A DNA stretch of 64,000 bases. It comes from Thermomonas flagellata (GTDB lineage: Bacteria; Pseudomonadota; Gammaproteobacteria; Xanthomonadales; Xanthomonadaceae). Made by a program: the position numbers and the translations under genes. Below, piece by piece: positions 1 to 64,000 of the stretch. The stretch covers positions 1 through 64,000 of the forward strand of contig NZ_JAJOZK010000013.1 in the NCBI RefSeq assembly GCF_022419185.1. Reading direction: 5' to 3'. Below the pieces are notes generated by a model that was given only the letters and a program-made list of their open reading frames with translations, searched no databases and had not been told where the DNA came from. Within the stretch, counting starts at the first letter, position 1. Each line of letters opens with the position of its first letter.

Positions 1-111
1 GACAGCACCGTCAGCCAGGAATCCGACCTCTCGCTTCTCAGCCTTGGGTGCGCTGGAACAGGCGGTGGCGAAGACCGTCAGAAATACGAAGAGCGCAAGA
101 GTTCTGACCAT
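1..111 (-). CDS. Predicted lipoprotein in second integron cassette (partial)
   Basis: An ATG at 109-111 opens 37 codons that run off the window edge. The N-terminus is a lipoprotein-type signal: MVRT, a hydrophobic stretch, then a possible lipobox ending in Cys18 followed by Ser-Ser. The start lies 9 nt beyond the G/TTAGCT crossover point of the attC of the preceding cassette, so this is the second cassette counted from the integrase and is read away from it, as cassette genes usually are. I do not recognise the family from the visible part. Its function, true length and own attC lie outside the window. Confidence 0.6.
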   Translation of the reverse strand, partial: MVRTLALFVFLTVFATACSSAPKAEKREVGFLADGAV

Positions 112-114
112 GAG

Positions 115-174
115 AGCTAACCCCTGAGTTAAGCCGCGCCGCGAAGCGGCGTCGGCTTGGACGAATTGTTAGGC
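115..174 (-). other. attC: attC recombination site (59-base element)
   Basis: Read on the minus strand the site begins with the core GCCTAAC (168-174) and ends with GTTAGCT (115-121). Between them lies an imperfect hairpin: AAGCCG pairs with CGGCTT, an unpaired A follows, and CGCCGC pairs with GCGGCG around a TTC loop. The 60-bp length, the two inverse core sites and the extrahelical base are the hallmarks of an integron attC folded from the bottom strand. The last core departs from GTTRRRY at its sixth base because the bases after the crossover belong to the next cassette. Confidence 0.88.
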
Positions 175-702
175 AACAGCTCGGTCCACTCCAAGGGCTC
201 AAGCTTTCGATTGCCAGCGTTCCACATTCTGCCGTGGCGCGGGTAGCGACCGCCCGACAGGGGGCCGACCCGATGCACTTGCCGCCCGGCCAGTAGCTCG
301 CGCAGCTCAGCAAGACGTTTGCGATACAGCTCATCTGGAACAGGCAGCGAGCCGCCCCAAGCCAAGACTAGCGTTGAGGTGCCAGAAGCGTGATGTGCGA
401 GAGTCTCATTGTTTCTCGGACCTACAAGCTCGGCATAGGAGAGATGGCTGATCTCATGGACCTGCGGGCTGCGGCGCGCAAACAAGTTGAGGAACGTAAC
501 CGAACTAAACCCATGCTCTTCAGCCCAATACGACACCTTTCCCACGGTTGGGTCTGAGCGGGTACCGGAAGCACGACTCGGATTGCATTGAATGACCGCG
601 AGCGACTTGTTTCCGGCCGCACTTGTTCTAGCAACAAGGGAGTAGCGGTAGTCGGGCTCTTCGAGGCAGCCGGTTAACGTGTAAGCCATGTCTGTTGCCT
701 AA
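121..702 (-). mobile_element. Integron gene cassette 1 (582 bp)
   Basis: The cassette is bounded by two G/TT crossover points, one at the attI junction (703/702) and one in the attC (121). It contains a single gene filling nearly all its length, read away from the integrase, plus the attC at its 3' end. Being first in the array it should be the most recently inserted and the best expressed. Its local GC content is visibly lower than the flanking core genome, as expected of a captured gene. Confidence 0.85.
129..689 (-). CDS. DUF1643 family protein carried by cassette 1
   Basis: This 186-residue protein resembles DUF1643, a family of unknown function common on mobile elements. Seen in it are an early CNPS motif (residues 35-38), a central stretch beginning FLNLFARRS, and a WGG segment near residue 110. 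The ATG lies 8 nt inside the attI junction, leaving no room for a Shine-Dalgarno of its own beyond the junction bases. The last dozen residues (ending KPTPLRGAA) are encoded by the attC hairpin, so the C-terminal tail is a by-product of the recombination site. Family call is from memory of motifs; no biochemical role can be stated. Confidence 0.75.
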   Translation of the reverse strand: MAYTLTGCLEEPDYRYSLVARTSAAGNKSLAVIQCNPSRASGTRSDPTVGKVSYWAEEHGFSSVTFLNLFARRSPQVHEISHLSYAELVGPRNNETLAHHASGTSTLVLAWGGSLPVPDELYRKRLAELRELLAGRQVHRVGPLSGGRYPRHGRMWNAGNRKLEPLEWTELLPNNSSKPTPLRGAA

Positions 703-703
703 C
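697..703 (-). other. attI: attI/cassette junction core site (GTTAGGC)
   Basis: On the minus strand the core GTTAGGC matches GTTRRRY exactly. The crossover lies between the G (703) and the first T (702). It sits between the integrase and the first cassette, which identifies it as the primary attI insertion point; the rest of attI should extend toward the integrase start at 860. Confidence 0.75.
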
Positions 704-725
704 ACCAAGTAGACCCCGAATCCGA

Positions 726-749
726 GGCGTAGCCGGATGGTGCTACGCC
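726..749. repeat. Inverted repeat in the attI/leader region
   Basis: GGCGTAGC (726-733) and GCTACGCC (742-749) form a perfect 8-bp stem around an 8-nt loop. It lies within the region expected to hold attI and overlaps the -10 of the candidate cassette promoter. It could be an integrase-binding arm, an operator, or chance in GC-rich DNA. Confidence 0.45.
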
Positions 750-765
750 CCGGGAACGCCGTCAA
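737..765 (-). promoter_or_regulatory. Candidate cassette promoter (Pc)
   Basis: Reading toward the cassettes, TTGACG (765-760) is followed after 17 bp by CACCAT (742-737). The -35 is good and the -10 poor (three matches). Position and direction fit a Pc promoter, which in integrons lies in the integrase gene or attI and drives the cassettes. No LexA-type box was recognised upstream of the integrase. Confidence 0.3.
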
Positions 766-859
766 GGCAAATTCCTACTGCAAATTCAATCGATTGCGCA
801 TGGCGCGCCAGCCTCGCTTGGCTGAACGTTCCCGCATGGAACCCAGAGGCGGGGGTGTA

Positions 860-1870
860 ATGGAACAGACGCTTGCAAAGCGGGGCGTAGCAAGGGCGGG
901 TGGTGGTGAGCACAAAGTGCGCCTGATGGACGAAGTTCGGGCCAGGATCCGTGCCCGGCATTACAGTTTGCGCACGGAGCAGGCGTATCTGGGGTGGATA
1001 CGGCAATTCATCGTGGCCAATGGCATGCGCCACCCGCGGACGCTGGGCGGGGCCGAGGTCGAGGCGTTCCTCACCCGGTTGGCGGTGGAGCGCCATGTGG
1101 CGGCCAGCACCCAGAATCAGGCGCTGTCGGCGCTGCTGTTCCTGTACCGGGAGGTCCTGGGCATCCAGTTGCCTTGGATGGAGTCTGTGGTGCGGGCGAA
1201 GCGGCCGCAGCGGTTGCCCTCGGTGCTGTCGGTGGACGAGGTGCGCCGGTTGTTGGCGATGCTGGAGGGTCGCGCCTGGCTGATGGCCAGCCTGCTCTAC
1301 GGGACGGGCATACGCCTGATGGAATGCCTGCGGCTGCGGGTAAAGGACGTGGACTTCGCGCGGGGCGAGATCTTGGTGCGCGATGGCAAGGGCGGCAAGG
1401 ACCGCCGCACGGTGCTGCCGCGCACGCTGGAGGAGCCGCTGCGACGGGAGATCGAACGCGCGCGGGTGCTGCATGCGCGGGATCTGGCCGAAGGGTTCGG
1501 TGCGACCGTGTTGCCGCACGCGCTGGCGCGCAAGTACCCGGGCGCACAGCGCGACTTCGGCTGGCAGTTCGTGTTTCCGGCGGAGCGCCGGTCGCAGGAT
1601 CCGCGCGGCGGCGGCGTGCATCGCCACCACGTGGACGATGCGGTGCTGGCGCGCGCGTTGAAGCGGGCGCGGGCACGGGCGGGGCTGCACAAGCCGTTGA
1701 GCGCCCACACCTTGCGCCATTCCTTCGCCACCCACTTGTTGGAGGCCGGCTACGACCTGCGCACAATCCAGGAACTGCTGGGCCACAAGGACGTGACCAC
1801 CACCCAGATCTACACCCACGTGCTCAACCGTGGCGGGCATGGGGTGCGCAGCCCGCTGGATGCGGCGTGA
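860..1870 (+). CDS. intI: Integron integrase (tyrosine recombinase)
   Basis: Catalyses attC x attI recombination, inserting and excising cassettes. From the ATG at 860 the protein has 336 residues, the usual IntI length; starts at 737 and 836 would add an unconserved tail, and 860 is preceded by a purine-rich GAGGCGGGGG. All catalytic residues are present: R152 (GTGIR), H283 and R286 (HTLRH), H309 (LLGH) and Y318 (IYTH). The segment [12 protein letters not shown] near residue 220 is the IntI-specific insertion that separates integron integrases from XerC/XerD. The frame is uninterrupted, so the enzyme is probably functional. It points away from the cassettes, the standard layout. Confidence 0.95.
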
Positions 1871-1875
1871 TTGCC

Positions 1876-2346
1876 TCAGCCGCCGGCCGGGGCGATATGC
1901 AGGGTCGCTTTGGGGGCATCGCCGCGCGCGAGATCCTCCAGGCGCACCTGCCATGGGCCGAAGGTGGTCGCGGTCGCGCGGCCCTGCAACGGGCTGGTGT
2001 GCAGGCTGGCCTCCTGCGCAGGGCCGCGCGCCGGCTGCCAGCGCAGCGCGATCTCGGCATCGCCGGCCCAGATGCACTGTACGCCGGGCGGGCAGCGCGA
2101 GTCGTTGACCAGGCGCAGGTAGGTCAGGCGGCTGCCGTCGTCCAGGGTGGCGGTTTCGCCGACGTCGAGGACGAGGGTGCGCGCGGCCGCGGCCGGCGGC
2201 GGAGTCGGTGGAGTCGACGGGGACATGGGCGCCTCGGGCGGGGAGGATGCGGGCGGCGCGGCGGCGCAGCCGCCGAGCAGGGCCGGTGCGAGCGCGGCGG
2301 CAAGCACGGCAGCGGCGACCGGGGGGATGCGGCGGGACGGGGGCAT
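1876..2346 (-). CDS. Conserved hypothetical lipoprotein
   Basis: A 156-residue protein with a Sec signal and lipobox LGGC, putting the lipidated cysteine at residue 27. A Pro/Ala/Ser-rich linker (residues 28-55) leads to a compact domain of about 100 residues holding the cysteine pair C85 and C91 in a RCPPGVQCIWAGDA motif, probably a disulfide. I know this motif from uncharacterised periplasmic lipoproteins; the function is unknown. The ATG at 2346 is chosen because it starts the signal peptide and has GTGGAG upstream; the longer open frame overlaps endonuclease V and is rejected. A TATACC hexamer near 2380 could be its -10. Confidence 0.75.
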   Translation of the reverse strand: MPPSRRIPPVAAAVLAAALAPALLGGCAAAPPASSPPEAPMSPSTPPTPPPAAAARTLVLDVGETATLDDGSRLTYLRLVNDSRCPPGVQCIWAGDAEIALRWQPARGPAQEASLHTSPLQGRATATTFGPWQVRLEDLARGDAPKATLHIAPAGG

Positions 2347-2405
2347 GCGGGGGCTCCACGCGGTTGCCACCGGTATAGCACGCGCCGCGGCGGGCGCGCA
2401 GCGGT

Positions 2406-3095
2406 TCAGGCGTCGGCGTCGCGGCGCGAGGCCAGGCGGTCGGCCAGCCGGGTCGGTTCGGGCAGGCGGTAGCCGGCGGTGAAGCGCATCACCAGCTCCG
2501 GGGCCGAGGGCATGGCCACCCGGTGCCCCGGCGAGACCACCAGCGGCAGGCAGCCGGGCTTGCTGCGCAGCAGCCAGCCGATCTGTTCGCGGCCGTCGCG
2601 CAGCGGGGTGAATGCGCCGCGCATGTCGTGCAGGGCCAGGCGCGCCTCGCCCACCAGCACCGACTTGGCCACGCCGATGCTGGGCAGGCCGCTGAGGACG
2701 CCGAAATGCGCGGCCACGCCCAGCCGGCGCGGATGGGCGATGCCCTGGCCGTCGATCAGGGCCAGGTCCGGCGCGGTCGGCAGCAGGGCGAGCGCGGCCA
2801 GCAGCGCCGGCAACTCGCGGAAGCTCAGCAGGCCCGGCACGTAGGGCATGCGGGTGGGCAGGCGCGCCACCTGCGCATCGAGCACGTCCAGGGTGTCGGC
2901 ATCCAGCAGCACCGCGGCAGCGCGGGTGGTGGCGCCGTCGTCCTCGAAGCCGACGTCGAACCCGGCCACGGTGCGCAGCGGTTTGCGGAAGTCGTCGCGC
3001 AGCACCACCCGGCGCGCCAGTGCCTCCTGCTCCGCGCGCAGCGCGGCGGTGTCGCCGGTCCAGTCGGGGATGCAAGCAGGCGCAGGAGCGTTCAT
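2406..3095 (-). CDS. nfi: Endonuclease V (deoxyinosine 3' endonuclease)
   Basis: Cuts DNA at the second phosphodiester bond 3' of deoxyinosine, starting repair of deaminated adenine. The 229-residue protein has the family signatures in order: AGFDVGF with the catalytic D47, [10 protein letters not shown] with E94, and [12 protein letters not shown] with D115; GVAKS follows near residue 143. Length and spacing fit the family (E. coli 223 residues). The ATG is preceded by TACAAT six bases upstream and no Shine-Dalgarno, predicting a leaderless mRNA. It shares its strand with mfd upstream, but an 88-bp gap with a repeat separates them. Confidence 0.93.
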
Positions 3096-3101
3096 GCGGG
3101 G

Positions 3102-3107
3102 ATTGTA
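3102..3107 (-). promoter_or_regulatory. Candidate -10 for leaderless nfi mRNA
   Basis: TACAAT lies exactly 6 nt before the nfi ATG, placing the expected +1 at the A of the start codon. No purine-rich ribosome-binding site is present between them. Confidence 0.6.
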
Positions 3108-3130
3108 AGGACGGGGCGCGGGCCTTGCCC

Positions 3131-3182
3131 CCGTCCGTGGTTGGACAGGCTCACCACGAACGGGAGGGGCTCACCACCAACG
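3131..3182. repeat. REP-like dispersed repeat unit
   Basis: CCGTCCGTGGT (3131-3141) and ACCACGAACGG (3153-3163) form an 11-bp stem with one mismatch around TGGACAGGCTC. A second degenerate copy, GCTCACCACCAACGG, follows directly. The core GACAGGCTCACCACGAACGG resembles intergenic repeats known to me from Xanthomonas and other high-GC proteobacteria. It fills the gap between mfd and nfi. Confidence 0.6.
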
Positions 3183-3183
3183 G

Positions 3184-6100
3184 CTACGGGCCCGGATGCA
3201 ATGCGGTCAGCAGGCCGCGTGCGGCCTGCAGGCGGGCCGCCGGCTCCGGCAGGTCGAGGCTGATGCGCAGCTTGTCCGGGCCGTCCATGCGGTAGTGCTT
3301 GGGCTGGCCCTGGATCAGGCGGATCACCGCCATCGGATCGACGTTGGGTTTCTCGACGAACTGCAGGCGGCCGCCGCCGGCGCCGAGGTCGAGCTTGCGG
3401 ATGCCCAGCCGGGTCGCCGCCAGCTTCAGCTCGGCCACCGCGAACAGGTGCTTGGCGGGGTCGGGCAGCAGGCCGAAGCGGTCGATCATCTCCACCTGCA
3501 GCTCGCGCAGGGCGGCCTCGTCGCGCGCGGCGCTGATGCGCTTGTACAGGGTCAGGCGGGTGTGCGGGTCGGGCAGGTAGTCGTCCGGGATCAGCGCGGG
3601 CAGGTGCAGGTCCACGTCGGCGCCGTGGTGCTCGGGCGCGTCCACGTCCGGCAGCTTGCCCTGCTTGATGCTGCGCACCGCGCGCTCCAGCAGCTCGGTG
3701 TACAGGCTGAAGCCGACCTCGGCCATCTGCCCGCTCTGGTCCTCGCCCAGCAGCTCGCCGGCGCCGCGGATCTCCAGGTCATGGGTGGCCAGGGTGAAGC
3801 CGGCGCCGAGCTCGTCCATCGCGCTGATCGCGTCCAGCCGCTTGCGGGCGTCCTCGGTGATGCTGCGGCGGTCGGGGATCAGCAGGTAGGCGTAGGCGCG
3901 GTGGTGGCTGCGGCCGACGCGCCCGCGCAGCTGGTGCAGCTGGGCCAGGCCGAACTTGTCGGCGCGGTGGATGATGATGGTGTTGGCGTTGGGGATGTCG
4001 ATGCCGGATTCGATGATGGTGGTGCACAGCAGCACGTTGAAGCGCTGCTTGTGGAAATCCAGCATCACCCGTTCCAGCTCGCGCTCCGGCATCTGGCCGT
4101 GGGCGATGCCGATGCGCGCCTCCGGCACCAGCGCCTGCAGCGTCTCGTGCATGCGCCCGATGCTCTCCACGTCGTTGTGCAGGAAGTACACCTGGCCGCC
4201 GCGCGAGAGCTCGCGCGCGAACGCCTCGCGCAGCAGCGCCTCGTCCCAGGCGTGCACGAAGGTCTGCACCGCCAGCCGGTTGGCCGGCGGGGTGGCGATG
4301 ATGGAGAGGTCGCGCAGCCCGCTCATCGCCATGTTCAGCGTGCGCGGGATCGGCGTGGCGGTCAGGGTGAGCAGGTGCACGTTCGCGCGCAGCTTCTTCA
4401 GCGCCTCCTTCTGGCGCACGCCGAAGCGCTGCTCCTCGTCCACGATCACCAGGCCCAGGTCCGCGAACTTCACGTCCGGCTGCAGCAGGCGGTGGGTGCC
4501 CACGATCACGTCGAGCTTGCCCTCGGCCAGCTTGTGCAGCTCCGCCTCGATCTCTTTCTTGCTCTTGAAGCGCGACAGCACCTCCACCCGCAGCGGCCAG
4601 TCGGCGAAGCGGTCGCGGAAGTTGCGGTAGTGCTGCTCGGCCAGCAGCGTGGTCGGCACCAGCACCGCCACCTGCTTGCCGCTGCTGGCGGCGGCGAACG
4701 CGGCGCGCACCGCCACTTCGGTCTTGCCGAAGCCGACGTCGCCGCAGACCACGCGGTCCATCGGCAGGCTGGATTGCAGGTCGCGCAGCACCGCCTCGAT
4801 CGCGGCGTGCTGGTCGGGGGTCTCCTCGAACGGGAAACTGGCCGCGAACGGTTCGTACAGCGCGCGGTCCAGCGCGATCGCCAGGCCCTGGCGCGCGTGC
4901 CGCTTGGCCTGGATCTCCAGCAATTCGGCGGCCACGTCGCGGACCTTCTCGGCCGCCTTCTTCTTCGCCTTGGCCCACTGTTCGCCGCCGAGGTTGTGCA
5001 GCGGCGCGGTGTCCGGGTTGGCGCCGGAATAGCGGCTGATGCGGTCCAGCTGCGCCACCGGCACGTACAGGCGGTCGCCCTTGGCGTATTCGATCTCGAG
5101 GAACTCGCCGGGTAGGCCGCCCACGTCCATCGCCACCAGCCCGCGGTAGCGGCCGACGCCGTGGTCCTCGTGCACGATCGGCGCGCCCTCGCTCAGCTCG
5201 CCGAGGTCGCGGATCACCGCCTCCGGCTCGCGCCCGGCGCGCTTGCGCCGGCGCGGCTGGCTGGCGCGTTCGGGGAACAGCTGGCGCTCGGTGAGCACGC
5301 ACAGCGCCGGGGCGTCCAGCGCGAAGCCGTCGTCCAGCGCGGCCACCGCGATCGCGAAGCGGGCGCCGCCGGCGACGAACGCCGGCCAGCCTTCGACCAC
5401 CTCCGGCGCCAGGTCCGCCGCCTGCAACAGCTCCAGCAGCGCCTCGCGGCGGCCGGGCGAATCCGCCGCGACCAGCACGCGCCCCGGATACTGCGCCAGG
5501 AAGCCGCGCAGTGCCTCGCCGGGGGCGTGGTCGCGCGCGGCCAAGGGCAGGCTCGGTGCGGGCTGTAGCGGCAGCGCGTGGGCCTCGCCATGGCGCGGAT
5601 GCGCGCTGGCGCAGACCTCGATCCGGCTGCCCTGGTTCAGGCGCTCGCGCAGCGCCTCCGGCGGCAGCCACAGCTCGGCCGGCGGCAACAGCGGGCGTTC
5701 CAGGTCGTGGCGCAGCAGCTCGTGGCGCTCGCCGATCCGCGCCCATGCCTGCTCGGCCGCCTCCAGCGCGCCGTCCTCCAGCAGCGGCAGGTGGCCTGCG
5801 GGCAGGTAGTCGAACAGGGTCGCGGTGCGCGGATGGAACAGCGGCAGGTAGTACTCGATCCCGGCCGGGGCCAGCCCGGCCTTCAGGTCCTGCACCAGCC
5901 CGCTGCGCCGGGTGTCCACGTCGAAGCGCTCGCGCAGCGCCTGCAGCGCGGCCTGCACCCGCTCCGGCTCGAGCGGCACCTCGCGCCCGGGCAGCAGGTC
6001 GATCGCATCGCAGCGGTCGAGCGAGCGCTGGGTCTCCGGGTCGAACAGGCGGATGCTGTCGATCTCGTCATCCAGCAACTCCACCCGGAACGGCGCCTCG

Positions 6101-6657
6101 GCACCCATCGGGTACACGTCGAGCAGCCCGCCGCGCACGGCGAAGTCGCCGGGGTCGTACACCTGCGGCACGTGGCGGTAGCCGGCGGCCTCCAGCCGGC
6201 GCAGCTCGGCGCCGAGGTCGAGGCGCTGGCCGAGGCGCAAGTCGAAGCGCTGCCCGAGCACGTGTTCCGGCGGTGCCAGCCGCTGCAGCAGGGTGGCCGC
6301 CGGCACCACCACGATGCCGCGCGCCAGCGCCGGCAGCCGCGCCAGCGTCGCCAGGCGCTGGCTGGTGATGTCCGGATGCGGGCTGAAGCGGTCGTAGGGC
6401 AGGGTCTCCCAGTCCGGGAAGCCCAGCACCGGCAGCGCCGGGTCGCCGCCGGCGAGGGTGCGCAGGTCGGCCTCCAGCTGGTGCGCGGCGTGGTTGTCGC
6501 GCGCCACCAGCAGCAGCGGGCCGGGGTGCTGGCGCGCCGCGGCGAGCGCGGCGAATGCCAGCGCGGTGCCGTTGGCCGGCGCGCGCCACCAGGCGCGGGC
6601 TTGGCCGGTGCGGGGCAGTGGGACGCGGAAATCGGGCAGAACGGCGGACGGCGGCAT
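3184..6657 (-). CDS. mfd: Transcription-repair coupling factor Mfd
   Basis: A DNA translocase that dislodges RNA polymerase stalled at lesions and recruits UvrA. The 1157-residue length is normal (E. coli 1148). Seen in order: an N-terminal UvrB-like UvrA-binding module, an RNA-polymerase-interaction domain (EGAPIVHEDHGVGRYRG around residue 500), RecG-like helicase domains with Walker A GDVGFGKTEV near residue 638 and the DEEQ box VDEEQRFG, the translocation motif with HQLRGRVGRS, and the C-terminal TRCF domain. Start at the first ATG. A TACAAT hexamer at 6748-6753 (minus strand), about 90 nt upstream, is the likely -10. Confidence 0.97.
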   Translation of the reverse strand: MPPSAVLPDFRVPLPRTGQARAWWRAPANGTALAFAALAAARQHPGPLLLVARDNHAAHQLEADLRTLAGGDPALPVLGFPDWETLPYDRFSPHPDITSQRLATLARLPALARGIVVVPAATLLQRLAPPEHVLGQRFDLRLGQRLDLGAELRRLEAAGYRHVPQVYDPGDFAVRGGLLDVYPMGAEAPFRVELLDDEIDSIRLFDPETQRSLDRCDAIDLLPGREVPLEPERVQAALQALRERFDVDTRRSGLVQDLKAGLAPAGIEYYLPLFHPRTATLFDYLPAGHLPLLEDGALEAAEQAWARIGERHELLRHDLERPLLPPAELWLPPEALRERLNQGSRIEVCASAHPRHGEAHALPLQPAPSLPLAARDHAPGEALRGFLAQYPGRVLVAADSPGRREALLELLQAADLAPEVVEGWPAFVAGGARFAIAVAALDDGFALDAPALCVLTERQLFPERASQPRRRKRAGREPEAVIRDLGELSEGAPIVHEDHGVGRYRGLVAMDVGGLPGEFLEIEYAKGDRLYVPVAQLDRISRYSGANPDTAPLHNLGGEQWAKAKKKAAEKVRDVAAELLEIQAKRHARQGLAIALDRALYEPFAASFPFEETPDQHAAIEAVLRDLQSSLPMDRVVCGDVGFGKTEVAVRAAFAAASSGKQVAVLVPTTLLAEQHYRNFRDRFADWPLRVEVLSRFKSKKEIEAELHKLAEGKLDVIVGTHRLLQPDVKFADLGLVIVDEEQRFGVRQKEALKKLRANVHLLTLTATPIPRTLNMAMSGLRDLSIIATPPANRLAVQTFVHAWDEALLREAFARELSRGGQVYFLHNDVESIGRMHETLQALVPEARIGIAHGQMPERELERVMLDFHKQRFNVLLCTTIIESGIDIPNANTIIIHRADKFGLAQLHQLRGRVGRSHHRAYAYLLIPDRRSITEDARKRLDAISAMDELGAGFTLATHDLEIRGAGELLGEDQSGQMAEVGFSLYTELLERAVRSIKQGKLPDVDAPEHHGADVDLHLPALIPDDYLPDPHTRLTLYKRISAARDEAALRELQVEMIDRFGLLPDPAKHLFAVAELKLAATRLGIRKLDLGAGGGRLQFVEKPNVDPMAVIRLIQGQPKHYRMDGPDKLRISLDLPEPAARLQAARGLLTALHPGP

Positions 6658-6788
6658 CGACGGCAGGGGCGCCGGGCGCGGGTCACGGCCGGCGCAGAGG
6701 AAGGCAGGGGAGGCGCAGGGCGCCGGAACGGGAAAACCGGGCGGGGGATTGTAGCGGCTGGCGTGCGCCGTCCCGCGCCGCGCCGCGC

Positions 6789-7361
6789 TCAGACCGTCGC
6801 GACCAGCGGCGCACGCGGCTTCGGTGGCGGCAGCTCCAGCACCATCCGCACCAGCCCCGGGGTCGGCGCGGATTCGCGGCGGAACGCCAGCGAGGCCGCC
6901 AGCCCCAGCATCGGCTGGTTGCTCTCCAGCACGTCGCCGTACAGCCGGCGCAGGCGGCGGCCGCGCGCCCAGCGCACCAGCCGGCGCATCAGGTGGCGGC
7001 CCAGGCCCATGCCCGCCACGTAGTGGCTGACCAGGATCGCGAATTCGGCGTCGGTGTCGCTGGCATCCACCGCCAGCCGCGCGACCGCGCCGACCAGCGC
7101 CTCGCCCGGGGGCAGCGGTTCGGCCGCGACCAGCGCGAACTCGCGGCGCGGGTCCGGGCGGGTCAGGCGCTCGGCCATCTCCACCGACAGTTCCTTGACC
7201 GGGTGCAGGAAGCGCTGGCGCACCTCCTCCGGCTGCAGCAGGGCAAAGCCCGCGCGCAGCGGCACCGCGTCCTCGGGCCGGATCGGGCGGATCAACACCT
7301 CGCGTCCGTTGCGCAGGCGCATGTGCTCGTGCCAGGGCGGCAAGCGGTTGCGGGCAGCCAT
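6789..7361 (-). CDS. GNAT family N-acetyltransferase
   Basis: A 190-residue single-domain acetyltransferase. The N-terminus RLRNGREVLIRPIRPED resembles the GNAT module found at the end of protein lysine acetyltransferases (Pat/YfiQ type), and VAGMGLGRHLMRRL near residue 115 is the acetyl-CoA pyrophosphate loop. The later ESNQPMLGLAASLAF segment is also typical. Substrate cannot be inferred; a protein substrate is a guess from the resemblance. It lies upstream of mfd on the same strand but a 131-bp gap containing an mfd -10 makes an operon unlikely. Confidence 0.82.
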   Translation of the reverse strand: MAARNRLPPWHEHMRLRNGREVLIRPIRPEDAVPLRAGFALLQPEEVRQRFLHPVKELSVEMAERLTRPDPRREFALVAAEPLPPGEALVGAVARLAVDASDTDAEFAILVSHYVAGMGLGRHLMRRLVRWARGRRLRRLYGDVLESNQPMLGLAASLAFRRESAPTPGLVRMVLELPPPKPRAPLVATV

Positions 7362-7418
7362 GGCCGCGATGATGGCCGCCGCGGTGTTAAAAAAATGAAC
7401 GCCGGGTGGCTGGCCGGT

Positions 7419-8351
7419 TCAGTGCGCGTTCGGCGTCGCCCCGCGCCGCCGCTGCCACGCGAGCACCGCCGCGACGAGCAGCAGCCCGGCCAACAGCCCG
7501 ATGCCGGCATTGAACAGGCTCTCCCACAGCCAGCCCGGCGGGTGCGCGTGCAGCGCCTGGGCCAGGTGGTGCAGGGCCGGCACCCCGTGCACCAGGATGC
7601 CGCCGCCGACCAGGAACATCGCCAGCGTCCCGGCCACCGACAGCAGCCGCATCAGGCGCGGGGCCAGCGCCAGCAGCGCGCGCCCGAGCCAGGCACGCAG
7701 CCCGCCGCGCGCGCGCAGGTGCAGGCCGGCGTCGTCCAGCTTGACGATCACCGCCACCAGGCCATACACCCCAGCGGTCATCACCAGCCCGATCGCCACC
7801 AGCACCGCAAGCTGGGTGGGAAACGGCTGCGCCGCCACGGTGCCGAGCGCGATCACGATGATCTCCGCCGACAGGATGAAGTCGGTGCGCACCGCGCCGC
7901 GGATCTTGTCGCGCTCGAACGCGCGCAGGTCGGTGGCCGGGTCGGCGAGGGCACGCGCCAGTTCGGCCTGGCGCGCCGCGGCGGCCCCCGGATGCAGCAG
8001 CCGGTGCACCAGCTTCTCCGCGCCCTCGTAGCACAGGTAGGCACCGCCGACCATCAGCAGCGGCAGGATCAGCGGCACGCGCCAGCCGCGCGCGTGCAGC
8101 CACGCCTCGAGCGCGGCGATCGCCAGCGCCGCCGGGACCAGGATGGCCTTGTTCACCAGCGAGCCCTTGGCGACCGCCCAGACCACCGGCAGCTCGCGGT
8201 CGGCGCGGGTGCCGGTCACCTGCTGCGCGTTGAGCGCCAGGTCGTCGCCGAGCACCCCGGCGGTCTTCTTGGTGGCGACCTTGGTCATCGTCGCCACGTC
8301 GTCGAGGATCGTGGCGATGTCGTCGAACAGGGCGAAGAAGCTGGAGGGCAT
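7419..8351 (-). CDS. DUF808 family inner-membrane protein (YedI-like)
   Basis: A 310-residue polytopic membrane protein. The N-terminus MPSSFFALFDDIATILDDVA and the following VATKKTAGVLGDDLALNAQQV are the signature of DUF808 (E. coli YedI). About six hydrophobic segments are visible, including residues near 75-95, 165-215 and 245-300. The ATG at 8351 begins that conserved N-terminus; the much longer open frame upstream is the antisense of rlmJ. The function of the family is unknown. No operon partner: GNAT downstream has its own start 57 bp away. Confidence 0.88.
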   Translation of the reverse strand: MPSSFFALFDDIATILDDVATMTKVATKKTAGVLGDDLALNAQQVTGTRADRELPVVWAVAKGSLVNKAILVPAALAIAALEAWLHARGWRVPLILPLLMVGGAYLCYEGAEKLVHRLLHPGAAAARQAELARALADPATDLRAFERDKIRGAVRTDFILSAEIIVIALGTVAAQPFPTQLAVLVAIGLVMTAGVYGLVAVIVKLDDAGLHLRARGGLRAWLGRALLALAPRLMRLLSVAGTLAMFLVGGGILVHGVPALHHLAQALHAHPPGWLWESLFNAGIGLLAGLLLVAAVLAWQRRRGATPNAH

Positions 8352-8410
8352 CGGGCGCGGCCGGCACGGACGGAATCGCGAGCTTAGGGACCGCCCGCGC
8401 GGGCCGCCAG

Positions 8411-9268
8411 TCAGGGCGGCGGGCGCAGCCAGTCCACGCAGGCGGCGGCCCCGGCATCGCCCAGCGCCGCGCGCAGCGCGTCCAGCGCCGGGCGCATGGC
8501 GGCATCGAACTGCCACGGCGCATTGAGGACCAGCATGCCGCTGCCGTTCATCCGCAGCGGCGAGTCGTCCGGCCGCACCAACAGCTCCAGCCGTAGCGCG
8601 GACTTGGCCGGCAACGCGGCGGCGGCGCGCCGGAACGGCTGCAGCGCGCGGCCCTGCTTGATCGGATACCACAGCGCGAAGGTGCCCTGCGGCCAGCGCA
8701 GGAGGCCTTCGCGCAGGGCCGCCAGCGCGGCATCGAACTCGGCCAGTTGGGTCTCGTAGGGAGGATCGATCAGCACCAGCCCGCGCGCGTAGCGTTGCGC
8801 GCCGTGGCGCGGCGGCAGCAGCGCCTTGAGCGCGGCGTAGCCGTCGCCGGCGTGCACCGCCACCCGCGGATCGCCGGCGAAGCGGCTGCGCAGCAGCTGC
8901 GCTTCCTCCGGGTGCAGCTCGCAGGCCACGATCCGGTCCTGCGCGCGCAGCGCGTGCGCCAGCAGCCAGGGCGAGCCGGGATAGGCCTGCGCGCCGTGCT
9001 GGGCGCGGCAGGCGCGCACCGCCGCCAGGTAGCGCTGGACCGCGGGATCGCGCGGGGCCTGCGCCTGCAGCCGGGCGATGCCGTCCTGCGCCTCGCCGGT
9101 CTTCTGCGCGGCCTCGCCGTCCAGCCGGTACAGCCCGCGCCCGCCGTGGGTGTCCAGCGCGAAGCAGGGCGCCGGCTTGGCGGCGAGCGCCTCGCACAGG
9201 GCCAGCACCACCACGTGCTTGAGCACGTCCGCGTGGTTGCCGGCATGGAAGGCGTGGCGGTAGTTCAT
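8411..9268 (-). CDS. rlmJ: 23S rRNA (adenine(2030)-N6)-methyltransferase
   Basis: Methylates A2030 of 23S rRNA using S-adenosylmethionine. The 285-residue protein begins MNYRHAFHAGNHADVLKH, the strongly conserved RlmJ N-terminus, has the SAM site ALDTHGGRGLY near residue 40, and the N6-adenine catalytic motif DPPY (VLIDPPYE, about residue 167). Length matches E. coli (280). The ATG has GAGAAT six bases upstream and no Shine-Dalgarno, so the mRNA is probably leaderless. The gene is divergent from a GNAT gene across 64 bp, both with the same promoter geometry. Confidence 0.95.
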   Translation of the reverse strand: MNYRHAFHAGNHADVLKHVVVLALCEALAAKPAPCFALDTHGGRGLYRLDGEAAQKTGEAQDGIARLQAQAPRDPAVQRYLAAVRACRAQHGAQAYPGSPWLLAHALRAQDRIVACELHPEEAQLLRSRFAGDPRVAVHAGDGYAALKALLPPRHGAQRYARGLVLIDPPYETQLAEFDAALAALREGLLRWPQGTFALWYPIKQGRALQPFRRAAAALPAKSALRLELLVRPDDSPLRMNGSGMLVLNAPWQFDAAMRPALDALRAALGDAGAAACVDWLRPPP

Positions 9269-9274
9269 CCGCGC

Positions 9275-9280
9275 ATTCTC
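9275..9280 (-). promoter_or_regulatory. Candidate -10 for leaderless rlmJ mRNA
   Basis: GAGAAT (4/6 matches to TATAAT) ends 6 nt before the rlmJ ATG. The divergent partner has TACACT at the same distance from its own start, giving a compact bidirectional promoter. Confidence 0.45.
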
Positions 9281-9320
9281 GCACCGAGGCGCGGGCCGGC
9301 CGTGCCGCGGCGCGGCGCAC

Positions 9321-9326
9321 TACACT
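9321..9326 (+). promoter_or_regulatory. Candidate -10 for leaderless GNAT mRNA
   Basis: TACACT is followed by CCGCGC and then the ATG at 9333, so the predicted +1 is at the start codon. No ribosome-binding site intervenes. Confidence 0.55.
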
Positions 9327-9332
9327 CCGCGC

Positions 9333-9935
9333 ATGACCCCGGGCATCACGCTTCGCACCCTCGTCGGCGCGGCCATCGTGCCGCACCTGGACGCGATCGC
9401 CGCGCTGCGGATCGCGGTGTTCCGCGACTGGCCCTACCTGTACGACGGCGACGCCGGCTACGAGCGCGAGTACCTGCGCGCCTACGCCGACTGCCCGCGC
9501 AGCGTCGTGGTGCTGGCCGTGGACGGCGCGCACGTGGTCGGCGCCAGCACCGGCCTGCCGCTGGCGGAGGACGGCGCCGCGTTCCGGGCGCCGTTCCACG
9601 CGCGCGGGATCGACCCGGCGCGGGTGTTCTACTGCGGCGAGTCGGTGCTGCTGCCGGCCTACCGCGGGCGCGGCATCGGGCATGCGTTCTTCGACGCGCG
9701 CGAGGCGCATGCGCGTGCGCTCGGCGGGTTCGACTGGACCGCGTTCGCGGCGGTGGACCGCGCCGACGACGATCCGCGGCGGCCGCCCGGCCACCGCGGC
9801 CACGCGGCGTTCTGGGCCAAGCGCGGCTACGTGCGCCAGCCGGGCATGACGATGCACCTGCACTGGAACGAGGTCGGCGTGGGCGAGACCGGGCATGCGC
9901 TGACCTTCTGGCTGCGCCCGCTGGAGGTGGCATGA
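9333..9935 (+). CDS. GNAT family N-acetyltransferase
   Basis: A 200-residue acetyltransferase. VLLPAYRGRGIGHAFFD (about residues 107-123) is the acetyl-CoA-binding motif A, and FWAKRGYVRQPGM near residue 165 fits the end of the fold. A preceding segment FYCGESVLLP holds the beta4 strand. Its stop overlaps the start of the next gene (ATGA), so it is translationally coupled to a C-N hydrolase; a GNAT-hydrolase pair suggests joint action on a small amine or amide, but the substrate is unknown. Confidence 0.82.
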   Translation: MTPGITLRTLVGAAIVPHLDAIAALRIAVFRDWPYLYDGDAGYEREYLRAYADCPRSVVVLAVDGAHVVGASTGLPLAEDGAAFRAPFHARGIDPARVFYCGESVLLPAYRGRGIGHAFFDAREAHARALGGFDWTAFAAVDRADDDPRRPPGHRGHAAFWAKRGYVRQPGMTMHLHWNEVGVGETGHALTFWLRPLEVA

Positions 9936-10837
9936 AGGTCGCCGCCTGCCGCTATGCGGTCGGCAGGCCGGCCGATTTTTCCGCCTTCGCCGCGCGCATC
10001 GAGGCGCTGCTGGCGCAGGCCAAGGCGCAGGGCGCACGCCTGGCCGTGCTGCCGGAGTACCTGGCGCTGGAGCTGGCCGCGGTGTTTCCGTCGCCGGTCC
10101 ACGCCGACCTGCACGCCTCGCTGGCCGCGCTGCAGGCGCTGCGCGGCGACTGGATCGCGCTGTTCGCGTCGCTCGCGCGGCGGCTCGGGCTGCACGTCGT
10201 GGCCGGCAGCTTCCTGCTGGAGACCGCCCCGGGGCGCTACCGCAACCGCAGCGACCTGTTCACCGCCGACGGCGCGCACCTGTGGCAGGACAAGCTGCAG
10301 CTGACCGGCTTCGAGCGCCAGGCGCGGGTGATCGAACCCGGCGATGCCCTGCACGTGATGGCGCTGGACGGCGTGCGGGTGGGGATCGCGGTCTGCTACG
10401 ACAGCGAGTTCCCGCTGCCGGTGCGCGCCCAGCGCGAGGCCGGCATGCAGCTCCTGCTGGTGCCCAGCTGCACCGACACCGACGCCGGCGCCACCCGGGT
10501 GCGGGTGGGGTGCCTCGCGCGCGCGCTGGAGAACCGGATCTACGTGGCGCAGGCGGTGACCGCCGGGCGTGCCGACTGGAGTCCGGCGCTGGACGTGAAC
10601 ACCGGGCGTGCCGCGCTGCTGGCGCCGATGGACGCAGGCCTGCCGGCCGACGGCGTGCTGGCGCAGACCGCGGGCGGCGCTGATGGAGAGCCCGGCGATG
10701 CCGATGCCTGGGCGCTGGCGACGCTGGATTTCGCCCTGCTCGAGGCCAGCCGCGCGCGCGCGCAGGTGGCCTGCGACCGCGACTGGCCGGGGCAGTGCCG
10801 CCCCGGCCTGCGCCGCGCCCGCCTGCTGCGCCCCTGA
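9932..10837 (+). CDS. Carbon-nitrogen hydrolase (nitrilase superfamily)
   Basis: A 301-residue amidase/nitrilase-fold enzyme with the full catalytic triad: E42 (VLPEYLALE), K121 (WQDKLQLTGFE) and C155 (GIAVCYDSEFP). The sequence resembles the branch annotated as amidohydrolases that often sit beside a GNAT protein or are fused to one. Here the two are separate genes with a 4-bp ATGA overlap. The reaction is hydrolysis of a C-N bond in an unknown small molecule. A cytosolic enzyme: no signal peptide. Confidence 0.9.
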   Translation: MKVAACRYAVGRPADFSAFAARIEALLAQAKAQGARLAVLPEYLALELAAVFPSPVHADLHASLAALQALRGDWIALFASLARRLGLHVVAGSFLLETAPGRYRNRSDLFTADGAHLWQDKLQLTGFERQARVIEPGDALHVMALDGVRVGIAVCYDSEFPLPVRAQREAGMQLLLVPSCTDTDAGATRVRVGCLARALENRIYVAQAVTAGRADWSPALDVNTGRAALLAPMDAGLPADGVLAQTAGGADGEPGDADAWALATLDFALLEASRARAQVACDRDWPGQCRPGLRRARLLRP

Positions 10838-10841
10838 GGCG

Positions 10842-11423
10842 TCAGCGGCAGCGCCCGGAGGAACCGCTGCCGCAGCGGCGGCCGTCGGTCCAGGTCGCGC
10901 CGCTGAAGTCGGCCCCTTCCAGGTCCACGTTGACCAGCTTGGAGCCGCGCAGGTCGGCGTCGCGGAAGTCGGCGCCGGTCAGGTCGGTGTTGGTGAACTG
11001 CGCGGCGATCCGCGCCTTGCGGAAGTCGGCCTCGCCCAGTTCGGCGTTGGTGAAGCGGGCGCCGGTCAGGTCGGCGCCGGCGAACACCGCGCGGCGTGCG
11101 CTGGTGTTGGTGAACTTGGCATGCCGCAGGTCGGCGTTGCGGAAGTCGTGGCCGTCCAGCTCGGTGTTGACGTGGCGCTTGCCGGCCGGCTGGCGCTTGG
11201 ACGCCGCTTGGGCGGCGGGCCTGCCGGCGGACGTGGCGGTGGAGGTGGCGGTGGAGGCGGCGGTGCCGGCCTCGGCGCGGGTGGCGCCGGCCCGGGTGTC
11301 GACCTGCACCTGCGCGCCGGCGCCGTGCACGCGTACGCCGGTGGCGTCCACCTGCACGCTCTGCGCGTGCGCGGCGGCGGCCAGCAGCAGCAAGGACAGG
11401 GTCGGGATCGCGATGCGGGACAT
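10842..11423 (-). CDS. Secreted pentapeptide-repeat protein
   Basis: A 193-residue protein with a Sec signal peptide (cleavage likely after AHA, residue 20), a Ala/Thr-rich low-complexity region (residues 40-80), then about 14 consecutive five-residue repeats of the A(D/N)LXX type (HDFRNADLRHAKF, GADLTGARF, EADF, GADFRDADLRGSKL). Such repeats fold into a right-handed quadrilateral beta-helix. A C-terminal pair of cysteines (CGSGSSGRC) may be disulfide-bonded. AAGGAGAG lies before the ATG. Function unknown; an export signal argues against a gyrase-protecting role. The gene is convergent with the C-N hydrolase, 4 bp apart. Confidence 0.85.
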   Translation of the reverse strand: MSRIAIPTLSLLLLAAAAHAQSVQVDATGVRVHGAGAQVQVDTRAGATRAEAGTAASTATSTATSAGRPAAQAASKRQPAGKRHVNTELDGHDFRNADLRHAKFTNTSARRAVFAGADLTGARFTNAELGEADFRKARIAAQFTNTDLTGADFRDADLRGSKLVNVDLEGADFSGATWTDGRRCGSGSSGRCR

Positions 11424-11473
11424 GCGGGCTCTCCTTGTGGTGAAAGATTCCGTATGCACTGGCAGGTGGCGGC

Positions 11474-12025
11474 TCAGCCGAGCAGGCTCACGCCCGGCAC
11501 CAGCCACAGCGACAGCCCCGCCAGCCCGCTGCCGATCGCGGTCGCGGCGAGCACGTCGCTGGGGTAGTGCAGGCCCAGCACCACCCGCGAGGCGGCCACG
11601 CTGGCGGTGAACGGCACCAGCAGCCAGGCCAGCGCGGGATAGTGCGCCATCGCCACCAGGCTGAAGGCCACCGCGTGCAGGGTGTGCCCGGAGGGGAAAC
11701 TGAACTCGTCCAAGGGCGCCACCCAGGCGCGGATGCGCAGGTCGCTGGCGAACGGCCGCGGACGCCGGGTCCAGCGCTTGAGCGCCTTGTACAGCAGCAG
11801 CGCGAGCAGCCCGGTGGCGGCCAGGTGCAGGCTGGCGCGCAGGCCGGCCCAGCCGTCGGCGGCGACCAGCGCGGCCATCAGCAGGTACCAGAACACCCCG
11901 TCGCCGAGCCGGCTGACCGCGGCGAAGTAGCGCAGGATGCCGCGGCAGCCGCACAGGCGGTTGGCGCGCACGCACCAGCTGCGCTCGGCGGCCAGCCAGC
12001 GGTCAGCGGGCAGCGGTCGCGACAT
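11474..12025 (-). CDS. PAP2 family phosphatase
   Basis: A 183-residue membrane phosphatase of the type that dephosphorylates lipid phosphates such as phosphatidate or undecaprenyl pyrophosphate. All three motifs are present: KALKRWTRRPRP (near residue 81), FPSGHT (near 113) and SRVVLGLHYPSD (near 146). Four to five transmembrane helices are visible. The start overlaps the upstream glycosyltransferase by 23 bp, so the two are translationally coupled. With Pho-box-like repeats ahead of the pair, a role in turning phosphatidate into diacylglycerol for glycolipid synthesis is possible, but this is inference. Confidence 0.9.
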   Translation of the reverse strand: MSRPLPADRWLAAERSWCVRANRLCGCRGILRYFAAVSRLGDGVFWYLLMAALVAADGWAGLRASLHLAATGLLALLLYKALKRWTRRPRPFASDLRIRAWVAPLDEFSFPSGHTLHAVAFSLVAMAHYPALAWLLVPFTASVAASRVVLGLHYPSDVLAATAIGSGLAGLSLWLVPGVSLLG

Positions 12026-13151
12026 GCGCGCCTCCGGGCAGCGTGAGCGTGCGCAGGATGTGGTCGAAGTCCGCCGCGACCTGGGCCGGGCGCAGCGCCG
12101 CCACCGCCGTGCGGCAGGCGGCGCGCATGCGCGCGCGCCGCGCATCGTCGGCGGCGATCCGGACCGCGGCGGCGACGAAGCCGGCATCGTCGCCGGCGGC
12201 GATCGCCGCGCCGTGCTCGCCGTCGCGCAGCACCTCGCGCGCGGCGCCATAGTCGAACGCGACCGTCGGCACGCCGCTGGCCAGCGCCTCCAGGGTGACG
12301 TTACCGAAGGTCTCGCTGTGGCTAGGGAACAGGAACAGGTCGCCGCTGGCGAAATGGCGCGCCAGGGCTTCCCCGCGCTGCACGCCGCAGAAGATGAAGT
12401 CCGGGTTCTCGCGCTGCAGCGCCTCGCGCACCGGGCCGTCGCCGACCCACACGAAGCGCGCGTCCGGGCGCCGTGCCTGCAGGGCGCGGAAGGCGCGCAC
12501 CGCCAGCGGCAGGTTCTTCTCGGCCGCGATCCGGCCGACGTAGATCGCGGCCGGGGCGTCGTCGTGCAGGCCCCACTGCGCGCGCAGGGCGCGGTCGCGC
12601 CGCGCGGGATCGAACAGCTCGGTGTCCACCGCGCGCGCCAGCCGCACCACGTTCTGAAAGCCGATCCCCTGCAGGAACTGCTGCAGCTCGCGGGTCGGCA
12701 CCAGGGTCGCCTGTGCGCGGTTGTGGAAGCGGCGCATCCAGCGCAGCGCGGTGCCCTGCAGCCACGGCGCGCCATAGTCGCGCATGTAGTCGTCGAAGCG
12801 GGTGTGGAAGCCGGTCGCGGCGGGGATGCCGAGCTGGCGCGCGGCGCGCAGCGCGGACCAGCCGAGCGGGCCCTCGGTCGCCACGTAGATCGCGTCCGGA
12901 CGCGCCTGCCGCCAGCGCTGGCGCAGGCGGCGGGTCGCCGGCAGGCCGAACTTCAGGCCCGGGTAGCGCGGCAGCGCGGCGCCGCGCACCAGCAGGGTGT
13001 GCGGCACCAGGTCCGGGTCCGTCGCCTGCCGCGGGCGCACCAGCAGCACCTCGTGCCCGCGCGCGCGCAGGCCCTGTTCCAGCCCCTGCACGGTCATGGC
13101 CACGCCGTTGACTTCCGGCGGGTAGGTCTCGGTGACGATGCTGTAGCGCAT
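12003..13151 (-). CDS. GT4-family glycosyltransferase (SqdX/MgtA-like)
   Basis: A 382-residue GT-B glycosyltransferase. The N-terminus IVTETYPPEVNGVAMTVQGL, the FHTRFDDYMRDY segment near residue 135, and the C-terminal donor site FPSHSETFGNVTLEALASG with its E-x7-E pair place it with GT4 enzymes such as SqdX and MgtA that glycosylate diacylglycerol lipids. The ATG at 13151 is chosen because the conserved N-terminus starts there. It is the first gene of a two-gene unit with a PAP2 phosphatase and follows phoB-phoR-ppk1-ppx on the same strand. Acceptor and sugar cannot be read from sequence. Confidence 0.88.
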   Translation of the reverse strand: MRYSIVTETYPPEVNGVAMTVQGLEQGLRARGHEVLLVRPRQATDPDLVPHTLLVRGAALPRYPGLKFGLPATRRLRQRWRQARPDAIYVATEGPLGWSALRAARQLGIPAATGFHTRFDDYMRDYGAPWLQGTALRWMRRFHNRAQATLVPTRELQQFLQGIGFQNVVRLARAVDTELFDPARRDRALRAQWGLHDDAPAAIYVGRIAAEKNLPLAVRAFRALQARRPDARFVWVGDGPVREALQRENPDFIFCGVQRGEALARHFASGDLFLFPSHSETFGNVTLEALASGVPTVAFDYGAAREVLRDGEHGAAIAAGDDAGFVAAAVRIAADDARRARMRAACRTAVAALRPAQVAADFDHILRTLTLPGGAHVATAAR

Positions 13152-13189
13152 GCGCGGCGTCCGGGTTTGCGGCAGCGTGCGCACGCGCG

Positions 13190-13229
13190 GTGACGCGCGC
13201 ATGGCGCGGGGGTGACCGCGGGGTGACAG
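13190..13229 (-). promoter_or_regulatory. Candidate tandem Pho boxes upstream of glycosyltransferase-PAP2
   Basis: Reading toward the gene, CTGTCAC (13229-13223), CGGTCAC (13218-13212), a degenerate GCGCCAT (13207-13201) and GCGTCAC (13196-13190) start at exact 11-bp intervals. The Pho-box consensus is two CTGTCAT repeats spaced 4 bp, i.e. 11 bp start to start. The first pair matches 11 of 14 positions. A -10 at the expected distance is not obvious, which lowers confidence. Confidence 0.45.
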
Positions 13230-13310
13230 CGCCGCCGGCCGGGGGCACACGCGGCGGCCGCGCGATCCGATGCCCGCGCGCGTGCCCGGCAGCGCGCCGG
13301 GCGCGGCGGT

Positions 13311-14855
13311 TCAGGCCGGGTCGATCTGCAGCTGCACGCCGAGGCCGAGCATGTCCTCCGGCTCGCCGGCCAGGTCCGCGCGCAGCAGCGGGCGCGCCTG
13401 CAGCCAGCCGCGGTCGAGCGCCAGGTGCAGGCGCTCGCCCTCGGCCTGCAGCCGCAGCAGCGGGATCGGGTCGGCCTCGTGCGAGCGGTGCAGCAGCACC
13501 GCCAGCCGCAGCAGGGCGGCGCTGCGGCGGGTCGCCGCCAGCAGGCGGTCGGGGATCATCTCGAACGCGGACTTGGGCACGCTGCGCCGGTGCACCCGCA
13601 CCAGCGCGGCCAGCACCCGCTGCTCCTGCTGCGAGAACCCGGCGATGTCCGAGTGCTCGAGGATGTAGGCGCCGTGCACGTGGTGGCCGCTGTGCGCGAT
13701 CGCCAGCCCGACCTCGTGCACGCGCGCCGCGCGCGCCAGCATCGCGCGGTCGTCGGCCTCCAGTGCCCAGTCGCGCGCGACCTGGTCGAACAGCCGCAGC
13801 GCGGTGGCCTCGACCCGGCGTGCCTGCTCCTGGTCCACGCCGTAGCGCTGCATCAGCGCCGCGATCGAGGCCTCGCGCGGGTCGTCGGCGCCGCCGCGGC
13901 CGGCGAGGTCGTGCAGCACGCCCTCGCGCAGGGCGGCCTTGCTCACCTGCATGCGCTGCAGGCCGAGCGCGTTGAACACCGCCTCCAGCACCAGCAGGCC
14001 GCCGGCGATGATCGGGCGGCGGTCGGCCGACAGGGTCGGCAGGTCGATCGCCTCGATCCGCTCCGCCTGCAGCAGGCGGTCGCGCACCTGCGGCAGCGCC
14101 TCCGCGGTGATCGCGCCCTTGGTCAGGCGCAGCGCGGCGCAGATCTCGCCGATCGCCTTGATCGTGCCGGAGGAGCCGATGGCCTCGTCCCAGCCGAGGT
14201 TGCGGTAGGTCGCCGCGAACTGCTGGAACTCGGCGGTGATCTCGGTCAGCGCCGCCTGCCAGCGCTTGCGCCCGAGCTTGCCGGTCGGGAAGAAGCGGCG
14301 GGTGCTGGCGACGCAGCCGGCCTGCAGGCTCTCGCGCTCGAGCGGCTCGAACCCGGAGCCGATGATGCATTCGGTCGAGCCGCCGCCGATGTCGATCACC
14401 AGCCGCAGGCGGCCGGGACGCGGCGGCTGCGCATGCGCCACGCCCAGGTAGACCAGGCGCGCCTCCTCGCGCCCGGAGATCACCTCGATGGCGTGCCCGA
14501 GCGCAGCCTCGGCCGGGCGCAGGAAGGCCTCCGGGTCGCGCAGCTGGCGCACGGTGTTGGTCGCCACCGCGCGCACGTGGTGCGGCGGCAGGTCGGCCAC
14601 GCGCTGGCCGAAGCGCGCGAGGCAAGCCAGCGCGCGGTCGCGCACCTCCGGGGCCAGCCCGCCCGCGGCGTCCAGGCCCTCGGCCAGGCGCACGGTCTCG
14701 CGCAGGCGGTCGATCACCCGGTACTGCCCGAGCACGCGCTGCGCGACCACCATGTGGAAGCTGTTGGAGCCGAGATCGAGCGCGGCCAGGCGGTCGCCGT
14801 CGCGCAGCGGCAGCGGCGCCACCCGCGCGCCGCGCCGGCGCGGGGGCGTCCTCAT
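13311..14855 (-). CDS. ppx: Exopolyphosphatase (Ppx/GppA family)
   Basis: Releases phosphate from the ends of inorganic polyphosphate. The 514-residue protein starts its fold with LAALDLGSNSFHMVV (phosphate-1 loop of the actin-like ATPase fold), continues with VIDIGGGSTE (phosphate-2 motif, about residue 140) and SSGTIKA, and has a C-terminal HD-like region (RVHEVGLAIAHSGHHVHGAYIL). This is the Ppx rather than GppA architecture by length. It lies 64 bp downstream of ppk1, the enzyme that makes its substrate. ATG at 14855 chosen; a GTG at 14864 is possible. Confidence 0.93.
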   Translation of the reverse strand: MRTPPRRRGARVAPLPLRDGDRLAALDLGSNSFHMVVAQRVLGQYRVIDRLRETVRLAEGLDAAGGLAPEVRDRALACLARFGQRVADLPPHHVRAVATNTVRQLRDPEAFLRPAEAALGHAIEVISGREEARLVYLGVAHAQPPRPGRLRLVIDIGGGSTECIIGSGFEPLERESLQAGCVASTRRFFPTGKLGRKRWQAALTEITAEFQQFAATYRNLGWDEAIGSSGTIKAIGEICAALRLTKGAITAEALPQVRDRLLQAERIEAIDLPTLSADRRPIIAGGLLVLEAVFNALGLQRMQVSKAALREGVLHDLAGRGGADDPREASIAALMQRYGVDQEQARRVEATALRLFDQVARDWALEADDRAMLARAARVHEVGLAIAHSGHHVHGAYILEHSDIAGFSQQEQRVLAALVRVHRRSVPKSAFEMIPDRLLAATRRSAALLRLAVLLHRSHEADPIPLLRLQAEGERLHLALDRGWLQARPLLRADLAGEPEDMLGLGVQLQIDPA

Positions 14856-14919
14856 CGGCGGCACCTCGCGGGCGGCGGTGGGCAGGGCGGCATGCGCGGA
14901 TTATCGCCGGCGCCCGCGC

Positions 14920-16998
14920 TCACGCGTACAGCCCTTCGAGCAGCGCCAGTTGCGCCGAGAACGGCGCTTCGCCCTGTTTGGGCTGGCAGCGCCGGTACTG
15001 CCCGTCGGCGTGCAGCTCCCAGGCGTTCTGGTTGTCGGCCAGGTAGTGCAGCAGGCCCTCGCGGTGCACGCGCGCGGCCAACTGCGGGTCCAGGATCGGG
15101 AACGCGGCCTCGACCCGGCGCAGCAGGTTGCGCTCCAGCCAGTCGGCGGAGGAGCAGAACAGCTCCGGGTGGCCGTCGTTGCCGAACCACCAGACCCGGT
15201 GGTGCTCGAGGAAGCGGCCGACGATCGAGCGCACCCGGATCCGCTCGGACACCCCGGGGATGCCGGGGCGCAGGGTGCACGCGCCGCGCACGATCAAGTC
15301 GATCTCGACCCCGGCCTGCGAGGCGGCGTACAGCGCCTCCACCACCTGCGGCTCGTTGAGCGCGTTCATCTTGGCCAGGATCCGTCCCGGGCGGCCGGCG
15401 CGCGCCAGCTCCGCCTCGCGCGCGATCCGCTCGAGTACCCCGCGGTGCAGGGTGAACGGGGCCTCGAGCAGGCGCTTGAGCTTGAGCGGCGCCGACAGCC
15501 CGGACAGCTGCTGGAAGATCAGGTGCACGTCCTGGCCGATGTCCGGGTCGGCGGTCATCAGGCTGAAGTCGGTGTAGGCGCGCGCGGTGCCGCTGTGGTA
15601 GTTGCCGGTGCCCAGGTGCACGTAGCGGCGCAGGCGGTTGCCCTCGCGGCGCACGATCAGCAGCATCTTGGCGTGGGTCTTGTAGCCGACCACGCCGTAC
15701 ACCACCTGCACCCCGGCGTCCTGCAGGCGGTCGGCGAGGCCGAGGTTGGCCTCCTCGTCGAAGCGCGCGCGCAGCTCCACCACCACGGTCACGTCCTTGC
15801 CGTTGCGCGCGGCCTGGATCAGGTGCTCGACGATCGGCGAGTCCTTGCCGGTGCGGTACAGGGTCTGCTTGATCGCCAGCACGTTCGGGTCCTCCGCGGC
15901 CTGGCGGATCAGCTCCAGCACCGGGACGAACGCGTCGTAGGGGTGGTGCAGCAGGATGTCGCCCTGGCGGATGGCGTCGAACATGGTCTCCAGCTCGCGC
16001 ACCAGGCGCGGCTGGAACGGCCGGAACTTGAGGTCCGGGCGCGCCACCATGTCGTACACCTGCACCACCCGGTTGAGGTTGACCGGGCCGTTGATCTTGT
16101 AGACCGCGTTCGCCGGCAGGTCGAAGTTGTCCAGCAGCATGCGCACCACCTCGGGCGGGCAGCGCTCGTCGATCTCCAGCCGCACCGCGCGCAGGTAGCC
16201 GCGGCCGAGCAGCTCGTCGCGCAGGGCGAGGGCGAGGTTGTCGACGTCGTCCTCGTCCACGATCAGCTCGGAGTTGCGGGTGACCCGGAACTGGTGTGCG
16301 CCCTTGACCTGCATGCCGGGGAACAGCTCGTCCACGAACGCCGACAGCACCGAGCTGAGGAACACGAAGTCGTGGCAGTCCTCGCGGCCGTCCTGCGCCG
16401 GCAGGCGGATGATGCGCGGCAGCGAGCGCGGGGCGCGCACGATCGCCATGTGGCCCTCGCGGCCGAAGGCGTCGCGGCCTTCCAGCAGCACCACCACGTT
16501 CAGCGACTTGTTGAGGATCTTCGGGAACGGGTGCGCCGGATCCAGCGCCAGCGGCGACAGCACCGGCATGATCTCGTCGCGGAAGTAGTCGCGCAGCCAG
16601 GCCGCCTGCTCCGGGGTCCACTGCTCGCGCTGCAGCAGGCGGATGCCCTCCTCCCACAGCGCCGGGCGCAGCTCCTCGTAGAAGCAGCGGTACTGCGCCT
16701 CCACCAGTTCGGCCGCGCGCTCGTGGATGCGCGCCAGCACGGTCGCCGGGGCCAGCCCGTCGGCGGCCGGCGGCAGGTTGAGGTCGATCGCGTGGCGCAC
16801 CGAGCCGCCGCGGATCTCGAAGAACTCGTCGAGGTTGGTGCAGCTGATGCACAGGTAGCGCAGCCGCTCCAGCAGCGGCACGTTGGGGTCGCGCGCCTGC
16901 GCCAGTACCCGGAAGTTGAAGTCGAGCTGGCCGAGCTCGCGGTTGGCGTACAGGCTGGGGTCGCGCAGGGACGGCGGTGGCTGGGGGTGGTCGCTCAT
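14920..16998 (-). CDS. ppk1: Polyphosphate kinase 1
   Basis: Makes inorganic polyphosphate from ATP through a phosphohistidine. The 692-residue protein has the PPK1 N-domain (YANRELGQLDFNFRVLAQA), the head domain, and two phospholipase-D-like C domains with GTGNYHSG (histidine near residue 465, the autophosphorylation site by homology) and FLEHHRV near residue 599. Length is as in E. coli (688). The start overlaps the phoR stop by 4 bp, so it is translationally coupled to the phosphate sensor kinase and should be induced with it when phosphate is scarce. Confidence 0.97.
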   Translation of the reverse strand: MSDHPQPPPSLRDPSLYANRELGQLDFNFRVLAQARDPNVPLLERLRYLCISCTNLDEFFEIRGGSVRHAIDLNLPPAADGLAPATVLARIHERAAELVEAQYRCFYEELRPALWEEGIRLLQREQWTPEQAAWLRDYFRDEIMPVLSPLALDPAHPFPKILNKSLNVVVLLEGRDAFGREGHMAIVRAPRSLPRIIRLPAQDGREDCHDFVFLSSVLSAFVDELFPGMQVKGAHQFRVTRNSELIVDEDDVDNLALALRDELLGRGYLRAVRLEIDERCPPEVVRMLLDNFDLPANAVYKINGPVNLNRVVQVYDMVARPDLKFRPFQPRLVRELETMFDAIRQGDILLHHPYDAFVPVLELIRQAAEDPNVLAIKQTLYRTGKDSPIVEHLIQAARNGKDVTVVVELRARFDEEANLGLADRLQDAGVQVVYGVVGYKTHAKMLLIVRREGNRLRRYVHLGTGNYHSGTARAYTDFSLMTADPDIGQDVHLIFQQLSGLSAPLKLKRLLEAPFTLHRGVLERIAREAELARAGRPGRILAKMNALNEPQVVEALYAASQAGVEIDLIVRGACTLRPGIPGVSERIRVRSIVGRFLEHHRVWWFGNDGHPELFCSSADWLERNLLRRVEAAFPILDPQLAARVHREGLLHYLADNQNAWELHADGQYRRCQPKQGEAPFSAQLALLEGLYA

Positions 16999-18341
16999 GC
17001 GGCGCTGGCGTCGGCGTGCCGGGAATCACGGGGCAGGAGCCGCTCGGGGCCGAAGCGGCAGGCGAACACGCTGCCTTTGCCGACCTCGCTGGCGATCTCC
17101 AGGCGCGCATGATGCAGCCCGAGGACGTGCTTGACGATGGCCAGCCCGAGGCCGGTGCCGCCGGACTCGCGCGAGCGGCTGTTGGACACTCGGTAGAAGC
17201 GCTCGGTGATGCGCGGCAGGTGCGCGGCCGGGATGCCGTAGCCGGTGTCGCGCACCGACAGGCTGGCGCAGCCCTCCGGCTCGCGCGCGAAGCGGATCAC
17301 GATCTCGCCGCCGGCCGGGGTGTAGCGGATCGCATTGCTGACCAGGTTGGAGAACGCGCTGTGCAGCTCCTTGTTGGAGCCGAGCAGGTCGAGGCCGACC
17401 TCGTCGACCGCGCTGATCCGGTGCCGGCCCTGGCTGAGCGCCTCCGCCTCGCGGCGCAGGGTGGCCAGCATCGGCCCCATCGCCACGTGCTCCTCCGGCA
17501 GGTGGTCCTGCGCCTCCAGCCGCGACAGCGTGAGCAGGTCCTCGACCAGCTGGTTCATGCGCTGCGACTGCCGCTGCATCTCCGCCAGCATCGGCGCCCA
17601 GTCCGGCTTGTCGTCCGGGTCGAGCATCTCCAGGTAGCCGTGGATCACGGTCAGCGGGGTGCGCAGCTCGTGCGAGACATTCGCCACGAAGTCGCGGCGC
17701 ATGTGCTCCAGGCGCATGGTGCGGGTCACGTCGCGCGCGACCAGCAGCCACAGCTCCTCCGAATACGGGATCAGGCGCAGGTTCAGGCGCATCCCCGGAT
17801 CCACCGGTGAGGCGACGTCGGTCAGCGGCTCGGCGTTGCGCCCGGCGGCCAGCCACTGCGCCAGCGGCAGCGGGCGCAGCGCGGCCACCAGCGCGGCGCC
17901 CTGGTGGCGCGGGTAGTGCAGCCCGAGCAGCGGGGTCGCCGCCTCGTTGAACCACAGTACGCGCTGGGTGTCGCGGTCGACCACCACGATCGCGTCCGGC
18001 AGCGCCGCCGCGGCGGCGCGGTAGGCGCGCAGCATCGCCAGCAGGCGGCGCTTGCGCGTGCGCATCTCGGCCTGGCTGCGGTAGAGCAGGCGGTCCAGCT
18101 CGTTCCACACGCCCTCGCCGCTGGGCGGCGCCAGGCGCTGGCGCGCGGTCAGCCGCAGCAGCACCCCGCGCAGGCGCCAGTAGTGCCAGGCCACCACGCC
18201 GAGCGCGGCAGCGGTCAGCGCCGGCCACGGCTGTCCGAGCAGCAGGCCCGCGGCCAGCCCGAGCGCCAGCACCAGCAGCAGCTGGCCGAGGGTGCGGAAC
18301 CAGGCGGAGCGCGCGTTCGGCGACATGCGCGGAGTATCCAT
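16995..18341 (-). CDS. phoR: Phosphate-regulon sensor histidine kinase PhoR
   Basis: The membrane kinase that phosphorylates PhoB under phosphate limitation. The 448 residues hold two N-terminal transmembrane helices (about 17-36 and 40-55) with almost no periplasmic loop, as in PhoR, a PAS domain (about 110-205), the H box FVANVSHELRTPL with H224, the N box LVSNAIRYTP, and the G box DTGYGIP. It lies 36 bp after phoB and overlaps ppk1, defining a phoB-phoR-ppk1(-ppx) operon. Confidence 0.96.
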   Translation of the reverse strand: MDTPRMSPNARSAWFRTLGQLLLVLALGLAAGLLLGQPWPALTAAALGVVAWHYWRLRGVLLRLTARQRLAPPSGEGVWNELDRLLYRSQAEMRTRKRRLLAMLRAYRAAAAALPDAIVVVDRDTQRVLWFNEAATPLLGLHYPRHQGAALVAALRPLPLAQWLAAGRNAEPLTDVASPVDPGMRLNLRLIPYSEELWLLVARDVTRTMRLEHMRRDFVANVSHELRTPLTVIHGYLEMLDPDDKPDWAPMLAEMQRQSQRMNQLVEDLLTLSRLEAQDHLPEEHVAMGPMLATLRREAEALSQGRHRISAVDEVGLDLLGSNKELHSAFSNLVSNAIRYTPAGGEIVIRFAREPEGCASLSVRDTGYGIPAAHLPRITERFYRVSNSRSRESGGTGLGLAIVKHVLGLHHARLEIASEVGKGSVFACRFGPERLLPRDSRHADASAA

Positions 18342-18377
18342 GTTCGCGCCGCGCCCGGCGAGCCGCCGCCGGCGCGG

Positions 18378-19079
18378 TCAGGACGCCGCGGAGAACCGGT
18401 AGCCGGCCCCGCGCACGGTCTGCACCATCCCGTCCAGCCCGTGCGGCTCGAGGGTCTTGCGCAGGCGGCGGATGTGCACGTCGACCGTGCGCTCCTCCAC
18501 GTACACGCTGCCGCCCCACACGTGGTCGAGCAGCTGCGAGCGGCTGTACACCCGGTCCGGGTGGGTCATGAAGAAGTGCAGCAGGCGGTACTCGGTCGGG
18601 CCGATGTGGATCGCGGTGGACTGGCTGTCGGCCTCGGCGAACACCCGGTGCGCGGCGCCGTCGATGCGCAGCCCGCCGACCTGCACGCTGCCGTCCTCGT
18701 CGTCCTCGCGCGAGCGCCGCATCACCGCGCGGATGCGCGCCAGCAGCTCGCGCGCGGAGAACGGCTTGACCACGTAGTCGTCGACCCCGGCCTCGAGCCC
18801 GCCGACGCGGTCGTTCTCCTCGCCGCGCGCGGTCAGCATGATGATCGGCACGTCGCGGGTCAGCACTTCGCGCCGCCAGCGCCGCGCCAGCTCCAGCCCG
18901 CTGGTGCCCGGCAGCATCCAGTCGAGCAGGATCAGGTCCGGCACCCGCTCCGCGATCGCCGCCTGCGCCTCGCGCCCGTCGCTGGCGGTGACCGGCTCGA
19001 ATTCGCCCTTGCGCAGGGCGTAGGCGACCATGTCGCGGATCGCGGGCTCGTCTTCAACGATCAGGATGCGCTTGTGCAT
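18378..19079 (-). CDS. phoB: Phosphate-regulon response regulator PhoB
   Basis: The DNA-binding partner of PhoR; activates phosphate-starvation genes by binding Pho boxes. The 233-residue protein has a receiver domain with acidic pocket and phospho-acceptor D53 (LLDWMLPG), the switch residues in MLTARGEE, the KPFS motif, and an OmpR-type winged helix near residues 140-230 with [14 protein letters not shown] as recognition helix. Upstream are a Pho-box-like repeat and a well-placed -10, suggesting positive autoregulation as known in other bacteria. Confidence 0.97.
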
Positions 19080-19129
19080 GGCACGTCGTGGCTGGCGGCG
19101 GGGACGGTGCGGCGCGGCACCATGCTGCC

Positions 19130-19163
19130 ATTACACGACCGTTTTGTGACGCTTGGGTGACGC
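19130..19163 (-). promoter_or_regulatory. Candidate Pho box and -10 of phoB
   Basis: Two GCGTCAC repeats (19163-19157 and 19152-19146) are spaced exactly 11 bp and stand where a -35 would be; 10 bp later comes TGTAAT (19135-19130; 5/6). This is the geometry of PhoB-activated promoters. The repeats match CTGTCAT at 4 of 7 positions each. The first repeat is also half of a GGTGAC-GCT-GTCACC palindrome (19156-19170). Confidence 0.6.
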
Positions 19164-19194
19164 TGTCACCAAACCATAGCGCGGCCCGCCGGCC

Positions 19195-20790
19195 TCAAGG
19201 ATTGGCGGCGTCCGGGTCGCGCACGCCCTGCCGGCGCAGGTCCAGCACCTCCGGGGTGATCGCGGCGATCCGCGCGTCGATCCGGCTGCGCGCGTAGAAG
19301 TCCAGGTCCGGGCGCTTCTTGAGGTTGTTGAGCTGCATCAGCGCCTGCTCCGGACGGCCGCTGAGGTAGGCGGCTTCCGCCCACGCCTCGCCGGCGCGCA
19401 CCGGATCGCCGGCGACCTCGTTGGCGCGCGCATAGGCCTGCTGGAACAGCACGTCGCCGGCGCTGGTCGCCAGCAGCGGGCGCAGGACCGCCACCGCGCG
19501 CGCGCCGGCGGCCGGCTGGTTGCGCTCTGCCAGCAGCTGCGCGTAGCTCAGCGCCAGCGCGCGGTGGGTCGGCATGCGCGCCAGCAGCGCCTCGAACCGG
19601 CGGTCGGCGTCGGCCGCGTGCCCGGTGTGCGATTCGGCGGTGCCCAGCCCGATCGCCAGCCACAGGTTGTCCGGGTGGCGCGCCAGCAGCGCGCGCAGCT
19701 CCGGCAGCGCGGCCTCGTACTGCCCGGCCTGCATGCGCGCGACCGCCAGCCCATAGCGCTGGGCATCGTCCAGCGGCGCGCGCGCCTGCAGGGCCTGGTA
19801 TTCGCGGATCGCCTGCGCCGGGGTGTTGGCGCTGAGCACGCGCAGGCGCTCCCTGGCCCAGGCGAAATCGCCGGTGTCGCCGCGCCCGCGCGGCGCCTGC
19901 GCCTGCACCACCAGCCCGGCCGGCAGCAGCGGGTTGGTGCTGACCGCGCTGATCTGCAGCGGTGCCTGCCGCTGCAGGCGGTCGGCGCGCTCGCGCGCCT
20001 CGCTGATGCGGTCGAGCGTGAGTGGATGGGTCTGCAGGTAGCCGGGCACGGCGGTGCGCTCGTCGCCCTGGTTCATGCGCACCACGCCCTGCAGGGTCTG
20101 GAAGAAATCCGCCATCGCCTCGGGGTCGAAGCCGGCGGCGGCCAGGGTGCGGATGCCGACGCGGTCGGCCTCGGCCTCGTTGGCGCGGGTGTAGTCGATC
20201 TGGCGCTGCTGCAGCAGGCCCAGCCCGCCCATCATCGCCGCGGCGCTGGCGTTCGCCCCGGACGGGCCGCCGGCCTGCTGCGCGGCTACGATCGCGCCGA
20301 GCGTGGCCAGCAGGATCGGGATGCTGTCGCGCTGCGCCTTCTCCACCGCGCGCAGCACGTGCTGCTGGGTGACGTGGGCGATCTCGTGCGCGAGCACGCC
20401 GGCCACCTCGTCCTCGCGCTGCGCCGCCAGCACCAGCCCGGCGTTGACCCCGACGTAGCCGCCCAGGGTGGCGAACGCGTTGATCTGGCGGTCGCGCAGC
20501 AGGAAGAAGGTGAACCGCTGCTGCGGGCGGTCGCTGGCGGCGGCCAGGCGCTGGCCGACGTCGTCCAGCCAGCCCGACAGCAGCGGGTCGTCCAGCACGT
20601 AGCCGGCGTTGCGCAGCTGGGCCAGGGTCATGGCGCCGTATTCGGCCTGCTTGGCCGGCGACAGCACGCCGCCGGCGGAGGAGCCGATGTCGGGCAGGCG
20701 CGCCTGCTGGGCGGCGGCCGGCAGGCAGGCGGCCAGCCCCAGCAGCAGGGGCAGCAGGGGCAGGCGCGGCAGCAGGGCGGGTCTGGGCAT
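19195..20790 (-). CDS. bepA: M48-family periplasmic metalloprotease with TPR repeats (BepA-like)
   Basis: Resembles BepA (YfgC), a periplasmic protease-chaperone that helps or clears outer-membrane beta-barrel assembly intermediates such as LptD. The 531-residue precursor has a signal peptide ending at AAA-QQ (about residue 28), the zinc motif HEIAH with H135, E136 and H139, the third-ligand helix NEAEADRVG near residue 205, and a C-terminal region of tetratricopeptide repeats (from about 300). It is slightly longer than E. coli BepA (487). It lies upstream of phoB but a 115-bp gap with the phoB promoter separates them. Confidence 0.9.
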   Translation of the reverse strand: MPRPALLPRLPLLPLLLGLAACLPAAAQQARLPDIGSSAGGVLSPAKQAEYGAMTLAQLRNAGYVLDDPLLSGWLDDVGQRLAAASDRPQQRFTFFLLRDRQINAFATLGGYVGVNAGLVLAAQREDEVAGVLAHEIAHVTQQHVLRAVEKAQRDSIPILLATLGAIVAAQQAGGPSGANASAAAMMGGLGLLQQRQIDYTRANEAEADRVGIRTLAAAGFDPEAMADFFQTLQGVVRMNQGDERTAVPGYLQTHPLTLDRISEARERADRLQRQAPLQISAVSTNPLLPAGLVVQAQAPRGRGDTGDFAWARERLRVLSANTPAQAIREYQALQARAPLDDAQRYGLAVARMQAGQYEAALPELRALLARHPDNLWLAIGLGTAESHTGHAADADRRFEALLARMPTHRALALSYAQLLAERNQPAAGARAVAVLRPLLATSAGDVLFQQAYARANEVAGDPVRAGEAWAEAAYLSGRPEQALMQLNNLKKRPDLDFYARSRIDARIAAITPEVLDLRRQGVRDPDAANP

Positions 20791-20921
20791 GCGGGCAGAA
20801 TGATGCGTTGCGCGGCGACCGGCGTGAATGCCGCTTGAGCGGCTGGAAATGCGCCGCCGGCCGCCGCATAGTGTGCCGCGCCCGCGCCGGCCCGGTGGCC
20901 GGCGGCTTCCCGGAGACCCGC

Positions 20922-21197
20922 GTGCCCGACGTGCCTGCCATCACCCTCTACACCACCGCGATCTGCCCGTACTGCGTCGCGGCCAAGAACTTCCTGCGCA
21001 GCCAGGGCCGCGACGACTGGCGCGAGGTGCGGGTGGACCTCGATCCGGCCGAGCGCGCGCGTATGGTCGCGCGCAGCGGGCGCACCAGCGTGCCGCAGAT
21101 CTTCGTCGGCGAGGTCCACGTCGGCGGCTACGACGACATGATCGCGCTGCACCGGGCCGGCCGGCTGCAGCCGCTGCTGCAGGGGGAGGGCGCATGA
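20922..21197 (+). CDS. grxC: Glutaredoxin 3
   Basis: A 91-residue glutathione-dependent disulfide reductase. The active site CPYC is C15-C18, followed by the TSVPQIFV cis-proline glutathione-binding motif and the VGGYDD motif. I place the start at GTG 20922 because GGAG lies 6 bases upstream and the thioredoxin fold begins there; the longer ATG-initiated frame adds a non-homologous Arg/Cys-rich tail. The stop overlaps the next gene (ATGA). Confidence 0.92.
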   Translation: MPDVPAITLYTTAICPYCVAAKNFLRSQGRDDWREVRVDLDPAERARMVARSGRTSVPQIFVGEVHVGGYDDMIALHRAGRLQPLLQGEGA

Positions 21198-21583
21198 GCG
21201 GCGGCGACGACCGGGTGCGGGCCTTCACCGAGTTTCGCCAGCGCATGAACAAGCGCATCCTGGACGAACCCAATCAGGTGGTGCGCCGGTTCTTCGCGCT
21301 CGACACCCAGACCTACCAGCCCGGCGCGCTGGACGTGAAGACCAAGGAGCTGTGCGGGCTGGTGGCCTCGCTGGTGCTGCGCTGCGACGACTGCATCAGC
21401 TACCACGTGGCGCAGTGCAAGGATGCCGGGGTCAGCCGCGCGGAGATGTTCGAGGCGTTCTCGGTCGGGCTGGTGGTGGGTGGCTCGATCGTGATCCCGC
21501 ACCTGCGCCGGGCGGTGGATTTCCTCGACCAGCTGGAACAGGGCCAGGCCGCGGCGCCCGCCGCGCACCCGCACGCGCCGTGA
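21194..21583 (+). CDS. Carboxymuconolactone decarboxylase/AhpD-like protein
   Basis: A 129-residue protein of the CMD/AhpD family with the redox motif CDDCISYH: C64, C67 and H71, the AhpD-type CXXC-X3-H. The helical pattern KTKELCGLVASLVLRC and AGVSRAEMFEAFSVGLVVGGS are typical. Coupled by overlap with glutaredoxin, which fits a thiol-redox role such as reduction of a peroxidase or a small thiol, but the partner is not known. Confidence 0.85.
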   Translation: MSGGDDRVRAFTEFRQRMNKRILDEPNQVVRRFFALDTQTYQPGALDVKTKELCGLVASLVLRCDDCISYHVAQCKDAGVSRAEMFEAFSVGLVVGGSIVIPHLRRAVDFLDQLEQGQAAAPAAHPHAP

Positions 21584-21681
21584 ACGCCGGCCGCGGGCCG
21601 GGCCGCGGCATCTGCGATAATGCCGGGCTTTGACCCACCCGCCGCGCCAAGCGCGGCGCCCGCCCGCCTGGAACCCCAAGC

Positions 21682-22686
21682 ATGACCACGATCACCGTCA
21701 TCCGCGGCGATGGCATCGGCCCGGAAATCATGGACGCCACCCTGCACGTGCTCGACGCGATGCGGCTCGGGCTGTCCTACGAGTTCGCCGATGCCGGCCT
21801 CGCCGCCCTCGAGCGCCACGGCGAGCTGCTGCCGGCCGCCACCCTGGAGTCGATTCGCAGGAACAGGATCGCCCTGAAGTCGCCGCTGACCACCCCGGTC
21901 GGGGGCGGGTTCAGCTCGATCAACGTCGAGCTGCGCAAGCGCTTCGACCTGTATGCCAACGTGCGCCCGGCGCGCAGCTTTCCCAACACCAAGGCGCGCT
22001 TCCCCGGCAAGGTGGACCTGGTGACGGTCCGCGAGAACACCGAGGGCGCGTACATCGGCGAGGGCCAGGAGGTGTCCGCCGACGGCGAGACCGCGGTGCT
22101 CACCCAGAAAGTGACCCGCAAGGGTTCCGAGCGGATCGTGCGCTATGCGTTCGAACTGGCGCGCAGTACCGGGCGCCGCAAGGTCACGGTGGTGCACAAG
22201 GCCAACATCCTCAAGTCCACCTCCGGCCTGTTCCTGAAGACCGCGCGCGAGGTGGCCGCGCAATACCCGGACATCGCCTGCGACGAGATGATCGTGGATG
22301 CCTGCTGCATGAAGCTGGTGATGCAGCCGGAGCAATTCGACGTGCTGGTGACCACCAACCTGTTCGGCGACATCATCTCCGACCTGTGCGCGGGGCTGGT
22401 CGGCGGCCTCGGGCTCGCGCCGGGCGCCAACATCGGTGCCGATGCGGCGATCTTCGAGGCGGTGCACGGCTCCGCCCCGGACATCGCCGGCAAGGGCATC
22501 GCCAATCCCTGCGCGCTGCTGCTGGCGGCCGGGCAGATGCTCGACCACCTCGGCCGCAGCGACGAGGCCGAGCGCCTGCGCAGCGCGATCGTCGCCACGC
22601 TGGAGGCCAAGGACGCGCTGACCCCGGACCTGGGCGGCGAGGGCAACACGCTCTCGTTCGCCCGCGCCATCGCCAGCCGGCTCTGA
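21682..22686 (+). CDS. icd: NAD-dependent isocitrate dehydrogenase
   Basis: Oxidatively decarboxylates isocitrate to 2-oxoglutarate in the TCA cycle. The 334-residue protein belongs to the short NAD-IDH/IPMDH-like branch: GDGIGPEI at the N-terminus, the substrate site GGGFSSINVELRK with Ser and Arg near residue 80, VRENTEGAYIG, the lysine in VVHKANIL, and the metal-binding DACCMKLV and TTNLFGDIISDLC aspartates. EAVHGSAPDIAGKGIANP ends the coenzyme site. Enzymes of this type are typical of Xanthomonas relatives, in place of the long NADP form. A perfect terminator follows. Confidence 0.9.
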   Translation: MTTITVIRGDGIGPEIMDATLHVLDAMRLGLSYEFADAGLAALERHGELLPAATLESIRRNRIALKSPLTTPVGGGFSSINVELRKRFDLYANVRPARSFPNTKARFPGKVDLVTVRENTEGAYIGEGQEVSADGETAVLTQKVTRKGSERIVRYAFELARSTGRRKVTVVHKANILKSTSGLFLKTAREVAAQYPDIACDEMIVDACCMKLVMQPEQFDVLVTTNLFGDIISDLCAGLVGGLGLAPGANIGADAAIFEAVHGSAPDIAGKGIANPCALLLAAGQMLDHLGRSDEAERLRSAIVATLEAKDALTPDLGGEGNTLSFARAIASRL

Positions 22687-22702
22687 GCAGGGCATGCGTG
22701 GA

Positions 22703-22738
22703 AACGCCGAAGGGCGCCTCGCGGCGCCCTTCGGCGTT
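22703..22738. terminator. Perfect hairpin terminator between icd and BI-1 gene
   Basis: A 16-bp perfect stem (AACGCCGAAGGGCGCC with its complement) around a TCGC loop lies between two convergent genes. The T residues at the end of either arm are few, but the symmetry suits bidirectional termination. Confidence 0.8.
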
Positions 22739-22770
22739 GGGGGCTGCGTCGCGCGCGCCGCGCCCGTCCC

Positions 22771-23538
22771 TCAGTTGCGCGACTGCAGCTTGGACAGCAG
22801 CCGCAGCAGCTCCAGGTACAGCCAGACCAGCGTGACCAGCAGGCCGAACGCGCCGTACCACTCCATGTACTTGGGCGCGCCCTGTTCCACGCCCTGCTCG
22901 ATGAAATCGAAGTCCAGCACCAGGTTCAGCGCCGCCACCGCCACCACCACCAGGCTGAACGCGATGCCCAGCGGGCTGCTGCCGTTGATGAAGCCCATCC
23001 CGGCGAAGCCGAACAGGTTCAGCCCGAGCTGCACTAGGTACAGCAGCGCGATCCCGCCGGTGGCGGCCACGACGCCGAGCTTGAAGTTCTCGCTGGCGCG
23101 CACCAGTCCGCTGCGGTAGGCCAGCAGCAGCGCGGCGAGGGTGGCGAAGGTCAGGGCCACCGCCTGCATCACGATGCCGGGGTAGCGCTGCTCGAACAGC
23201 GCCGACATCGCGCCGAGGAACAGCCCCTCCAGCACCGCATACAGCGGCGCGGTGAACGGCGACCAGGCCTTCTTGAACACGGTCACCAGCGCGACCACGA
23301 AGCCGCCGAGCGCGCCGCCCCAGACGTAGGGCATCACCGCGCCCGGGTTACCGGCCGCGGTCGCGGCCTGGGCCTGCGACCAGGTGAACAGCGCGCCGGC
23401 CAGCGCCAGCACCAGCAGCAGCGCGGTCTTGTTCACGGTGCCGTTGAGGGTCATCGCGCCGGCGTCGCGCCGGACGAGGGTGCCACTGCCGAGGTCGAGG
23501 AAGGTGTCGTCGCCGAGGACGGGGTTGCCGCTGCGCAT
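22771..23538 (-). CDS. Bax inhibitor-1/YccA family membrane protein
   Basis: A 255-residue inner-membrane protein with seven hydrophobic segments. It carries the features of the BI-1 (UPF0005) superfamily in the proteobacterial 'YccA-like' branch: the AYRSGLVRASENFKLGVVAATGG segment and an acidic region LDFDFIEQGVEQGAPKYMEWYGAFGLLVTLVWLYLE at the end. The family is linked to ion leak and stress tolerance; no role can be fixed here. ATG at 23538 preferred over an upstream GTG. Confidence 0.88.
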   Translation of the reverse strand: MRSGNPVLGDDTFLDLGSGTLVRRDAGAMTLNGTVNKTALLLVLALAGALFTWSQAQAATAAGNPGAVMPYVWGGALGGFVVALVTVFKKAWSPFTAPLYAVLEGLFLGAMSALFEQRYPGIVMQAVALTFATLAALLLAYRSGLVRASENFKLGVVAATGGIALLYLVQLGLNLFGFAGMGFINGSSPLGIAFSLVVVAVAALNLVLDFDFIEQGVEQGAPKYMEWYGAFGLLVTLVWLYLELLRLLSKLQSRN

Positions 23539-23624
23539 GGGGATCGGATCCACAGTGACCGGCTGCTTGCCGTGCCGTGCAGCTTAGCGCCGGCGAGAAG
23601 CGGCGTCATGCGCCGCGGGCAGGG

Positions 23625-23709
23625 TGGTGCGAAAGGCGGGACTCGAACCCGCACGCCTTGCGGCACTGGAACCTAAATCCAGGGCGTCTACCAATTCCGC
23701 CACTTTCGC
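23625..23709 (-). tRNA. tRNA-Leu(TAG)
   Basis: An 85-nt type II tRNA. The acceptor stem GCGAAAG pairs with CTTTCGC, the anticodon loop contains TAG (reading CUA), a long variable arm follows (TGCCGCAAGGCGT), and the T loop GGTTCGAGTCC and the 3' CCA are encoded. A TACAAT hexamer (23718-23723) lies 8 nt before the mature 5' end. Confidence 0.97.
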
Positions 23710-23717
23710 GCGCCTGC

Positions 23718-23723
23718 ATTGTA
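23718..23723 (-). promoter_or_regulatory. -10 element of tRNA-Leu(TAG)
   Basis: TACAAT ends 8 nt before the tRNA 5' end, so transcription should begin at or next to the mature end. No clear -35 is seen at 17 bp. Confidence 0.55.
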
Positions 23724-23800
23724 GGGCGGCGCGCGCCGGTTGGCCGCCCGCGGCGGGTGTGGCCGTTTGCCATGGCAGTCCCGCCCGGTACGGAGCCGCC

Positions 23801-24016
23801 ATGGCCTGGAAGAACGTGATCCGCTACGGCTTCGGATTCCGCCCGTCCGACCGCCGCTACTGGCTCTACTACACCCTCGAAGGCGAGACGGTGGCCCACC
23901 AGCTCGACCTGACCGCCACCCACGCCGCGGCGCTGGCGGCGCTGTTCAATGCCAGCAGCGGAGTGCAGTACGAGACCGGCGGCGGCTACTTCAGCACCGC
24001 GCCGCGCTCCCTCTAG
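23801..24016 (+). CDS. Small conserved hypothetical protein
   Basis: A 71-residue protein starting MAWKNVIRYGFGFRPSDRRYWLYYTLEGE, rich in aromatic residues early on and with an Ala/Leu helix near residues 40-52. GGAG lies 8 bases before the ATG at 23801. Codon use is like the core genome (GC at third positions), which supports it being real. I do not recognise a family. It sits between tRNA-Leu and the tRNA-Lys end of the cluster on the opposite strand. Confidence 0.6.
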   Translation: MAWKNVIRYGFGFRPSDRRYWLYYTLEGETVAHQLDLTATHAAALAALFNASSGVQYETGGGYFSTAPRSL

Positions 24017-24053
24017 CCTTCCCGGATGCGCCGGCGGCGGCCGCCCAAACGGC

Positions 24054-24078
24054 GCAGCCCGGCGCGGAGCCGGGCTGC
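24054..24078. terminator. Hairpin between the small ORF and tRNA-Lys
   Basis: GCAGCCCGGC (24054-24063) and GCCGGGCTGC (24069-24078) form a perfect 10-bp stem with a GCGGA loop. It follows tRNA-Lys on the minus strand and the 71-residue ORF on the plus strand, so it may end both transcripts. Confidence 0.6.
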
Positions 24079-24089
24079 GGGGGAAAGCG

Positions 24090-24165
24090 TGGTGGGCCGT
24101 CTAGGATTCGAACCTAGGACCTACTGATTAAGAGTCAGCTGCTCTACCAACTGAGCTAACGGCCC
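24090..24165 (-). tRNA. tRNA-Lys(CTT)
   Basis: A 76-nt tRNA: acceptor GGGCCGT with ACGGCCC, D arm TAGCTCAGTTGGTAGAGC, anticodon stem CTGAC/GTCAG region with CTT in the loop, T arm CTAGGTTCGAATCCTAG, discriminator A and encoded CCA. Last of the Pro-Arg-His-Lys cluster. Confidence 0.97.
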
Positions 24166-24236
24166 ACGTGAAGCAGAAATTGTAGCAGCCGATCCGCGCG
24201 ATGCAAACAGGCGTTTGCGGCGGACGGCCGGGGAAG

Positions 24237-24314
24237 TGGGGTGGCTGAGGGGACTCGAACCCCCGACAACTGGAATCACAATCCAGGACTCTAACCAACT
24301 GAGCTACAGCCACC
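24237..24314 (-). tRNA. tRNA-His(GTG)
   Basis: Acceptor GTGGCTG pairs with CAGCCAC; the extra 5' G(-1) that marks histidine tRNAs is encoded at 24314. The anticodon loop TTGTGAT holds GTG, and CCA is encoded. Third in the cluster. Confidence 0.97.
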
Positions 24315-24336
24315 ACGGAACCGCGTCATCGTCGTC

Positions 24337-24413
24337 TGGCGCGCCCGGCAGGACTCGAACCTGCAACCACCGGCTTAGAAGGCCGGTGCTCTATCCGGTT
24401 GAGCTACGGGCGC
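24337..24413 (-). tRNA. tRNA-Arg(TCT)
   Basis: A 77-nt tRNA with acceptor GCGCCCG/CGGGCGC, anticodon TCT in the loop CTTCTAA (reads AGA), T arm GCAGGTTCGAGTCCTGC, discriminator G and encoded CCA. AGA is rare in this GC-rich genome. Second in the cluster. Confidence 0.97.
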
Positions 24414-24464
24414 CCCGGCGGATTGTGGCATCCGCCGCCGCGCCTGCCCACCGGGCAGATGGCG

Positions 24465-24542
<78 letters not shown>

Positions 24543-24587
24543 AAGACCCGAGACCTGCCGCGAACCAGCACGACGATAAGGATCGGC

Positions 24588-24617
24588 ATTGTCGGGTGCC
24601 GGCGCCGGTACTGTCAA
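24588..24617 (-). promoter_or_regulatory. Promoter of the tRNA Pro-Arg-His-Lys cluster
   Basis: A perfect TTGACA (24617-24612) is followed after 18 bp by GACAAT (24593-24588; 4/6). The expected start is near 24581, giving a leader of about 40 nt before tRNA-Pro. Confidence 0.75.
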
Positions 24618-24753
24618 TCGCGGGCGCGCGGGAACGTGACAGCCGCGCCCGGATCGGCGAAACTTCCGCGTTCGGCATGGGCGCGCCCGTGCCGCCCGTC
24701 CATCCGCACGCACGCAAACCGGGCCGCGCGGCCCGCCCAGGAGTCATCGCACC

Positions 24754-26046
24754 ATGCAAGTCTCGGTCGAATCGGTCGGCAACCTCGAGCGCCGCGTCAT
24801 CCTCAGCCTGCCCACCGGCGACGTCGAAGCCCAGGTCGGCGGCCGCCTGCGCGAGATCGCGCAGAACGTGCGCATCAAGGGCTTCCGCCCGGGCAAGGTG
24901 CCGGCCAGCGTGGTCGAGCAGCGCTATGGCCAGCAGGTGCGCGCGGAGATCCTCGACGACCTGCTGCGCCGCGGCCTCGACCAGGCCGTGCGCGAGAACG
25001 CCCTGCGCGTGGCCGGCGCCCCGGAGATCCGCCGCGACGAGGCCGCCGGCGAGGGCGAGCTGAAGTTCGTCGCCGCGCTCGAGCTGGTGCCCGACTTCGG
25101 CGATCTGGACATGGCCAAGCTGCAGGTGGTGCGCCACACCGCCGAGGTGACCGAGGCCGACATCGACCGCATGCTGGAGAACCTGCGCCAGCAGCGCGCC
25201 AGCTGGACCCGGGTCGAGCGCGCGGCGCAGGCCGGCGACCTCGCGGACCTGGAGACCGCCAGCACCGTCGACGGCCAGCGCATGCCGGCCGAGGGCTTCG
25301 AGAAGACCAGCACCGTGCTCGGCTCGGCCGCGCTCTACCCCGAGGTGGAGGCGGCGATCGTGGGCATGCTGCCGGGCGAGGAGAAGACCATCAACGTCAC
25401 CCTGCCGGCCGACTGGCACGTGCCGCAGTTCGCCGGCAAGACCATCACCTCCACCTTCCGCCTGGTCGGGCTGGCCGAGCAGGTGCTGCCGGAGGTGGAC
25501 GCGGCCTTCATCCGCAGCTTCGGGATCAAGAGCGGCGATCCGGCGCAGTTCCGCGCCGAGATCCGCAGCAACCTCGAGCGCGAGCTCAAGGGCGCGCTGA
25601 TGAACCGCCTGCGCCGCGAGGTCGGCGACCAGCTGGTCGCCGCCTACGGCCACGTCGAGCTGCCGCCGCGGCTGGTCGAACAGGAGGCGCAGGCGCTGCT
25701 GGCCAACGCCGCCGAGCAGGCGCGTCGCCAGGGGCAGGCGCTGACCGCCGGGATCGACGCCTTCCGCGATGCCGCGCGCAAGCGCGTGCTGGTCGGGCTG
25801 CTGGTGGCCGAGGTCGCGCGCCGCAACGAGCTGCGGCTGGATCCGGCGCGCCTGAACGAGACCCTGCGCCTGATCGCCTCCACCTACGAGCAGCCGCAGC
25901 AGGTCATTGAGTTGTACCGCAACGACCCCCAACTGCTGCAGGGCCTGCAGAACCGGGTGATGGAGGAGCAGGTGATCGACTGGATCGCCGAGCGCGCCCA
26001 GCACACCGAGCAGGCGCTCAGCTTCCAGGACGCCATCGGCCAGTAA
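24754..26046 (+). CDS. tig: Trigger factor
   Basis: Ribosome-bound chaperone and prolyl isomerase acting on nascent chains. The 430-residue protein has the ribosome-binding N domain with the signature GFRPGKVP (GFRxGKxP, near residue 47), an FKBP-like PPIase domain (about 150-240), and the helical C domain. The ATG at 24754 follows CAGGAG. First of tig-clpP-clpX-lon, an order conserved in proteobacteria. Confidence 0.97.
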
Positions 26047-26077
26047 CGCCGGGCGCCGCCCACGCACACGAGACCCA

Positions 26078-26707
26078 ATGCCCATGGATCCGATCAAGGC
26101 CCTCAACCTGGTGCCAATGGTGGTCGAGCAGACCAGCCGCGGCGAGCGCGCGTACGACATCTACTCGCGCCTGCTGAAGGAGCGCGTGATCTTCCTGGTC
26201 GGCGGGATCGACGACCACGTCGCCAACGTGGTGGTGGCGCAGATGCTGTTCCTCGAGGCCGAGAACCCCGAGAAGGACATCAGCCTCTACATCAACTCGC
26301 CCGGCGGGATCGTCACCGCCGGGATGGCGATCTACGACACCATGCAGTACATCAAGCCGGACGTGAGCACCATCTGCGTCGGCCAGGCCGCCTCGATGGG
26401 CGCGGTGCTGCTGGCGGCGGGCGCCAAGGGCAAGCGCTACGCGCTGCCGAACTCGCGGGTGATGATCCACCAGCCGCTCGGCGGCGCGCAGGGCCAGGCG
26501 ACCGACATCGACATCCAGGCGCGCGAGATCCTGGCCATGCGCCAGCGCCTGAACGAGATCCTCGCCCACCACACCGGGCAGTCGATCGAGGTGATCGCGC
26601 GCGACACCGAGCGCGACAACTTCAAGAGCGCCCAGGCCGCGCGCGACTACGGCCTGGTCGACGAGGTGCTGGTGCGGCGCCCGGACGATTCGATCCAGGC
26701 CGGCTGA
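26078..26707 (+). CDS. clpP: ATP-dependent Clp protease proteolytic subunit
   Basis: The serine peptidase ring that degrades proteins fed by ClpX or ClpA. The 209-residue protein has the catalytic triad S106 (QAASMGA), H131 (MIHQP) and D180 (TERDNF), all five residues below the E. coli full-length numbers, and INSPGG of the oxyanion loop region. A short propeptide precedes the processing region near residue 10. It begins 31 bp after tig. Confidence 0.98.
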
Positions 26708-26836
26708 CGCCCAGCCCCGGCGACGGGCGCGGCGCCGCCGCGCGCCGCCCCGCGACCCGCCCCGTGCGCATCGGCCGGCGGCGGCCCTGTGCTATCCTCG
26801 AACCAAGGCCGCGACCCTGCGGCCAGCGAGCCGTCA

Positions 26837-28132
26837 ATGAGCGAAGACCGTTCCGGCCGGACCCCCGGCGACAGCAACAAGATCCTGTACTGCTCGTTCT
26901 GCGGGAAGAGCCAGCACGAAGTCCGCAAGCTGATCGCCGGCCCCAGCGTGTTCATCTGCGATGAATGCGTGGACCTGTGCAACGACATCATCCGCGAGGA
27001 ACTCGAGGAGAAGACCCAGTCCACGCGCAGCTCGCTGCCCAAGCCGCGCGAGATCCTCGAGGTCCTCGACCAGTACGTGATCGGCCAGCAGCGCGCCAAG
27101 AAGACGCTCGCGGTCGCGGTCTACAACCACTACAAGCGGATCGAGAGCCGCCAGAAGTCCGACGACGTCGAGCTGGCCAAGTCCAACATCCTGCTGATCG
27201 GCCCGACCGGCTCCGGCAAGACCCTGCTGGCCGAGACCCTGGCGCGCATGCTGAACGTGCCGTTCACCATGGCCGATGCGACCACGCTGACCGAGGCCGG
27301 CTACGTCGGCGAGGACGTGGAGAACATCATCCAGAAGCTGCTGCAGAAGTGCGACTACGACGTCGAGAAGGCGCAGCAGGGCATCGTCTACATCGACGAG
27401 ATCGACAAGATCAGCCGCAAGTCCGAGAACCCGTCGATCACCCGCGACGTGTCCGGGGAGGGCGTGCAGCAGGCCCTGCTGAAGCTGATCGAGGGCACCG
27501 TCGCCAGCGTGCCGCCGCAGGGCGGGCGCAAGCACCCGCAGCAGGAGTTCCTGCAGGTCGACACCCGCAACATCCTGTTCATCTGCGGCGGTGCGTTTGC
27601 CGGGCTGGACAAGGTGATCCAGCAGCGCTCCAGCGAGTCGGGCGGGATCGGCTTCGGGGCCAAGGTCAAGAGCAGCCAGCGCAAGGCCGACGTCGGCCAG
27701 GTGCTGGCCCAGGTGGAGCCCGAGGACCTGATCAAGTACGGCCTGATCCCCGAGTTCGTCGGCCGCCTGCCGGTGGTCGCGACCCTGGAGGAGCTGGACG
27801 AGGCCGCGCTGGTGCAGATCCTGACCGAGCCCAAGAACGCCATCACCAAGCAGTTCCGCAAGCTGTTCGAGATGGAGGGCGTGGAGCTCGAAATCCGACC
27901 GGACGCGCTGGCGGCGATCGCGCGCAAGGCGCTCAAGCGCAAGACCGGCGCGCGCGGCCTGCGCACCATCGTCGAGTCGGTGCTGCTGGACACCATGTAC
28001 GAGCTGCCGTCGATGCAGAACGTGGCCAAGGTGGTGGTGGACGAGGCGGTGATCGAGCAGAAGTCCGAGCCCTACCTGATCTACCAGGCGCCGGCGCAGG
28101 CGCCGCTGCCGAAGGCGGCCTCGGCCGACTGA
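26837..28132 (+). CDS. clpX: ATP-dependent Clp protease ATP-binding subunit ClpX
   Basis: AAA+ unfoldase partner of ClpP. The 431-residue protein has the zinc-binding domain with C19, C22, C41 and C44, Walker A GPTGSGKT near residue 122, Walker B YIDEIDKI, the [23 protein letters not shown] pore-loop region, and the IGF-type ClpP loop (GGIGFGAKV). The ATG at 26837 is chosen because the zinc domain follows; a start 48 bp upstream is unsupported. A TATCCT hexamer at 26793-26798 may be its own -10 in the 129-bp gap after clpP. Confidence 0.98.
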
Positions 28133-28156
28133 GCCGGCCGCCCCGCGCCGCCGCCC

Positions 28157-28180
28157 ACGGGCCGCCCTCCGGCGGCCCGT
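28157..28180 (+). terminator. Hairpin after clpX
   Basis: ACGGGCCGCC and GGCGGCCCGT form a 10-bp stem with a CTCC loop, 24 bp after the clpX stop. The T-tract is poor (CTGCGTTGG). Confidence 0.55.
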
Positions 28181-28217
28181 CTGCGTTGGGGCGCATTCAG
28201 GCTGGCGTAGGGCGTGG

Positions 28218-28246
28218 CTTGCAAGCGCTCGCCGCCACCCCCATAA
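28218..28246 (+). promoter_or_regulatory. Candidate sigma-32 heat-shock promoter of lon
   Basis: CTTGCAA (28218-28224) is followed by 14 bp and CCCCATAA (28239-28246), very close to the RpoH consensus CTTGAAA - 13 to 16 bp - CCCCATNT. It lies 43 bp before the lon ATG. Lon is a classic heat-shock protein, so the site makes biological sense. Confidence 0.7.
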
Positions 28247-28289
28247 CCCCGGCAACGGCGGCCATGCCGGCCGCCCCGAGGAGTCCCCC

Positions 28290-30764
<2,475 letters not shown>

Positions 30765-30855
30765 ACGCTACCGGCGGTGCCGCGCACGTTGTCGCGGATG
30801 CGGCATCCGTTCGTCGGCATCGGCCTGAAACCCGCGCCAGCATTGGCTTTCCGTG

Positions 30856-30884
30856 TTGCGCGCCCCATACCCGGCTGGTATAAG
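30856..30884 (+). promoter_or_regulatory. Candidate promoter of hupB
   Basis: TTGCGC (30856-30861), a 17-bp spacer, and TATAAG (30879-30884). It leaves a 5' leader of about 108 nt before the hupB ATG, long enough for regulatory folding. The 234-bp gap between lon and hupB holds no other gene that I can see. Confidence 0.6.
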
Positions 30885-30998
30885 GTCGGCAACCGCGGTG
30901 CGTCCGGCCGCGGCAGCACGGAGGCAGGGGCAGGGGAGCGCCCCGGGTTCCGGTCACCAGACAACCAAGCGCCACATTCCCTAGGGAGTCGATACCAC

Positions 30999-31271
30999 AT
31001 GAACAAAGCCGAATTCGTCGAAGCCGTCGCCGATGCCGCGGAACTGACCAAGGCCGACGCCGGCCGCGCGGTCGACGCGATGATCGCCGCCATCACCAAG
31101 GCCCTGAAGAAGGGCGACACCGTGACCCTGGTCGGCTTCGGCACCTTCTCGGTGCGCAAGCGTGGCGCGCGCACCGGCCGCAACCCGCGCACCGGCGACA
31201 CCATCAAGATCAAGGCCTCCAAGAACCCGGCGTTCAAGGCTGGCAAGGCGCTCAAGGACGCGGTCAACTGA
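30999..31271 (+). CDS. hupB: DNA-binding protein HU (beta-like)
   Basis: Histone-like dimer that bends and compacts DNA. The 90-residue length and the start [11 protein letters not shown] are typical; the DNA-binding arm holds [12 protein letters not shown] with the intercalating proline, and [10 protein letters not shown] precedes it. AGGGAG lies upstream of the ATG. Follows lon as in most proteobacteria. Confidence 0.97.
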
Positions 31272-31298
31272 CGCTCCCGCGGTTGCCCGATCGCACGG

Positions 31299-31323
31299 AG
31301 GCCCGGCCCAGCGCCGGGCCTTC
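31299..31323 (+). terminator. Terminator of hupB
   Basis: AGGCCCGGC and GCCGGGCCT form a 9-bp stem with a CCAGC loop, followed by TTCGCGTT. Confidence 0.65.
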
Positions 31324-31389
31324 GCGTTGCAGGGGGGCATTGGCGGCACTGCGTGCTCCGCATGCGACAGGTTGCATCGGCGCGGGCGG

Positions 31390-31418
31390 TTCCCGCCCGT
31401 CCCGGCGGCTGCGATAAT
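31390..31418 (+). promoter_or_regulatory. Promoter of tRNA-Val
   Basis: TTCCCG (31390-31395), 17 bp, GATAAT (31413-31418; 5/6). The tRNA begins 11 nt later. Confidence 0.6.
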
Positions 31419-31428
31419 GGCGCCCGGC

Positions 31429-31503
31429 GGGCGTTTAGCTCAGCGGTAGAGCGGCTCCCTTACAAGGAGCGGGTCGGGGGTTCGATCCCCTCAGCGCCCA
31501 CCA
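31429..31503 (+). tRNA. tRNA-Val(TAC)
   Basis: A 75-nt tRNA: acceptor GGGCGTT with AGCGCCC (one non-Watson-Crick closing pair), D arm TAGCTCAGCGGTAGAGC, anticodon TAC in the loop CTTACAA, T arm GGGGGTTCGATCCCCTC and encoded CCA. Confidence 0.97.
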
Positions 31504-31528
31504 AGCCTTCGCCCTCGCGCGAAGGCTT
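31503..31528 (+). terminator. Hairpin after tRNA-Val
   Basis: AAGCCTTCG and CGAAGGCTT form a 9-bp stem immediately after the CCA; the 3' arm overlaps the -35 of the next tRNA promoter. Confidence 0.6.
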
Positions 31529-31555
31529 GCGCGCCCGGAACCGGGCCGCTACAAT
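31527..31555 (+). promoter_or_regulatory. Promoter of tRNA-Asp
   Basis: TTGCGC (31527-31532), 17 bp, TACAAT (31550-31555; 5/6), with the tRNA 14 nt downstream. Confidence 0.65.
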
Positions 31556-31568
31556 TTCACTTCTCGGC

Positions 31569-31645
31569 GGAGTGGTAGTTCAGTCGGTTAGAATGCTGGC
31601 CTGTCACGCCGGAGGTCGCGGGTTCGAGTCCCGTCCACTCCGCCA
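31569..31645 (+). tRNA. tRNA-Asp(GTC)
   Basis: A 77-nt tRNA nearly identical in layout to E. coli tRNA-Asp: acceptor GGAGTGG with CCACTCC, D arm TAGTTCAGTCGGTTAGAA, loop CTGTCAC holding GTC, T arm GCGGGTTCGAGTCCCGT, discriminator G and encoded CCA. Confidence 0.97.
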
Positions 31646-31653
31646 TCGATCCG

Positions 31654-31687
31654 CGAAGGGCGCCGGCAACGGCGCCCTTCGTCTTTT
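31654..31687 (+). terminator. Rho-independent terminator of tRNA-Asp
   Basis: GAAGGGCGCC and GGCGCCCTTC make a 10-bp stem (extended by a C-G pair) with a GGCAAC loop and the tail GTCTTTT, the best intrinsic terminator in the window. Confidence 0.9.
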
Positions 31688-31753
31688 GCGCGTGTCGACG
31701 CCTGCCGGCGGCGCGCTAGACTACTTGGCTACGCCTCTCGGAAAGCGCGCTCC

Positions 31754-33727
31754 ATGCTGCAGACACTGCGAGAAAAGACCTCGGGCAAGATCGCGACGGT
31801 GATCCTCGGCCTGCTGATCATCCCGTTCGCCTTCTTCGGGGTGGAGTCGTACATGGCGCAGCGGGTGGAAACCTACGTGGCGCGCATCTCGCGCGCGCCG
31901 GCGTGGTGGCCAGGCATGCCCGACGTGTGGCCGCTGAGCTATTTCTACCAGCACCATGACATCGACGCCGCCGCGTTCCGGCAGCGGCTGGAGACCGCGC
32001 GCATGCGCGCCCGCGACCAGCAGGGCGATGCCTTCGACGCGCGCGCGTTCGAGTCCACCGAGAACAAGCGCAAGCTGCTGGACGAGATGATCGACGAGGA
32101 GGTCATGCGGCTGGCAGCCAAGGACGCCGGGATCGTGGTCAGCGACGCCGAGGTGCGCCAGGCGATCCAGGACATCCCGCAGTTCCAGGTGGACGGCAAG
32201 TTCAACCCCGAGCGCTACCAACTGGTGCTGGCCTCGCAGTCGCCGCCGCAGACCCCGCTGCAGTTCCAGGCCACGGTGCGCGACAACCTGCAGATGGGCC
32301 TGATCCCGAACCGCATCGTGCAGTCCTCGTTCATCGCCCCGGGCGAGTTGGAGCGCGTGCTGCGCCTGCTCGGCGAGCGCCGCGACGTGGCCTGGGCGGT
32401 GCTGCCGCCGCCGCCGGCGGACACCGCGCCGGTCGGCGAGGCCGAGATCAAGGCCTGGTACGACGGCCACCCGCGCGACTTCCGCGCGCCGGAGACGGTG
32501 CGCCTGGAATACGTCGAGGTGGATGCGACCAAGCTCCCGCTGCCGGCGGTGGACGAGGCCGCGGTGCGCAAGCGCTACCAGGAGCAGGCGGCCAAGTACG
32601 CCAGCGCCGAGCAGCGCGAGGTCTCGCACATCCTGGTGCAGGTGCCGGCGAACGCCAGCGCGGCCGACAGGCAGGCCGCCGAGGCGCGCGCGGCCAAGCT
32701 GGCCGCCGAGGCGCGCGCGCCGGGCGCGGATTTCGCCGCGCTGGCGCGCGCCAATTCGGACGACACCGGCTCCAAGGCCAAGGGCGGCGACCTCGGCTGG
32801 CTGACCCGCGCCAGCATGCCGCCGGCGTTCGCCGAGGCCGCGTTCGCGATGCAGCCCGGGGAAGTGCGCGGGCCGGTCAAGACCGACTTCGGCTGGCACA
32901 TCATCAAGGTCAACCAGGTGCGCGCCGGCAGCCAGCCGCCGTTCGAGGCGGTGCGCGCGCAGCTGGAGCAGGAGCTGGCCCAGTCCGAGCGCGAGCGCGC
33001 GTTCAACGAGACCAGCGGCAAGCTGGTGGATGCGGTGTACAAGAACCCGACCGCGCTGGCGCCGGCGGCGAAGGCCGTGGGGCTGGCGGTGCAGCAGACC
33101 CCGGCGTTCACCCGCGCCGGCGGGCCGGGCATCGCGGCCGATCCCAAGGTGCTGCGCGCGGCGTTCTCCGAGAGCCTGGTGCAGGACGGCACCGCCAGCG
33201 ATCCGATCGAGCTCGGCCCGAACCGGATGGTGATGATCCGCGTGCTGGAGCATACCCCGGAGCGCGCGCTGCCGCTGGCGGCGGTGCGCGAGCAGGTGAT
33301 CGCCGCGGTCCGCGCCGAGCGCGCGCGCAAGGCCGCGGTGCAGGCCGCCGAGGCGCTGGCCACGGCGGCACGCGCGCAGGGCCTGGCGGCCGCCGCGGCG
33401 CAGGCCGGGCTGGCGGTCGAGCGCGCGGATGGCATCGAGCGCGGCGCGCAGGCGCCGGCGCGCGCGCTGGTCGAGGCGTTCTTCGCCCAGCCGGTGGCCG
33501 CGGACAAGGGCGGGAAGGCCCAGGTCGGGCGCGTTGCAGCGGACGGACGCCAGGTCGTGTTCGAAGTGCTGGCGGTGCATCCGGGCGACCCGGCGCAGCT
33601 GCCGCAGGGGCAGCGCGAGCAGCTCGGCGAGCAACTCGCGCGCGCCTTCGGGATGGACGACGAGCAGGCCTACGTCGCCGCCGAGCGCGCGCGCTACCAG
33701 ATCAAGGTGGCCGCCGACCGCCTCTGA
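31754..33727 (+). CDS. ppiD: Periplasmic peptidyl-prolyl isomerase PpiD
   Basis: Membrane-anchored chaperone that meets proteins leaving the SecYEG translocon. The 657-residue protein has one N-terminal transmembrane anchor (about 13-35, ILGLLIIPFAFFGV), a SurA-like N domain, a parvulin PPIase domain (about 289-386, with SHILVQV, GSKAKGGDLGW and FGWHIIKV), and a C-terminal chaperone region. Length is near E. coli PpiD (623). A TAGACT hexamer about 35 bp upstream may be the -10. Confidence 0.93.
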   Translation: MLQTLREKTSGKIATVILGLLIIPFAFFGVESYMAQRVETYVARISRAPAWWPGMPDVWPLSYFYQHHDIDAAAFRQRLETARMRARDQQGDAFDARAFESTENKRKLLDEMIDEEVMRLAAKDAGIVVSDAEVRQAIQDIPQFQVDGKFNPERYQLVLASQSPPQTPLQFQATVRDNLQMGLIPNRIVQSSFIAPGELERVLRLLGERRDVAWAVLPPPPADTAPVGEAEIKAWYDGHPRDFRAPETVRLEYVEVDATKLPLPAVDEAAVRKRYQEQAAKYASAEQREVSHILVQVPANASAADRQAAEARAAKLAAEARAPGADFAALARANSDDTGSKAKGGDLGWLTRASMPPAFAEAAFAMQPGEVRGPVKTDFGWHIIKVNQVRAGSQPPFEAVRAQLEQELAQSERERAFNETSGKLVDAVYKNPTALAPAAKAVGLAVQQTPAFTRAGGPGIAADPKVLRAAFSESLVQDGTASDPIELGPNRMVMIRVLEHTPERALPLAAVREQVIAAVRAERARKAAVQAAEALATAARAQGLAAAAAQAGLAVERADGIERGAQAPARALVEAFFAQPVAADKGGKAQVGRVAADGRQVVFEVLAVHPGDPAQLPQGQREQLGEQLARAFGMDDEQAYVAAERARYQIKVAADRL

Positions 33728-33746
33728 TCCGACCCGTCGGAATATG

Positions 33747-33773
33747 CGAATGCCCGGCCAGGCCGGGCATTCG
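33747..33773. terminator. Bidirectional terminator between ppiD and fabI
   Basis: A 12-bp perfect stem (CGAATGCCCGGC with its complement) around CAG separates two convergent genes. Confidence 0.8.
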
Positions 33774-33801
33774 TGCCGCTGTGGCAGCGGAAGGCGCGGG
33801 C

Positions 33802-34590
33802 TCAGTCGATCCCGCTCATGCCCATGATGTTGTAGCCGGCATCCACGTAGGTGATCTCGCCGGTGATGCCGGCGGCCAGGTCCGAGCACAGGAACGCGGC
33901 CGCGTTGCCGACGTCCTCGATGGTCACTACCCGCCGCAGCGGCGCGACCGCCTCGAACTGGCTGAGCATCTTGCGGAAGTTGGCCACGCCGCTGGCCGCG
34001 AGGGTGCGGATCGGGCCGGCCGAGATCGCATTCACGCGGGTGCCTTCGGGGCCGAGCGTCATCGCCATGTAGCGCACGATCGCCTCCAGCGAGGCCTTGG
34101 CCACGCCCATCGTGTTGTAGTTGGCCAGTGCGCGCTCGGCGCCGAGGTAGGACAGGGTCAGGATGCTGCCGTTGCGGCCCTTCATCAGCGGGCGCGCGGC
34201 CTTGCCCAGCGCGGCCAGCGAGTAGGCGCTGATGTCGTGCGCGATGTGGTAGTTCTCGCGGGTGATGCCGTCGAGGAAATCGCCCTCGATCGCCTCGCGC
34301 GGGGCGAACGCGATGCAGTGCACCAGGATGTCGAAGCCCTCCGGCCAGCGCTGGCCCAGCGCCGCGAAGCAGGCCTCGATCTGCGCGTCGGAGGCCACGT
34401 CCAGCGGCAGCACGATGTCGGTGCCGTAGCCGGCGGCGGCGTCCTCGACCCGCGATTTGAGCTTCTCGTTCTGGTAGGTCAGCGCCAGCTCGGCACCCTC
34501 GCGGTGGAAGGCGTCGGCGATGCCGGTGGCGATCGAGCGCTGGCTGGCGATGCCGGTGACCAGCGCGCGCTTGCCTTGCAGGAATCCCAT
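33802..34590 (-). CDS. fabI: Enoyl-[acyl-carrier-protein] reductase (NADH)
   Basis: Performs the last reductive step of each fatty-acid elongation cycle; the triclosan target. The 262-residue protein begins [16 protein letters not shown] with the divergent FabI nucleotide motif, and carries the active-site Y148, Y158 and K165 ([19 protein letters not shown]). GAGGAGA precedes the ATG. It stands alone, far from the fab cluster at 56-61 kb, but shares with fabD a 16-nt upstream motif. Confidence 0.97.
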
Positions 34591-34622
34591 GGATGTCTCC
34601 TCGGTGTGGTCACAGGGCGCGT

Positions 34623-34638
34623 CGAGCGAATGCTCTAG
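34623..34638 (-). promoter_or_regulatory. Motif shared with fabD, upstream of fabI
   Basis: CTAGAGCATTCGCTCG, 33 bp before the fabI ATG, differs at one base from the sequence 48 bp before fabD. The core is an inverted repeat (GAGC-ATTC-GCTC). It may be an operator of a fatty-acid regulator or part of a promoter. Confidence 0.45.
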
Positions 34639-34682
34639 TGTGCCTCGCGCGCCCCCGCGGCGGCCAGTGCGGGCACGGCGGC

Positions 34683-35444
34683 TCAGCCGCGGAAGCCGTC
34701 CTTCCAGGCGCGCAGGGTGGCGAACACGGCCACCGCGTCCGCCAGCGGATGCCCGGCGTGCCGTTCGGCCGCCGCGCGCACCGCCGGGGCGTCGCAGCGC
34801 AGGAACGGGTTGCAGGCGCGCTCCTGGGCGAGGGCGGAGGGCAGGGTCGGGCGCCCGGCCGCGCGCAGCGCGCGCACCTCGGCCGCGCGCGCGCGCAGGG
34901 CGGGATTGCCGGGATCGACCGCCAGCGCGAACGCCGCGTTGCCCAGCGTGTATTCGTGCGCGCCGCACACGCGGGTGTCGCCGGGCAGCGCGGCCAGCCG
35001 CGCCAGCGAGGCGTGCATCTGCGCCGGGGTGCCCTCGAACAGGCGCCCGCAGCCGAGGCTGAACAGGGTGTCGCCGCAGAACAGCAGGCCCTCGCCGTGG
35101 TAGGCGACGTGGCTGCGGGTGTGCCCCGGCACGGCCAGCACGGTGAAGCGCCAGTCGCCGAGCGCCAGGCGATCGCCGTCGGCCACGCGGCAGGTCGCCT
35201 GCGGGATGCGCGCCTCCTCCGGCGCGTACACCGGCACGTCCGGCCAGGCCGCGCGCAGGTCGTCCACCCCGCCGATGTGGTCGCCATGGTGGTGGGTGAG
35301 CAGGATCGCCAGCGGCGGCGCGTCGGCGAGCGCGTCGAGCACCGGCACGGCATCGCCCGGATCCACCACCAGCGCGCGCCCGCGGCCGTCGCGCAGCAGC
35401 CAGATGTAGTTGTCGGCGAAGGCGGGCAGGGCGGACAGGGACAT
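34683..35444 (-). CDS. gloB: Hydroxyacylglutathione hydrolase (glyoxalase II)
   Basis: Hydrolyses S-lactoylglutathione, the second step of methylglyoxal detoxification. The 253-residue metallo-beta-lactamase-fold protein has THHHGDH (H51, H53, D55, H56), VPGHTRSH, and [19 protein letters not shown], all characteristic of GloB, plus a C-terminal NPFLR motif that binds glutathione. ATG at 35444 chosen as the start of the fold. Divergent from the yafS-like gene, as in E. coli. Confidence 0.95.
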
Positions 35445-35475
35445 CGCGCGCGGTGACGGGGGGCGGGCTTTCCCG

Positions 35476-35481
35476 CACAAT
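35476..35481 (+). promoter_or_regulatory. Candidate -10 for leaderless yafS-like mRNA
   Basis: CACAAT (4/6) ends 7 nt before the ATG at 35489, with no ribosome-binding site between. Confidence 0.5.
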
Positions 35482-35488
35482 CCCGACC

Positions 35489-36124
35489 ATGCCCGCACTG
35501 GTTCCGCGCCGTCAATCCGAGGTGGCCGTCGCGGCCTGGTTCGCCGGGCCGGCCGGCGCGGCGGTGCTCGCCAGCGAGGCCGGGGCGATCCCGGAGCGCG
35601 CGCCCGGCCCCAGCCTGTGGCTGTCTCCGCTGCCATCGGCGGCCGTCCGCGACGGCGTGGCCCTGCATGCGGCCGAATGCGGCTTCGCGGGGGCCTTGCG
35701 CGCCGGCTTGCCGCTGCCGTTGGCCAGCGCCCGCTTCGGGCGGGTGGTGGTCCAGCATCTCGGCGATCTCGCCTGCGAGCCGCAGCTGCTGCTGGAGGAA
35801 TGCGCGCGCGTGCTCGCCGACGGCGGCCAGCTGTGGTTGCTGGCGCTCAACCCGCTCTCGCCCTACCGCCTGCGTTGGCAGGGGCAGGGGCCGCGTGCCG
35901 CCGAGCCGTTCGCCTGGCGGCGCCGGCTGCGCGCGGTCGGGCTGCAGCCGGAGGCGGTCACCCGCGGCCTGGGGCCGGTGTGGTCGCCGACTCCGGACCC
36001 GGCGGCACAGGACGGCGCCGGCCTGCGCGCGGCGTTCCTGCTGCGCGCGGAGAAGCGTCGGGTGCCGCTGACCCCGCGCCCGGCGCGGGCGCGCGTCGCG
36101 TGGCAGGCGGAGCCGACCGCGTGA
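35489..36124 (+). CDS. YafS-like methyltransferase-fold protein
   Basis: A 211-residue protein resembling E. coli YafS, an uncharacterised class I methyltransferase-like protein with the same neighbours (gloB, rnhA, dnaQ). [57 protein letters not shown] matches the C-terminal half of the fold in short pieces (post-III helix and strand 5), and the tail [10 protein letters not shown] resembles YafS. The glycine-rich SAM motif I (GxGxG) is not recognisable in the N-terminal part, so methyltransferase activity is doubtful. Overlaps rnhA by GTGA. Confidence 0.75.
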
Positions 36125-36579
36125 GCGCGGCGCGCAAGCAGGTGCAGGTGCATACCGATGGTGCCTGCCTGGGCAATCCCGGGCCGGGCGGTTGGGCCGC
36201 GCTGCTGGAATGGCGTGGCGTCGAGCGCGAACTGGCCGGCGGCGAGCCGATCACCACCAACAACCGGATGGAGCTGATGGCCGCGATCGCCGCGCTGGAG
36301 GCGCTCAAGGAGCCCTGCGAGGTCGCGCTCAGCACCGATTCGCAGTACCTGCGCCAGGGCATCACTGAATGGCTGCCCGGCTGGCGGCGGCGCGGCTGGA
36401 AGACCGCCGGCGGCGAGCCGGTCAAGAACCGCGATCTGTGGGAGCGGTTGGATGCCGCGGCCGCCCGGCATGCAGTGCAGTGGCACTGGGTGCGCGGCCA
36501 CGCCGGGCACCCGCAGAACGAGCGGGTGGATCGCCTGGCGCGCGCGCAGGCGCTGAAGTTCAAGGAGCAGGCAGGCTGA
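36121..36579 (+). CDS. rnhA: Ribonuclease HI
   Basis: Cuts RNA in RNA-DNA hybrids. The 152-residue protein starts at GTG 36121, inside the stop of the upstream gene, and has the four catalytic acids D13 (HTDGAC), E51 (NRMELMA), D73 (STDSQY) and D137 (ERVDRLA), plus the basic protrusion [21 protein letters not shown]. Its stop overlaps the dnaQ start by one base. Confidence 0.97.
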
Positions 36580-37298
36580 TGCGGCAGATCGTGCTGGACA
36601 CCGAGACCACCGGCCTGGAGTGGCAGAAGGGCAACCGGGTGGTCGAGATCGGCTGCATCGAGCTGGTGCAGCGGCGGCGCAGCGGGCGCGAGTTCCACTG
36701 CTACCTCAACCCCGAGCGCGAGTTCGAGGACGGCGCGCGCGAGGTCACCGGCCTGGACAGCGAGTTCCTCGCCGACAAGCCGCGCTTCGCCGAGATCGCC
36801 CAGGAGTTCCTCGCCTTCATCGACGGCGCCGAGCTGATCATCCACAACGCGGCGTTCGACCTCGGTTTCCTCAACGCCGAACTGGAGCGGCTGCCGGGCC
36901 TGGGCCGGATTGAGGACCGCTGCCGCATCGAGGACACCCTGCTGCTGGCGCGCCAGCGCTTCCCGGGCCAGCGCAATTCGCTGGATGCGCTGTGCCGGCG
37001 GCTCGGGGTGGACAACGCGCACCGCGTCAAGCACGGCGCGCTGCTGGACGCGGAGCTGCTGGCCGAGGTGTACCTCGCGCTGACCGCCGGCCAGGGCGAG
37101 ATCGGCTTTGGCGAGATGCCGGCGGCGCGCGCGGCGGACACGACGATCCCGGCCGCGGCCTTCGCCGGCGATCCGGCACAACGGCCGCGGGTGCGGGTGC
37201 AGGCGGAGGAACTGGCCGCGCACCAGGCGCGGCTGGCGGCGCTGGAGAAGAAGGCCGGGCGCTGCCTGTGGCGGGAGCTGGAGGCCGCGTCCGATTGA
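36579..37298 (+). CDS. dnaQ: DNA polymerase III epsilon subunit (proofreading exonuclease)
   Basis: 3'-5' exonuclease that proofreads for DnaE. The 239-residue protein has ExoI DTETTG (D7, E9), ExoII with HNAAFDLGFLN, and ExoIII-epsilon HGALLDAELLAEVY, ending in a C-terminal linker and tail (from about 185) that binds the alpha subunit. The rnhA-dnaQ arrangement is conserved, though in E. coli the two are divergent; here they are co-directional with a one-base overlap. Confidence 0.97.
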   Translation: MRQIVLDTETTGLEWQKGNRVVEIGCIELVQRRRSGREFHCYLNPEREFEDGAREVTGLDSEFLADKPRFAEIAQEFLAFIDGAELIIHNAAFDLGFLNAELERLPGLGRIEDRCRIEDTLLLARQRFPGQRNSLDALCRRLGVDNAHRVKHGALLDAELLAEVYLALTAGQGEIGFGEMPAARAADTTIPAAAFAGDPAQRPRVRVQAEELAAHQARLAALEKKAGRCLWRELEAASD

Positions 37299-37501
37299 CG
37301 CCCGGGCAGGCCGCGGCGCCCGCGGCCGGATCGCCGCGCAGCGTGAGGGGCGGCATGCGCGACAGGCCGGCCCTTGGGGTTCCCGGCCCGTGTGCGCGCG
37401 CCGCGCGCGGGCGCGGCAGTCGGCGCCACATTGCCCGGCAGGCATGGCGCGGCGCCCTGCGGGCGGGGGGCGGGCAGGCGCGTGCCCGCGGCGTCGAGCG
37501 G
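37299..37501. other. Intergenic gap between dnaQ and the PP2C gene
   Basis: This 203-bp GC-rich stretch lies between convergent genes. I see short GC palindromes (for example GCGCGCGCCGCGCGCG) but no gene, RNA or clear terminator. Confidence 0.5.
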
Positions 37502-38206
37502 TCAGTGGCGGCGGATCAGGATCGCGGTGACGTTGTCGGAGCCGCCGCCGTCCAGCGCCGCCGCCACCAGCCCGTCGACGCATTCCTGCGCGCTGCATTC
37601 CTGGTGCGCCAGCACCCGCGCGATGGTGCCATCGTCCACTTCCTCGGTCAGGCCGTCGCTGCACAGCAAGAGCTGCATGCCCGGACGCAGCTCGCCGGAC
37701 AGGGTCTCGACGTTGAGCTGCTCGGGGTCGGTGACGCCCAGGGCCTGGGTCACCACGTTGCGGTGCGGGTGGCTGCGCGCCTGGTCGGCGGTGATCGCGC
37801 CCTGTGCGATCAGCTCCTGCACGTAGCTGTGGTCGTGCGAGAGCTGGGTCAGCTGGCCGTCGCGCCACAGGTAGATGCGGCTGTCGCCGACCCAGGCCAC
37901 TTCGAAGCGGTTGCCCTGGATGCGGGCCGCGGCGACGGTGGTGCCCATCGGCAGGCTGTCGCCGCGCCGGCGCGAGCAGCGGATGATCTCGGCATCCGCG
38001 ATCCGGATCGCTTCCTGCAGGCTGCGCCCGGCGCGCACTTCGCGCACGATCGCCTCACGCGCCAGCGCGCTGGCGACCTCGCCGTAGTCGTGCCCGCCCA
38101 TCCCGTCGGCGACCAGCCACAGCCCGAGCGCGCTGTCGCCGTAGTAGGTGTCCTCGTTCAGTTCCCGGCGCAGGCCCACATGGGTCAGGTGTCCGAATTC
38201 GATCAT
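37502..38206 (-). CDS. PP2C-family Ser/Thr protein phosphatase
   Basis: A 234-residue metal-dependent phosphatase of the PrpC/Stp type. The motifs appear in order: RRELNEDTYYG, LWLVADGMGGHDYGEVAS (metal-binding aspartate), GTTVAAARI, VAWVGDSRIYLWRDG, LLLCSDGLTEEV and GGGSDNVTAILIR. Such enzymes counter Hanks-type kinases, but no kinase gene is nearby. GGAGGAG lies about 10 bases before the ATG. Confidence 0.93.
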   Translation of the reverse strand: MIEFGHLTHVGLRRELNEDTYYGDSALGLWLVADGMGGHDYGEVASALAREAIVREVRAGRSLQEAIRIADAEIIRCSRRRGDSLPMGTTVAAARIQGNRFEVAWVGDSRIYLWRDGQLTQLSHDHSYVQELIAQGAITADQARSHPHRNVVTQALGVTDPEQLNVETLSGELRPGMQLLLCSDGLTEEVDDGTIARVLAHQECSAQECVDGLVAAALDGGGSDNVTAILIRRH

Positions 38207-38276
38207 GCGCGCGGCGTCTCCTCCGGGATTGGCTTGGACAACGCAGATGCCGCGGGGGAACGGCCGGCCCAGACGC

Positions 38277-38300
38277 CAGGCCCCCGCGAACGGGGGCCTG
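38277..38300 (-). terminator. Hairpin after tRNA-Ser(CGA)
   Basis: CAGGCCCCCG and CGGGGGCCTG form a 10-bp stem with a CGAA tetraloop, 7 bp after the tRNA 3' end on the minus strand. Confidence 0.65.
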
Positions 38301-38306
38301 CGGGAC

Positions 38307-38396
<90 letters not shown>

Positions 38397-38409
38397 GGGT
38401 GGGTTGCGC

Positions 38410-38438
38410 ATGATACGGGCCCGCCCCGGCGCGGGCAA
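38410..38438 (-). promoter_or_regulatory. Promoter of tRNA-Ser(CGA)
   Basis: TTGCCC (38438-38433), 17 bp, TATCAT (38415-38410; 5/6), 13 bp before the tRNA. Confidence 0.65.
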
Positions 38439-38482
38439 GGCGCTACACTGGCGCCCGTTTTCCGCGCCGGAAGCCCTGCACG

Positions 38483-38893
38483 ATGTCCGAATTGCTGGTC
38501 CCCGTCTCCTACGGCGAGCTGCTGGACAAGATCGCGATCCTGCAGATCAAGTCCGAGCGCATGGCCGATCCGGCCAAGCTGGCCAACGTTCGCCGCGAAC
38601 TGGCCGCGCTGGAGGCGACCTGGGCCGCGCATCCGGCCGCCGCGCAGGACATCGCCGCCCTGCGCGCCGCGCTGAAGGCGGTGAACGAGCGCCTGTGGGA
38701 GATCGAGGACGCGATCCGGCTCAAGGAGAAGGCGCAGGCCTTCGACGCCGAGTTCATCCGGCTGGCGCGCGCGGTGTACTTCGAGAACGACACCCGCGCC
38801 CGGATCAAGAAGGACATCAACCTCGCGCTCGGCTCGGCCTACGTCGAGGAGAAGTCCTACCAGGACTACGGCAGCGGCCAGGGCGCGCCCTGA
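38483..38893 (+). CDS. DUF6165 family protein
   Basis: A 136-residue protein starting with VPVSYGELLDKIAILQIKSERM, the signature of DUF6165, followed by an almost fully helical body with an EIEDAIRLKEKA coiled-coil-like stretch and a VYFENDTRARIKKDIN motif. In other genomes members lie in surface-polysaccharide gene groups; here LPS core genes follow 1.3 kb downstream. Function unknown. A TACACT hexamer about 40 bp upstream could be its -10. Confidence 0.8.
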   Translation: MSELLVPVSYGELLDKIAILQIKSERMADPAKLANVRRELAALEATWAAHPAAAQDIAALRAALKAVNERLWEIEDAIRLKEKAQAFDAEFIRLARAVYFENDTRARIKKDINLALGSAYVEEKSYQDYGSGQGAP

Positions 38894-38927
38894 GCCCGAG
38901 CCGCCGAGCAACGCGACGCCAGCGCAC

Positions 38928-40124
38928 ATGGCGCACGCCCTGACCACGACCGAGCTGTTCCTGGTCGCGATGGCGATCATCTTCCTGGTGCCCTGGCTGC
39001 TGTGGCGGCTGGCGCGGCTGGAGCGGGTGGCGCCGCTGGTGGTGGTGCAGATCGTGACCGGGGTGCTGCTCGGCCCCGGCGTGCTCGGGCAGGCCTTCCC
39101 CGGCTATTACCAGGCCGTGTTCACCCCGGCGGTGATCGGCGCCCTGAACGGCATCGCCTGGTGGGGGGTGATGCTGTTCGTGATGCTGGCCGGGATCGAG
39201 CTGGACCTGCGCCAGGCCTGGGCGCAGCGCCGCGACACGCTGGTCACCGCGGCGCTGGCGCTGGGCGCGCCGCTGCTGCTGGGCGCGGCGGTGGCTGCGG
39301 GGATGCTGGCCTGGCCGGGCTGGCTGGGGCCGCACGGCGCGCGCTGGCAGTTCGTGGCCGGGGTTGGGATGGCCTGCGCGGTGACCGCGCTGCCGATCCT
39401 GATCCTGCTGATGGAGCAGTTGGGCATCCTGCGCAGCGCGCTCGGCCAGCGCATCCTGCGCTATGCCAGCCTCGACGACCTGGCGATCTGGGGGGTGCTG
39501 GCGCTGATCCTGATGGACTGGCAGCGGATCGGCCGCCAGGCCGCGTTCCTGCTGGCGTTCGCGCTGGCCAGCCTGGCCTTCCGCCGGCTGCTGCGCGCGC
39601 TGCCCGCGCGCGACCGCTGGTACGCGCTGCTGGTCTGGCTGCTGGCCTGCGGCTGGGGCGCGGACTGGTCCGGCCTGCACTACATGGTCGGCGCCTTCCT
39701 CGCCGGGGTGGTGGTGGACCACGACTGGTTCGACCAGGCGGCGCGCGACCGCCTGCGCCAGAACGTGCTGCTGCTGCTGATGCCGGTGTTCTTCCTCAGC
39801 ACCGGCCTGCGCACCGGCTGGGAGATGGGCGGGCTGGGTGTGCTGCTGGCGGCGGCCGCGCTGCTGGCGGCGGCGGTGGCCGGCAAGCTGGCCGGCACCG
39901 CGCTGGCCGCGCGCCTGCTCGGCTGGCCGCGCGGCGACGGGCTGCTGGTCGGCTGGCTGCTGCAGACCAAGGCGCTGATCATGATCATCTTCGCCAACGT
40001 GCTGCTGGACAAGGGCATCATCGCCAGCGCCACCTTCACCGCGCTGCTGCTGATGGCGGTCGCCAGCACTTTGCTGACGGTGCCGATGGCGGCGCCGCGG
40101 CTGGCCCGGCACCACGCGGACTGA
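38928..40124 (+). CDS. Cation:proton antiporter (CPA2/KefB family)
   Basis: A 398-residue membrane protein with about 12 transmembrane helices and the CPA2 pattern: GVLLGPGVLGQAFPG in helix 2-3, VMLAGIELDL in helix 4, SLDDLAIWGVLALI holding the ion-binding Asp pair, and VFFLSTGLRTGW near residue 287. It lacks the RCK (TrkA-N) nucleotide-binding domain of KefB/KefC. It probably exchanges Na+ or K+ for protons; which ion is not visible. Confidence 0.9.
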   Translation: MAHALTTTELFLVAMAIIFLVPWLLWRLARLERVAPLVVVQIVTGVLLGPGVLGQAFPGYYQAVFTPAVIGALNGIAWWGVMLFVMLAGIELDLRQAWAQRRDTLVTAALALGAPLLLGAAVAAGMLAWPGWLGPHGARWQFVAGVGMACAVTALPILILLMEQLGILRSALGQRILRYASLDDLAIWGVLALILMDWQRIGRQAAFLLAFALASLAFRRLLRALPARDRWYALLVWLLACGWGADWSGLHYMVGAFLAGVVVDHDWFDQAARDRLRQNVLLLLMPVFFLSTGLRTGWEMGGLGVLLAAAALLAAAVAGKLAGTALAARLLGWPRGDGLLVGWLLQTKALIMIIFANVLLDKGIIASATFTALLLMAVASTLLTVPMAAPRLARHHAD

Positions 40125-40135
40125 AGCCGCCCGCG

Positions 40136-41185
40136 CTAGCCGCAGAGGGCGCGGAAGCGCTCGAACGCGGCGATCGCGTCCGCGACGGTGACCAGGTCCA
40201 TGACGCCCTCGACCTCGATCTTGGTCCCCCATGGCAGCGCCGCGGCGGGCCGGCCGCGGTAGCGGCGCGCGGCGTCGTCGTAGCGGTCCACGCAGAAGCG
40301 GCGGTCGGAATACGGGCCGCTGCGGTTGGGGTCGGTGGCGGCGTGCAGACCGAGCACGCGCGTCCCCATCGCGTTGGCGATGTGCATCGGGCCGGAATCG
40401 GGGCTGACCAGCAGGTCGGCGCGCGCCAGCAGCGCCGGCAGCTGCTTGAGGGTGTCCTTGCCGATCAGGTCGATGACGGCCGCGCGCGCGGGCATGGCAG
40501 CCAGGATGGCGTCCCCGGTCTCGCGCTCGAGCGCGCTGCGCCCGCCGCACAGCACCACCCGCCAGCCCTGCGCCTGGGCATGGCTGGCCAGCGCGGCGTA
40601 GCGCTCGGCCCGCCAGTTGCGCAGGCGGTGGCTGGAGCAGGGCGAGATCATCAGCGTGCGGCGGCCGTCCTGCGGCCACTGCGCGTGCGCCCAGGCGTGC
40701 GCCTCGGCCGGCACCGGCAGCTCCCAGCGCACCGCGCCCGGGACCAGCCCGAGTGGCTCGCAGAAGCTCAACATGGCATCCAGTACGTGCTGGCCGGCGC
40801 GCGCCGGGATGCGCTCGCGCACCACCAGCCCGTGCCCTTCCTTGCTGCGCGGACGGTCGTAGCCGATCCGGCGGCGCGCAGGGATGAAGGCCGACAGCAG
40901 GTTGGCGCGCGCGGAGAGCTGCAGCTGCAGCAACGCGTCGAAGCGCCGCCCGAGCGCGCGCCGTACCGCGCGCATGCCGGCCAGCCCGCTGCGCTTGTCG
41001 TATTCGACGAAGCGCACGCCGGGCAGGCCCTCGAGCAGGCGGTGCTCGGCGCGCCCGATCACCCAGGCCAGCTCCAGCCCGGGCCAGGCGTCGCGCAGGG
41101 TGTGCACCAAGGGCAGCACGTGGGTGACGTCGCCCAGCGCGGACAGGCGCAGCAGGCAGATCGAACGCGGCGCGGCGGCTGGCAC
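40136..41185 (-). CDS. Glycosyltransferase family 9 (heptosyltransferase-like)
   Basis: Resembles WaaC/WaaF heptosyltransferases that build the LPS inner core. The 349-residue protein starts [23 protein letters not shown], the GT9 N-terminal signature (RLSxxGDV), and has the donor site [36 protein letters not shown]. Length is right. Divergent from KDO kinase with only 20 bp between the ATGs, which fits joint work on KDO-heptose core assembly. Confidence 0.9.
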
Positions 41186-41193
41186 CTGCTTGT

Positions 41194-41199
41194 TACACT
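41194..41199 (+). promoter_or_regulatory. Candidate -10 for leaderless kdkA mRNA
   Basis: TACACT ends 6 nt before the kdkA ATG within a 20-bp divergent gap. Any -35 would lie inside the 5' end of the GT9 gene. Confidence 0.55.
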
Positions 41200-41205
41200 C
41201 CGTGG

Positions 41206-41949
41206 ATGGCCGGTTTCGACGCCAACGAACACCTGACGCCGTTCCGCGACGCGCGCGGCTACGGCGCGATTCTGTTCGACCGCGTACAGCTGCGGCAACC
41301 CGACCCGGCCTGGTTCGATCCCGGGCACTGGGGCGCGGCGGCGCACGCCATCGCCACGGGGGGGCGCGGCGGCGCCTGGCGGATCGCGATGGATGGCGGC
41401 GAGGCCTTCCTGCGCCAGTACCTGCGCGGTGGCCTGGTCGCGCGGCTCAGCCGCGACGCCCACCTCTGGCGCGGCATCGCCCACGTGCGCAGCTTCAGCG
41501 AGTACCGCCTGCTGCGCGAGCTGCGCGCGCGCGGGCTGCCGGTGCCGCGCCCGTATGCCGCCTGCTACCGGCGCGAGGGGCTGGTCTACCGCGCCGCGAT
41601 CCTGATGCAGTGGCTGCCCGAGGTGCGCTCGCTGGCGGCGCTGCTCGGCGAGGACGCGCCGCCGTGGGAGGCGGCCGGGGAACTGGTCGCGCGCTTCCAC
41701 CGCCAGGGCCTGGACCACGCCGACCTCAACGCGCACAACCTGCTGTTCGACGCCGAGGGCCGCGGCTGGCTGGTGGACCTGGACCGCTCGCGCCTGCGCA
41801 TCCCGGCCACCGCCTGGCGCGAGGCCAACCTCGCGCGGCTGCAGCGCTCGCTGCGCAAGCTCGCCGGCGCGCGCGCGCCGGCACGGGTCGAGGCCGGGTT
41901 TCGCGCCCTGCGCGCGGCCTACGACGCGGCCTGGCAGCGGGGGTACTGA
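41206..41949 (+). CDS. kdkA: 3-deoxy-D-manno-octulosonic acid (KDO) kinase
   Basis: Phosphorylates position 4 of the first KDO on lipid A, as in Haemophilus and Xanthomonas-type LPS with a single phosphorylated KDO. The 247-residue kinase-like protein has GGRGGAWRI (glycine-rich loop), [14 protein letters not shown], and the catalytic [11 protein letters not shown] with VDLDRSR as the DFG-like motif. Length fits KdkA (about 240). Confidence 0.92.
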
Positions 41950-41951
41950 GC

Positions 41952-42713
41952 ATGTCCGGCTGGACCTTGCACCTGCTCGGCGTGGGCAATGCCGCCGCGG
42001 CCGCCGAGCTGGGCTCGGCAATGGCGGTGATCGAGCGCGACGGCCGCCCGTGGCTGACCATCGACTGCGGCGGCGAAGGCCTCTCCGCCTACCAGGCCGC
42101 CTATGGCGGCATCCCGCAGGCCTTGTTCGTGACCCATGCCCACCTCGACCACGTGGCCGGGTTCGAGCGGCTGTTCGTGGCGGCCTGGTTCGATGCCGCG
42201 CTGCGCGGCGAGGTGCGGCTGTACGTGCCGGTGCCGCTGCTGCCGCTGCTGCACCGGCGGGTGGCCAGCTATCCGAACGTGCTGGCCGAGGGCGGGGTGA
42301 ATTTCTGGGAGGCGTTCCGGGTGATCCCGGTGGACGACCATGTCTGGCACGACGGCCAGCGGTTGGAGGTGTTCCCGGTCCGCCACCACTGGCCGGACAG
42401 CGCCTTCGGGCTGCGCCTGCGCGGCAGCATGGTGTGGACCGGCGACACCCGCCCGATCCCGGAGATGCTGGCGCGCCACGCCGACGCCGGCGAGTTGGTC
42501 GCGCACGACTGCGCGCTGCACGGCAACCCCTCGCACAGCGGGATCGACGAACTCGAGCGCGAGTACCCGCCCGAACTGCTGGCGCGCTGCGTGCTGTACC
42601 ACTACGCCAGCGCGGAGGAAGCCGTGGCCTTGCGCGCGCGCGGCCACCGGGTCGGCGCGCCGGGGGAGCGGCTGCCGCTGGCCGCGCCGCTGCCGCCGCC
42701 GGAGGCGCCATGA
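41952..42713 (+). CDS. Metallo-beta-lactamase-fold hydrolase
   Basis: A 253-residue MBL-fold protein with [11 protein letters not shown] (HxHxDH, near residue 59), an aspartate in WTGDTRP, and a late histidine in HDCALH. The closest type I recall is the RNase Z/arylsulfatase-like group of small-molecule hydrolases. It lies 2 bp after kdkA and its stop overlaps the moaA start (ATGA), so it is coupled to molybdopterin synthesis genes, although no known step needs it. Confidence 0.82.
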
Positions 42714-43726
42714 GTGCGCCGCTGCCGTCGTCGCCGCGCGACGTCCTCGGCCGCCCGCTGCGCGACCTGCGCCTCTCGGTGATCGAGGCCTGCAACTTCC
42801 GCTGCCCGTACTGCATGCCAGCCGAGCAGGTGCCGGACGACTACGGCCTGGACGCCGCGCGGCGGCTGTCGTTCGACCAGATCGAGACACTGGTGCGCGG
42901 GTTCGCCGCGCTCGGCGTGCGCAAGCTGCGCCTGACCGGCGGCGAGCCACTGCTGCGCAAGCGCCTGCCGGCGTTGATCGCGCGCCTGGCCGCGATCCCC
43001 GGGATCGAGGACCTGGCCCTGACCACCAACGGCAGCCTGCTGGCCGCGCAGGCGCGGGCCCTGCGCGAGGCCGGCCTGCGCCGGCTCACGGTCAGCCTGG
43101 ACACCCTCGACCCGGCGCAGTTCCGTGCGCTGTCAGGCGGCCGCGGCGAGCTGGCGCCGGTGCTGGCCGGGCTCGATGCGGCACGCGCGGCCGGGTTCGC
43201 CCCGATCAAGCTCAACTGCGTGGTCCAGCGCGGGGTCAACGAGGAGGCGATCGAGGCGATCGCCGACTACGCCCGCCGCCACGGCGACGTCGCCCGCTAC
43301 ATCGAGTACATGGACGTCGGCACCTGCAACGGCTGGCGGCGCGAGCGGGTGGTGCCCTCGGCCGAGGTGCGCGACCGCATCGCCGCGCGCTGGCCGCTGC
43401 TGCCGCTGGATCCCAACTACCGCGGCGAGGTCGCCACGCGCTACGGCTACCGCGACGGCGCCGGCGAGGTCGGCTTCGTCAGTTCCGTCAGCGCGCCGTT
43501 CTGCGGCGACTGCCACCGCGCGCGGGTGTCCGCCGACGGCCGCCTGTACACCTGCCTGTTCGCCGCCGACGGCCACGACCTGCGCCCGGCGCTGGCCGCG
43601 GGCGCGGAGGCGCTGGCGGCGCACGTGGCCGCGCTGTGGGCGCGCCGGGCCGACCGCTACAGCGAGATCCGCAGCCAGGCCGGGGCCTCGCGCCGGCACG
43701 TGGAGATGTTCCTGATCGGCGGCTGA
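42710..43726 (+). CDS. moaA: GTP 3',8-cyclase MoaA
   Basis: Radical SAM enzyme for the first step of molybdenum cofactor synthesis. The 338-residue protein has the SAM cluster motif C28-x3-C32-x2-C35, the second 4Fe-4S cluster cysteines C265, C268 and C282, the LTGGEPLLR motif, and the conserved C-terminal Gly-Gly end. No moaB or Moco riboswitch is seen ahead of it. Confidence 0.97.
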
Positions 43727-43758
43727 GCCGCGCGCGCCGCGGCCGGCCGTGCCGGCGC

Positions 43759-43764
43759 TATCCT
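43759..43764 (+). promoter_or_regulatory. Candidate -10 for leaderless moaC mRNA
   Basis: TATCCT ends 6 nt before the moaC ATG in the 44-bp gap after moaA, suggesting that moaCDE have their own start. Confidence 0.5.
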
Positions 43765-43770
43765 TGTGCG

Positions 43771-44256
43771 ATGCCCAAGCCCGCCCTGACCCATCTGGAT
43801 GCCGCCGGCCGCCCGGCCATGGTCGATGTCTCGGCCAAGCCGGCGACCGCGCGCGAGGCCGTCGCCGAATGCCGGGTGCGGTTCCCGCCGGCGGTCGCCG
43901 AGCAGCTGCGCCGCAGCGGCCTGAAGAGCGCCAAGGGCGGGATCGTGGAGACCGCGATCATCGCCGGCACCCTGGCCGCCAAGCGCACCCACGAGCTGAT
44001 CCCGTTCTGCCACCCGCTGCCGCTGGAGGGCTGCCGCCTCGCGGTGGACTGGCACGACGCGCGCAGCCTGCGGATCGAGTGCCGGGTGCGCACCACCCAC
44101 CGCACCGGGGTCGAGATGGAGGCCCTGACCGGCGCCACCGTCGCCGCGCTCACCGTCTACGACATGTGCAAGGCGCTCAGCCACGCGATCGTGGTCGGGC
44201 CCGCGCGCCTGCGCGGCAAGCGCGGCGGGCGGCGCGACGTGGGGACGCTGGCATGA
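43771..44256 (+). CDS. moaC: Cyclic pyranopterin monophosphate synthase
   Basis: Converts the MoaA product to cyclic pyranopterin monophosphate. The 161-residue protein has [46 protein letters not shown], and the catalytic [20 protein letters not shown] motifs. The end overlaps moaD by 4 bp. Confidence 0.97.
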
Positions 44257-44492
44257 ACCTGCGCGTGCTGTATTTCGCCAGCCTGCGCGATGCCGCCGGC
44301 ACCGAGGCCGAGGACGTGCAGACCCACGCCGCGGACCTGGCCGCCCTGCACGACGAACTGCAGGCCCGCCATCGCTGGGCGCTGCCGCGCGCGCGCCTGC
44401 GGGTGGCCGTGGACGGCCGCTTCGCCGGCTGGCACGAGGCCCCGCGCGAGGGCTGCACGGTCGCCTTCATCCCCCCGGTCAGCGGAGGCTGA
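44253..44492 (+). CDS. moaD: Molybdopterin synthase sulfur carrier subunit
   Basis: Ubiquitin-like sulfur donor for molybdopterin synthase. The 79 residues form [16 protein letters not shown] and end in the required Gly-Gly (PPVSGG), the site of thiocarboxylation. Lies between moaC and moaE. Confidence 0.95.
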
Positions 44493-44495
44493 GCC

Positions 44496-44924
44496 ATGGC
44501 CCGCTTCGCCCTGTCCGCGCAGCCCCTCGACATCCCCGCGCTGGCCGCGCGCCTGCGCGACCCGCGCGCCGGCGCCTGCGCCAGCTTCGAAGGCTGGGTG
44601 CGCGATCACAACGACGGCCGCGGCGTGCGCGGCCTGCGCTACGAAGCCTATGCGGAGCTGGCCGCGCACGAAGGCGAGGCGATCCTCGCCGAGGCGCTGG
44701 CGCGCTTCGACGTGATCGAGGCGGCGTGCGTGCACCGGATCGGCGAGCTGGCGATCGGCGACCTCGCGGTCTGGGTCGGGGTGTCCGCCGCCCACCGCGA
44801 CGCCGCATTCGCGGCCTGCCGCTGGATCATCGACGAGGTCAAGGCGCGGGTGCCGATCTGGAAGCACGAGCACTACCGCGAGGGTGACGCCGGCTGGCTG
44901 CATCCGGAGCCGGCGCCGCGCTGA
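44496..44924 (+). CDS. moaE: Molybdopterin synthase catalytic subunit
   Basis: Partners MoaD to insert the dithiolene sulfurs. The 142-residue protein has FEGWVRDHNDGRGVRGLRYEAY, HRIGELAIGDLAVWV, and the C-terminal KARVPIWKHE with the catalytic lysine. Three bases after moaD. Confidence 0.96.
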   Translation: MARFALSAQPLDIPALAARLRDPRAGACASFEGWVRDHNDGRGVRGLRYEAYAELAAHEGEAILAEALARFDVIEAACVHRIGELAIGDLAVWVGVSAAHRDAAFAACRWIIDEVKARVPIWKHEHYREGDAGWLHPEPAPR

Positions 44925-45171
44925 GCGGCGGCCGGTAACGCCGCGGCCGCGCGCGCATGCACCACCGCGGCCGGCGGATCGTCCAACGTGGTCGCCGCCG
45001 GCGGGTCTGCGCGGTACGGCCAGCGGCGGCCGCCATGGAGGCCGCCGGCCGGGCGGCGTCCGCGGCAGTTGTTGCCGTTGCGGCCTGCGGCCGGGCCACG
45101 GCACCGGCGCGGCGCCCCGCGGCTGCCGCCACGGTCCGGTGCCGAAGCCGCCGCGGCAGGCCGGAAAAGGC
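44925..45171. other. GC-rich gap between moaE and the SRP RNA
   Basis: This 247-bp stretch between moaE (plus strand) and ffs (minus strand) is very GC-rich with imperfect inverted repeats, for example CGGCACCGG near 45100 and CCGGTGCCG near 45140. I see no credible gene. CCTTTTCC at its right edge is the T-tract of ffs on the minus strand. Confidence 0.5.
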
Positions 45172-45279
45172 GGCGGCCCCGCCGGCTGGCCTCGGCGCCC
45201 GCGTCAGTCGATACCGTTGCTGCCTTCCGGCCCTGGCGGGGTTTTCGACCTAGCGTCGCGAGGGGCCGACGGGGCCACC
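45172..45279 (-). ncRNA. ffs: Signal recognition particle 4.5S RNA
   Basis: The RNA scaffold for Ffh in co-translational membrane targeting. The minus strand carries the conserved apical core CCAGGGCCGGAAGGCAGCA with the GGAA-type tetraloop region. The 5' end GGTGGCCCCGTCGG pairs with the 3' end CCGGCGGGGCCGCC over 14 bp (two G-U pairs), giving a rod of about 108 nt, close to the 114 nt of E. coli. GCCTTTTCC follows as terminator. It lies 50 nt after tRNA-Ser(GGA) and may be co-transcribed with it. Confidence 0.92.
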
Positions 45280-45287
45280 ATGGACGC

Positions 45288-45308
45288 GGGCCGCGCGCTG
45301 CGCGGCCC
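45288..45308 (-). terminator. Hairpin between tRNA-Ser(GGA) and ffs
   Basis: A perfect 9-bp GC stem (GGGCCGCGC with GCGCGGCCC) with a 3-nt loop. It lacks a T-tract, so it may be an attenuator or processing site rather than a full terminator. Confidence 0.5.
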
Positions 45309-45329
45309 GGGAACTGCATCGCGTGGATC

Positions 45330-45422
45330 TGGCGGAGAGAGGGGGATTCGAACCCCCGAGGCGGGGTTTAGCCGCCTACACACTTTCCAGGCGTGCTCCT
45401 TCAACCACTCGGACACCTCTCC
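45330..45422 (-). tRNA. tRNA-Ser(GGA)
   Basis: A 93-nt type II tRNA: acceptor GGAGAGG with CCTCTCC-like 3' arm, anticodon GGA (loop TGGAAAG), a long variable arm (TAGGCGGCTAAACCCCGCCTC), T arm GGGGGTTCGAATCCCCC and encoded CCA. Confidence 0.96.
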
Positions 45423-45432
45423 GGAACGCAGC

Positions 45433-45462
45433 ATTGTAGCGGCCGTCGGGCGAGCGGCTCAA
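45433..45462 (-). promoter_or_regulatory. Promoter of tRNA-Ser(GGA)-ffs
   Basis: TTGAGC (45462-45457), 18 bp, TACAAT (45438-45433; 5/6), 10 bp before the tRNA. No better promoter is visible just upstream of ffs. Confidence 0.65.
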
Positions 45463-45502
45463 GCGCGGCCGGGCGGGGCCGCGCCGCAGGGGCGGCGCAT
45501 GC

Positions 45503-45508
45503 CACAAT
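45503..45508 (+). promoter_or_regulatory. Candidate -10 for leaderless dnaX mRNA
   Basis: CACAAT (4/6) ends 6 nt before the dnaX ATG; no ribosome-binding site between them. Confidence 0.5.
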
Positions 45509-45514
45509 GCCGGC

Positions 45515-47260
45515 ATGTCCTACCTCGTGCTCGCCCGCAAGTGGCGCCCCAAGCGTTTCGCCGAGCTGGTCGGCCAGGAACACGTGGTGCGCGCGCTGAC
45601 CAACGCGCTGGAGACCGGCCGCATCCACCACGCGTTCCTGTTCACCGGCACCCGCGGGGTCGGCAAGACCACCATCGCGCGCATCTTCGCCAAGAGCCTG
45701 AACTGCGAGCGCGGCACGTCGGCCGACCCCTGCGGCGAGTGCGAGACCTGCCGGGCGATCGACGCCGGCCGCTACATCGACCTGCTGGAGATCGACGCCG
45801 CCTCCAACACCGGCGTGGACAACGTGCGCGAGCTGATCGAGAACGCCCAGTACATGCCCAGCCGCGGCAAGTACAAGGTGTACCTGATCGACGAAGTGCA
45901 CATGCTCTCCAAGCCGGCCTTCAACGCGCTGCTGAAGACGCTGGAGGAGCCGCCGGCGCACGTCAAGTTCCTGTTCGCCACCACCGATCCGGAGAAGCTG
46001 CTGGTCACGGTGCTCAGCCGCTGCCTGCAGTTCAACCTCAAGCGCCTGGACGAGGCGCAGATCGGAGGCCAGCTGCGCAAGATCCTCGCGGCCGAGGCGA
46101 TCGCCGCGGACGAGGATGCCATCGCGCAGCTGGCGCGCGCCGCCGACGGCAGCCTGCGCGATGCGCTGTCGCTGCTGGACCAGGCGATCGCCTATGCCGG
46201 CGGCCGGCTGGACGGGGCGAGCGTGGCGGCGATGTTGGGCACGGTCGACCGCAGCCGGGTGCAGGCGCTGCTGGAGGCGCTGGCCGACGGCGACGGCGCG
46301 CGCCTGCTGGGCGAAGTCGAGGCGCTGGCCGGGTTTTCGCCGGACTGGGCGCGGATTCTGGATGCGCTGGGCGAGGCCCTGCACCGGATCCAGGTGCAGC
46401 AGCTGGTGCCCGCGGTGGCGCGGCCGGAGGACGGCGCCGCGCTCGCCGCGCTGGCCGCGCGCCTGGCCCCGGAGCTGGTGCAGCTGTGGTACCAGATGGC
46501 ACTGCACGGGCGGCGCGACCTGCCGCACGCGCCGTCGCCGCGCTCCGGCTTCGAGATGACCCTGCTGCGGATGCTGGCCTTCCGCCCGGACGGGGCGATC
46601 CAGGCCGCGCCGTCCCCCGGGCGGCCGACGGCCGCGTCCGCCAGCGCCGCTGGCAGCGCGCGCGCGCAGGCGGCCGCCGCGGTGCGCGCGAGCCTGGCCG
46701 AACCGGCGTCGCCGGCACCGGCCCGCGTGCCCGGCCCGGCGCGGCCCACGCCGGTACCCGCCGCGGCGGGTGCCGTGGACGCGGTCGCCGTCGCTACGAC
46801 AGGGGGTGCCGCGCCCGGCAGGCCCGCGCGCCTGCCGGCGGCCGCCGCGCCGCCGCAGCTGGTGACCGACAGCGAGCATTGGCTGGGGCTGGTCGCCACG
46901 CTGGCCGAGGAAGGCCTGCTGCGCGGCCCGGCGCGGATGCTGGCCGAGAACTCCGGCTTCCTCGGCCACCGCGACGATACCCTGCGCCTGGCGCTGGCGC
47001 CCGAGCAGGAGCACCTGCACTCGTCCAAGCTGGTGCAGCAACTGGAGGACGCGCTGGCGCAGCGGCTGGGCGGGCCGCTGCAGGTCCGCTACGAGCTCAC
47101 CAACCCCGGCGACACCGCGCAGGCGCGCGCCGCGCGCACCCGCGATGCCCGCCAGGCCGAGGCCGAGCGCGCGTTCCCGGCCGACCCGGCGATCCTGCAA
47201 CTGGTGCAGGAGCACGGCGCGCGGATCCTGCCCGACTCGATCCGCCCGCTCGACCCCTGA
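45515..47260 (+). CDS. dnaX: DNA polymerase III subunit tau (clamp loader)
   Basis: ATPase of the clamp loader and organiser of the replisome. The 581-residue protein has Walker A GTRGVGKT (residues 45-52, K51), the zinc cysteines C64, C73, C76 and C79, Walker B YLIDEVHML, the SRC arginine-finger motif (LSRCLQF), an Ala/Pro-rich linker (about 365-440) and a C-terminal tau domain. I see no A-rich slippery heptamer, so a short gamma form by frameshifting as in E. coli is not predicted. Confidence 0.97.
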   Translation: MSYLVLARKWRPKRFAELVGQEHVVRALTNALETGRIHHAFLFTGTRGVGKTTIARIFAKSLNCERGTSADPCGECETCRAIDAGRYIDLLEIDAASNTGVDNVRELIENAQYMPSRGKYKVYLIDEVHMLSKPAFNALLKTLEEPPAHVKFLFATTDPEKLLVTVLSRCLQFNLKRLDEAQIGGQLRKILAAEAIAADEDAIAQLARAADGSLRDALSLLDQAIAYAGGRLDGASVAAMLGTVDRSRVQALLEALADGDGARLLGEVEALAGFSPDWARILDALGEALHRIQVQQLVPAVARPEDGAALAALAARLAPELVQLWYQMALHGRRDLPHAPSPRSGFEMTLLRMLAFRPDGAIQAAPSPGRPTAASASAAGSARAQAAAAVRASLAEPASPAPARVPGPARPTPVPAAAGAVDAVAVATTGGAAPGRPARLPAAAAPPQLVTDSEHWLGLVATLAEEGLLRGPARMLAENSGFLGHRDDTLRLALAPEQEHLHSSKLVQQLEDALAQRLGGPLQVRYELTNPGDTAQARAARTRDARQAEAERAFPADPAILQLVQEHGARILPDSIRPLDP

Positions 47261-47296
47261 TCCGGCCGGCGCCGCCGGCCCCCGAGGAGATACGAC

Positions 47297-47623
47297 ATGC
47301 GTGGAAACATCGCCCAGCTGATGCAGCAGGCGCAGAAAATGCAGGAAAACATGCAGCGCGCGCAGGAGGAAGTGGCCGCGCTGGAGGCCACCGGCAACGC
47401 CGGCGGCGGGCTGGTCAGCGTGACCGTCGGCGGGCGCATGGACTGCCGCAAGGTGCGCATCGACCCGGCCGCGCTGGCGGATACGGAGATGCTCGAGGAC
47501 CTGCTGGCGGCCGCGTTCAACGACGCCGTGAACAAGATCCACGCCGTGAGCCAGGAGAAGCTGGCCGCCGCCACGGCCGGGCTGCCGCTGCCGCCGGGCA
47601 TGAAGCTGCCGGGCCTGTTCTGA
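47297..47623 (+). CDS. ybaB: YbaB/EbfC nucleoid-associated protein
   Basis: A 108-residue DNA-binding dimer. It starts with [25 protein letters not shown] in short form (long helix), followed by the beta-sheet signature [18 protein letters not shown] and [24 protein letters not shown] precedes the ATG. The dnaX-ybaB-recR order is conserved. Confidence 0.96.
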
Positions 47624-47675
47624 GCCGGAGGCCGCGCGCGGTGTCCCCGAGGGGTGCGCAGGGCGGGCGGCGCGC

Positions 47676-48275
47676 ATGAGCGCCGGCCTGCTCGACCAGC
47701 TGATCGAGGCCCTGCGCGTGCTGCCCGGGGTCGGCCAGAAGTCCGCGCAGCGCATGGCCTACCACCTGCTTGAGCGCCAGCGCGACGGCGGCCGCCGGCT
47801 GGCGGCAGTGCTGGCCGCGGCGATGGAGCGGATCGGGCACTGCCCGCGCTGCCGCGACTTCAGCGAGGACGCCCTGTGCGCGACCTGCGCCAGCCCCGCG
47901 CGCGACGTACACCTGCTGTGCGTGGTGGAGACCCCGGCCGACCGCCTCGCGATCGAGCAGGCCACCGGCTACCGCGGGCTGTACTTCGTGCTGCAGGGCC
48001 GGCTGAGCCCGCTGGACGGCCTCGGTCCGCGCGAACTGGGGCTGGACCTGCTGGCCCGGCGGTTGCAGGAAGGCAAGGTGCGCGAGCTGATCATCGCCAC
48101 CAACCCCACGGTCGAGGGCGAGGCCACCGCGCACTACCTGGCGCAGCTGGCGCGCCAGCACGGCGTGCGCCCGACCCGGCTGGCGCACGGCGTGCCGCTG
48201 GGCGGCGAGCTGGAATACGTGGACCGCGGCACCCTCTCGCACGCCTTCGGCAGCCGCAGCGAGATGCAGGAGTGA
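47676..48275 (+). CDS. recR: Recombination protein RecR
   Basis: Works with RecF and RecO to load RecA on gaps. The 199-residue protein has the helix-hairpin-helix [16 protein letters not shown], the four-cysteine zinc finger CPRC...CATC near residues 57-72, and the Toprim domain ([15 protein letters not shown], and [16 protein letters not shown]). Confidence 0.97.
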
Positions 48276-48340
48276 GTACAGCGGGGGGACGGGCTGGCCT
48301 ACACTCCGGTCCCGTCTCCCGCCCTTCCGGCCGCGCACCC

Positions 48341-48694
48341 ATGCCCGACACCATCTTCCACAAGATCCTGCGGCGCGAGTTGCCCGCCGACATCGTGTAC
48401 GAGGACGAGCACCTGATCGCGTTCCGCGACATCGCCCCGCAGGCCCCGGTGCACGTGCTGTTCGTGCCCAAGCGCGACTATGCCACCCTCAACGACGTGC
48501 CGGAGGAGGACGCGATCGTGATCGGCCGGCTGGCGACCGCCGCCGCGCGCTACGCCAAGGCGCAGGGCTTCGCCGAGTCCGGCTACCGGATCGTGATGAA
48601 CTGCAACCACGACGCCGGGCAGACGGTGTTCCAGATCCACCTGCACCTGCTGGCCGGGGCGCCGCTCGGCCACTTCGGCGTGCCCGGCCGCTGA
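48341..48694 (+). CDS. HIT-family nucleotide hydrolase (HinT-like)
   Basis: A 117-residue histidine-triad protein starting DTIFHKILRRELPADIVYEDEHLIAFRDI. HinT enzymes hydrolyse adenosine phosphoramidates. The triad reads Q98-I-H100-L-H102, so the first of the three histidines is glutamine; the central H100, the nucleophile by alignment to HINT1, is kept. TACACT at 48300-48305 is a likely -10, and the gene has its own 65-bp leader region after recR. Confidence 0.9.
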   Translation: MPDTIFHKILRRELPADIVYEDEHLIAFRDIAPQAPVHVLFVPKRDYATLNDVPEEDAIVIGRLATAAARYAKAQGFAESGYRIVMNCNHDAGQTVFQIHLHLLAGAPLGHFGVPGR

Positions 48695-48719
48695 GGCCGG
48701 GCGCGCGCTCAGGCGGCGC

Positions 48720-49217
48720 TCACCACCAGCCCCACCAGGGCCACGGCGCCGGGCGGGTCACCACCCGCACCCGCTCGCGCGGCGGCCACAGGTAGACCAC
48801 GTCGGCCGCCAGCCGCGGGAAGCGGTAGGTGTAGCCGTCGATCCGGCGCTCCTCGTAGCCGTCGATGCGGCCGGTGAAGGTGACCTCGCGTTTGGGTTCG
48901 AACAGCGCCGGGTCGTAGAAGCCCGGGCGGCAGGCGATGAAGCGGCCCCAGGTGTCATCGCTGGCCCACTGCGGGCGGCCATCGGCGTCCAGCCGGGTGG
49001 AGATGACCTCGAAGCAGGTGCGGTCCGGGCCCGGTTCGGTGCGGATGATGCGGCCGCCCCAGCGCACCTGCGCGCCGATGTGGTCGCCCTCGACCGCCTG
49101 GTGCGCGGTCAACGGCGCGTAGTTGCCCTGCAGGGGCTTGGGCAGGGTGGTGCAGCCGGCGAGCAGGGCGAGGGCGAGGCCGGCGAGGGCGAGGCGGGCG
49201 GGCGACGGGCGGTACAT
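48720..49217 (-). CDS. Slp-family outer-membrane lipoprotein
   Basis: A 165-residue lipoprotein with lipobox LAGC (lipidated C22) followed by TTLPKPLQGNYAPLTA. IGAQVRWGGRIIRTEPGPDRTCFEVI and GRIDGYEERRIDGYTYRFPRL fit the Slp (starvation-induced lipoprotein) family. ATG at 49217 is preferred over 49253 because GGGAG lies 5 bases before it and the signal peptide begins there. A Trp-rich tail (PAPWPWWGWW) ends it. Function of the family is unclear. Confidence 0.87.
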   Translation of the reverse strand: MYRPSPARLALAGLALALLAGCTTLPKPLQGNYAPLTAHQAVEGDHIGAQVRWGGRIIRTEPGPDRTCFEVISTRLDADGRPQWASDDTWGRFIACRPGFYDPALFEPKREVTFTGRIDGYEERRIDGYTYRFPRLAADVVYLWPPRERVRVVTRPAPWPWWGWW

Positions 49218-49249
49218 GGCGACTCCCAGGGCTGCGGTGGTGGTGCGGA

Positions 49250-51193
49250 TCATGGCCGATGCGCGTCGAGGTCGCGCAGCAGGCGCGGCACGGCCTCGGG
49301 GTCGCTCGGAGCGTAGCGTGCGTCGGAGAAACGCCGGCTGAGCGTGCGCAGGTCCTGTCCGGCCGCAGGCACGTCGGCGCCGACCCGCGCGGCCCAGGCC
49401 TGCGCCGGCTCGTGCGCGGCGCGGCCGAGGCCGCGCCGGCGGTAGCGCCGCTCCAGCCGGTGCCAGGCACGCAGCAGCGGATCGCGCACGCGCTCGCCGC
49501 GCGCCAGCCACCATGCCATGCCGGCGATCGCGGCGGCGGCCAACGCGCCGAACAGCGCGATCAGCGCGTCCGGGGAGAGCCGCCGCACGCCCGCCCAGGC
49601 CAGCAGGCCCTGCTGGCGCTGCGCGTCGAAGCCGAGCAGCCAGTCGTTCCAGCCACGCCGCAGCCAGTCGCCGAGGTCGAACACCGGCGCCAGCCCGGCG
49701 AAGCCGCCCAAACGCCCGGGCTGGCGGTCGGCGAGGGTATCGAACACCCGCTCGGGGGCCACCGCCGCGGTCGGGTCCACCCGCACCCAGCCGCGCCGCG
49801 GCAGCCAGACCTCGTTCCAGGCGTGGGCATCGGAATAGCGCAGCAGCCAGTAGTCGCCGAGCGGGTTGCGGTAGCCGCCGGCATAGCCGGTCACCACCCG
49901 GGTCGGGATGCCGGCGGCGCGCATCAGCACCGCGAACGCGGAGCTGAAGTGCTCGCAGTAGCCGGCGCGGCGGTCGAACAGGAAGTCGTCCACCTCGTTG
50001 CGGCCGGCCAGGGGCACGTCCAGGGTGTAGGCGAAGTCGCGGTGGATCATCGCCAGCGCGCGCGCCACGATCGCCGCGTCGGCGCGGCCGTCCGCATCCT
50101 GCCCGGCCTCGCGCCGCCACTGGCGGCCGAGGGCGAGCGTGCGCGGGTTGTAGCCGGCCGGCAGCTGCAGCGCCTGCGCGCGCAGGCCGGGTGGCAGCGA
50201 CTGCACGAAGCTGCCGGGCGGCGCGGACTGCAGCGTCCAGCGGCTGACCGCATCCAGCGGCAGCTCGCTGCGCAGCACGCGGCCCAGCTGCAGGCGCGCG
50301 CCGGGCGGCGCCTGCAGCGGCAGGTCGAGGGCGATGAGGTCGTGGCGTTCGGTCGGCTCCAGTTCGAGCACGTAGGCATAGCGCGGTGCGCCGGCCCGCA
50401 GCGGGGTCGCAGGTTCGGCGATGCTGCCCTGCAGCGTGCGCCAGGTGCGGCCGTCGAAGTCCCACAGCACCGGCCCGCGCCAGTACAGCTGGTCGCGCGC
50501 GGGCTCGGCCCCGGCGAAGCGCACCCGCGCCGCCGGGCGGTCGTCGTTGAGCAGCCGCTGCCACTGGCCGGGGCTCATGCTGTCCGACAGCCCGGGGCGC
50601 GCGCTGCTGCGTTCCGGCAGGCCCCACAGCGGGGCCGGCAGGCGCGGGAACAGCCAGAACGCCGCCAGCGCCAGCGGCAGCCCGAGCAGCACGAGCCGCA
50701 GCGCCGCGCGAAGCTCCACCGGCAGCGTCGGCGCCGCCAGCCCGGCCTCGTCGGCGGCCAGCTGCTGCAGCGCCAGCACGGCCAGGCCCAGCGCGAGCAG
50801 CCCCAGCGCCAGGCTGAGCGGCCCCTGGTCGAGCAGGAAGGTGGCGAACGGCGCGAACAGGGCGAACCCGAGCAGGCTGCGGCCGTCGCGCAGGCGGTGG
50901 GTCTCCGCCGACTTCACCGCCAGCATCCCGGCCAGCACCGCGCTGGCCGAATCGCGGCCCAGCCCCGGCAACACCAGCGCGACCGCGGCGATCACCAAGA
51001 GCCCGAGCAGCAGCCGCAGCGGGCCGGGCAACGGGCGGCGCCAGCTCGCCGCGGCGACCGCGAGCGCCAGCCCGCCGAAGCCGAACCCCAGCAGCGGCGG
51101 CAACTGCAGCAGCAGCGGCAGCAGGCAGGCGGCGGCCGCCAGCAGCACCCGGCGGTGCGCGCGCGGGCCGAGCGGTGGGCTAGGCGCGGCCAT
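49250..51193 (-). CDS. TgpA-like transglutaminase/protease membrane protein
   Basis: A 647-residue protein with five to six N-terminal transmembrane helices (residues 15-185, DUF3488), a periplasmic transglutaminase-like domain with the triad Cys (GYCEHFSSAFAVL), His (SDAHAWNEVW) and Asp (RVDPTAAV), then one more helix (about 545-565) and a cytosolic tail. It matches TgpA of Pseudomonas, essential there for growth. The start overlaps the DUF58 gene by 14 bp, forming MoxR-DUF58-TgpA, a widespread triplet. Confidence 0.92.
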   Translation of the reverse strand: MAAPSPPLGPRAHRRVLLAAAACLLPLLLQLPPLLGFGFGGLALAVAAASWRRPLPGPLRLLLGLLVIAAVALVLPGLGRDSASAVLAGMLAVKSAETHRLRDGRSLLGFALFAPFATFLLDQGPLSLALGLLALGLAVLALQQLAADEAGLAAPTLPVELRAALRLVLLGLPLALAAFWLFPRLPAPLWGLPERSSARPGLSDSMSPGQWQRLLNDDRPAARVRFAGAEPARDQLYWRGPVLWDFDGRTWRTLQGSIAEPATPLRAGAPRYAYVLELEPTERHDLIALDLPLQAPPGARLQLGRVLRSELPLDAVSRWTLQSAPPGSFVQSLPPGLRAQALQLPAGYNPRTLALGRQWRREAGQDADGRADAAIVARALAMIHRDFAYTLDVPLAGRNEVDDFLFDRRAGYCEHFSSAFAVLMRAAGIPTRVVTGYAGGYRNPLGDYWLLRYSDAHAWNEVWLPRRGWVRVDPTAAVAPERVFDTLADRQPGRLGGFAGLAPVFDLGDWLRRGWNDWLLGFDAQRQQGLLAWAGVRRLSPDALIALFGALAAAAIAGMAWWLARGERVRDPLLRAWHRLERRYRRRGLGRAAHEPAQAWAARVGADVPAAGQDLRTLSRRFSDARYAPSDPEAVPRLLRDLDAHRP

Positions 51194-52139
51194 CGCCGCC
51201 TCCCGGCAGCAGCGCCAGCGCGCGCAGGCAGCGGTGGCGCTGCTGCGGCCCGTGTCCGGCGGGGATCGCTGCCTGCCCGGGCAGTTCCAGGGCGTAGTGG
51301 CGTCCCTCGCGTTCGGCCTGCTCGACCCACGCGGCCAGGCGCTGGATGCGCTGCTCGTGCCCCAGTCCGGCGGTCATCTCCCATGCCAGCCGCAGCTGGC
51401 GCGCCTGCGCCTGCTCGTACTGCCGCACCAGCAGCTGGCCGCGCCGCGCGGAGGCCTTCCACGCCACCGTGCGCGGGGCGTCGCCGGGCTGGTAGTCGCG
51501 CAGGTGGTGCGGCTCGTCGCCGCTGCGCTGCGGGCGCGCGCGGCCGTCCGCGCCGGTGGTGGCCGGCAGCGGCGGCGGCGGCGCCTCCGGGGCCGGATAT
51601 ACCAGCACCGACTGCGCCGGCCAGACATAGGCCCAGGCGCGCGCCAGCCCGAGCGGCTGGACCGTGGCGAGGGTGATCCGCGGCAGGGCCAGCAGGCCGC
51701 GCCGCCGGGTCGGCAGCCGCAGCAGCGCGCTGCCGCCGCGCTCGGGCAGGACCTCGGCGTACACCGGCGGCGCGCCCTCGACCGCCAGCTGCAGGCCGCG
51801 GCGCACGCGCGCATCGCCGCTGGCCAGCGCGACCCGCAGCGGCAGCGGCTGGCCGGCGGGCACCGGCTCGGCGGCGATGGCCTCCACCACCAGCCCGGAC
51901 AGCTGCAGGTGCGCATACAGCAGGCTCGAATGCGCGGCCCCGGCCAGCAGCAGCGCCAGCAGCAGGGCCGGGTTGTTGTTGTAGTTGAGCGCGCCCAGGC
52001 CCATCACCGCCAGCAGCAGGGCGAAGAACAGCCCGCTGCGGGTCGGCAGCACGTACACCCGGCGCCGGTCCAGCCGCACCGGCAGCGGCTCCGGCCCGCG
52101 CGGGCGGGCGAACCGCTGGAGCCAGCGCGCGGGCCGCAT
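51180..52139 (-). CDS. DUF58 domain protein
   Basis: A 319-residue protein with two membrane helices (about 30-65) and a vWA-like DUF58 domain whose mark is the HHLRDYQPGDAPRTVAWKASARRGQLLVRQYEQ segment, read here as short motifs LRDYQPGD and RTVAWKASAR. It sits between MoxR ATPase and TgpA, the usual partners; the MoxR may act on the vWA fold. Exact role unknown. Confidence 0.9.
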   Translation of the reverse strand: MRPARWLQRFARPRGPEPLPVRLDRRRVYVLPTRSGLFFALLLAVMGLGALNYNNNPALLLALLLAGAAHSSLLYAHLQLSGLVVEAIAAEPVPAGQPLPLRVALASGDARVRRGLQLAVEGAPPVYAEVLPERGGSALLRLPTRRRGLLALPRITLATVQPLGLARAWAYVWPAQSVLVYPAPEAPPPPLPATTGADGRARPQRSGDEPHHLRDYQPGDAPRTVAWKASARRGQLLVRQYEQAQARQLRLAWEMTAGLGHEQRIQRLAAWVEQAEREGRHYALELPGQAAIPAGHGPQQRHRCLRALALLPGGGDGRA

Positions 52140-52150
52140 GCCTGGCCCCG

Positions 52151-53104
<954 letters not shown>

Positions 53105-53154
53105 GGGTCCGATCCGGTGGAAGCGGTTGCCCAGTGTAGCGAGGACCCCCGAAG

Positions 53155-55005
53155 ATGCCGGAGCAGGCCGCGATCCGATCCGCGCGACGCGCGTTCTGGG
53201 CCCTATGGGTCGCCTCCGCCGCACTGCGCGTCTGGCTGGCCGCGCGCCTGCCGCTGTTCGTGGACGAGGCGTTCTACTGGCAGGAGGGCCGGCATCCGGC
53301 CTGGGCCTATTCCGACCTGCCGGGGCTGACCGCCTGGCTGACCCGGATCGGGGATGTGCTGGCGCCGGGCAGCGTGTTCGCGCTGCGCCTGCCGTTCCTG
53401 CTGATCGCGCTGGCGCTGCCGGGGCTGGTGGTGGTGATCGCGCGGCGCGAGGCCGGTGCGCGCGCCGGCTGGCAGGCGGGCAGCCTCGCCCTGCTGCTGC
53501 CGCTGGCCGGCAGCCTCGGCCTGCTGGCGCTGCCGGACGTACCGCTGCTGCTGGCCAGCCTGCTGTGCCTGGACGCCGCGCTGCGCCTGCTGCGGCGGGT
53601 CACGCCCGCGGCCGCCGCCGAACTGGCGCTGGGGCTGGTGCTGGGCGGGCTGACCCACTACCGCTTCGGCGCGGTGCTCGCGGTCGGCCTGCTCGGGCTG
53701 CTGCTGGTGCGGCAGGGGCGTGCACTGCTGCGCGCGCCGCTGGTGTGGCTGGCGATCGCGCTCGGCGCGCTGGCCTGGCTGCCGCTGCTGGGCTGGAACC
53801 TGCAGCATGCCGAGGCCGGGCTGCGCTTCCAGCTGGTCGACCGCCACCCGTGGCAGTTCGCGGCCGCGGCCGGGCTGCGGCTGGCGCTGTGGCAGCTGCT
53901 GCCGATCACCCCGCTGCTGCTGGTCGCGCTGGCGCTGGTGGCCTGGCGCGGTGTGCGCGACCCGCGCCCGGGGCCGCGCCTGCTGGCGCTGTGGGGCGCG
54001 GGCCTGGTGCTCGGCTTCGTGCTGCTGGCGTTCGTGGCCGACCGCGAGCGGGTCAGCTTCCACTGGCCGCTGCCGGGCGTGGTCGCGCTGCTGCCGCTGG
54101 TGCCGGCGGTGCTGGCCGGCTGGCCGAGGTTCTGGCGCGCCTTGCTGTGGGCGAGCACGGCTGCCGGACTGGCGCTGGTGCTGGGCTACTACGCGCTGGC
54201 GGCCAGTCCGCCGCTGCGCGCGGAGACCGCGCGCTTCAATTTCCACCCGACCAATTTCGCCGGCTGGCGGGCGCTGGCGCAGGCGGTCCAGGCGCGCCTG
54301 CGCACGCTGCCGGCCGGGACCCGGGTGCTGGCCGGGGATTTCAAGCTCGGCGCCGAGCTCGGCTTCGCGCTCGGCGATCCCGACCTGCCGGTGCTCGAGC
54401 ATCCGCTCAACCGCAAGCACGGGCGCGCGCCGCAGCTGGCGCTGTGGGGGCTGCTGCAGCCGCGGCGGCCTGGGTCCGGGCCCTGGCTGCTGGTGGTGGA
54501 TCCGGGCAGCGTCGAGCCGCGCCAACTGCTGGCCTACTACCACCGCCTGTGCGCGCAGGTCGGCCCGCTGCCGCCGCCGCAAGTGGTGAGCGTGGACCAC
54601 GGCCGGCGGCGCTTCCTGCTGTTCGCGCTGCCGGCCGGGCCGCTGCCGGACGCCGGCGCGGCGGCCTGCACCACCCCGGCGCTGGCGTTTATCGACGCGC
54701 CCGCGGCCGGGGCGCAGGTCGCGCCGGCGTTCACCGTGCGCGGCTGGGCGTTCAAGGACGGGGTCGGCCTGCGCGCGGTGGAGATCCTGTTGGATGGCCG
54801 CCCGTGGGCGCGCGCCGCCTACGGCGAGCCGGATCCGGGGATCGCCGGGTTCTGGCGGATCAGCACCGACCCGCAGCAGCCGCGGGTGCGCTTCCACGCG
54901 GAGCTGGCCGGCGTGCCGCCCGGCCGCCACTGGCTCGGCCTGCGCCTGCACGGGCGCGACGGCAGCGTGGAGGACTGGCCGGCGCAACCGCTGCAGGTGC
55001 GCTGA
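53155..55005 (+). CDS. GT39-like membrane glycosyltransferase with C-terminal beta domain
   Basis: A 616-residue polytopic protein. The N-terminus ends its first helix with LFVDEAFYWQEGRH, the acidic DE motif of GT-C enzymes of the ArnT/PMT type, and about ten to twelve helices follow to residue 350. A soluble part (about 370-500) and a final domain (about 505-616; TVRGWAFKDGVGLRAVEILLDGRPW) look like a periplasmic Ig-like fold. Donors are usually polyprenyl-linked sugars; the acceptor is unknown. Divergent from MoxR. Confidence 0.85.
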   Translation: MPEQAAIRSARRAFWALWVASAALRVWLAARLPLFVDEAFYWQEGRHPAWAYSDLPGLTAWLTRIGDVLAPGSVFALRLPFLLIALALPGLVVVIARREAGARAGWQAGSLALLLPLAGSLGLLALPDVPLLLASLLCLDAALRLLRRVTPAAAAELALGLVLGGLTHYRFGAVLAVGLLGLLLVRQGRALLRAPLVWLAIALGALAWLPLLGWNLQHAEAGLRFQLVDRHPWQFAAAAGLRLALWQLLPITPLLLVALALVAWRGVRDPRPGPRLLALWGAGLVLGFVLLAFVADRERVSFHWPLPGVVALLPLVPAVLAGWPRFWRALLWASTAAGLALVLGYYALAASPPLRAETARFNFHPTNFAGWRALAQAVQARLRTLPAGTRVLAGDFKLGAELGFALGDPDLPVLEHPLNRKHGRAPQLALWGLLQPRRPGSGPWLLVVDPGSVEPRQLLAYYHRLCAQVGPLPPPQVVSVDHGRRRFLLFALPAGPLPDAGAAACTTPALAFIDAPAAGAQVAPAFTVRGWAFKDGVGLRAVEILLDGRPWARAAYGEPDPGIAGFWRISTDPQQPRVRFHAELAGVPPGRHWLGLRLHGRDGSVEDWPAQPLQVR

Positions 55006-55011
55006 CGCCCC

Positions 55012-55593
55012 TCAGGGCAGGGCGAAGCCGGCCGCGCGCAGCAGCCGCGCGGTGGCGATCAGCGGCAGCCCGACCAGGGCGGTCGGGTCATGGCTGTCGA
55101 TCGCCTCGAACAGCGCGATGCCCAGGCCCTCGGACTTGAAGCTGCCGGCGCAGTCGTACGGGCGCTCGGCGTCCACGTAGCGCGCGATCTCCGCATCCGT
55201 CAGCGCGCGCAGGTGCACGCAGGTGAGGTCGCAGGCCTCGTACTGGCGCCCGTCGGCATGGGCCAGCACCAGGCTGGTGTGGAAGCGCAGCGTGCGCCCG
55301 CGCATCCGCTGCAACTGGGCGATCGCCGCGGCGCGCCCGCCGGGCTTGCCGAGCGGCGCGCCGTCGAGGTCCGCGACCTGGTCGGAACCGATCGCCCAGG
55401 TGTCGCCGCCCAGCCGCTGCGCGACCGCATGCGCCTTCGCCCGCCCCAGGCGCAGCGCCAGCGCCGGCGGGGCTTCGCCCGGCGCCGGGGTTTCGTCCAC
55501 CTCGGGCCGCTCCACCGTGAACGGCAGGCCGAGCCGCGCCAGCAGCGCGCGCCGGTAGGCCGAGGTCGAGGCCAGCACCAGCGACGCGCTCAT
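55012..55593 (-). CDS. Maf/YceF-family nucleotide pyrophosphatase
   Basis: A 193-residue house-cleaning pyrophosphatase. It begins LVLASTSAYRRALLARLGLPF (SxSxxR signature in short form) and has SDQVADLDG and the GSFKSEGLGIALFEAIDSHDPTALVGLPL end. The pattern fits the YceF (m7GTP pyrophosphatase) branch, which in E. coli also lies next to yceD-rpmF. Its start overlaps the small membrane gene (ATGA). Confidence 0.9.
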   Translation of the reverse strand: MSASLVLASTSAYRRALLARLGLPFTVERPEVDETPAPGEAPPALALRLGRAKAHAVAQRLGGDTWAIGSDQVADLDGAPLGKPGGRAAAIAQLQRMRGRTLRFHTSLVLAHADGRQYEACDLTCVHLRALTDAEIARYVDAERPYDCAGSFKSEGLGIALFEAIDSHDPTALVGLPLIATARLLRAAGFALP

Positions 55594-55976
55594 GCCGGGC
55601 CGGCCTCCGCGGCGGCACGCGCGCGGCGCACCCGCTGCAGCTGGAACTCGAGGCGGCCGCTGGCGGACTCCAGTGCGTCGCGCACCGCCTCCAACTGCGC
55701 CAGGCTGGCGTCCTGCGCGTGTTCCTGCAGCCACAGCCGCTGCCGCAGCAGGTCGCGCATCGCGCCGCGCACCGGGTTCTCCTCGCTGCCGGCGACCGCC
55801 TCGATCTCGTCGCGCGCGCTGCGCAGGCGGGCCTCCAGCCGGTCGGCGGCATCCAGCACGCCGCGGATGGCCATGCCGCGCGCGCGCGCGCGGCGCAGCC
55901 CGCGGCCGCCCACCCAGGCCGCGGCCAGCAGCACCACCGCCGCGAGCGCGGCCCATGCGAGGCTTCCTGCGTTCAT
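55590..55976 (-). CDS. Small single-helix membrane protein with coiled coil
   Basis: A 128-residue protein: one N-terminal transmembrane segment (residues 5-24, WAALAAVVLLAAAWV), a basic stretch RRARARG, then a long charged helix likely to form a coiled coil (residues 38-120). No known family recognised. ATG at 55976 fits the signal anchor; a start at 56039 is possible. Coupled to maf by overlap. Confidence 0.6.
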   Translation of the reverse strand: MNAGSLAWAALAAVVLLAAAWVGGRGLRRARARGMAIRGVLDAADRLEARLRSARDEIEAVAGSEENPVRGAMRDLLRQRLWLQEHAQDASLAQLEAVRDALESASGRLEFQLQRVRRARAAAEAGPA

Positions 55977-56077
55977 CGCCGCAGTCTGCGCCAGCCCCGG
56001 CGCCGCGGCAACGCGCCGATCCCGGTGACTCACGCGCATTGACAGGGAGGGGTGGGCTGCCTATCCTTCCGCCCCTT

Positions 56078-56593
56078 ATGTCCGAGACCTCCCGCCGCGC
56101 ACCCGATGCCGTGGATGCCTGGCGGATGGTGGCCGCCGGTCGCTGTTTCGAGGGCACGCTGGCGCTGGCTGACCTGGCACGTCTGCGCGGGAGCCTGTGC
56201 GATCCGCAGGGCACGGTGCGCTACGTGGCCCGTTTCGGCACCGGTCCGGCAGGCGCGCCGGAGGTGCGCCTGCAAGTCGAGGCCGCGCTGCCGCTGACCT
56301 GCCAGCGCAGCCTGCGCCGGTTCGAGCTGCCGGTGCGGCTGGAGCTGGCGCTGGGGCTGCTGCGCGACGAGGCCGGCGAAGCCGCCTTGCCGCCCGGTCA
56401 CGAGCCGCTGCTGGTGCCGGCCGACGGCCAGCTGCGGCTGGCCGACCTGGTCGAGGACGAGTTGATCCTGGCGTTGCCGGTGGTGCCGGTGGCGCCCGAC
56501 GCGGAGGTGGTGGAACGCACGTTCGGCCCGTCCGCGGAGGAGACCGCCCGCACCAGCCCGTTCGCGGCGCTGGCAGGCTGGAAGAAGGAATAA
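56078..56593 (+). CDS. yceD: DUF177 (YceD) family protein
   Basis: A 171-residue protein with the YceD pattern: VEAALPLTCQRSLRRFELPV, a linker, and the C-terminal LADLVEDELILALPVVPVAP. YceD is linked to 23S rRNA accumulation or ribosome assembly. TATCCT ten bases before the ATG may be its -10. Directly before rpmF, as almost everywhere. Confidence 0.93.
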   Translation: MSETSRRAPDAVDAWRMVAAGRCFEGTLALADLARLRGSLCDPQGTVRYVARFGTGPAGAPEVRLQVEAALPLTCQRSLRRFELPVRLELALGLLRDEAGEAALPPGHEPLLVPADGQLRLADLVEDELILALPVVPVAPDAEVVERTFGPSAEETARTSPFAALAGWKKE

Positions 56594-56649
56594 GTGCGAC
56601 AATGTCGCGCTGAGCGTCGCACCCCCGTTTCGTTTCCGGAGTCACATCC

Positions 56650-56844
56650 ATGGCCGTCCAGAAGTCCCGCGTCACCCCGTCCCGCCGTGGCATGCGCCGC
56701 ATGCACGACGCCCTGTCCGCCAAGCAGTTGGCGACCGACCCGACCAGCGGCGAGATCCACCTGCGCCACCACGTGACCGCCGACGGCTACTACCGCGGCA
56801 AGCAGGTCATCACGCCCAAGACCCGGGTCGTCGACGAAGAGTGA
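56650..56844 (+). CDS. rpmF: 50S ribosomal protein L32
   Basis: A 64-residue ribosomal protein, [22 protein letters not shown] at its start (conserved AVQKSRxTPSxRGMRR), without the zinc cysteines found in some L32 versions. CCGGAG lies upstream. A strong hairpin follows. Confidence 0.97.
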
Positions 56845-56883
56845 GCCGCGCGCCGCACCCGGCTCGCGCCCGCTGACGTTCCC

Positions 56884-56906
56884 CCGGCCGCGCCTTGCGC
56901 GGCCGG
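56884..56906 (+). terminator. Terminator after rpmF
   Basis: CCGGCCGCGC and GCGCGGCCGG form a perfect 10-bp stem with a CTT loop, followed by CAGCGTTT. Confidence 0.7.
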
Positions 56907-56997
56907 CAGCGTTTCTGCGCTGGCGCGGGCGGCGGCCGGTGTATCGTGGCCGTTCCCGTCCGCCCCGCGCGTCCGCACCTGCCCGGAGTCTCCCCGC

Positions 56998-57987
56998 ATG
57001 TCCTCAGCCGAAGGCCGCCCATTCGCCCGCATCGCCGGCACCGGCAGCTACCTGCCGCAGAAGGTGCTGAGCAACGACGACCTGGCGCGGATGGTCGACA
57101 CCAGCGACGAGTGGATCGCGACCCGCACCGGTATCCGCCAGCGCCACGTCGCCGCGGACGGCGAGACCACCTCGGACATGGCGCTGCAGGCCGCGCGCCG
57201 CGCGCTGGAGGCCGCCGCGGTGGCGCCGCAGGACCTCGACCTGATCGTGGTCGGCACCACCACCCCCGACCTGATCTTCCCGTCCGCGGCCTGCCTGCTG
57301 CAGCACAAGCTGGGTGCGGAGGGCTGCCCGGCGTTCGACGTGAACGCGGCCTGCTCCGGTTTCATCTACGCGCTGGCGACCGCCGACAAGTTCATCCGCG
57401 CCGGCGCCGCGCGCACCGCGCTGGTGGTCGGGGCCGAGACCCTGACCCGGATGCTCGACTGGAACGACCGCGCGACCTGCGTGCTGTTCGGCGATGGCGC
57501 CGGTGCCGTGGTGCTCAAGGCCGATGCCGAGACCGGCATCCTCAGCACCCACCTGCACGCCGACGGCGGCAAGAAGGAACTGCTGTGGAACCCGGTCGGC
57601 GTCTCCGCCGGGTTCCGCCCGCAGGAGCCCAACGCCGGCGTGCGCGTGCTGATGACCGGCAACGAGGTGTTCAAGCATGCGGTCAAGGCCCTGGACGCGG
57701 TGGTCGAGGAGGCGCTCGCGGCCAACGACCTGGATCGCCACGAATTGGACTGGCTGGTGCCGCACCAGGCCAACCTGCGCATCATCGAGGCCACTGCCAA
57801 GCGCCTGGACATGCCGATGGAGCGGGTGGTGGTCACGGTCGACAAGCACGGCAACACCTCGGCCGCCTCGGTGCCGCTGGCGCTCGACCTGGCCGTGCGC
57901 GACGGCCGCATCCAGCGCGGCCAGCTGCTGCTGCTGGAGGCCTTCGGCGGCGGCTTCACCTGGGGCTCGGCGCTGCTGCGCTACTGA
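56998..57987 (+). CDS. fabH: Beta-ketoacyl-ACP synthase III
   Basis: Starts fatty-acid chains by condensing acetyl-CoA with malonyl-ACP. The 329-residue protein has the triad C119 (NAACSGF), H256 (PHQANLR) and N286 (KHGNTSAAS), and the [12 protein letters not shown] end. CGGAGTC is the ribosome-binding site. It follows rpmF directly; plsX, usual between them, is missing. Confidence 0.97.
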
Positions 57988-58047
57988 ACCCGGGGCAGGC
58001 GGGCAGGGCGCGGCGCCCGCGCCGGCATACGCCCCGGTACAGACGCG

Positions 58048-58063
58048 CTAGAGCATTTGCTCG
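58048..58063 (+). promoter_or_regulatory. Motif shared with fabI, upstream of fabD
   Basis: CTAGAGCATTTGCTCG contains the inverted repeat GAGCA-TT-TGCTC. TATCAT (58064-58069), a good -10, follows at once, so a protein bound here would overlap the promoter. The fabI copy differs at one base. Confidence 0.5.
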
Positions 58064-58111
58064 TATCATGCCCGCCCCTGCGGGCAGGCCGCCCGCCGTC
58101 CCGGTGATCGC

Positions 58112-59068
58112 GTGACTTCCCCTCATCCCCTGCCATCGCTCGCGTTCGTGTTTCCCGGCCAGGGCTCGCAGTCAGTCGGCATGCTGGCCGAGCTGTCGGA
58201 GCTGCACCCGGCGGTCAAGGCCACGTTCGAGGAGGCCTCCGACGGCGCCGGCGTGGACCTGTGGGCGCTGGCGCAGGGCGGGCCAGAGGAAATGCTCGGC
58301 CGCACCGAATACACCCAGCCGGCCCTGCTGGCGGCGGGCATCGCGGTCTGGCGCCTGTGGCAGGCCGAGGGCGGACCGGAGCCGGCCGTGTTGGCCGGGC
58401 ACAGCCTGGGCGAATACACCGCGCTGGTCGCCGCCGGTGCGCTGTCGCTGCGCGACGGCGCGCACCTGGTGCGCATCCGCGGCCAGCTGATGCAGGACGC
58501 CGCGCCGGCCGGCAGCGGGGCGATGGCGGCCGTGCTCGGGGCCGAGGACGCCCAGGTCGAGGCTGCCTGCGCCGAGGCGGCCGGCGCGCAGGTGGTGGTG
58601 CCGGCCAACTACAACGCGCCCGGCCAGATCGTGATCGGCGGCGACGCCGCGGCGGTGGACCGCGCGCTGGCGCGGCTGCAGCAGCAGGGCGTGCGCAAGG
58701 CGGTCCGGCTCGCCGTGAGCGTGCCGTCGCACACCCCGCTGATGCGCGAGGCCGCGAACCGGCTGGCCGAGACCATGGCCGGGCTGGACTGGCGGGCGCC
58801 GGCGCTGCCGGTGGTGCAGAACGTGGACGCGCGCGTGCATGAGGGCATCGTGGCCATCCGCGACGCGCTGGTGCGCCAGCTCTACCAGCCGGTGCAGTGG
58901 ACCGCTTGCGTGCAGGCGCTGGCCGCGCGCGGCGTCACCCGGATCGGCGAATGCGGCCCGGGCAAGGTCCTGACCGGCCTCATCAAGCGCATCGACAAAG
59001 CGCTCGACGCGCGCGCGTTGGGCACCCCGGCGGAGTTCGCCGGCGCCATCGAGGACTGGAAGGCATGA
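58112..59068 (+). CDS. fabD: Malonyl-CoA:ACP transacylase
   Basis: Loads malonyl groups onto ACP. The 318-residue protein starts at GTG 58112 and has VFPGQGSQ, the nucleophile S98 in GHSLGEY, R123 region (VRIRGQLMQ) and H207 (PSHTPLM). The stop overlaps fabG (ATGA). Confidence 0.96.
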
Positions 59069-59811
59069 GCGAGCAGGTACTGAAGGGCGAGGTCGCGCTG
59101 GTCACCGGCGCCTCGCGCGGGATCGGCGCGGCGATCGCGGACCTGTTGGCCGCGCAGGGCGCGACCGTGGTCGGCACCGCCACCTCGGACGCCGGCGCGC
59201 AGGCGATCGGCCAGCGCCTGGCCGCGCGCGGCGGCCACGGCCGCCGCCTGGACGTGACCGAGCCGGGCGCGATCGAGGCGCTGGTGGAGGCGGTGACGTC
59301 GGAGTTCGGCGGCATCTCGATCCTGGTCAACAACGCCGGCATCACCCGCGACACCCTGCTGCTGCGGATGAAGGACGAGGACTGGCAGGCCATCCTCGAC
59401 ACCAACCTGACCAGCGTCTACCGCGCCAGCAAGGCGGTGCTGCGCGGCATGATGAAGGCGCGCCGCGGCCGCATCGTCAACATCGCCTCGGTGATCGGCG
59501 TCACCGGCAACGCCGGACAGGCCAACTACGCGGCAGCCAAGGCCGGCATCATCGCCTTCAGCAAGTCGCTGGCCAAGGAAGTCGGCTCGCGCGGGATCAC
59601 GGTCAACGTGGTCGCGCCCGGCTTCATCGCCACCGACATGACCGCCGACCTGCCGGAGGCGGCGAAGGAGGCGATGCTGGCGCAGATCGCCCTCGGCCGG
59701 CTCGGCACCCCGGAGGACGTCGCCCAGGCGGTGGCGTTCCTGGCCGGGCCGGGCGCCGGCTACATCACCGGCGAGACCCTGCACGTCAACGGCGGCATGT
59801 ACATGGCCTGA
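59065..59811 (+). CDS. fabG: 3-oxoacyl-ACP reductase
   Basis: NADPH-dependent reductase of the elongation cycle. The 248-residue SDR has [16 protein letters not shown], and the catalytic S142, Y155 and K159 (NYAAAKAG), ending HVNGGMYMA. Confidence 0.97.
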
Positions 59812-59891
59812 CCCCGTGCCGGCACTTGCCGCCGCCGGCTTTCACGTACACTTACCCATCGAAAACCCCACTCCGGGAGGAGCCTGCAGAC

Positions 59892-60131
59892 ATGAGCAGC
59901 ATCGAAGAGCGCGTCAAGAAGATCGTGGTGGAACAGCTGGGCGTCAAGGAGGAGGACGTGACCAACAGCGCGTCGTTCGTGGACGACCTCGGCGCGGACT
60001 CGCTGGACACCGTGGAACTGGTGATGGCGCTTGAGGAGGAGTTCGAGTGCGAGATCCCGGACGAGGAAGCCGAGAAGATCACCTCGGTGCAGCAGGCGAT
60101 CGACTACATCAAGGCCCACGTCAAGGAGTGA
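59892..60131 (+). CDS. acpP: Acyl carrier protein
   Basis: Carries growing acyl chains on phosphopantetheine at S37 (GADSLD). The 79-residue acidic protein begins [26 protein letters not shown] precedes the ATG. A CACTTA hexamer about 45 bp upstream may be part of its own promoter. Confidence 0.98.
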
Positions 60132-60155
60132 CCGGCGCCCGCCGGCCGCACCCCG

Positions 60156-60175
60156 GGGGCCGCGCATGCGGCCCC
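60156..60175 (+). terminator. Hairpin between acpP and fabF
   Basis: GGGGCCGC and GCGGCCCC form an 8-bp stem with a GCAT loop, followed by TGCCGTTT. Partial termination here would raise acpP over fabF. Confidence 0.55.
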
Positions 60176-60231
60176 TGCCGTTTGCGTCCCCCCGCCACCC
60201 GCCACCGCCCCGTTTTCCGCCAGGAGCCGCC

Positions 60232-61470
60232 ATGTCGAAGCGCCGCGTCGTCGTCACCGGGATGGGCATCGTCTCCCCGCTCGGCCATGACCTGGCTAGC
60301 AACTGGGACGCGATCGTCAACGGCCGCTCCGGGATCGGCCCGGTCACCGGCTTCGACGCCAGCACCTATCCGACCCGGATCGCGGGCGAGATCCGCGACT
60401 TCGACCCCAGCCGCTGGATCAGCCCGAAGGAGCTCAAGCGGATGGACCACTTCCTGCACTACGGGGTGGCCGCCGCGCTGATGGCGATGCAGGACGCCGG
60501 GCTGGAGGTGACCGAGGCCAATGCCGAGCGGATCGGCGCCCTGATCGGCTCCGGGATCGGCGGCATCTGGGGGATCGAGGAGACCACCCTCAAGCTGCAC
60601 GAAGGCGGGGTGCGCAAGGTCAGCCCGTTCTACGTGCCCAGCACCATCATCAACATGCTGCCCGGGCAGGTGTCGCTGCTGACCGGGATCAAGGGCCCGA
60701 ATTTCTCCGCGGTGTCCGCCTGCGCCACCTCGAACCACTCGATCGGGATGGCGATGCGCATGATCCAGTACGGCGATGCCGACGTGATGGTCGCCGGCGG
60801 CGCCGAGCGCGGCAGTTCGCCGACCTCGATGGCCGGCTTCTGCGCGATGAAGGCGATGAGCACCCGCAACGACGATCCCGCGCGCGCCTCGCGTCCGTGG
60901 GACGCCGACCGCGACGGCTTCGTGCTCAGCGACGGCGCCGGCATCCTGGTGCTGGAGGAGTACGAACACGCCCGCGCCCGCGGCGCGCGCATCTACTGCG
61001 AGCTGGCCGGGTTCGGGGCGTCCTCCGACGCCTTCCACATGACCGCGCCGAGCGAGAACGGCGAAGGCCCGGCGCGCTGCATGGCGGCCGCGTTCCGCGA
61101 TGCCGGCATCCGCCCGGAGCAGGTCGGCTACGTCAATGCGCACGGCACCAGCACCCCGCTGGGCGACGTGGCGGAGACGCTGGCGATCAAGCGCGCGCTG
61201 GGCGAGCACGCCTACAAGACCATGGTCAGCTCGACCAAGTCGATGACCGGCCATCTGCTCGGCGCGGCCGGCGGGGTGGAGGCGATCTACACGGTCAAGG
61301 CGTTGGAGACCGGGATCATCCCGCCGACCATCAACCTCGACCGCCCGGGCGAGGGCTGCGACCTCGACTACGTGCCGAACGTGGCGCGCGAGGCGCGCAT
61401 CGACGTGGCGATCTCCAACGGCTTCGGGTTCGGCGGCACCAACGGCACCCTGGTGTTCCGGCGGATCTGA
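60232..61470 (+). CDS. fabF: Beta-ketoacyl-ACP synthase II
   Basis: Elongates acyl-ACP and sets the saturated/unsaturated ratio with temperature in E. coli. The 412-residue protein has the triad C164 (SACATS), H304 (NAHGTSTP) and H341 (TGHLLGAAGG), each one above E. coli numbering. CAGGAG precedes the ATG. Confidence 0.97.
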   Translation: MSKRRVVVTGMGIVSPLGHDLASNWDAIVNGRSGIGPVTGFDASTYPTRIAGEIRDFDPSRWISPKELKRMDHFLHYGVAAALMAMQDAGLEVTEANAERIGALIGSGIGGIWGIEETTLKLHEGGVRKVSPFYVPSTIINMLPGQVSLLTGIKGPNFSAVSACATSNHSIGMAMRMIQYGDADVMVAGGAERGSSPTSMAGFCAMKAMSTRNDDPARASRPWDADRDGFVLSDGAGILVLEEYEHARARGARIYCELAGFGASSDAFHMTAPSENGEGPARCMAAAFRDAGIRPEQVGYVNAHGTSTPLGDVAETLAIKRALGEHAYKTMVSSTKSMTGHLLGAAGGVEAIYTVKALETGIIPPTINLDRPGEGCDLDYVPNVAREARIDVAISNGFGFGGTNGTLVFRRI

Positions 61471-61478
61471 TGGCCGCG

Positions 61479-61500
61479 CCCGCCCGCGGCGCCGGGCGGG
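61479..61500 (+). terminator. Weak hairpin between fabF and pabB
   Basis: CCCGCCCG and CGGGCGGG form an 8-bp stem around CGGCGC, with no T-tract. Confidence 0.4.
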
Positions 61501-61521
61501 GCCGGTAGGGGCCGCCCGCCG

Positions 61522-62871
61522 ATGACCGCACGCGTCCTGCCCGCGCAGACCGACCTGCTCGCGCTGCACCGGTGCGATCCGGCGCGCTACCCGGTGTTGC
61601 TGGAGTCCAGCAGCGGCGGCCCGCTCGGCCGCTTCGACCTGCTGCTGGCGCACGCCGGCGAGGGCTTCGCCCTGCACCGCGACGGCGTGGTGCGCACGCT
61701 CGCCGGTGCGCCGCTGGCCGGCGCGTTCCTCGACGTGCTGGATGCGCACTGGCGCGCCGCCGCCGACGGCGCGCCCCGTGACGGTACGTGGCCGTTCCGC
61801 GGCGGCTGGGCGCTGCTGCTGGGCTACGAACTGGCGCAGCAGGTGGAACCGGTGCTGCGGCTGCCGGTGGCGGACGGCGGCCTGCCGGTCGCGCTCGCGC
61901 TGCGCTGCCCGGCGGCGCTGCTGCGTGATCGCGCCAATGGCGATTGCATCGCGGTGGCGGAGGCGGGTGCCGAAGCGTGGCTGCCGCGCATCGCCGCCGA
62001 TGCCGAACGTGCCCGCGCGCTGCCGCCGCTGCCGGCGTGGGCACCGCCGATCGCCATCGACGAGGATCCGCCGCAGCGCTACCTCGAGGGCGTGGCGCGC
62101 GTGCGGGAGTACCTGGCCGCCGGCGATGTGTTCCAGGTGAACCTGTCGCGCGGCTGGCGCGCGCGGTTCGCGCAGGCGCTGGATCCGGCGGCGCTGTTCG
62201 CCCGCCTGCGCGCGCACAACCCCGCGCCGTTCGCCGGCATCTTCCGCAGCCCGTGGGGCAGCGTGGTCAGTGCCTCGCCGGAGCGGCTGCTGTCGCTGCG
62301 CGACGGCGTGGCGCAGACCCGCCCGATCGCCGGAACCCGCGCGCGCTTCCCGGGCGACGACGACGCGGCACGCATCCGCGAGCTGGCCGGGCATCCCAAG
62401 GAACGCGCCGAGCACGTGATGCTGATCGACCTCGAGCGCAACGACCTCGGCCGCGTGTGCGCGCCCGGCAGCGTGCGGGTGGACGAGCTGATGACGGTGG
62501 AGAGCTACGCCCATGTCCACCACATCGTCAGCAACGTGCGCGGCGCGCTGCGCGCCGGCGTGACCCCGGGGCAGGCGATCGCCGCGGTGTTCCCCGGCGG
62601 CACGATTACCGGATGCCCGAAGGTGCGTTGCATGCAGATCATCGCCGAGCTGGAGGGCACCGGCCGCGGCGCCTACACCGGCGCGTTCGGTTGGCTGGGC
62701 CATGACGGCGACCTCGACCTCAACATCCTGATCCGCAGCGCGGAGGTCGAGGGCGAGCTGCTGCGCTTGCGCACCGGCGCCGGCATCGTGATCGACTCCG
62801 ACCCGCAGCGCGAGCTGGACGAAACCCGGGCAAAGGCGCGCGGTATGCTGCACGCGTTGGGGGTGGCGTGA
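61522..62871 (+). CDS. pabB: Aminodeoxychorismate synthase component I
   Basis: Turns chorismate plus ammonia into aminodeoxychorismate for folate. The 449-residue protein has the chorismate-binding core (FPGGTITGCPKVR, LIDLERNDLGRV, AGIVIDSDPQRELDET). The FPGG segment is PabB-like, but the active-site motif is P-I-A-G-T with A270, where classical PabB has lysine and TrpE alanine. Followed at one base by pabC, which supports the folate role. Confidence 0.88.
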   Translation: MTARVLPAQTDLLALHRCDPARYPVLLESSSGGPLGRFDLLLAHAGEGFALHRDGVVRTLAGAPLAGAFLDVLDAHWRAAADGAPRDGTWPFRGGWALLLGYELAQQVEPVLRLPVADGGLPVALALRCPAALLRDRANGDCIAVAEAGAEAWLPRIAADAERARALPPLPAWAPPIAIDEDPPQRYLEGVARVREYLAAGDVFQVNLSRGWRARFAQALDPAALFARLRAHNPAPFAGIFRSPWGSVVSASPERLLSLRDGVAQTRPIAGTRARFPGDDDAARIRELAGHPKERAEHVMLIDLERNDLGRVCAPGSVRVDELMTVESYAHVHHIVSNVRGALRAGVTPGQAIAAVFPGGTITGCPKVRCMQIIAELEGTGRGAYTGAFGWLGHDGDLDLNILIRSAEVEGELLRLRTGAGIVIDSDPQRELDETRAKARGMLHALGVA

Positions 62872-63695
62872 TGCGGGCCGGGGCGGTGTTCGTCGGATGC
62901 GAGCGCGTGGACGGGGTGTCGCTGTCCAACCGCGGGCTGAATTACGGCGACGGCCTGTTCGAAACCCTGCGCGTGCACCGCGGCGAGGCGCCGCTGTGGC
63001 CGCGGCATCTGGCGCGCCTGCGCGAGGGCGCGGCCCGGCTCGGCATCGCGCTGCCGGAGCCGGCATTCATCGAGGCCCGGATGGCCGAGCTGAGCGCGGG
63101 CGTCGAGGCCGGCGTGCTCAAGCTGCTGCTGACCCGCGGCGAAGGCGGCCGCGGCTATGCGCCGCCGGCCGCTGCGCCGCCGACCTGGATGCTGGCGCTG
63201 CATCCGCTGCCGGCGACTCCCGCGGCTCTGCGCCTGCATCCCTGCCAGACCCGCCTGGCGCTCCAGCCGGCGCTGGCCGGGATCAAGCACTGCAACCGGC
63301 TGGAGCAGGTGCTGGCGCGCGCCGAGGTGGAGCGCGCCGGCGGCGACGAAGGCCTGCTGTGCGACCCCGACGGGCGCCCGGTGTGCGCCACCTCGGCGAA
63401 CCTGCTGGTGCGGCGTGAGGGGCGCTGGTGGACGCCGCCGGTCGCACGTTGCGGCGTGGCCGGCGTGCTGCGCGGCTGGCTGCTGGAACAGGGGCTGCTG
63501 GAGGAGGCGGTGCTGTCGATGGAGGAGGTGGCGTCCGCCGAGGCGCTGGTCCTGTGCAACGCGGTGCGCGGTATCCTGCCGGTCGCGACGCTGGGCGCGC
63601 GCCGCTGGCGCGCGCATCCGGCCACCACCGACCTGCAGGCACGACTGGCGATGGCGTATCCGATGTTTTCCGTTCCCGGGCAGGCCCGCCCATGA
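62871..63695 (+). CDS. pabC: Aminodeoxychorismate lyase
   Basis: PLP enzyme releasing p-aminobenzoate from aminodeoxychorismate. The 274-residue fold-type IV protein has SNRGLNYGDGLFETLRVHRG, the PLP lysine in GIKHCNRLEQVLAR (near residue 140), and CATSANLLVRREG. ATG at 62871 overlaps the pabB stop by one base. Confidence 0.95.
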   Translation: MRAGAVFVGCERVDGVSLSNRGLNYGDGLFETLRVHRGEAPLWPRHLARLREGAARLGIALPEPAFIEARMAELSAGVEAGVLKLLLTRGEGGRGYAPPAAAPPTWMLALHPLPATPAALRLHPCQTRLALQPALAGIKHCNRLEQVLARAEVERAGGDEGLLCDPDGRPVCATSANLLVRREGRWWTPPVARCGVAGVLRGWLLEQGLLEEAVLSMEEVASAEALVLCNAVRGILPVATLGARRWRAHPATTDLQARLAMAYPMFSVPGQARP

Positions 63696-64000
63696 GCCTC
63701 CGCCGCGGCCTGCTGCTGCTCGTGGTGTTGTTGCTGGCGCTGCTGGGCTGGCAGTGGCAGCGCTACCAGCGCTTCGCCGACACCCCGCTGGCCGGGATCG
63801 GCGCGGATGCCAGCCTGGTGGTGGCGCGCGGGGACAGCCTGCCGGCGATCCTGCGCACTCTGCGCGCGCAGGGCGTCGCGGTCGGACCGCCGCTGTACTG
63901 GCAGCTGCTGGCGCGCCAGACCGGTGCCGCCGGGCGGCTGCAGGCCGGCGAGTACGCGCTGCCGCCGGGCACCACTCCGCGCGCGCTGCTCTCGGCGATG
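63692..64000 (+). CDS. mltG: Endolytic murein transglycosylase (partial)
   Basis: Cuts glycan strands during synthesis. The 103 codons in the window show one transmembrane segment (residues 7-19) and the start of the YceG/LysM-like domain (LVVARGDSLPAILRTLRAQGV, and GRLQAGEYALPPGTTPRALLSAM in part). It overlaps pabC (ATGA) and continues past the window end. The pabC-mltG order is conserved in gammaproteobacteria. Confidence 0.93.
   Translation, partial: MSLRRGLLLLVVLLLALLGWQWQRYQRFADTPLAGIGADASLVVARGDSLPAILRTLRAQGVAVGPPLYWQLLARQTGAAGRLQAGEYALPPGTTPRALLSAM

Follow-up and report, generated by a model that had tools for sequence, protein, structure and literature searches.

In the window, the 64,000-nucleotide stretch of DNA that was analysed, a gene for an Agt2-type glycosyltransferase (12003..13151, minus strand) and a gene for a PAP2-superfamily membrane lipid phosphatase (11474..12025, minus strand) probably form a two-gene operon that is activated by PhoB and serves the synthesis of phosphorus-free membrane glycolipids, with the PAP2 protein supplying diacylglycerol from phosphatidate. 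Rather than a new kind of system, the operon is a variation on the established Agt strategy of lipid remodelling. The new element is the pairing of a lipid phosphatase with a known type of lipid glycosyltransferase, a combination not described in the phosphate-starvation response, and literature searches found no paper on a Pho-controlled glycosyltransferase-PAP2 pair. When glycolipids replace phospholipids on low phosphate, the diacylglycerol is thought to come from phospholipase C. A conserved operon of Agt2 and a phosphatidate-type phosphatase, present without the phospholipase PlcP in whole lineages, makes the diacylglycerol source directly testable by simple deletions, and the pair suggests that glycolipids are made in Xanthomonas, Stenotrophomonas, Lysobacter, and Acinetobacter.

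Promoter and gene order

The minus-strand order is phoB (18378..19079), phoR (16995-18341), ppk1 (14920-16998), ppx (13311-14864), a gap, the glycosyltransferase gene, and the PAP2 gene, and these open reading frame positions agree with the original prediction that the pair lies directly after phoB-phoR-ppk1-ppx. The response regulator gene phoB was assigned from the open reading frame list together with its orthologues and their promoters, and it provides both context and the source of an independent motif. The glycosyltransferase gene comes first and overlaps the PAP2 gene by 23 nucleotides; the earlier view of PAP2 as the partner of the glycosyltransferase under one promoter is supported. 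The end of ppx is 81 bp ahead of the array, which leaves space for a promoter belonging to the pair itself. Just 3' of the PAP2 gene is a gene for a signal-peptide protein with pentapeptide-like repeats of the form A-D/N-L-x-x (10842-11420, minus strand).

Sequence, motif score, and alignment predict four PhoB half-sites (GTCAC, GTCAC, GCCAT, and GTCAC) at an 11-bp pitch, equivalent to two abutting Pho boxes (13190..13227, minus strand; half-site starts at 13227, 13216, 13205, and 13194). The claim that CTGTCAC (13229-13223) and CGGTCAC (13218-13212) are spaced by exactly 11 bp is confirmed by the coordinates. A third GTCAC (13194-13190) is also present two periods later as claimed, but the count of three half-sites missed the weaker GCCAT (13205-13201), which fills the gap before it. 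The -10 hexamer CACGCT (13174..13179, minus strand), located from an alignment of 56 family promoters, begins 10 bp past the fourth half-site. Promoters activated by PhoB have a Pho box where the -35 element would otherwise be, and the window array fits this layout, ending approximately 10 bp upstream of the -10 box. The half-sites resemble CTGTCAT and have an 11-bp pitch, as does the Escherichia coli Pho box consensus (as quoted in PMC3465305).

The half-site matrix was built solely from the phoB promoters of seven relatives and the window, all of which have GTCAY-N6-GTCAY-AAAAC or a close form; the Pho box of the window phoB (GTCACCCAAGCGTCAC; 19146..19161, minus strand), identified by pattern match and comparison of phoB promoters, is part of this reference motif. 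With the matrix from phoB promoters only, dinucleotide shuffling of the 150 bp upstream never reproduced the score of the array in 3000 trials. In the whole of the 2.52-Mb, 99.9%-complete host genome, of which the window is contig 10, the four-site pattern is matched perfectly only once, at the promoter of the glycosyltransferase-PAP2 pair. These two results rule out a chance motif. The shorter pattern GTCAY-N6-GTCAY has 14 genome matches, versus 2 for the reversed control, among them the ones ahead of phoB, pstS, and a DUF47-pit pair. Some of the two-half-site matches, near genes for a penicillin amidase, priA, tamB, an Ig-domain protein, and an ABC transporter, have no clear phosphate link and may have arisen by chance.

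Pho-like sites were noted at three places on contig C14 of the host genome. Two tandem boxes (C14:63157-63210; L121) lie ahead of a gene whose product has a TonB C-terminal domain and may be a phosphate-regulated energiser of outer-membrane uptake, and CTGTCATGGTTTCGTCAT (C14:217718-217733; L123) precedes the gene for a large signal-peptide protein resembling a TonB-dependent receptor, a candidate phosphate-regulated receptor. The box CTGTCACGGAACCGTCAT (C14:247499-247514; L124) precedes a protein judged by eye to be DUF47-like, followed by a Pit-family phosphate transporter (PF01384).

The motif scan upstream of orthologous pairs that was proposed with the original prediction places the 11-bp array at the same position across the Lysobacteraceae. 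Averaged over 56 non-redundant promoters, the four-site score at the 11-bp pitch is 16.5; shuffles give -23.1 +/- 0.8, and each of seven other periods stays below -11. In 38 of the 56, the distance from the start of the array to the glycosyltransferase ATG is 75 or 76 bp, and the A at position 2 and the T at position 6 of the -10 hexamer, 10 bp past the last half-site, are invariant in all 56. Outside the family, 15 of the 28 loci scored have a significant array (p<0.01), among them PA0842 of Pseudomonas aeruginosa and the glycosyltransferase-PAP2 locus of Acinetobacter baumannii. Family genomes without PlcP keep a significant array in all nine loci tested (p 0.001 to 0.002), although in Xanthomonas it is degenerate.

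When approximately 8 kb upstream of the pair was viewed in 20 relatives, seven had ppx as the immediate neighbour ahead of the pair, at most about 0.4 kb away, and in the remainder the pho genes were further off or beyond the viewed stretch. Copies of the pair located away from phoBR keep the 11-bp array, so that adjacency to phoBR-ppk-ppx is dispensable, which corrects the original prediction, and inheritance of the motif only through linkage to phoBR is ruled out. The more general claim of Pho-like control holds at the level of sequence, through the phoB-derived motif, the family-wide position, the 11-bp period, and the fixed distance to the -10. As a prediction, PhoB regulation of the pair is nearly certain, as far as sequence can show.

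The two enzymes

The glycosyltransferase (382 amino acids) has the GT4 domains PF13439 and PF13692 and is 82% identical to a glycosyltransferase from a Thermomonas MAG. This MAG matches at 100% a genome listed in the same genus, which would make the host a Thermomonas of the Lysobacteraceae. Its nearest characterised relative is PA0842/Agt2 of P. aeruginosa (51-52% identity), while identity to PA3218/Agt1 is 36%. The closest annotated relative found by tblastn lies immediately after plcH-plcR in P. aeruginosa, and these neighbours identify it as PA0842. In a quick tree of 72 glycosyltransferases, with SH-aLRT support instead of bootstraps and with small groups outside the family, the window protein falls in the PA0842 clade (51 rows, support 98), apart from the Agt1 clade (18 rows, support 99). 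When expressed in E. coli, PA0842 yields glucuronosyl-diacylglycerol (GADG) (PMC8528852). Domains, identity, and tree position predict a UDP-sugar:diacylglycerol glycosyltransferase; glycolipid activity is likely, and the sugar is most likely to be glucuronic acid donated by UDP-glucuronate, with glucose as the alternative. The host genome has two genes of the UDP-glucose-dehydrogenase family that could supply UDP-glucuronate. The original description of the enzyme as resembling SqdX/MgtA-type diacylglycerol glycosyltransferases was sound with respect to a role in lipid remodelling, but the nearest relative among the sequences compared is PA0842/Agt2 and not SqdX or MgtA specifically; closer kinship to either is unlikely given the close match to PA0842.

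The PAP2 protein (183 amino acids; PF01569, 75 bits) has the three catalytic motifs K-x6-RP, PSGH, and SR-x5-H-x3-D intact, as does every full-length relative checked. Its AlphaFold model (pLDDT 94.8) is closest in fold to YodM, PgpB, and LpxE-type PAP2 proteins, and the three motifs together with the membrane PAP2 fold identify it as a membrane lipid phosphatase. Linkage and co-occurrence suggest that its substrate would be phosphatidate. The active sites of PAP2 proteins normally face the periplasm, so the diacylglycerol would need to flip to reach the cytoplasmic glycosyltransferase.

Sources of diacylglycerol and competing explanations

PAP2 is beside the glycosyltransferase in every family locus scored. 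In the tree, it adjoins 45 of the 51 Agt2-clade rows and none of the 18 Agt1-clade rows, of which 15 adjoin PlcP instead; four Agt2-clade loci have both. The host genome also encodes a PlcP homologue (C2:95822-96625, 47% identical to P. aeruginosa PlcP), but this gene is behind OlsF on another contig, and PAP2 is the neighbour of the window glycosyltransferase. A weak match to the LpxH profile on the same contig proved to be this PlcP. The ornithine-lipid synthase OlsF passes its curated cut-off (686.8 versus 620); olsF and plcP are adjacent (C2:95819-98343; L220:3320-5844, minus strand) and probably co-transcribed. The olsF promoters of 15 relatives and the host genome have an 11-bp array, of four half-sites in the relatives, at the same distance to the -10, with only the first half-site clean in the host genome, which suggests that olsF-plcP is a second Pho-controlled lipid operon. 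The idea that PAP2 takes the place of phospholipase C thus fails for the host genome: with PlcP encoded behind OlsF under a similar promoter, both routes are available and PAP2 is not strictly required.

A version independent of phospholipase C is possible in other members of the family. Among 149 family genomes, with PlcP absence called at one threshold (E 1e-25) and some genomes being draft assemblies, the glycosyltransferase is present in 128 and PlcP in 81; 48 have the glycosyltransferase with no detected PlcP, while one has PlcP without the glycosyltransferase. Co-occurrence of the two is significant when uncorrected for kinship (Fisher p = 3.5e-7). Five genomes were sampled from the genus group with a glycosyltransferase that shows 97% identity to that of Xanthomonas euroxanthea, and all five belong to the set without PlcP; the five of an X. 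albilineans-like group have it. Xanthomonas and Stenotrophomonas relatives have an LpxH-like gene after PAP2, approximately 0.6-1.2 kb past the glycosyltransferase (L023, L034, L046, L061, L063, and L141); the PlcP-like match beside the pair in these genera reaches only 41-49 bits, and the sequence reads as an ordinary LpxH.

The mechanism proposed for the pair begins with phosphate starvation, when PhoB would bind the four 11-bp-spaced half-sites ending 10 bp before the -10 and recruit sigma-70 polymerase, a step well supported by sequence. The Agt2-type enzyme would then add its sugar, most likely glucuronic acid and otherwise glucose, to diacylglycerol, as close homology supports. PAP2 would dephosphorylate phosphatidate to diacylglycerol, and newly made phosphatidate would thereby be diverted to glycolipid instead of phospholipid, with recovery of the phosphate. 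PlcP from the olsF-plcP operon would be a second source of diacylglycerol, and since that operon has the same promoter type, PAP2 and PlcP would act in parallel in the host. In relatives without PlcP, PAP2 would be the main source.

Other explanations differ in the part of this scheme that they replace. If the operon is Pho-controlled and makes glycolipid, but diacylglycerol comes from PlcP, then PAP2 may instead recycle undecaprenyl diphosphate or another periplasmic lipid phosphate and so scavenge phosphate. This reading, which is rather unlikely, draws on the best NCBIfam matches of PAP2, the undecaprenyl-diphosphatase SepP (51 bits) and then PgpB (45 bits), although both are far under their cut-offs of 250 and 261. 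It also draws on the presence of PlcP in the host genome, on the use of PlcP by Agt2 in P. aeruginosa (PMC8528852), and on the loci that have both PlcP and PAP2 beside the glycosyltransferase, which imply that the two need not be alternatives. It accounts poorly for the 48 family genomes in which the glycosyltransferase was detected but PlcP was not, and for the fact that PAP2 tracks the Agt2-type glycosyltransferase specifically and not phosphate genes in general. It is very improbable that the acceptor is phosphatidylglycerol (as for GpgS) or another lipid, glycosylated for control of surface charge. The best NCBIfam profile of the glycosyltransferase is indeed GpgS (N-acetylglucosaminyl-phosphatidylglycerol synthase, NF053787), nearly full length, but the score of 146.6 bits is far under the curated cut-off of 480, so membership was rejected, and the GADG-making PA0842 scores almost as high on the same model (135 bits). 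The partners of GpgS, the gpgD deacetylase and gpgF flippase (PMC12713373), are not beside the window glycosyltransferase, and a phosphorus-containing lipid under PhoB control would save nothing.

A still slimmer chance attaches to the repeats belonging to a regulator other than PhoB, given that several OmpR-family regulators use 11-bp direct repeats. Against this, the half-site is that of the phoB promoters (GTCAYN6GTCAYAAAAC) and recurs upstream of pstS and the DUF47-pit pair, while PA0842, which has the same array, is reported to be induced when phosphate is low and to possess a Pho box (PMC8528852). The reading of the pair as a PhoB-activated Agt2-PAP2 operon fed by phosphatidate is preferred.

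In A. baumannii, a related glycosyltransferase (39-41% identity) is likewise paired with PAP2 (L186:4787-6728), behind three half-sites followed by TAATCT at the same spacing. This pair is a candidate source of U3, an unidentified non-amine lipid of low-phosphate cells (PMC11828411). A wider proposal is tentative, with its chances put somewhat below even. In it, Agt2-PAP2 would be a branch of phosphate-starvation lipid remodelling that works independently of phospholipase and is widespread in the Gammaproteobacteria. Where PlcP is missing, as in core Xanthomonas, a PhoB-induced PAP2 that diverts phosphatidate would be the only dedicated supplier of diacylglycerol, and the A. baumannii pair could account for U3.

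Comparison with known systems

Several described systems share parts of the proposed scheme. In the lipid remodelling of phosphate-starved plants, a phosphatidate-phosphatase route feeds diacylglycerol to glycolipid synthesis; the conversion of phosphatidate to diacylglycerol for glycolipid is the same as that proposed here, while the enzymes and regulation are unrelated. In Desulfovibrio alaskensis G20, glycolipid and OlsF ornithine lipid appear together on low phosphate through an Agt and OlsF response, and the part of the account consulted describes no PAP2 partner (PMC5193443). GpgS of P. aeruginosa shares the GT4 fold with the window glycosyltransferase and gives its best NCBIfam profile, but has phosphatidylglycerol as acceptor and a gpgSDF context (PMC12713373), and the window protein is far below the model cut-off. 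The marine PlcP-Agt operons also switch from phospholipid to glycolipid under Pho control, through diacylglycerol and an Agt-type enzyme, but their Agt is paired with a phospholipase C (PMC4796936). The same study names dephosphorylation of phosphatidate as the alternative source of diacylglycerol and notes that its two organisms appear to be without bacterial phosphatidate phosphatases. In the PlcP-Agt1/Agt2 lipid renovation of P. aeruginosa (PMC8528852), Agt2 is the nearest characterised relative of the window glycosyltransferase, both have the four-half-site array, and both genomes encode PlcP. The arrangement differs, however, since PA0842 follows plcH-plcR with no PAP2 neighbour, whereas the window glycosyltransferase gene overlaps that of PAP2 and PlcP is elsewhere with OlsF.
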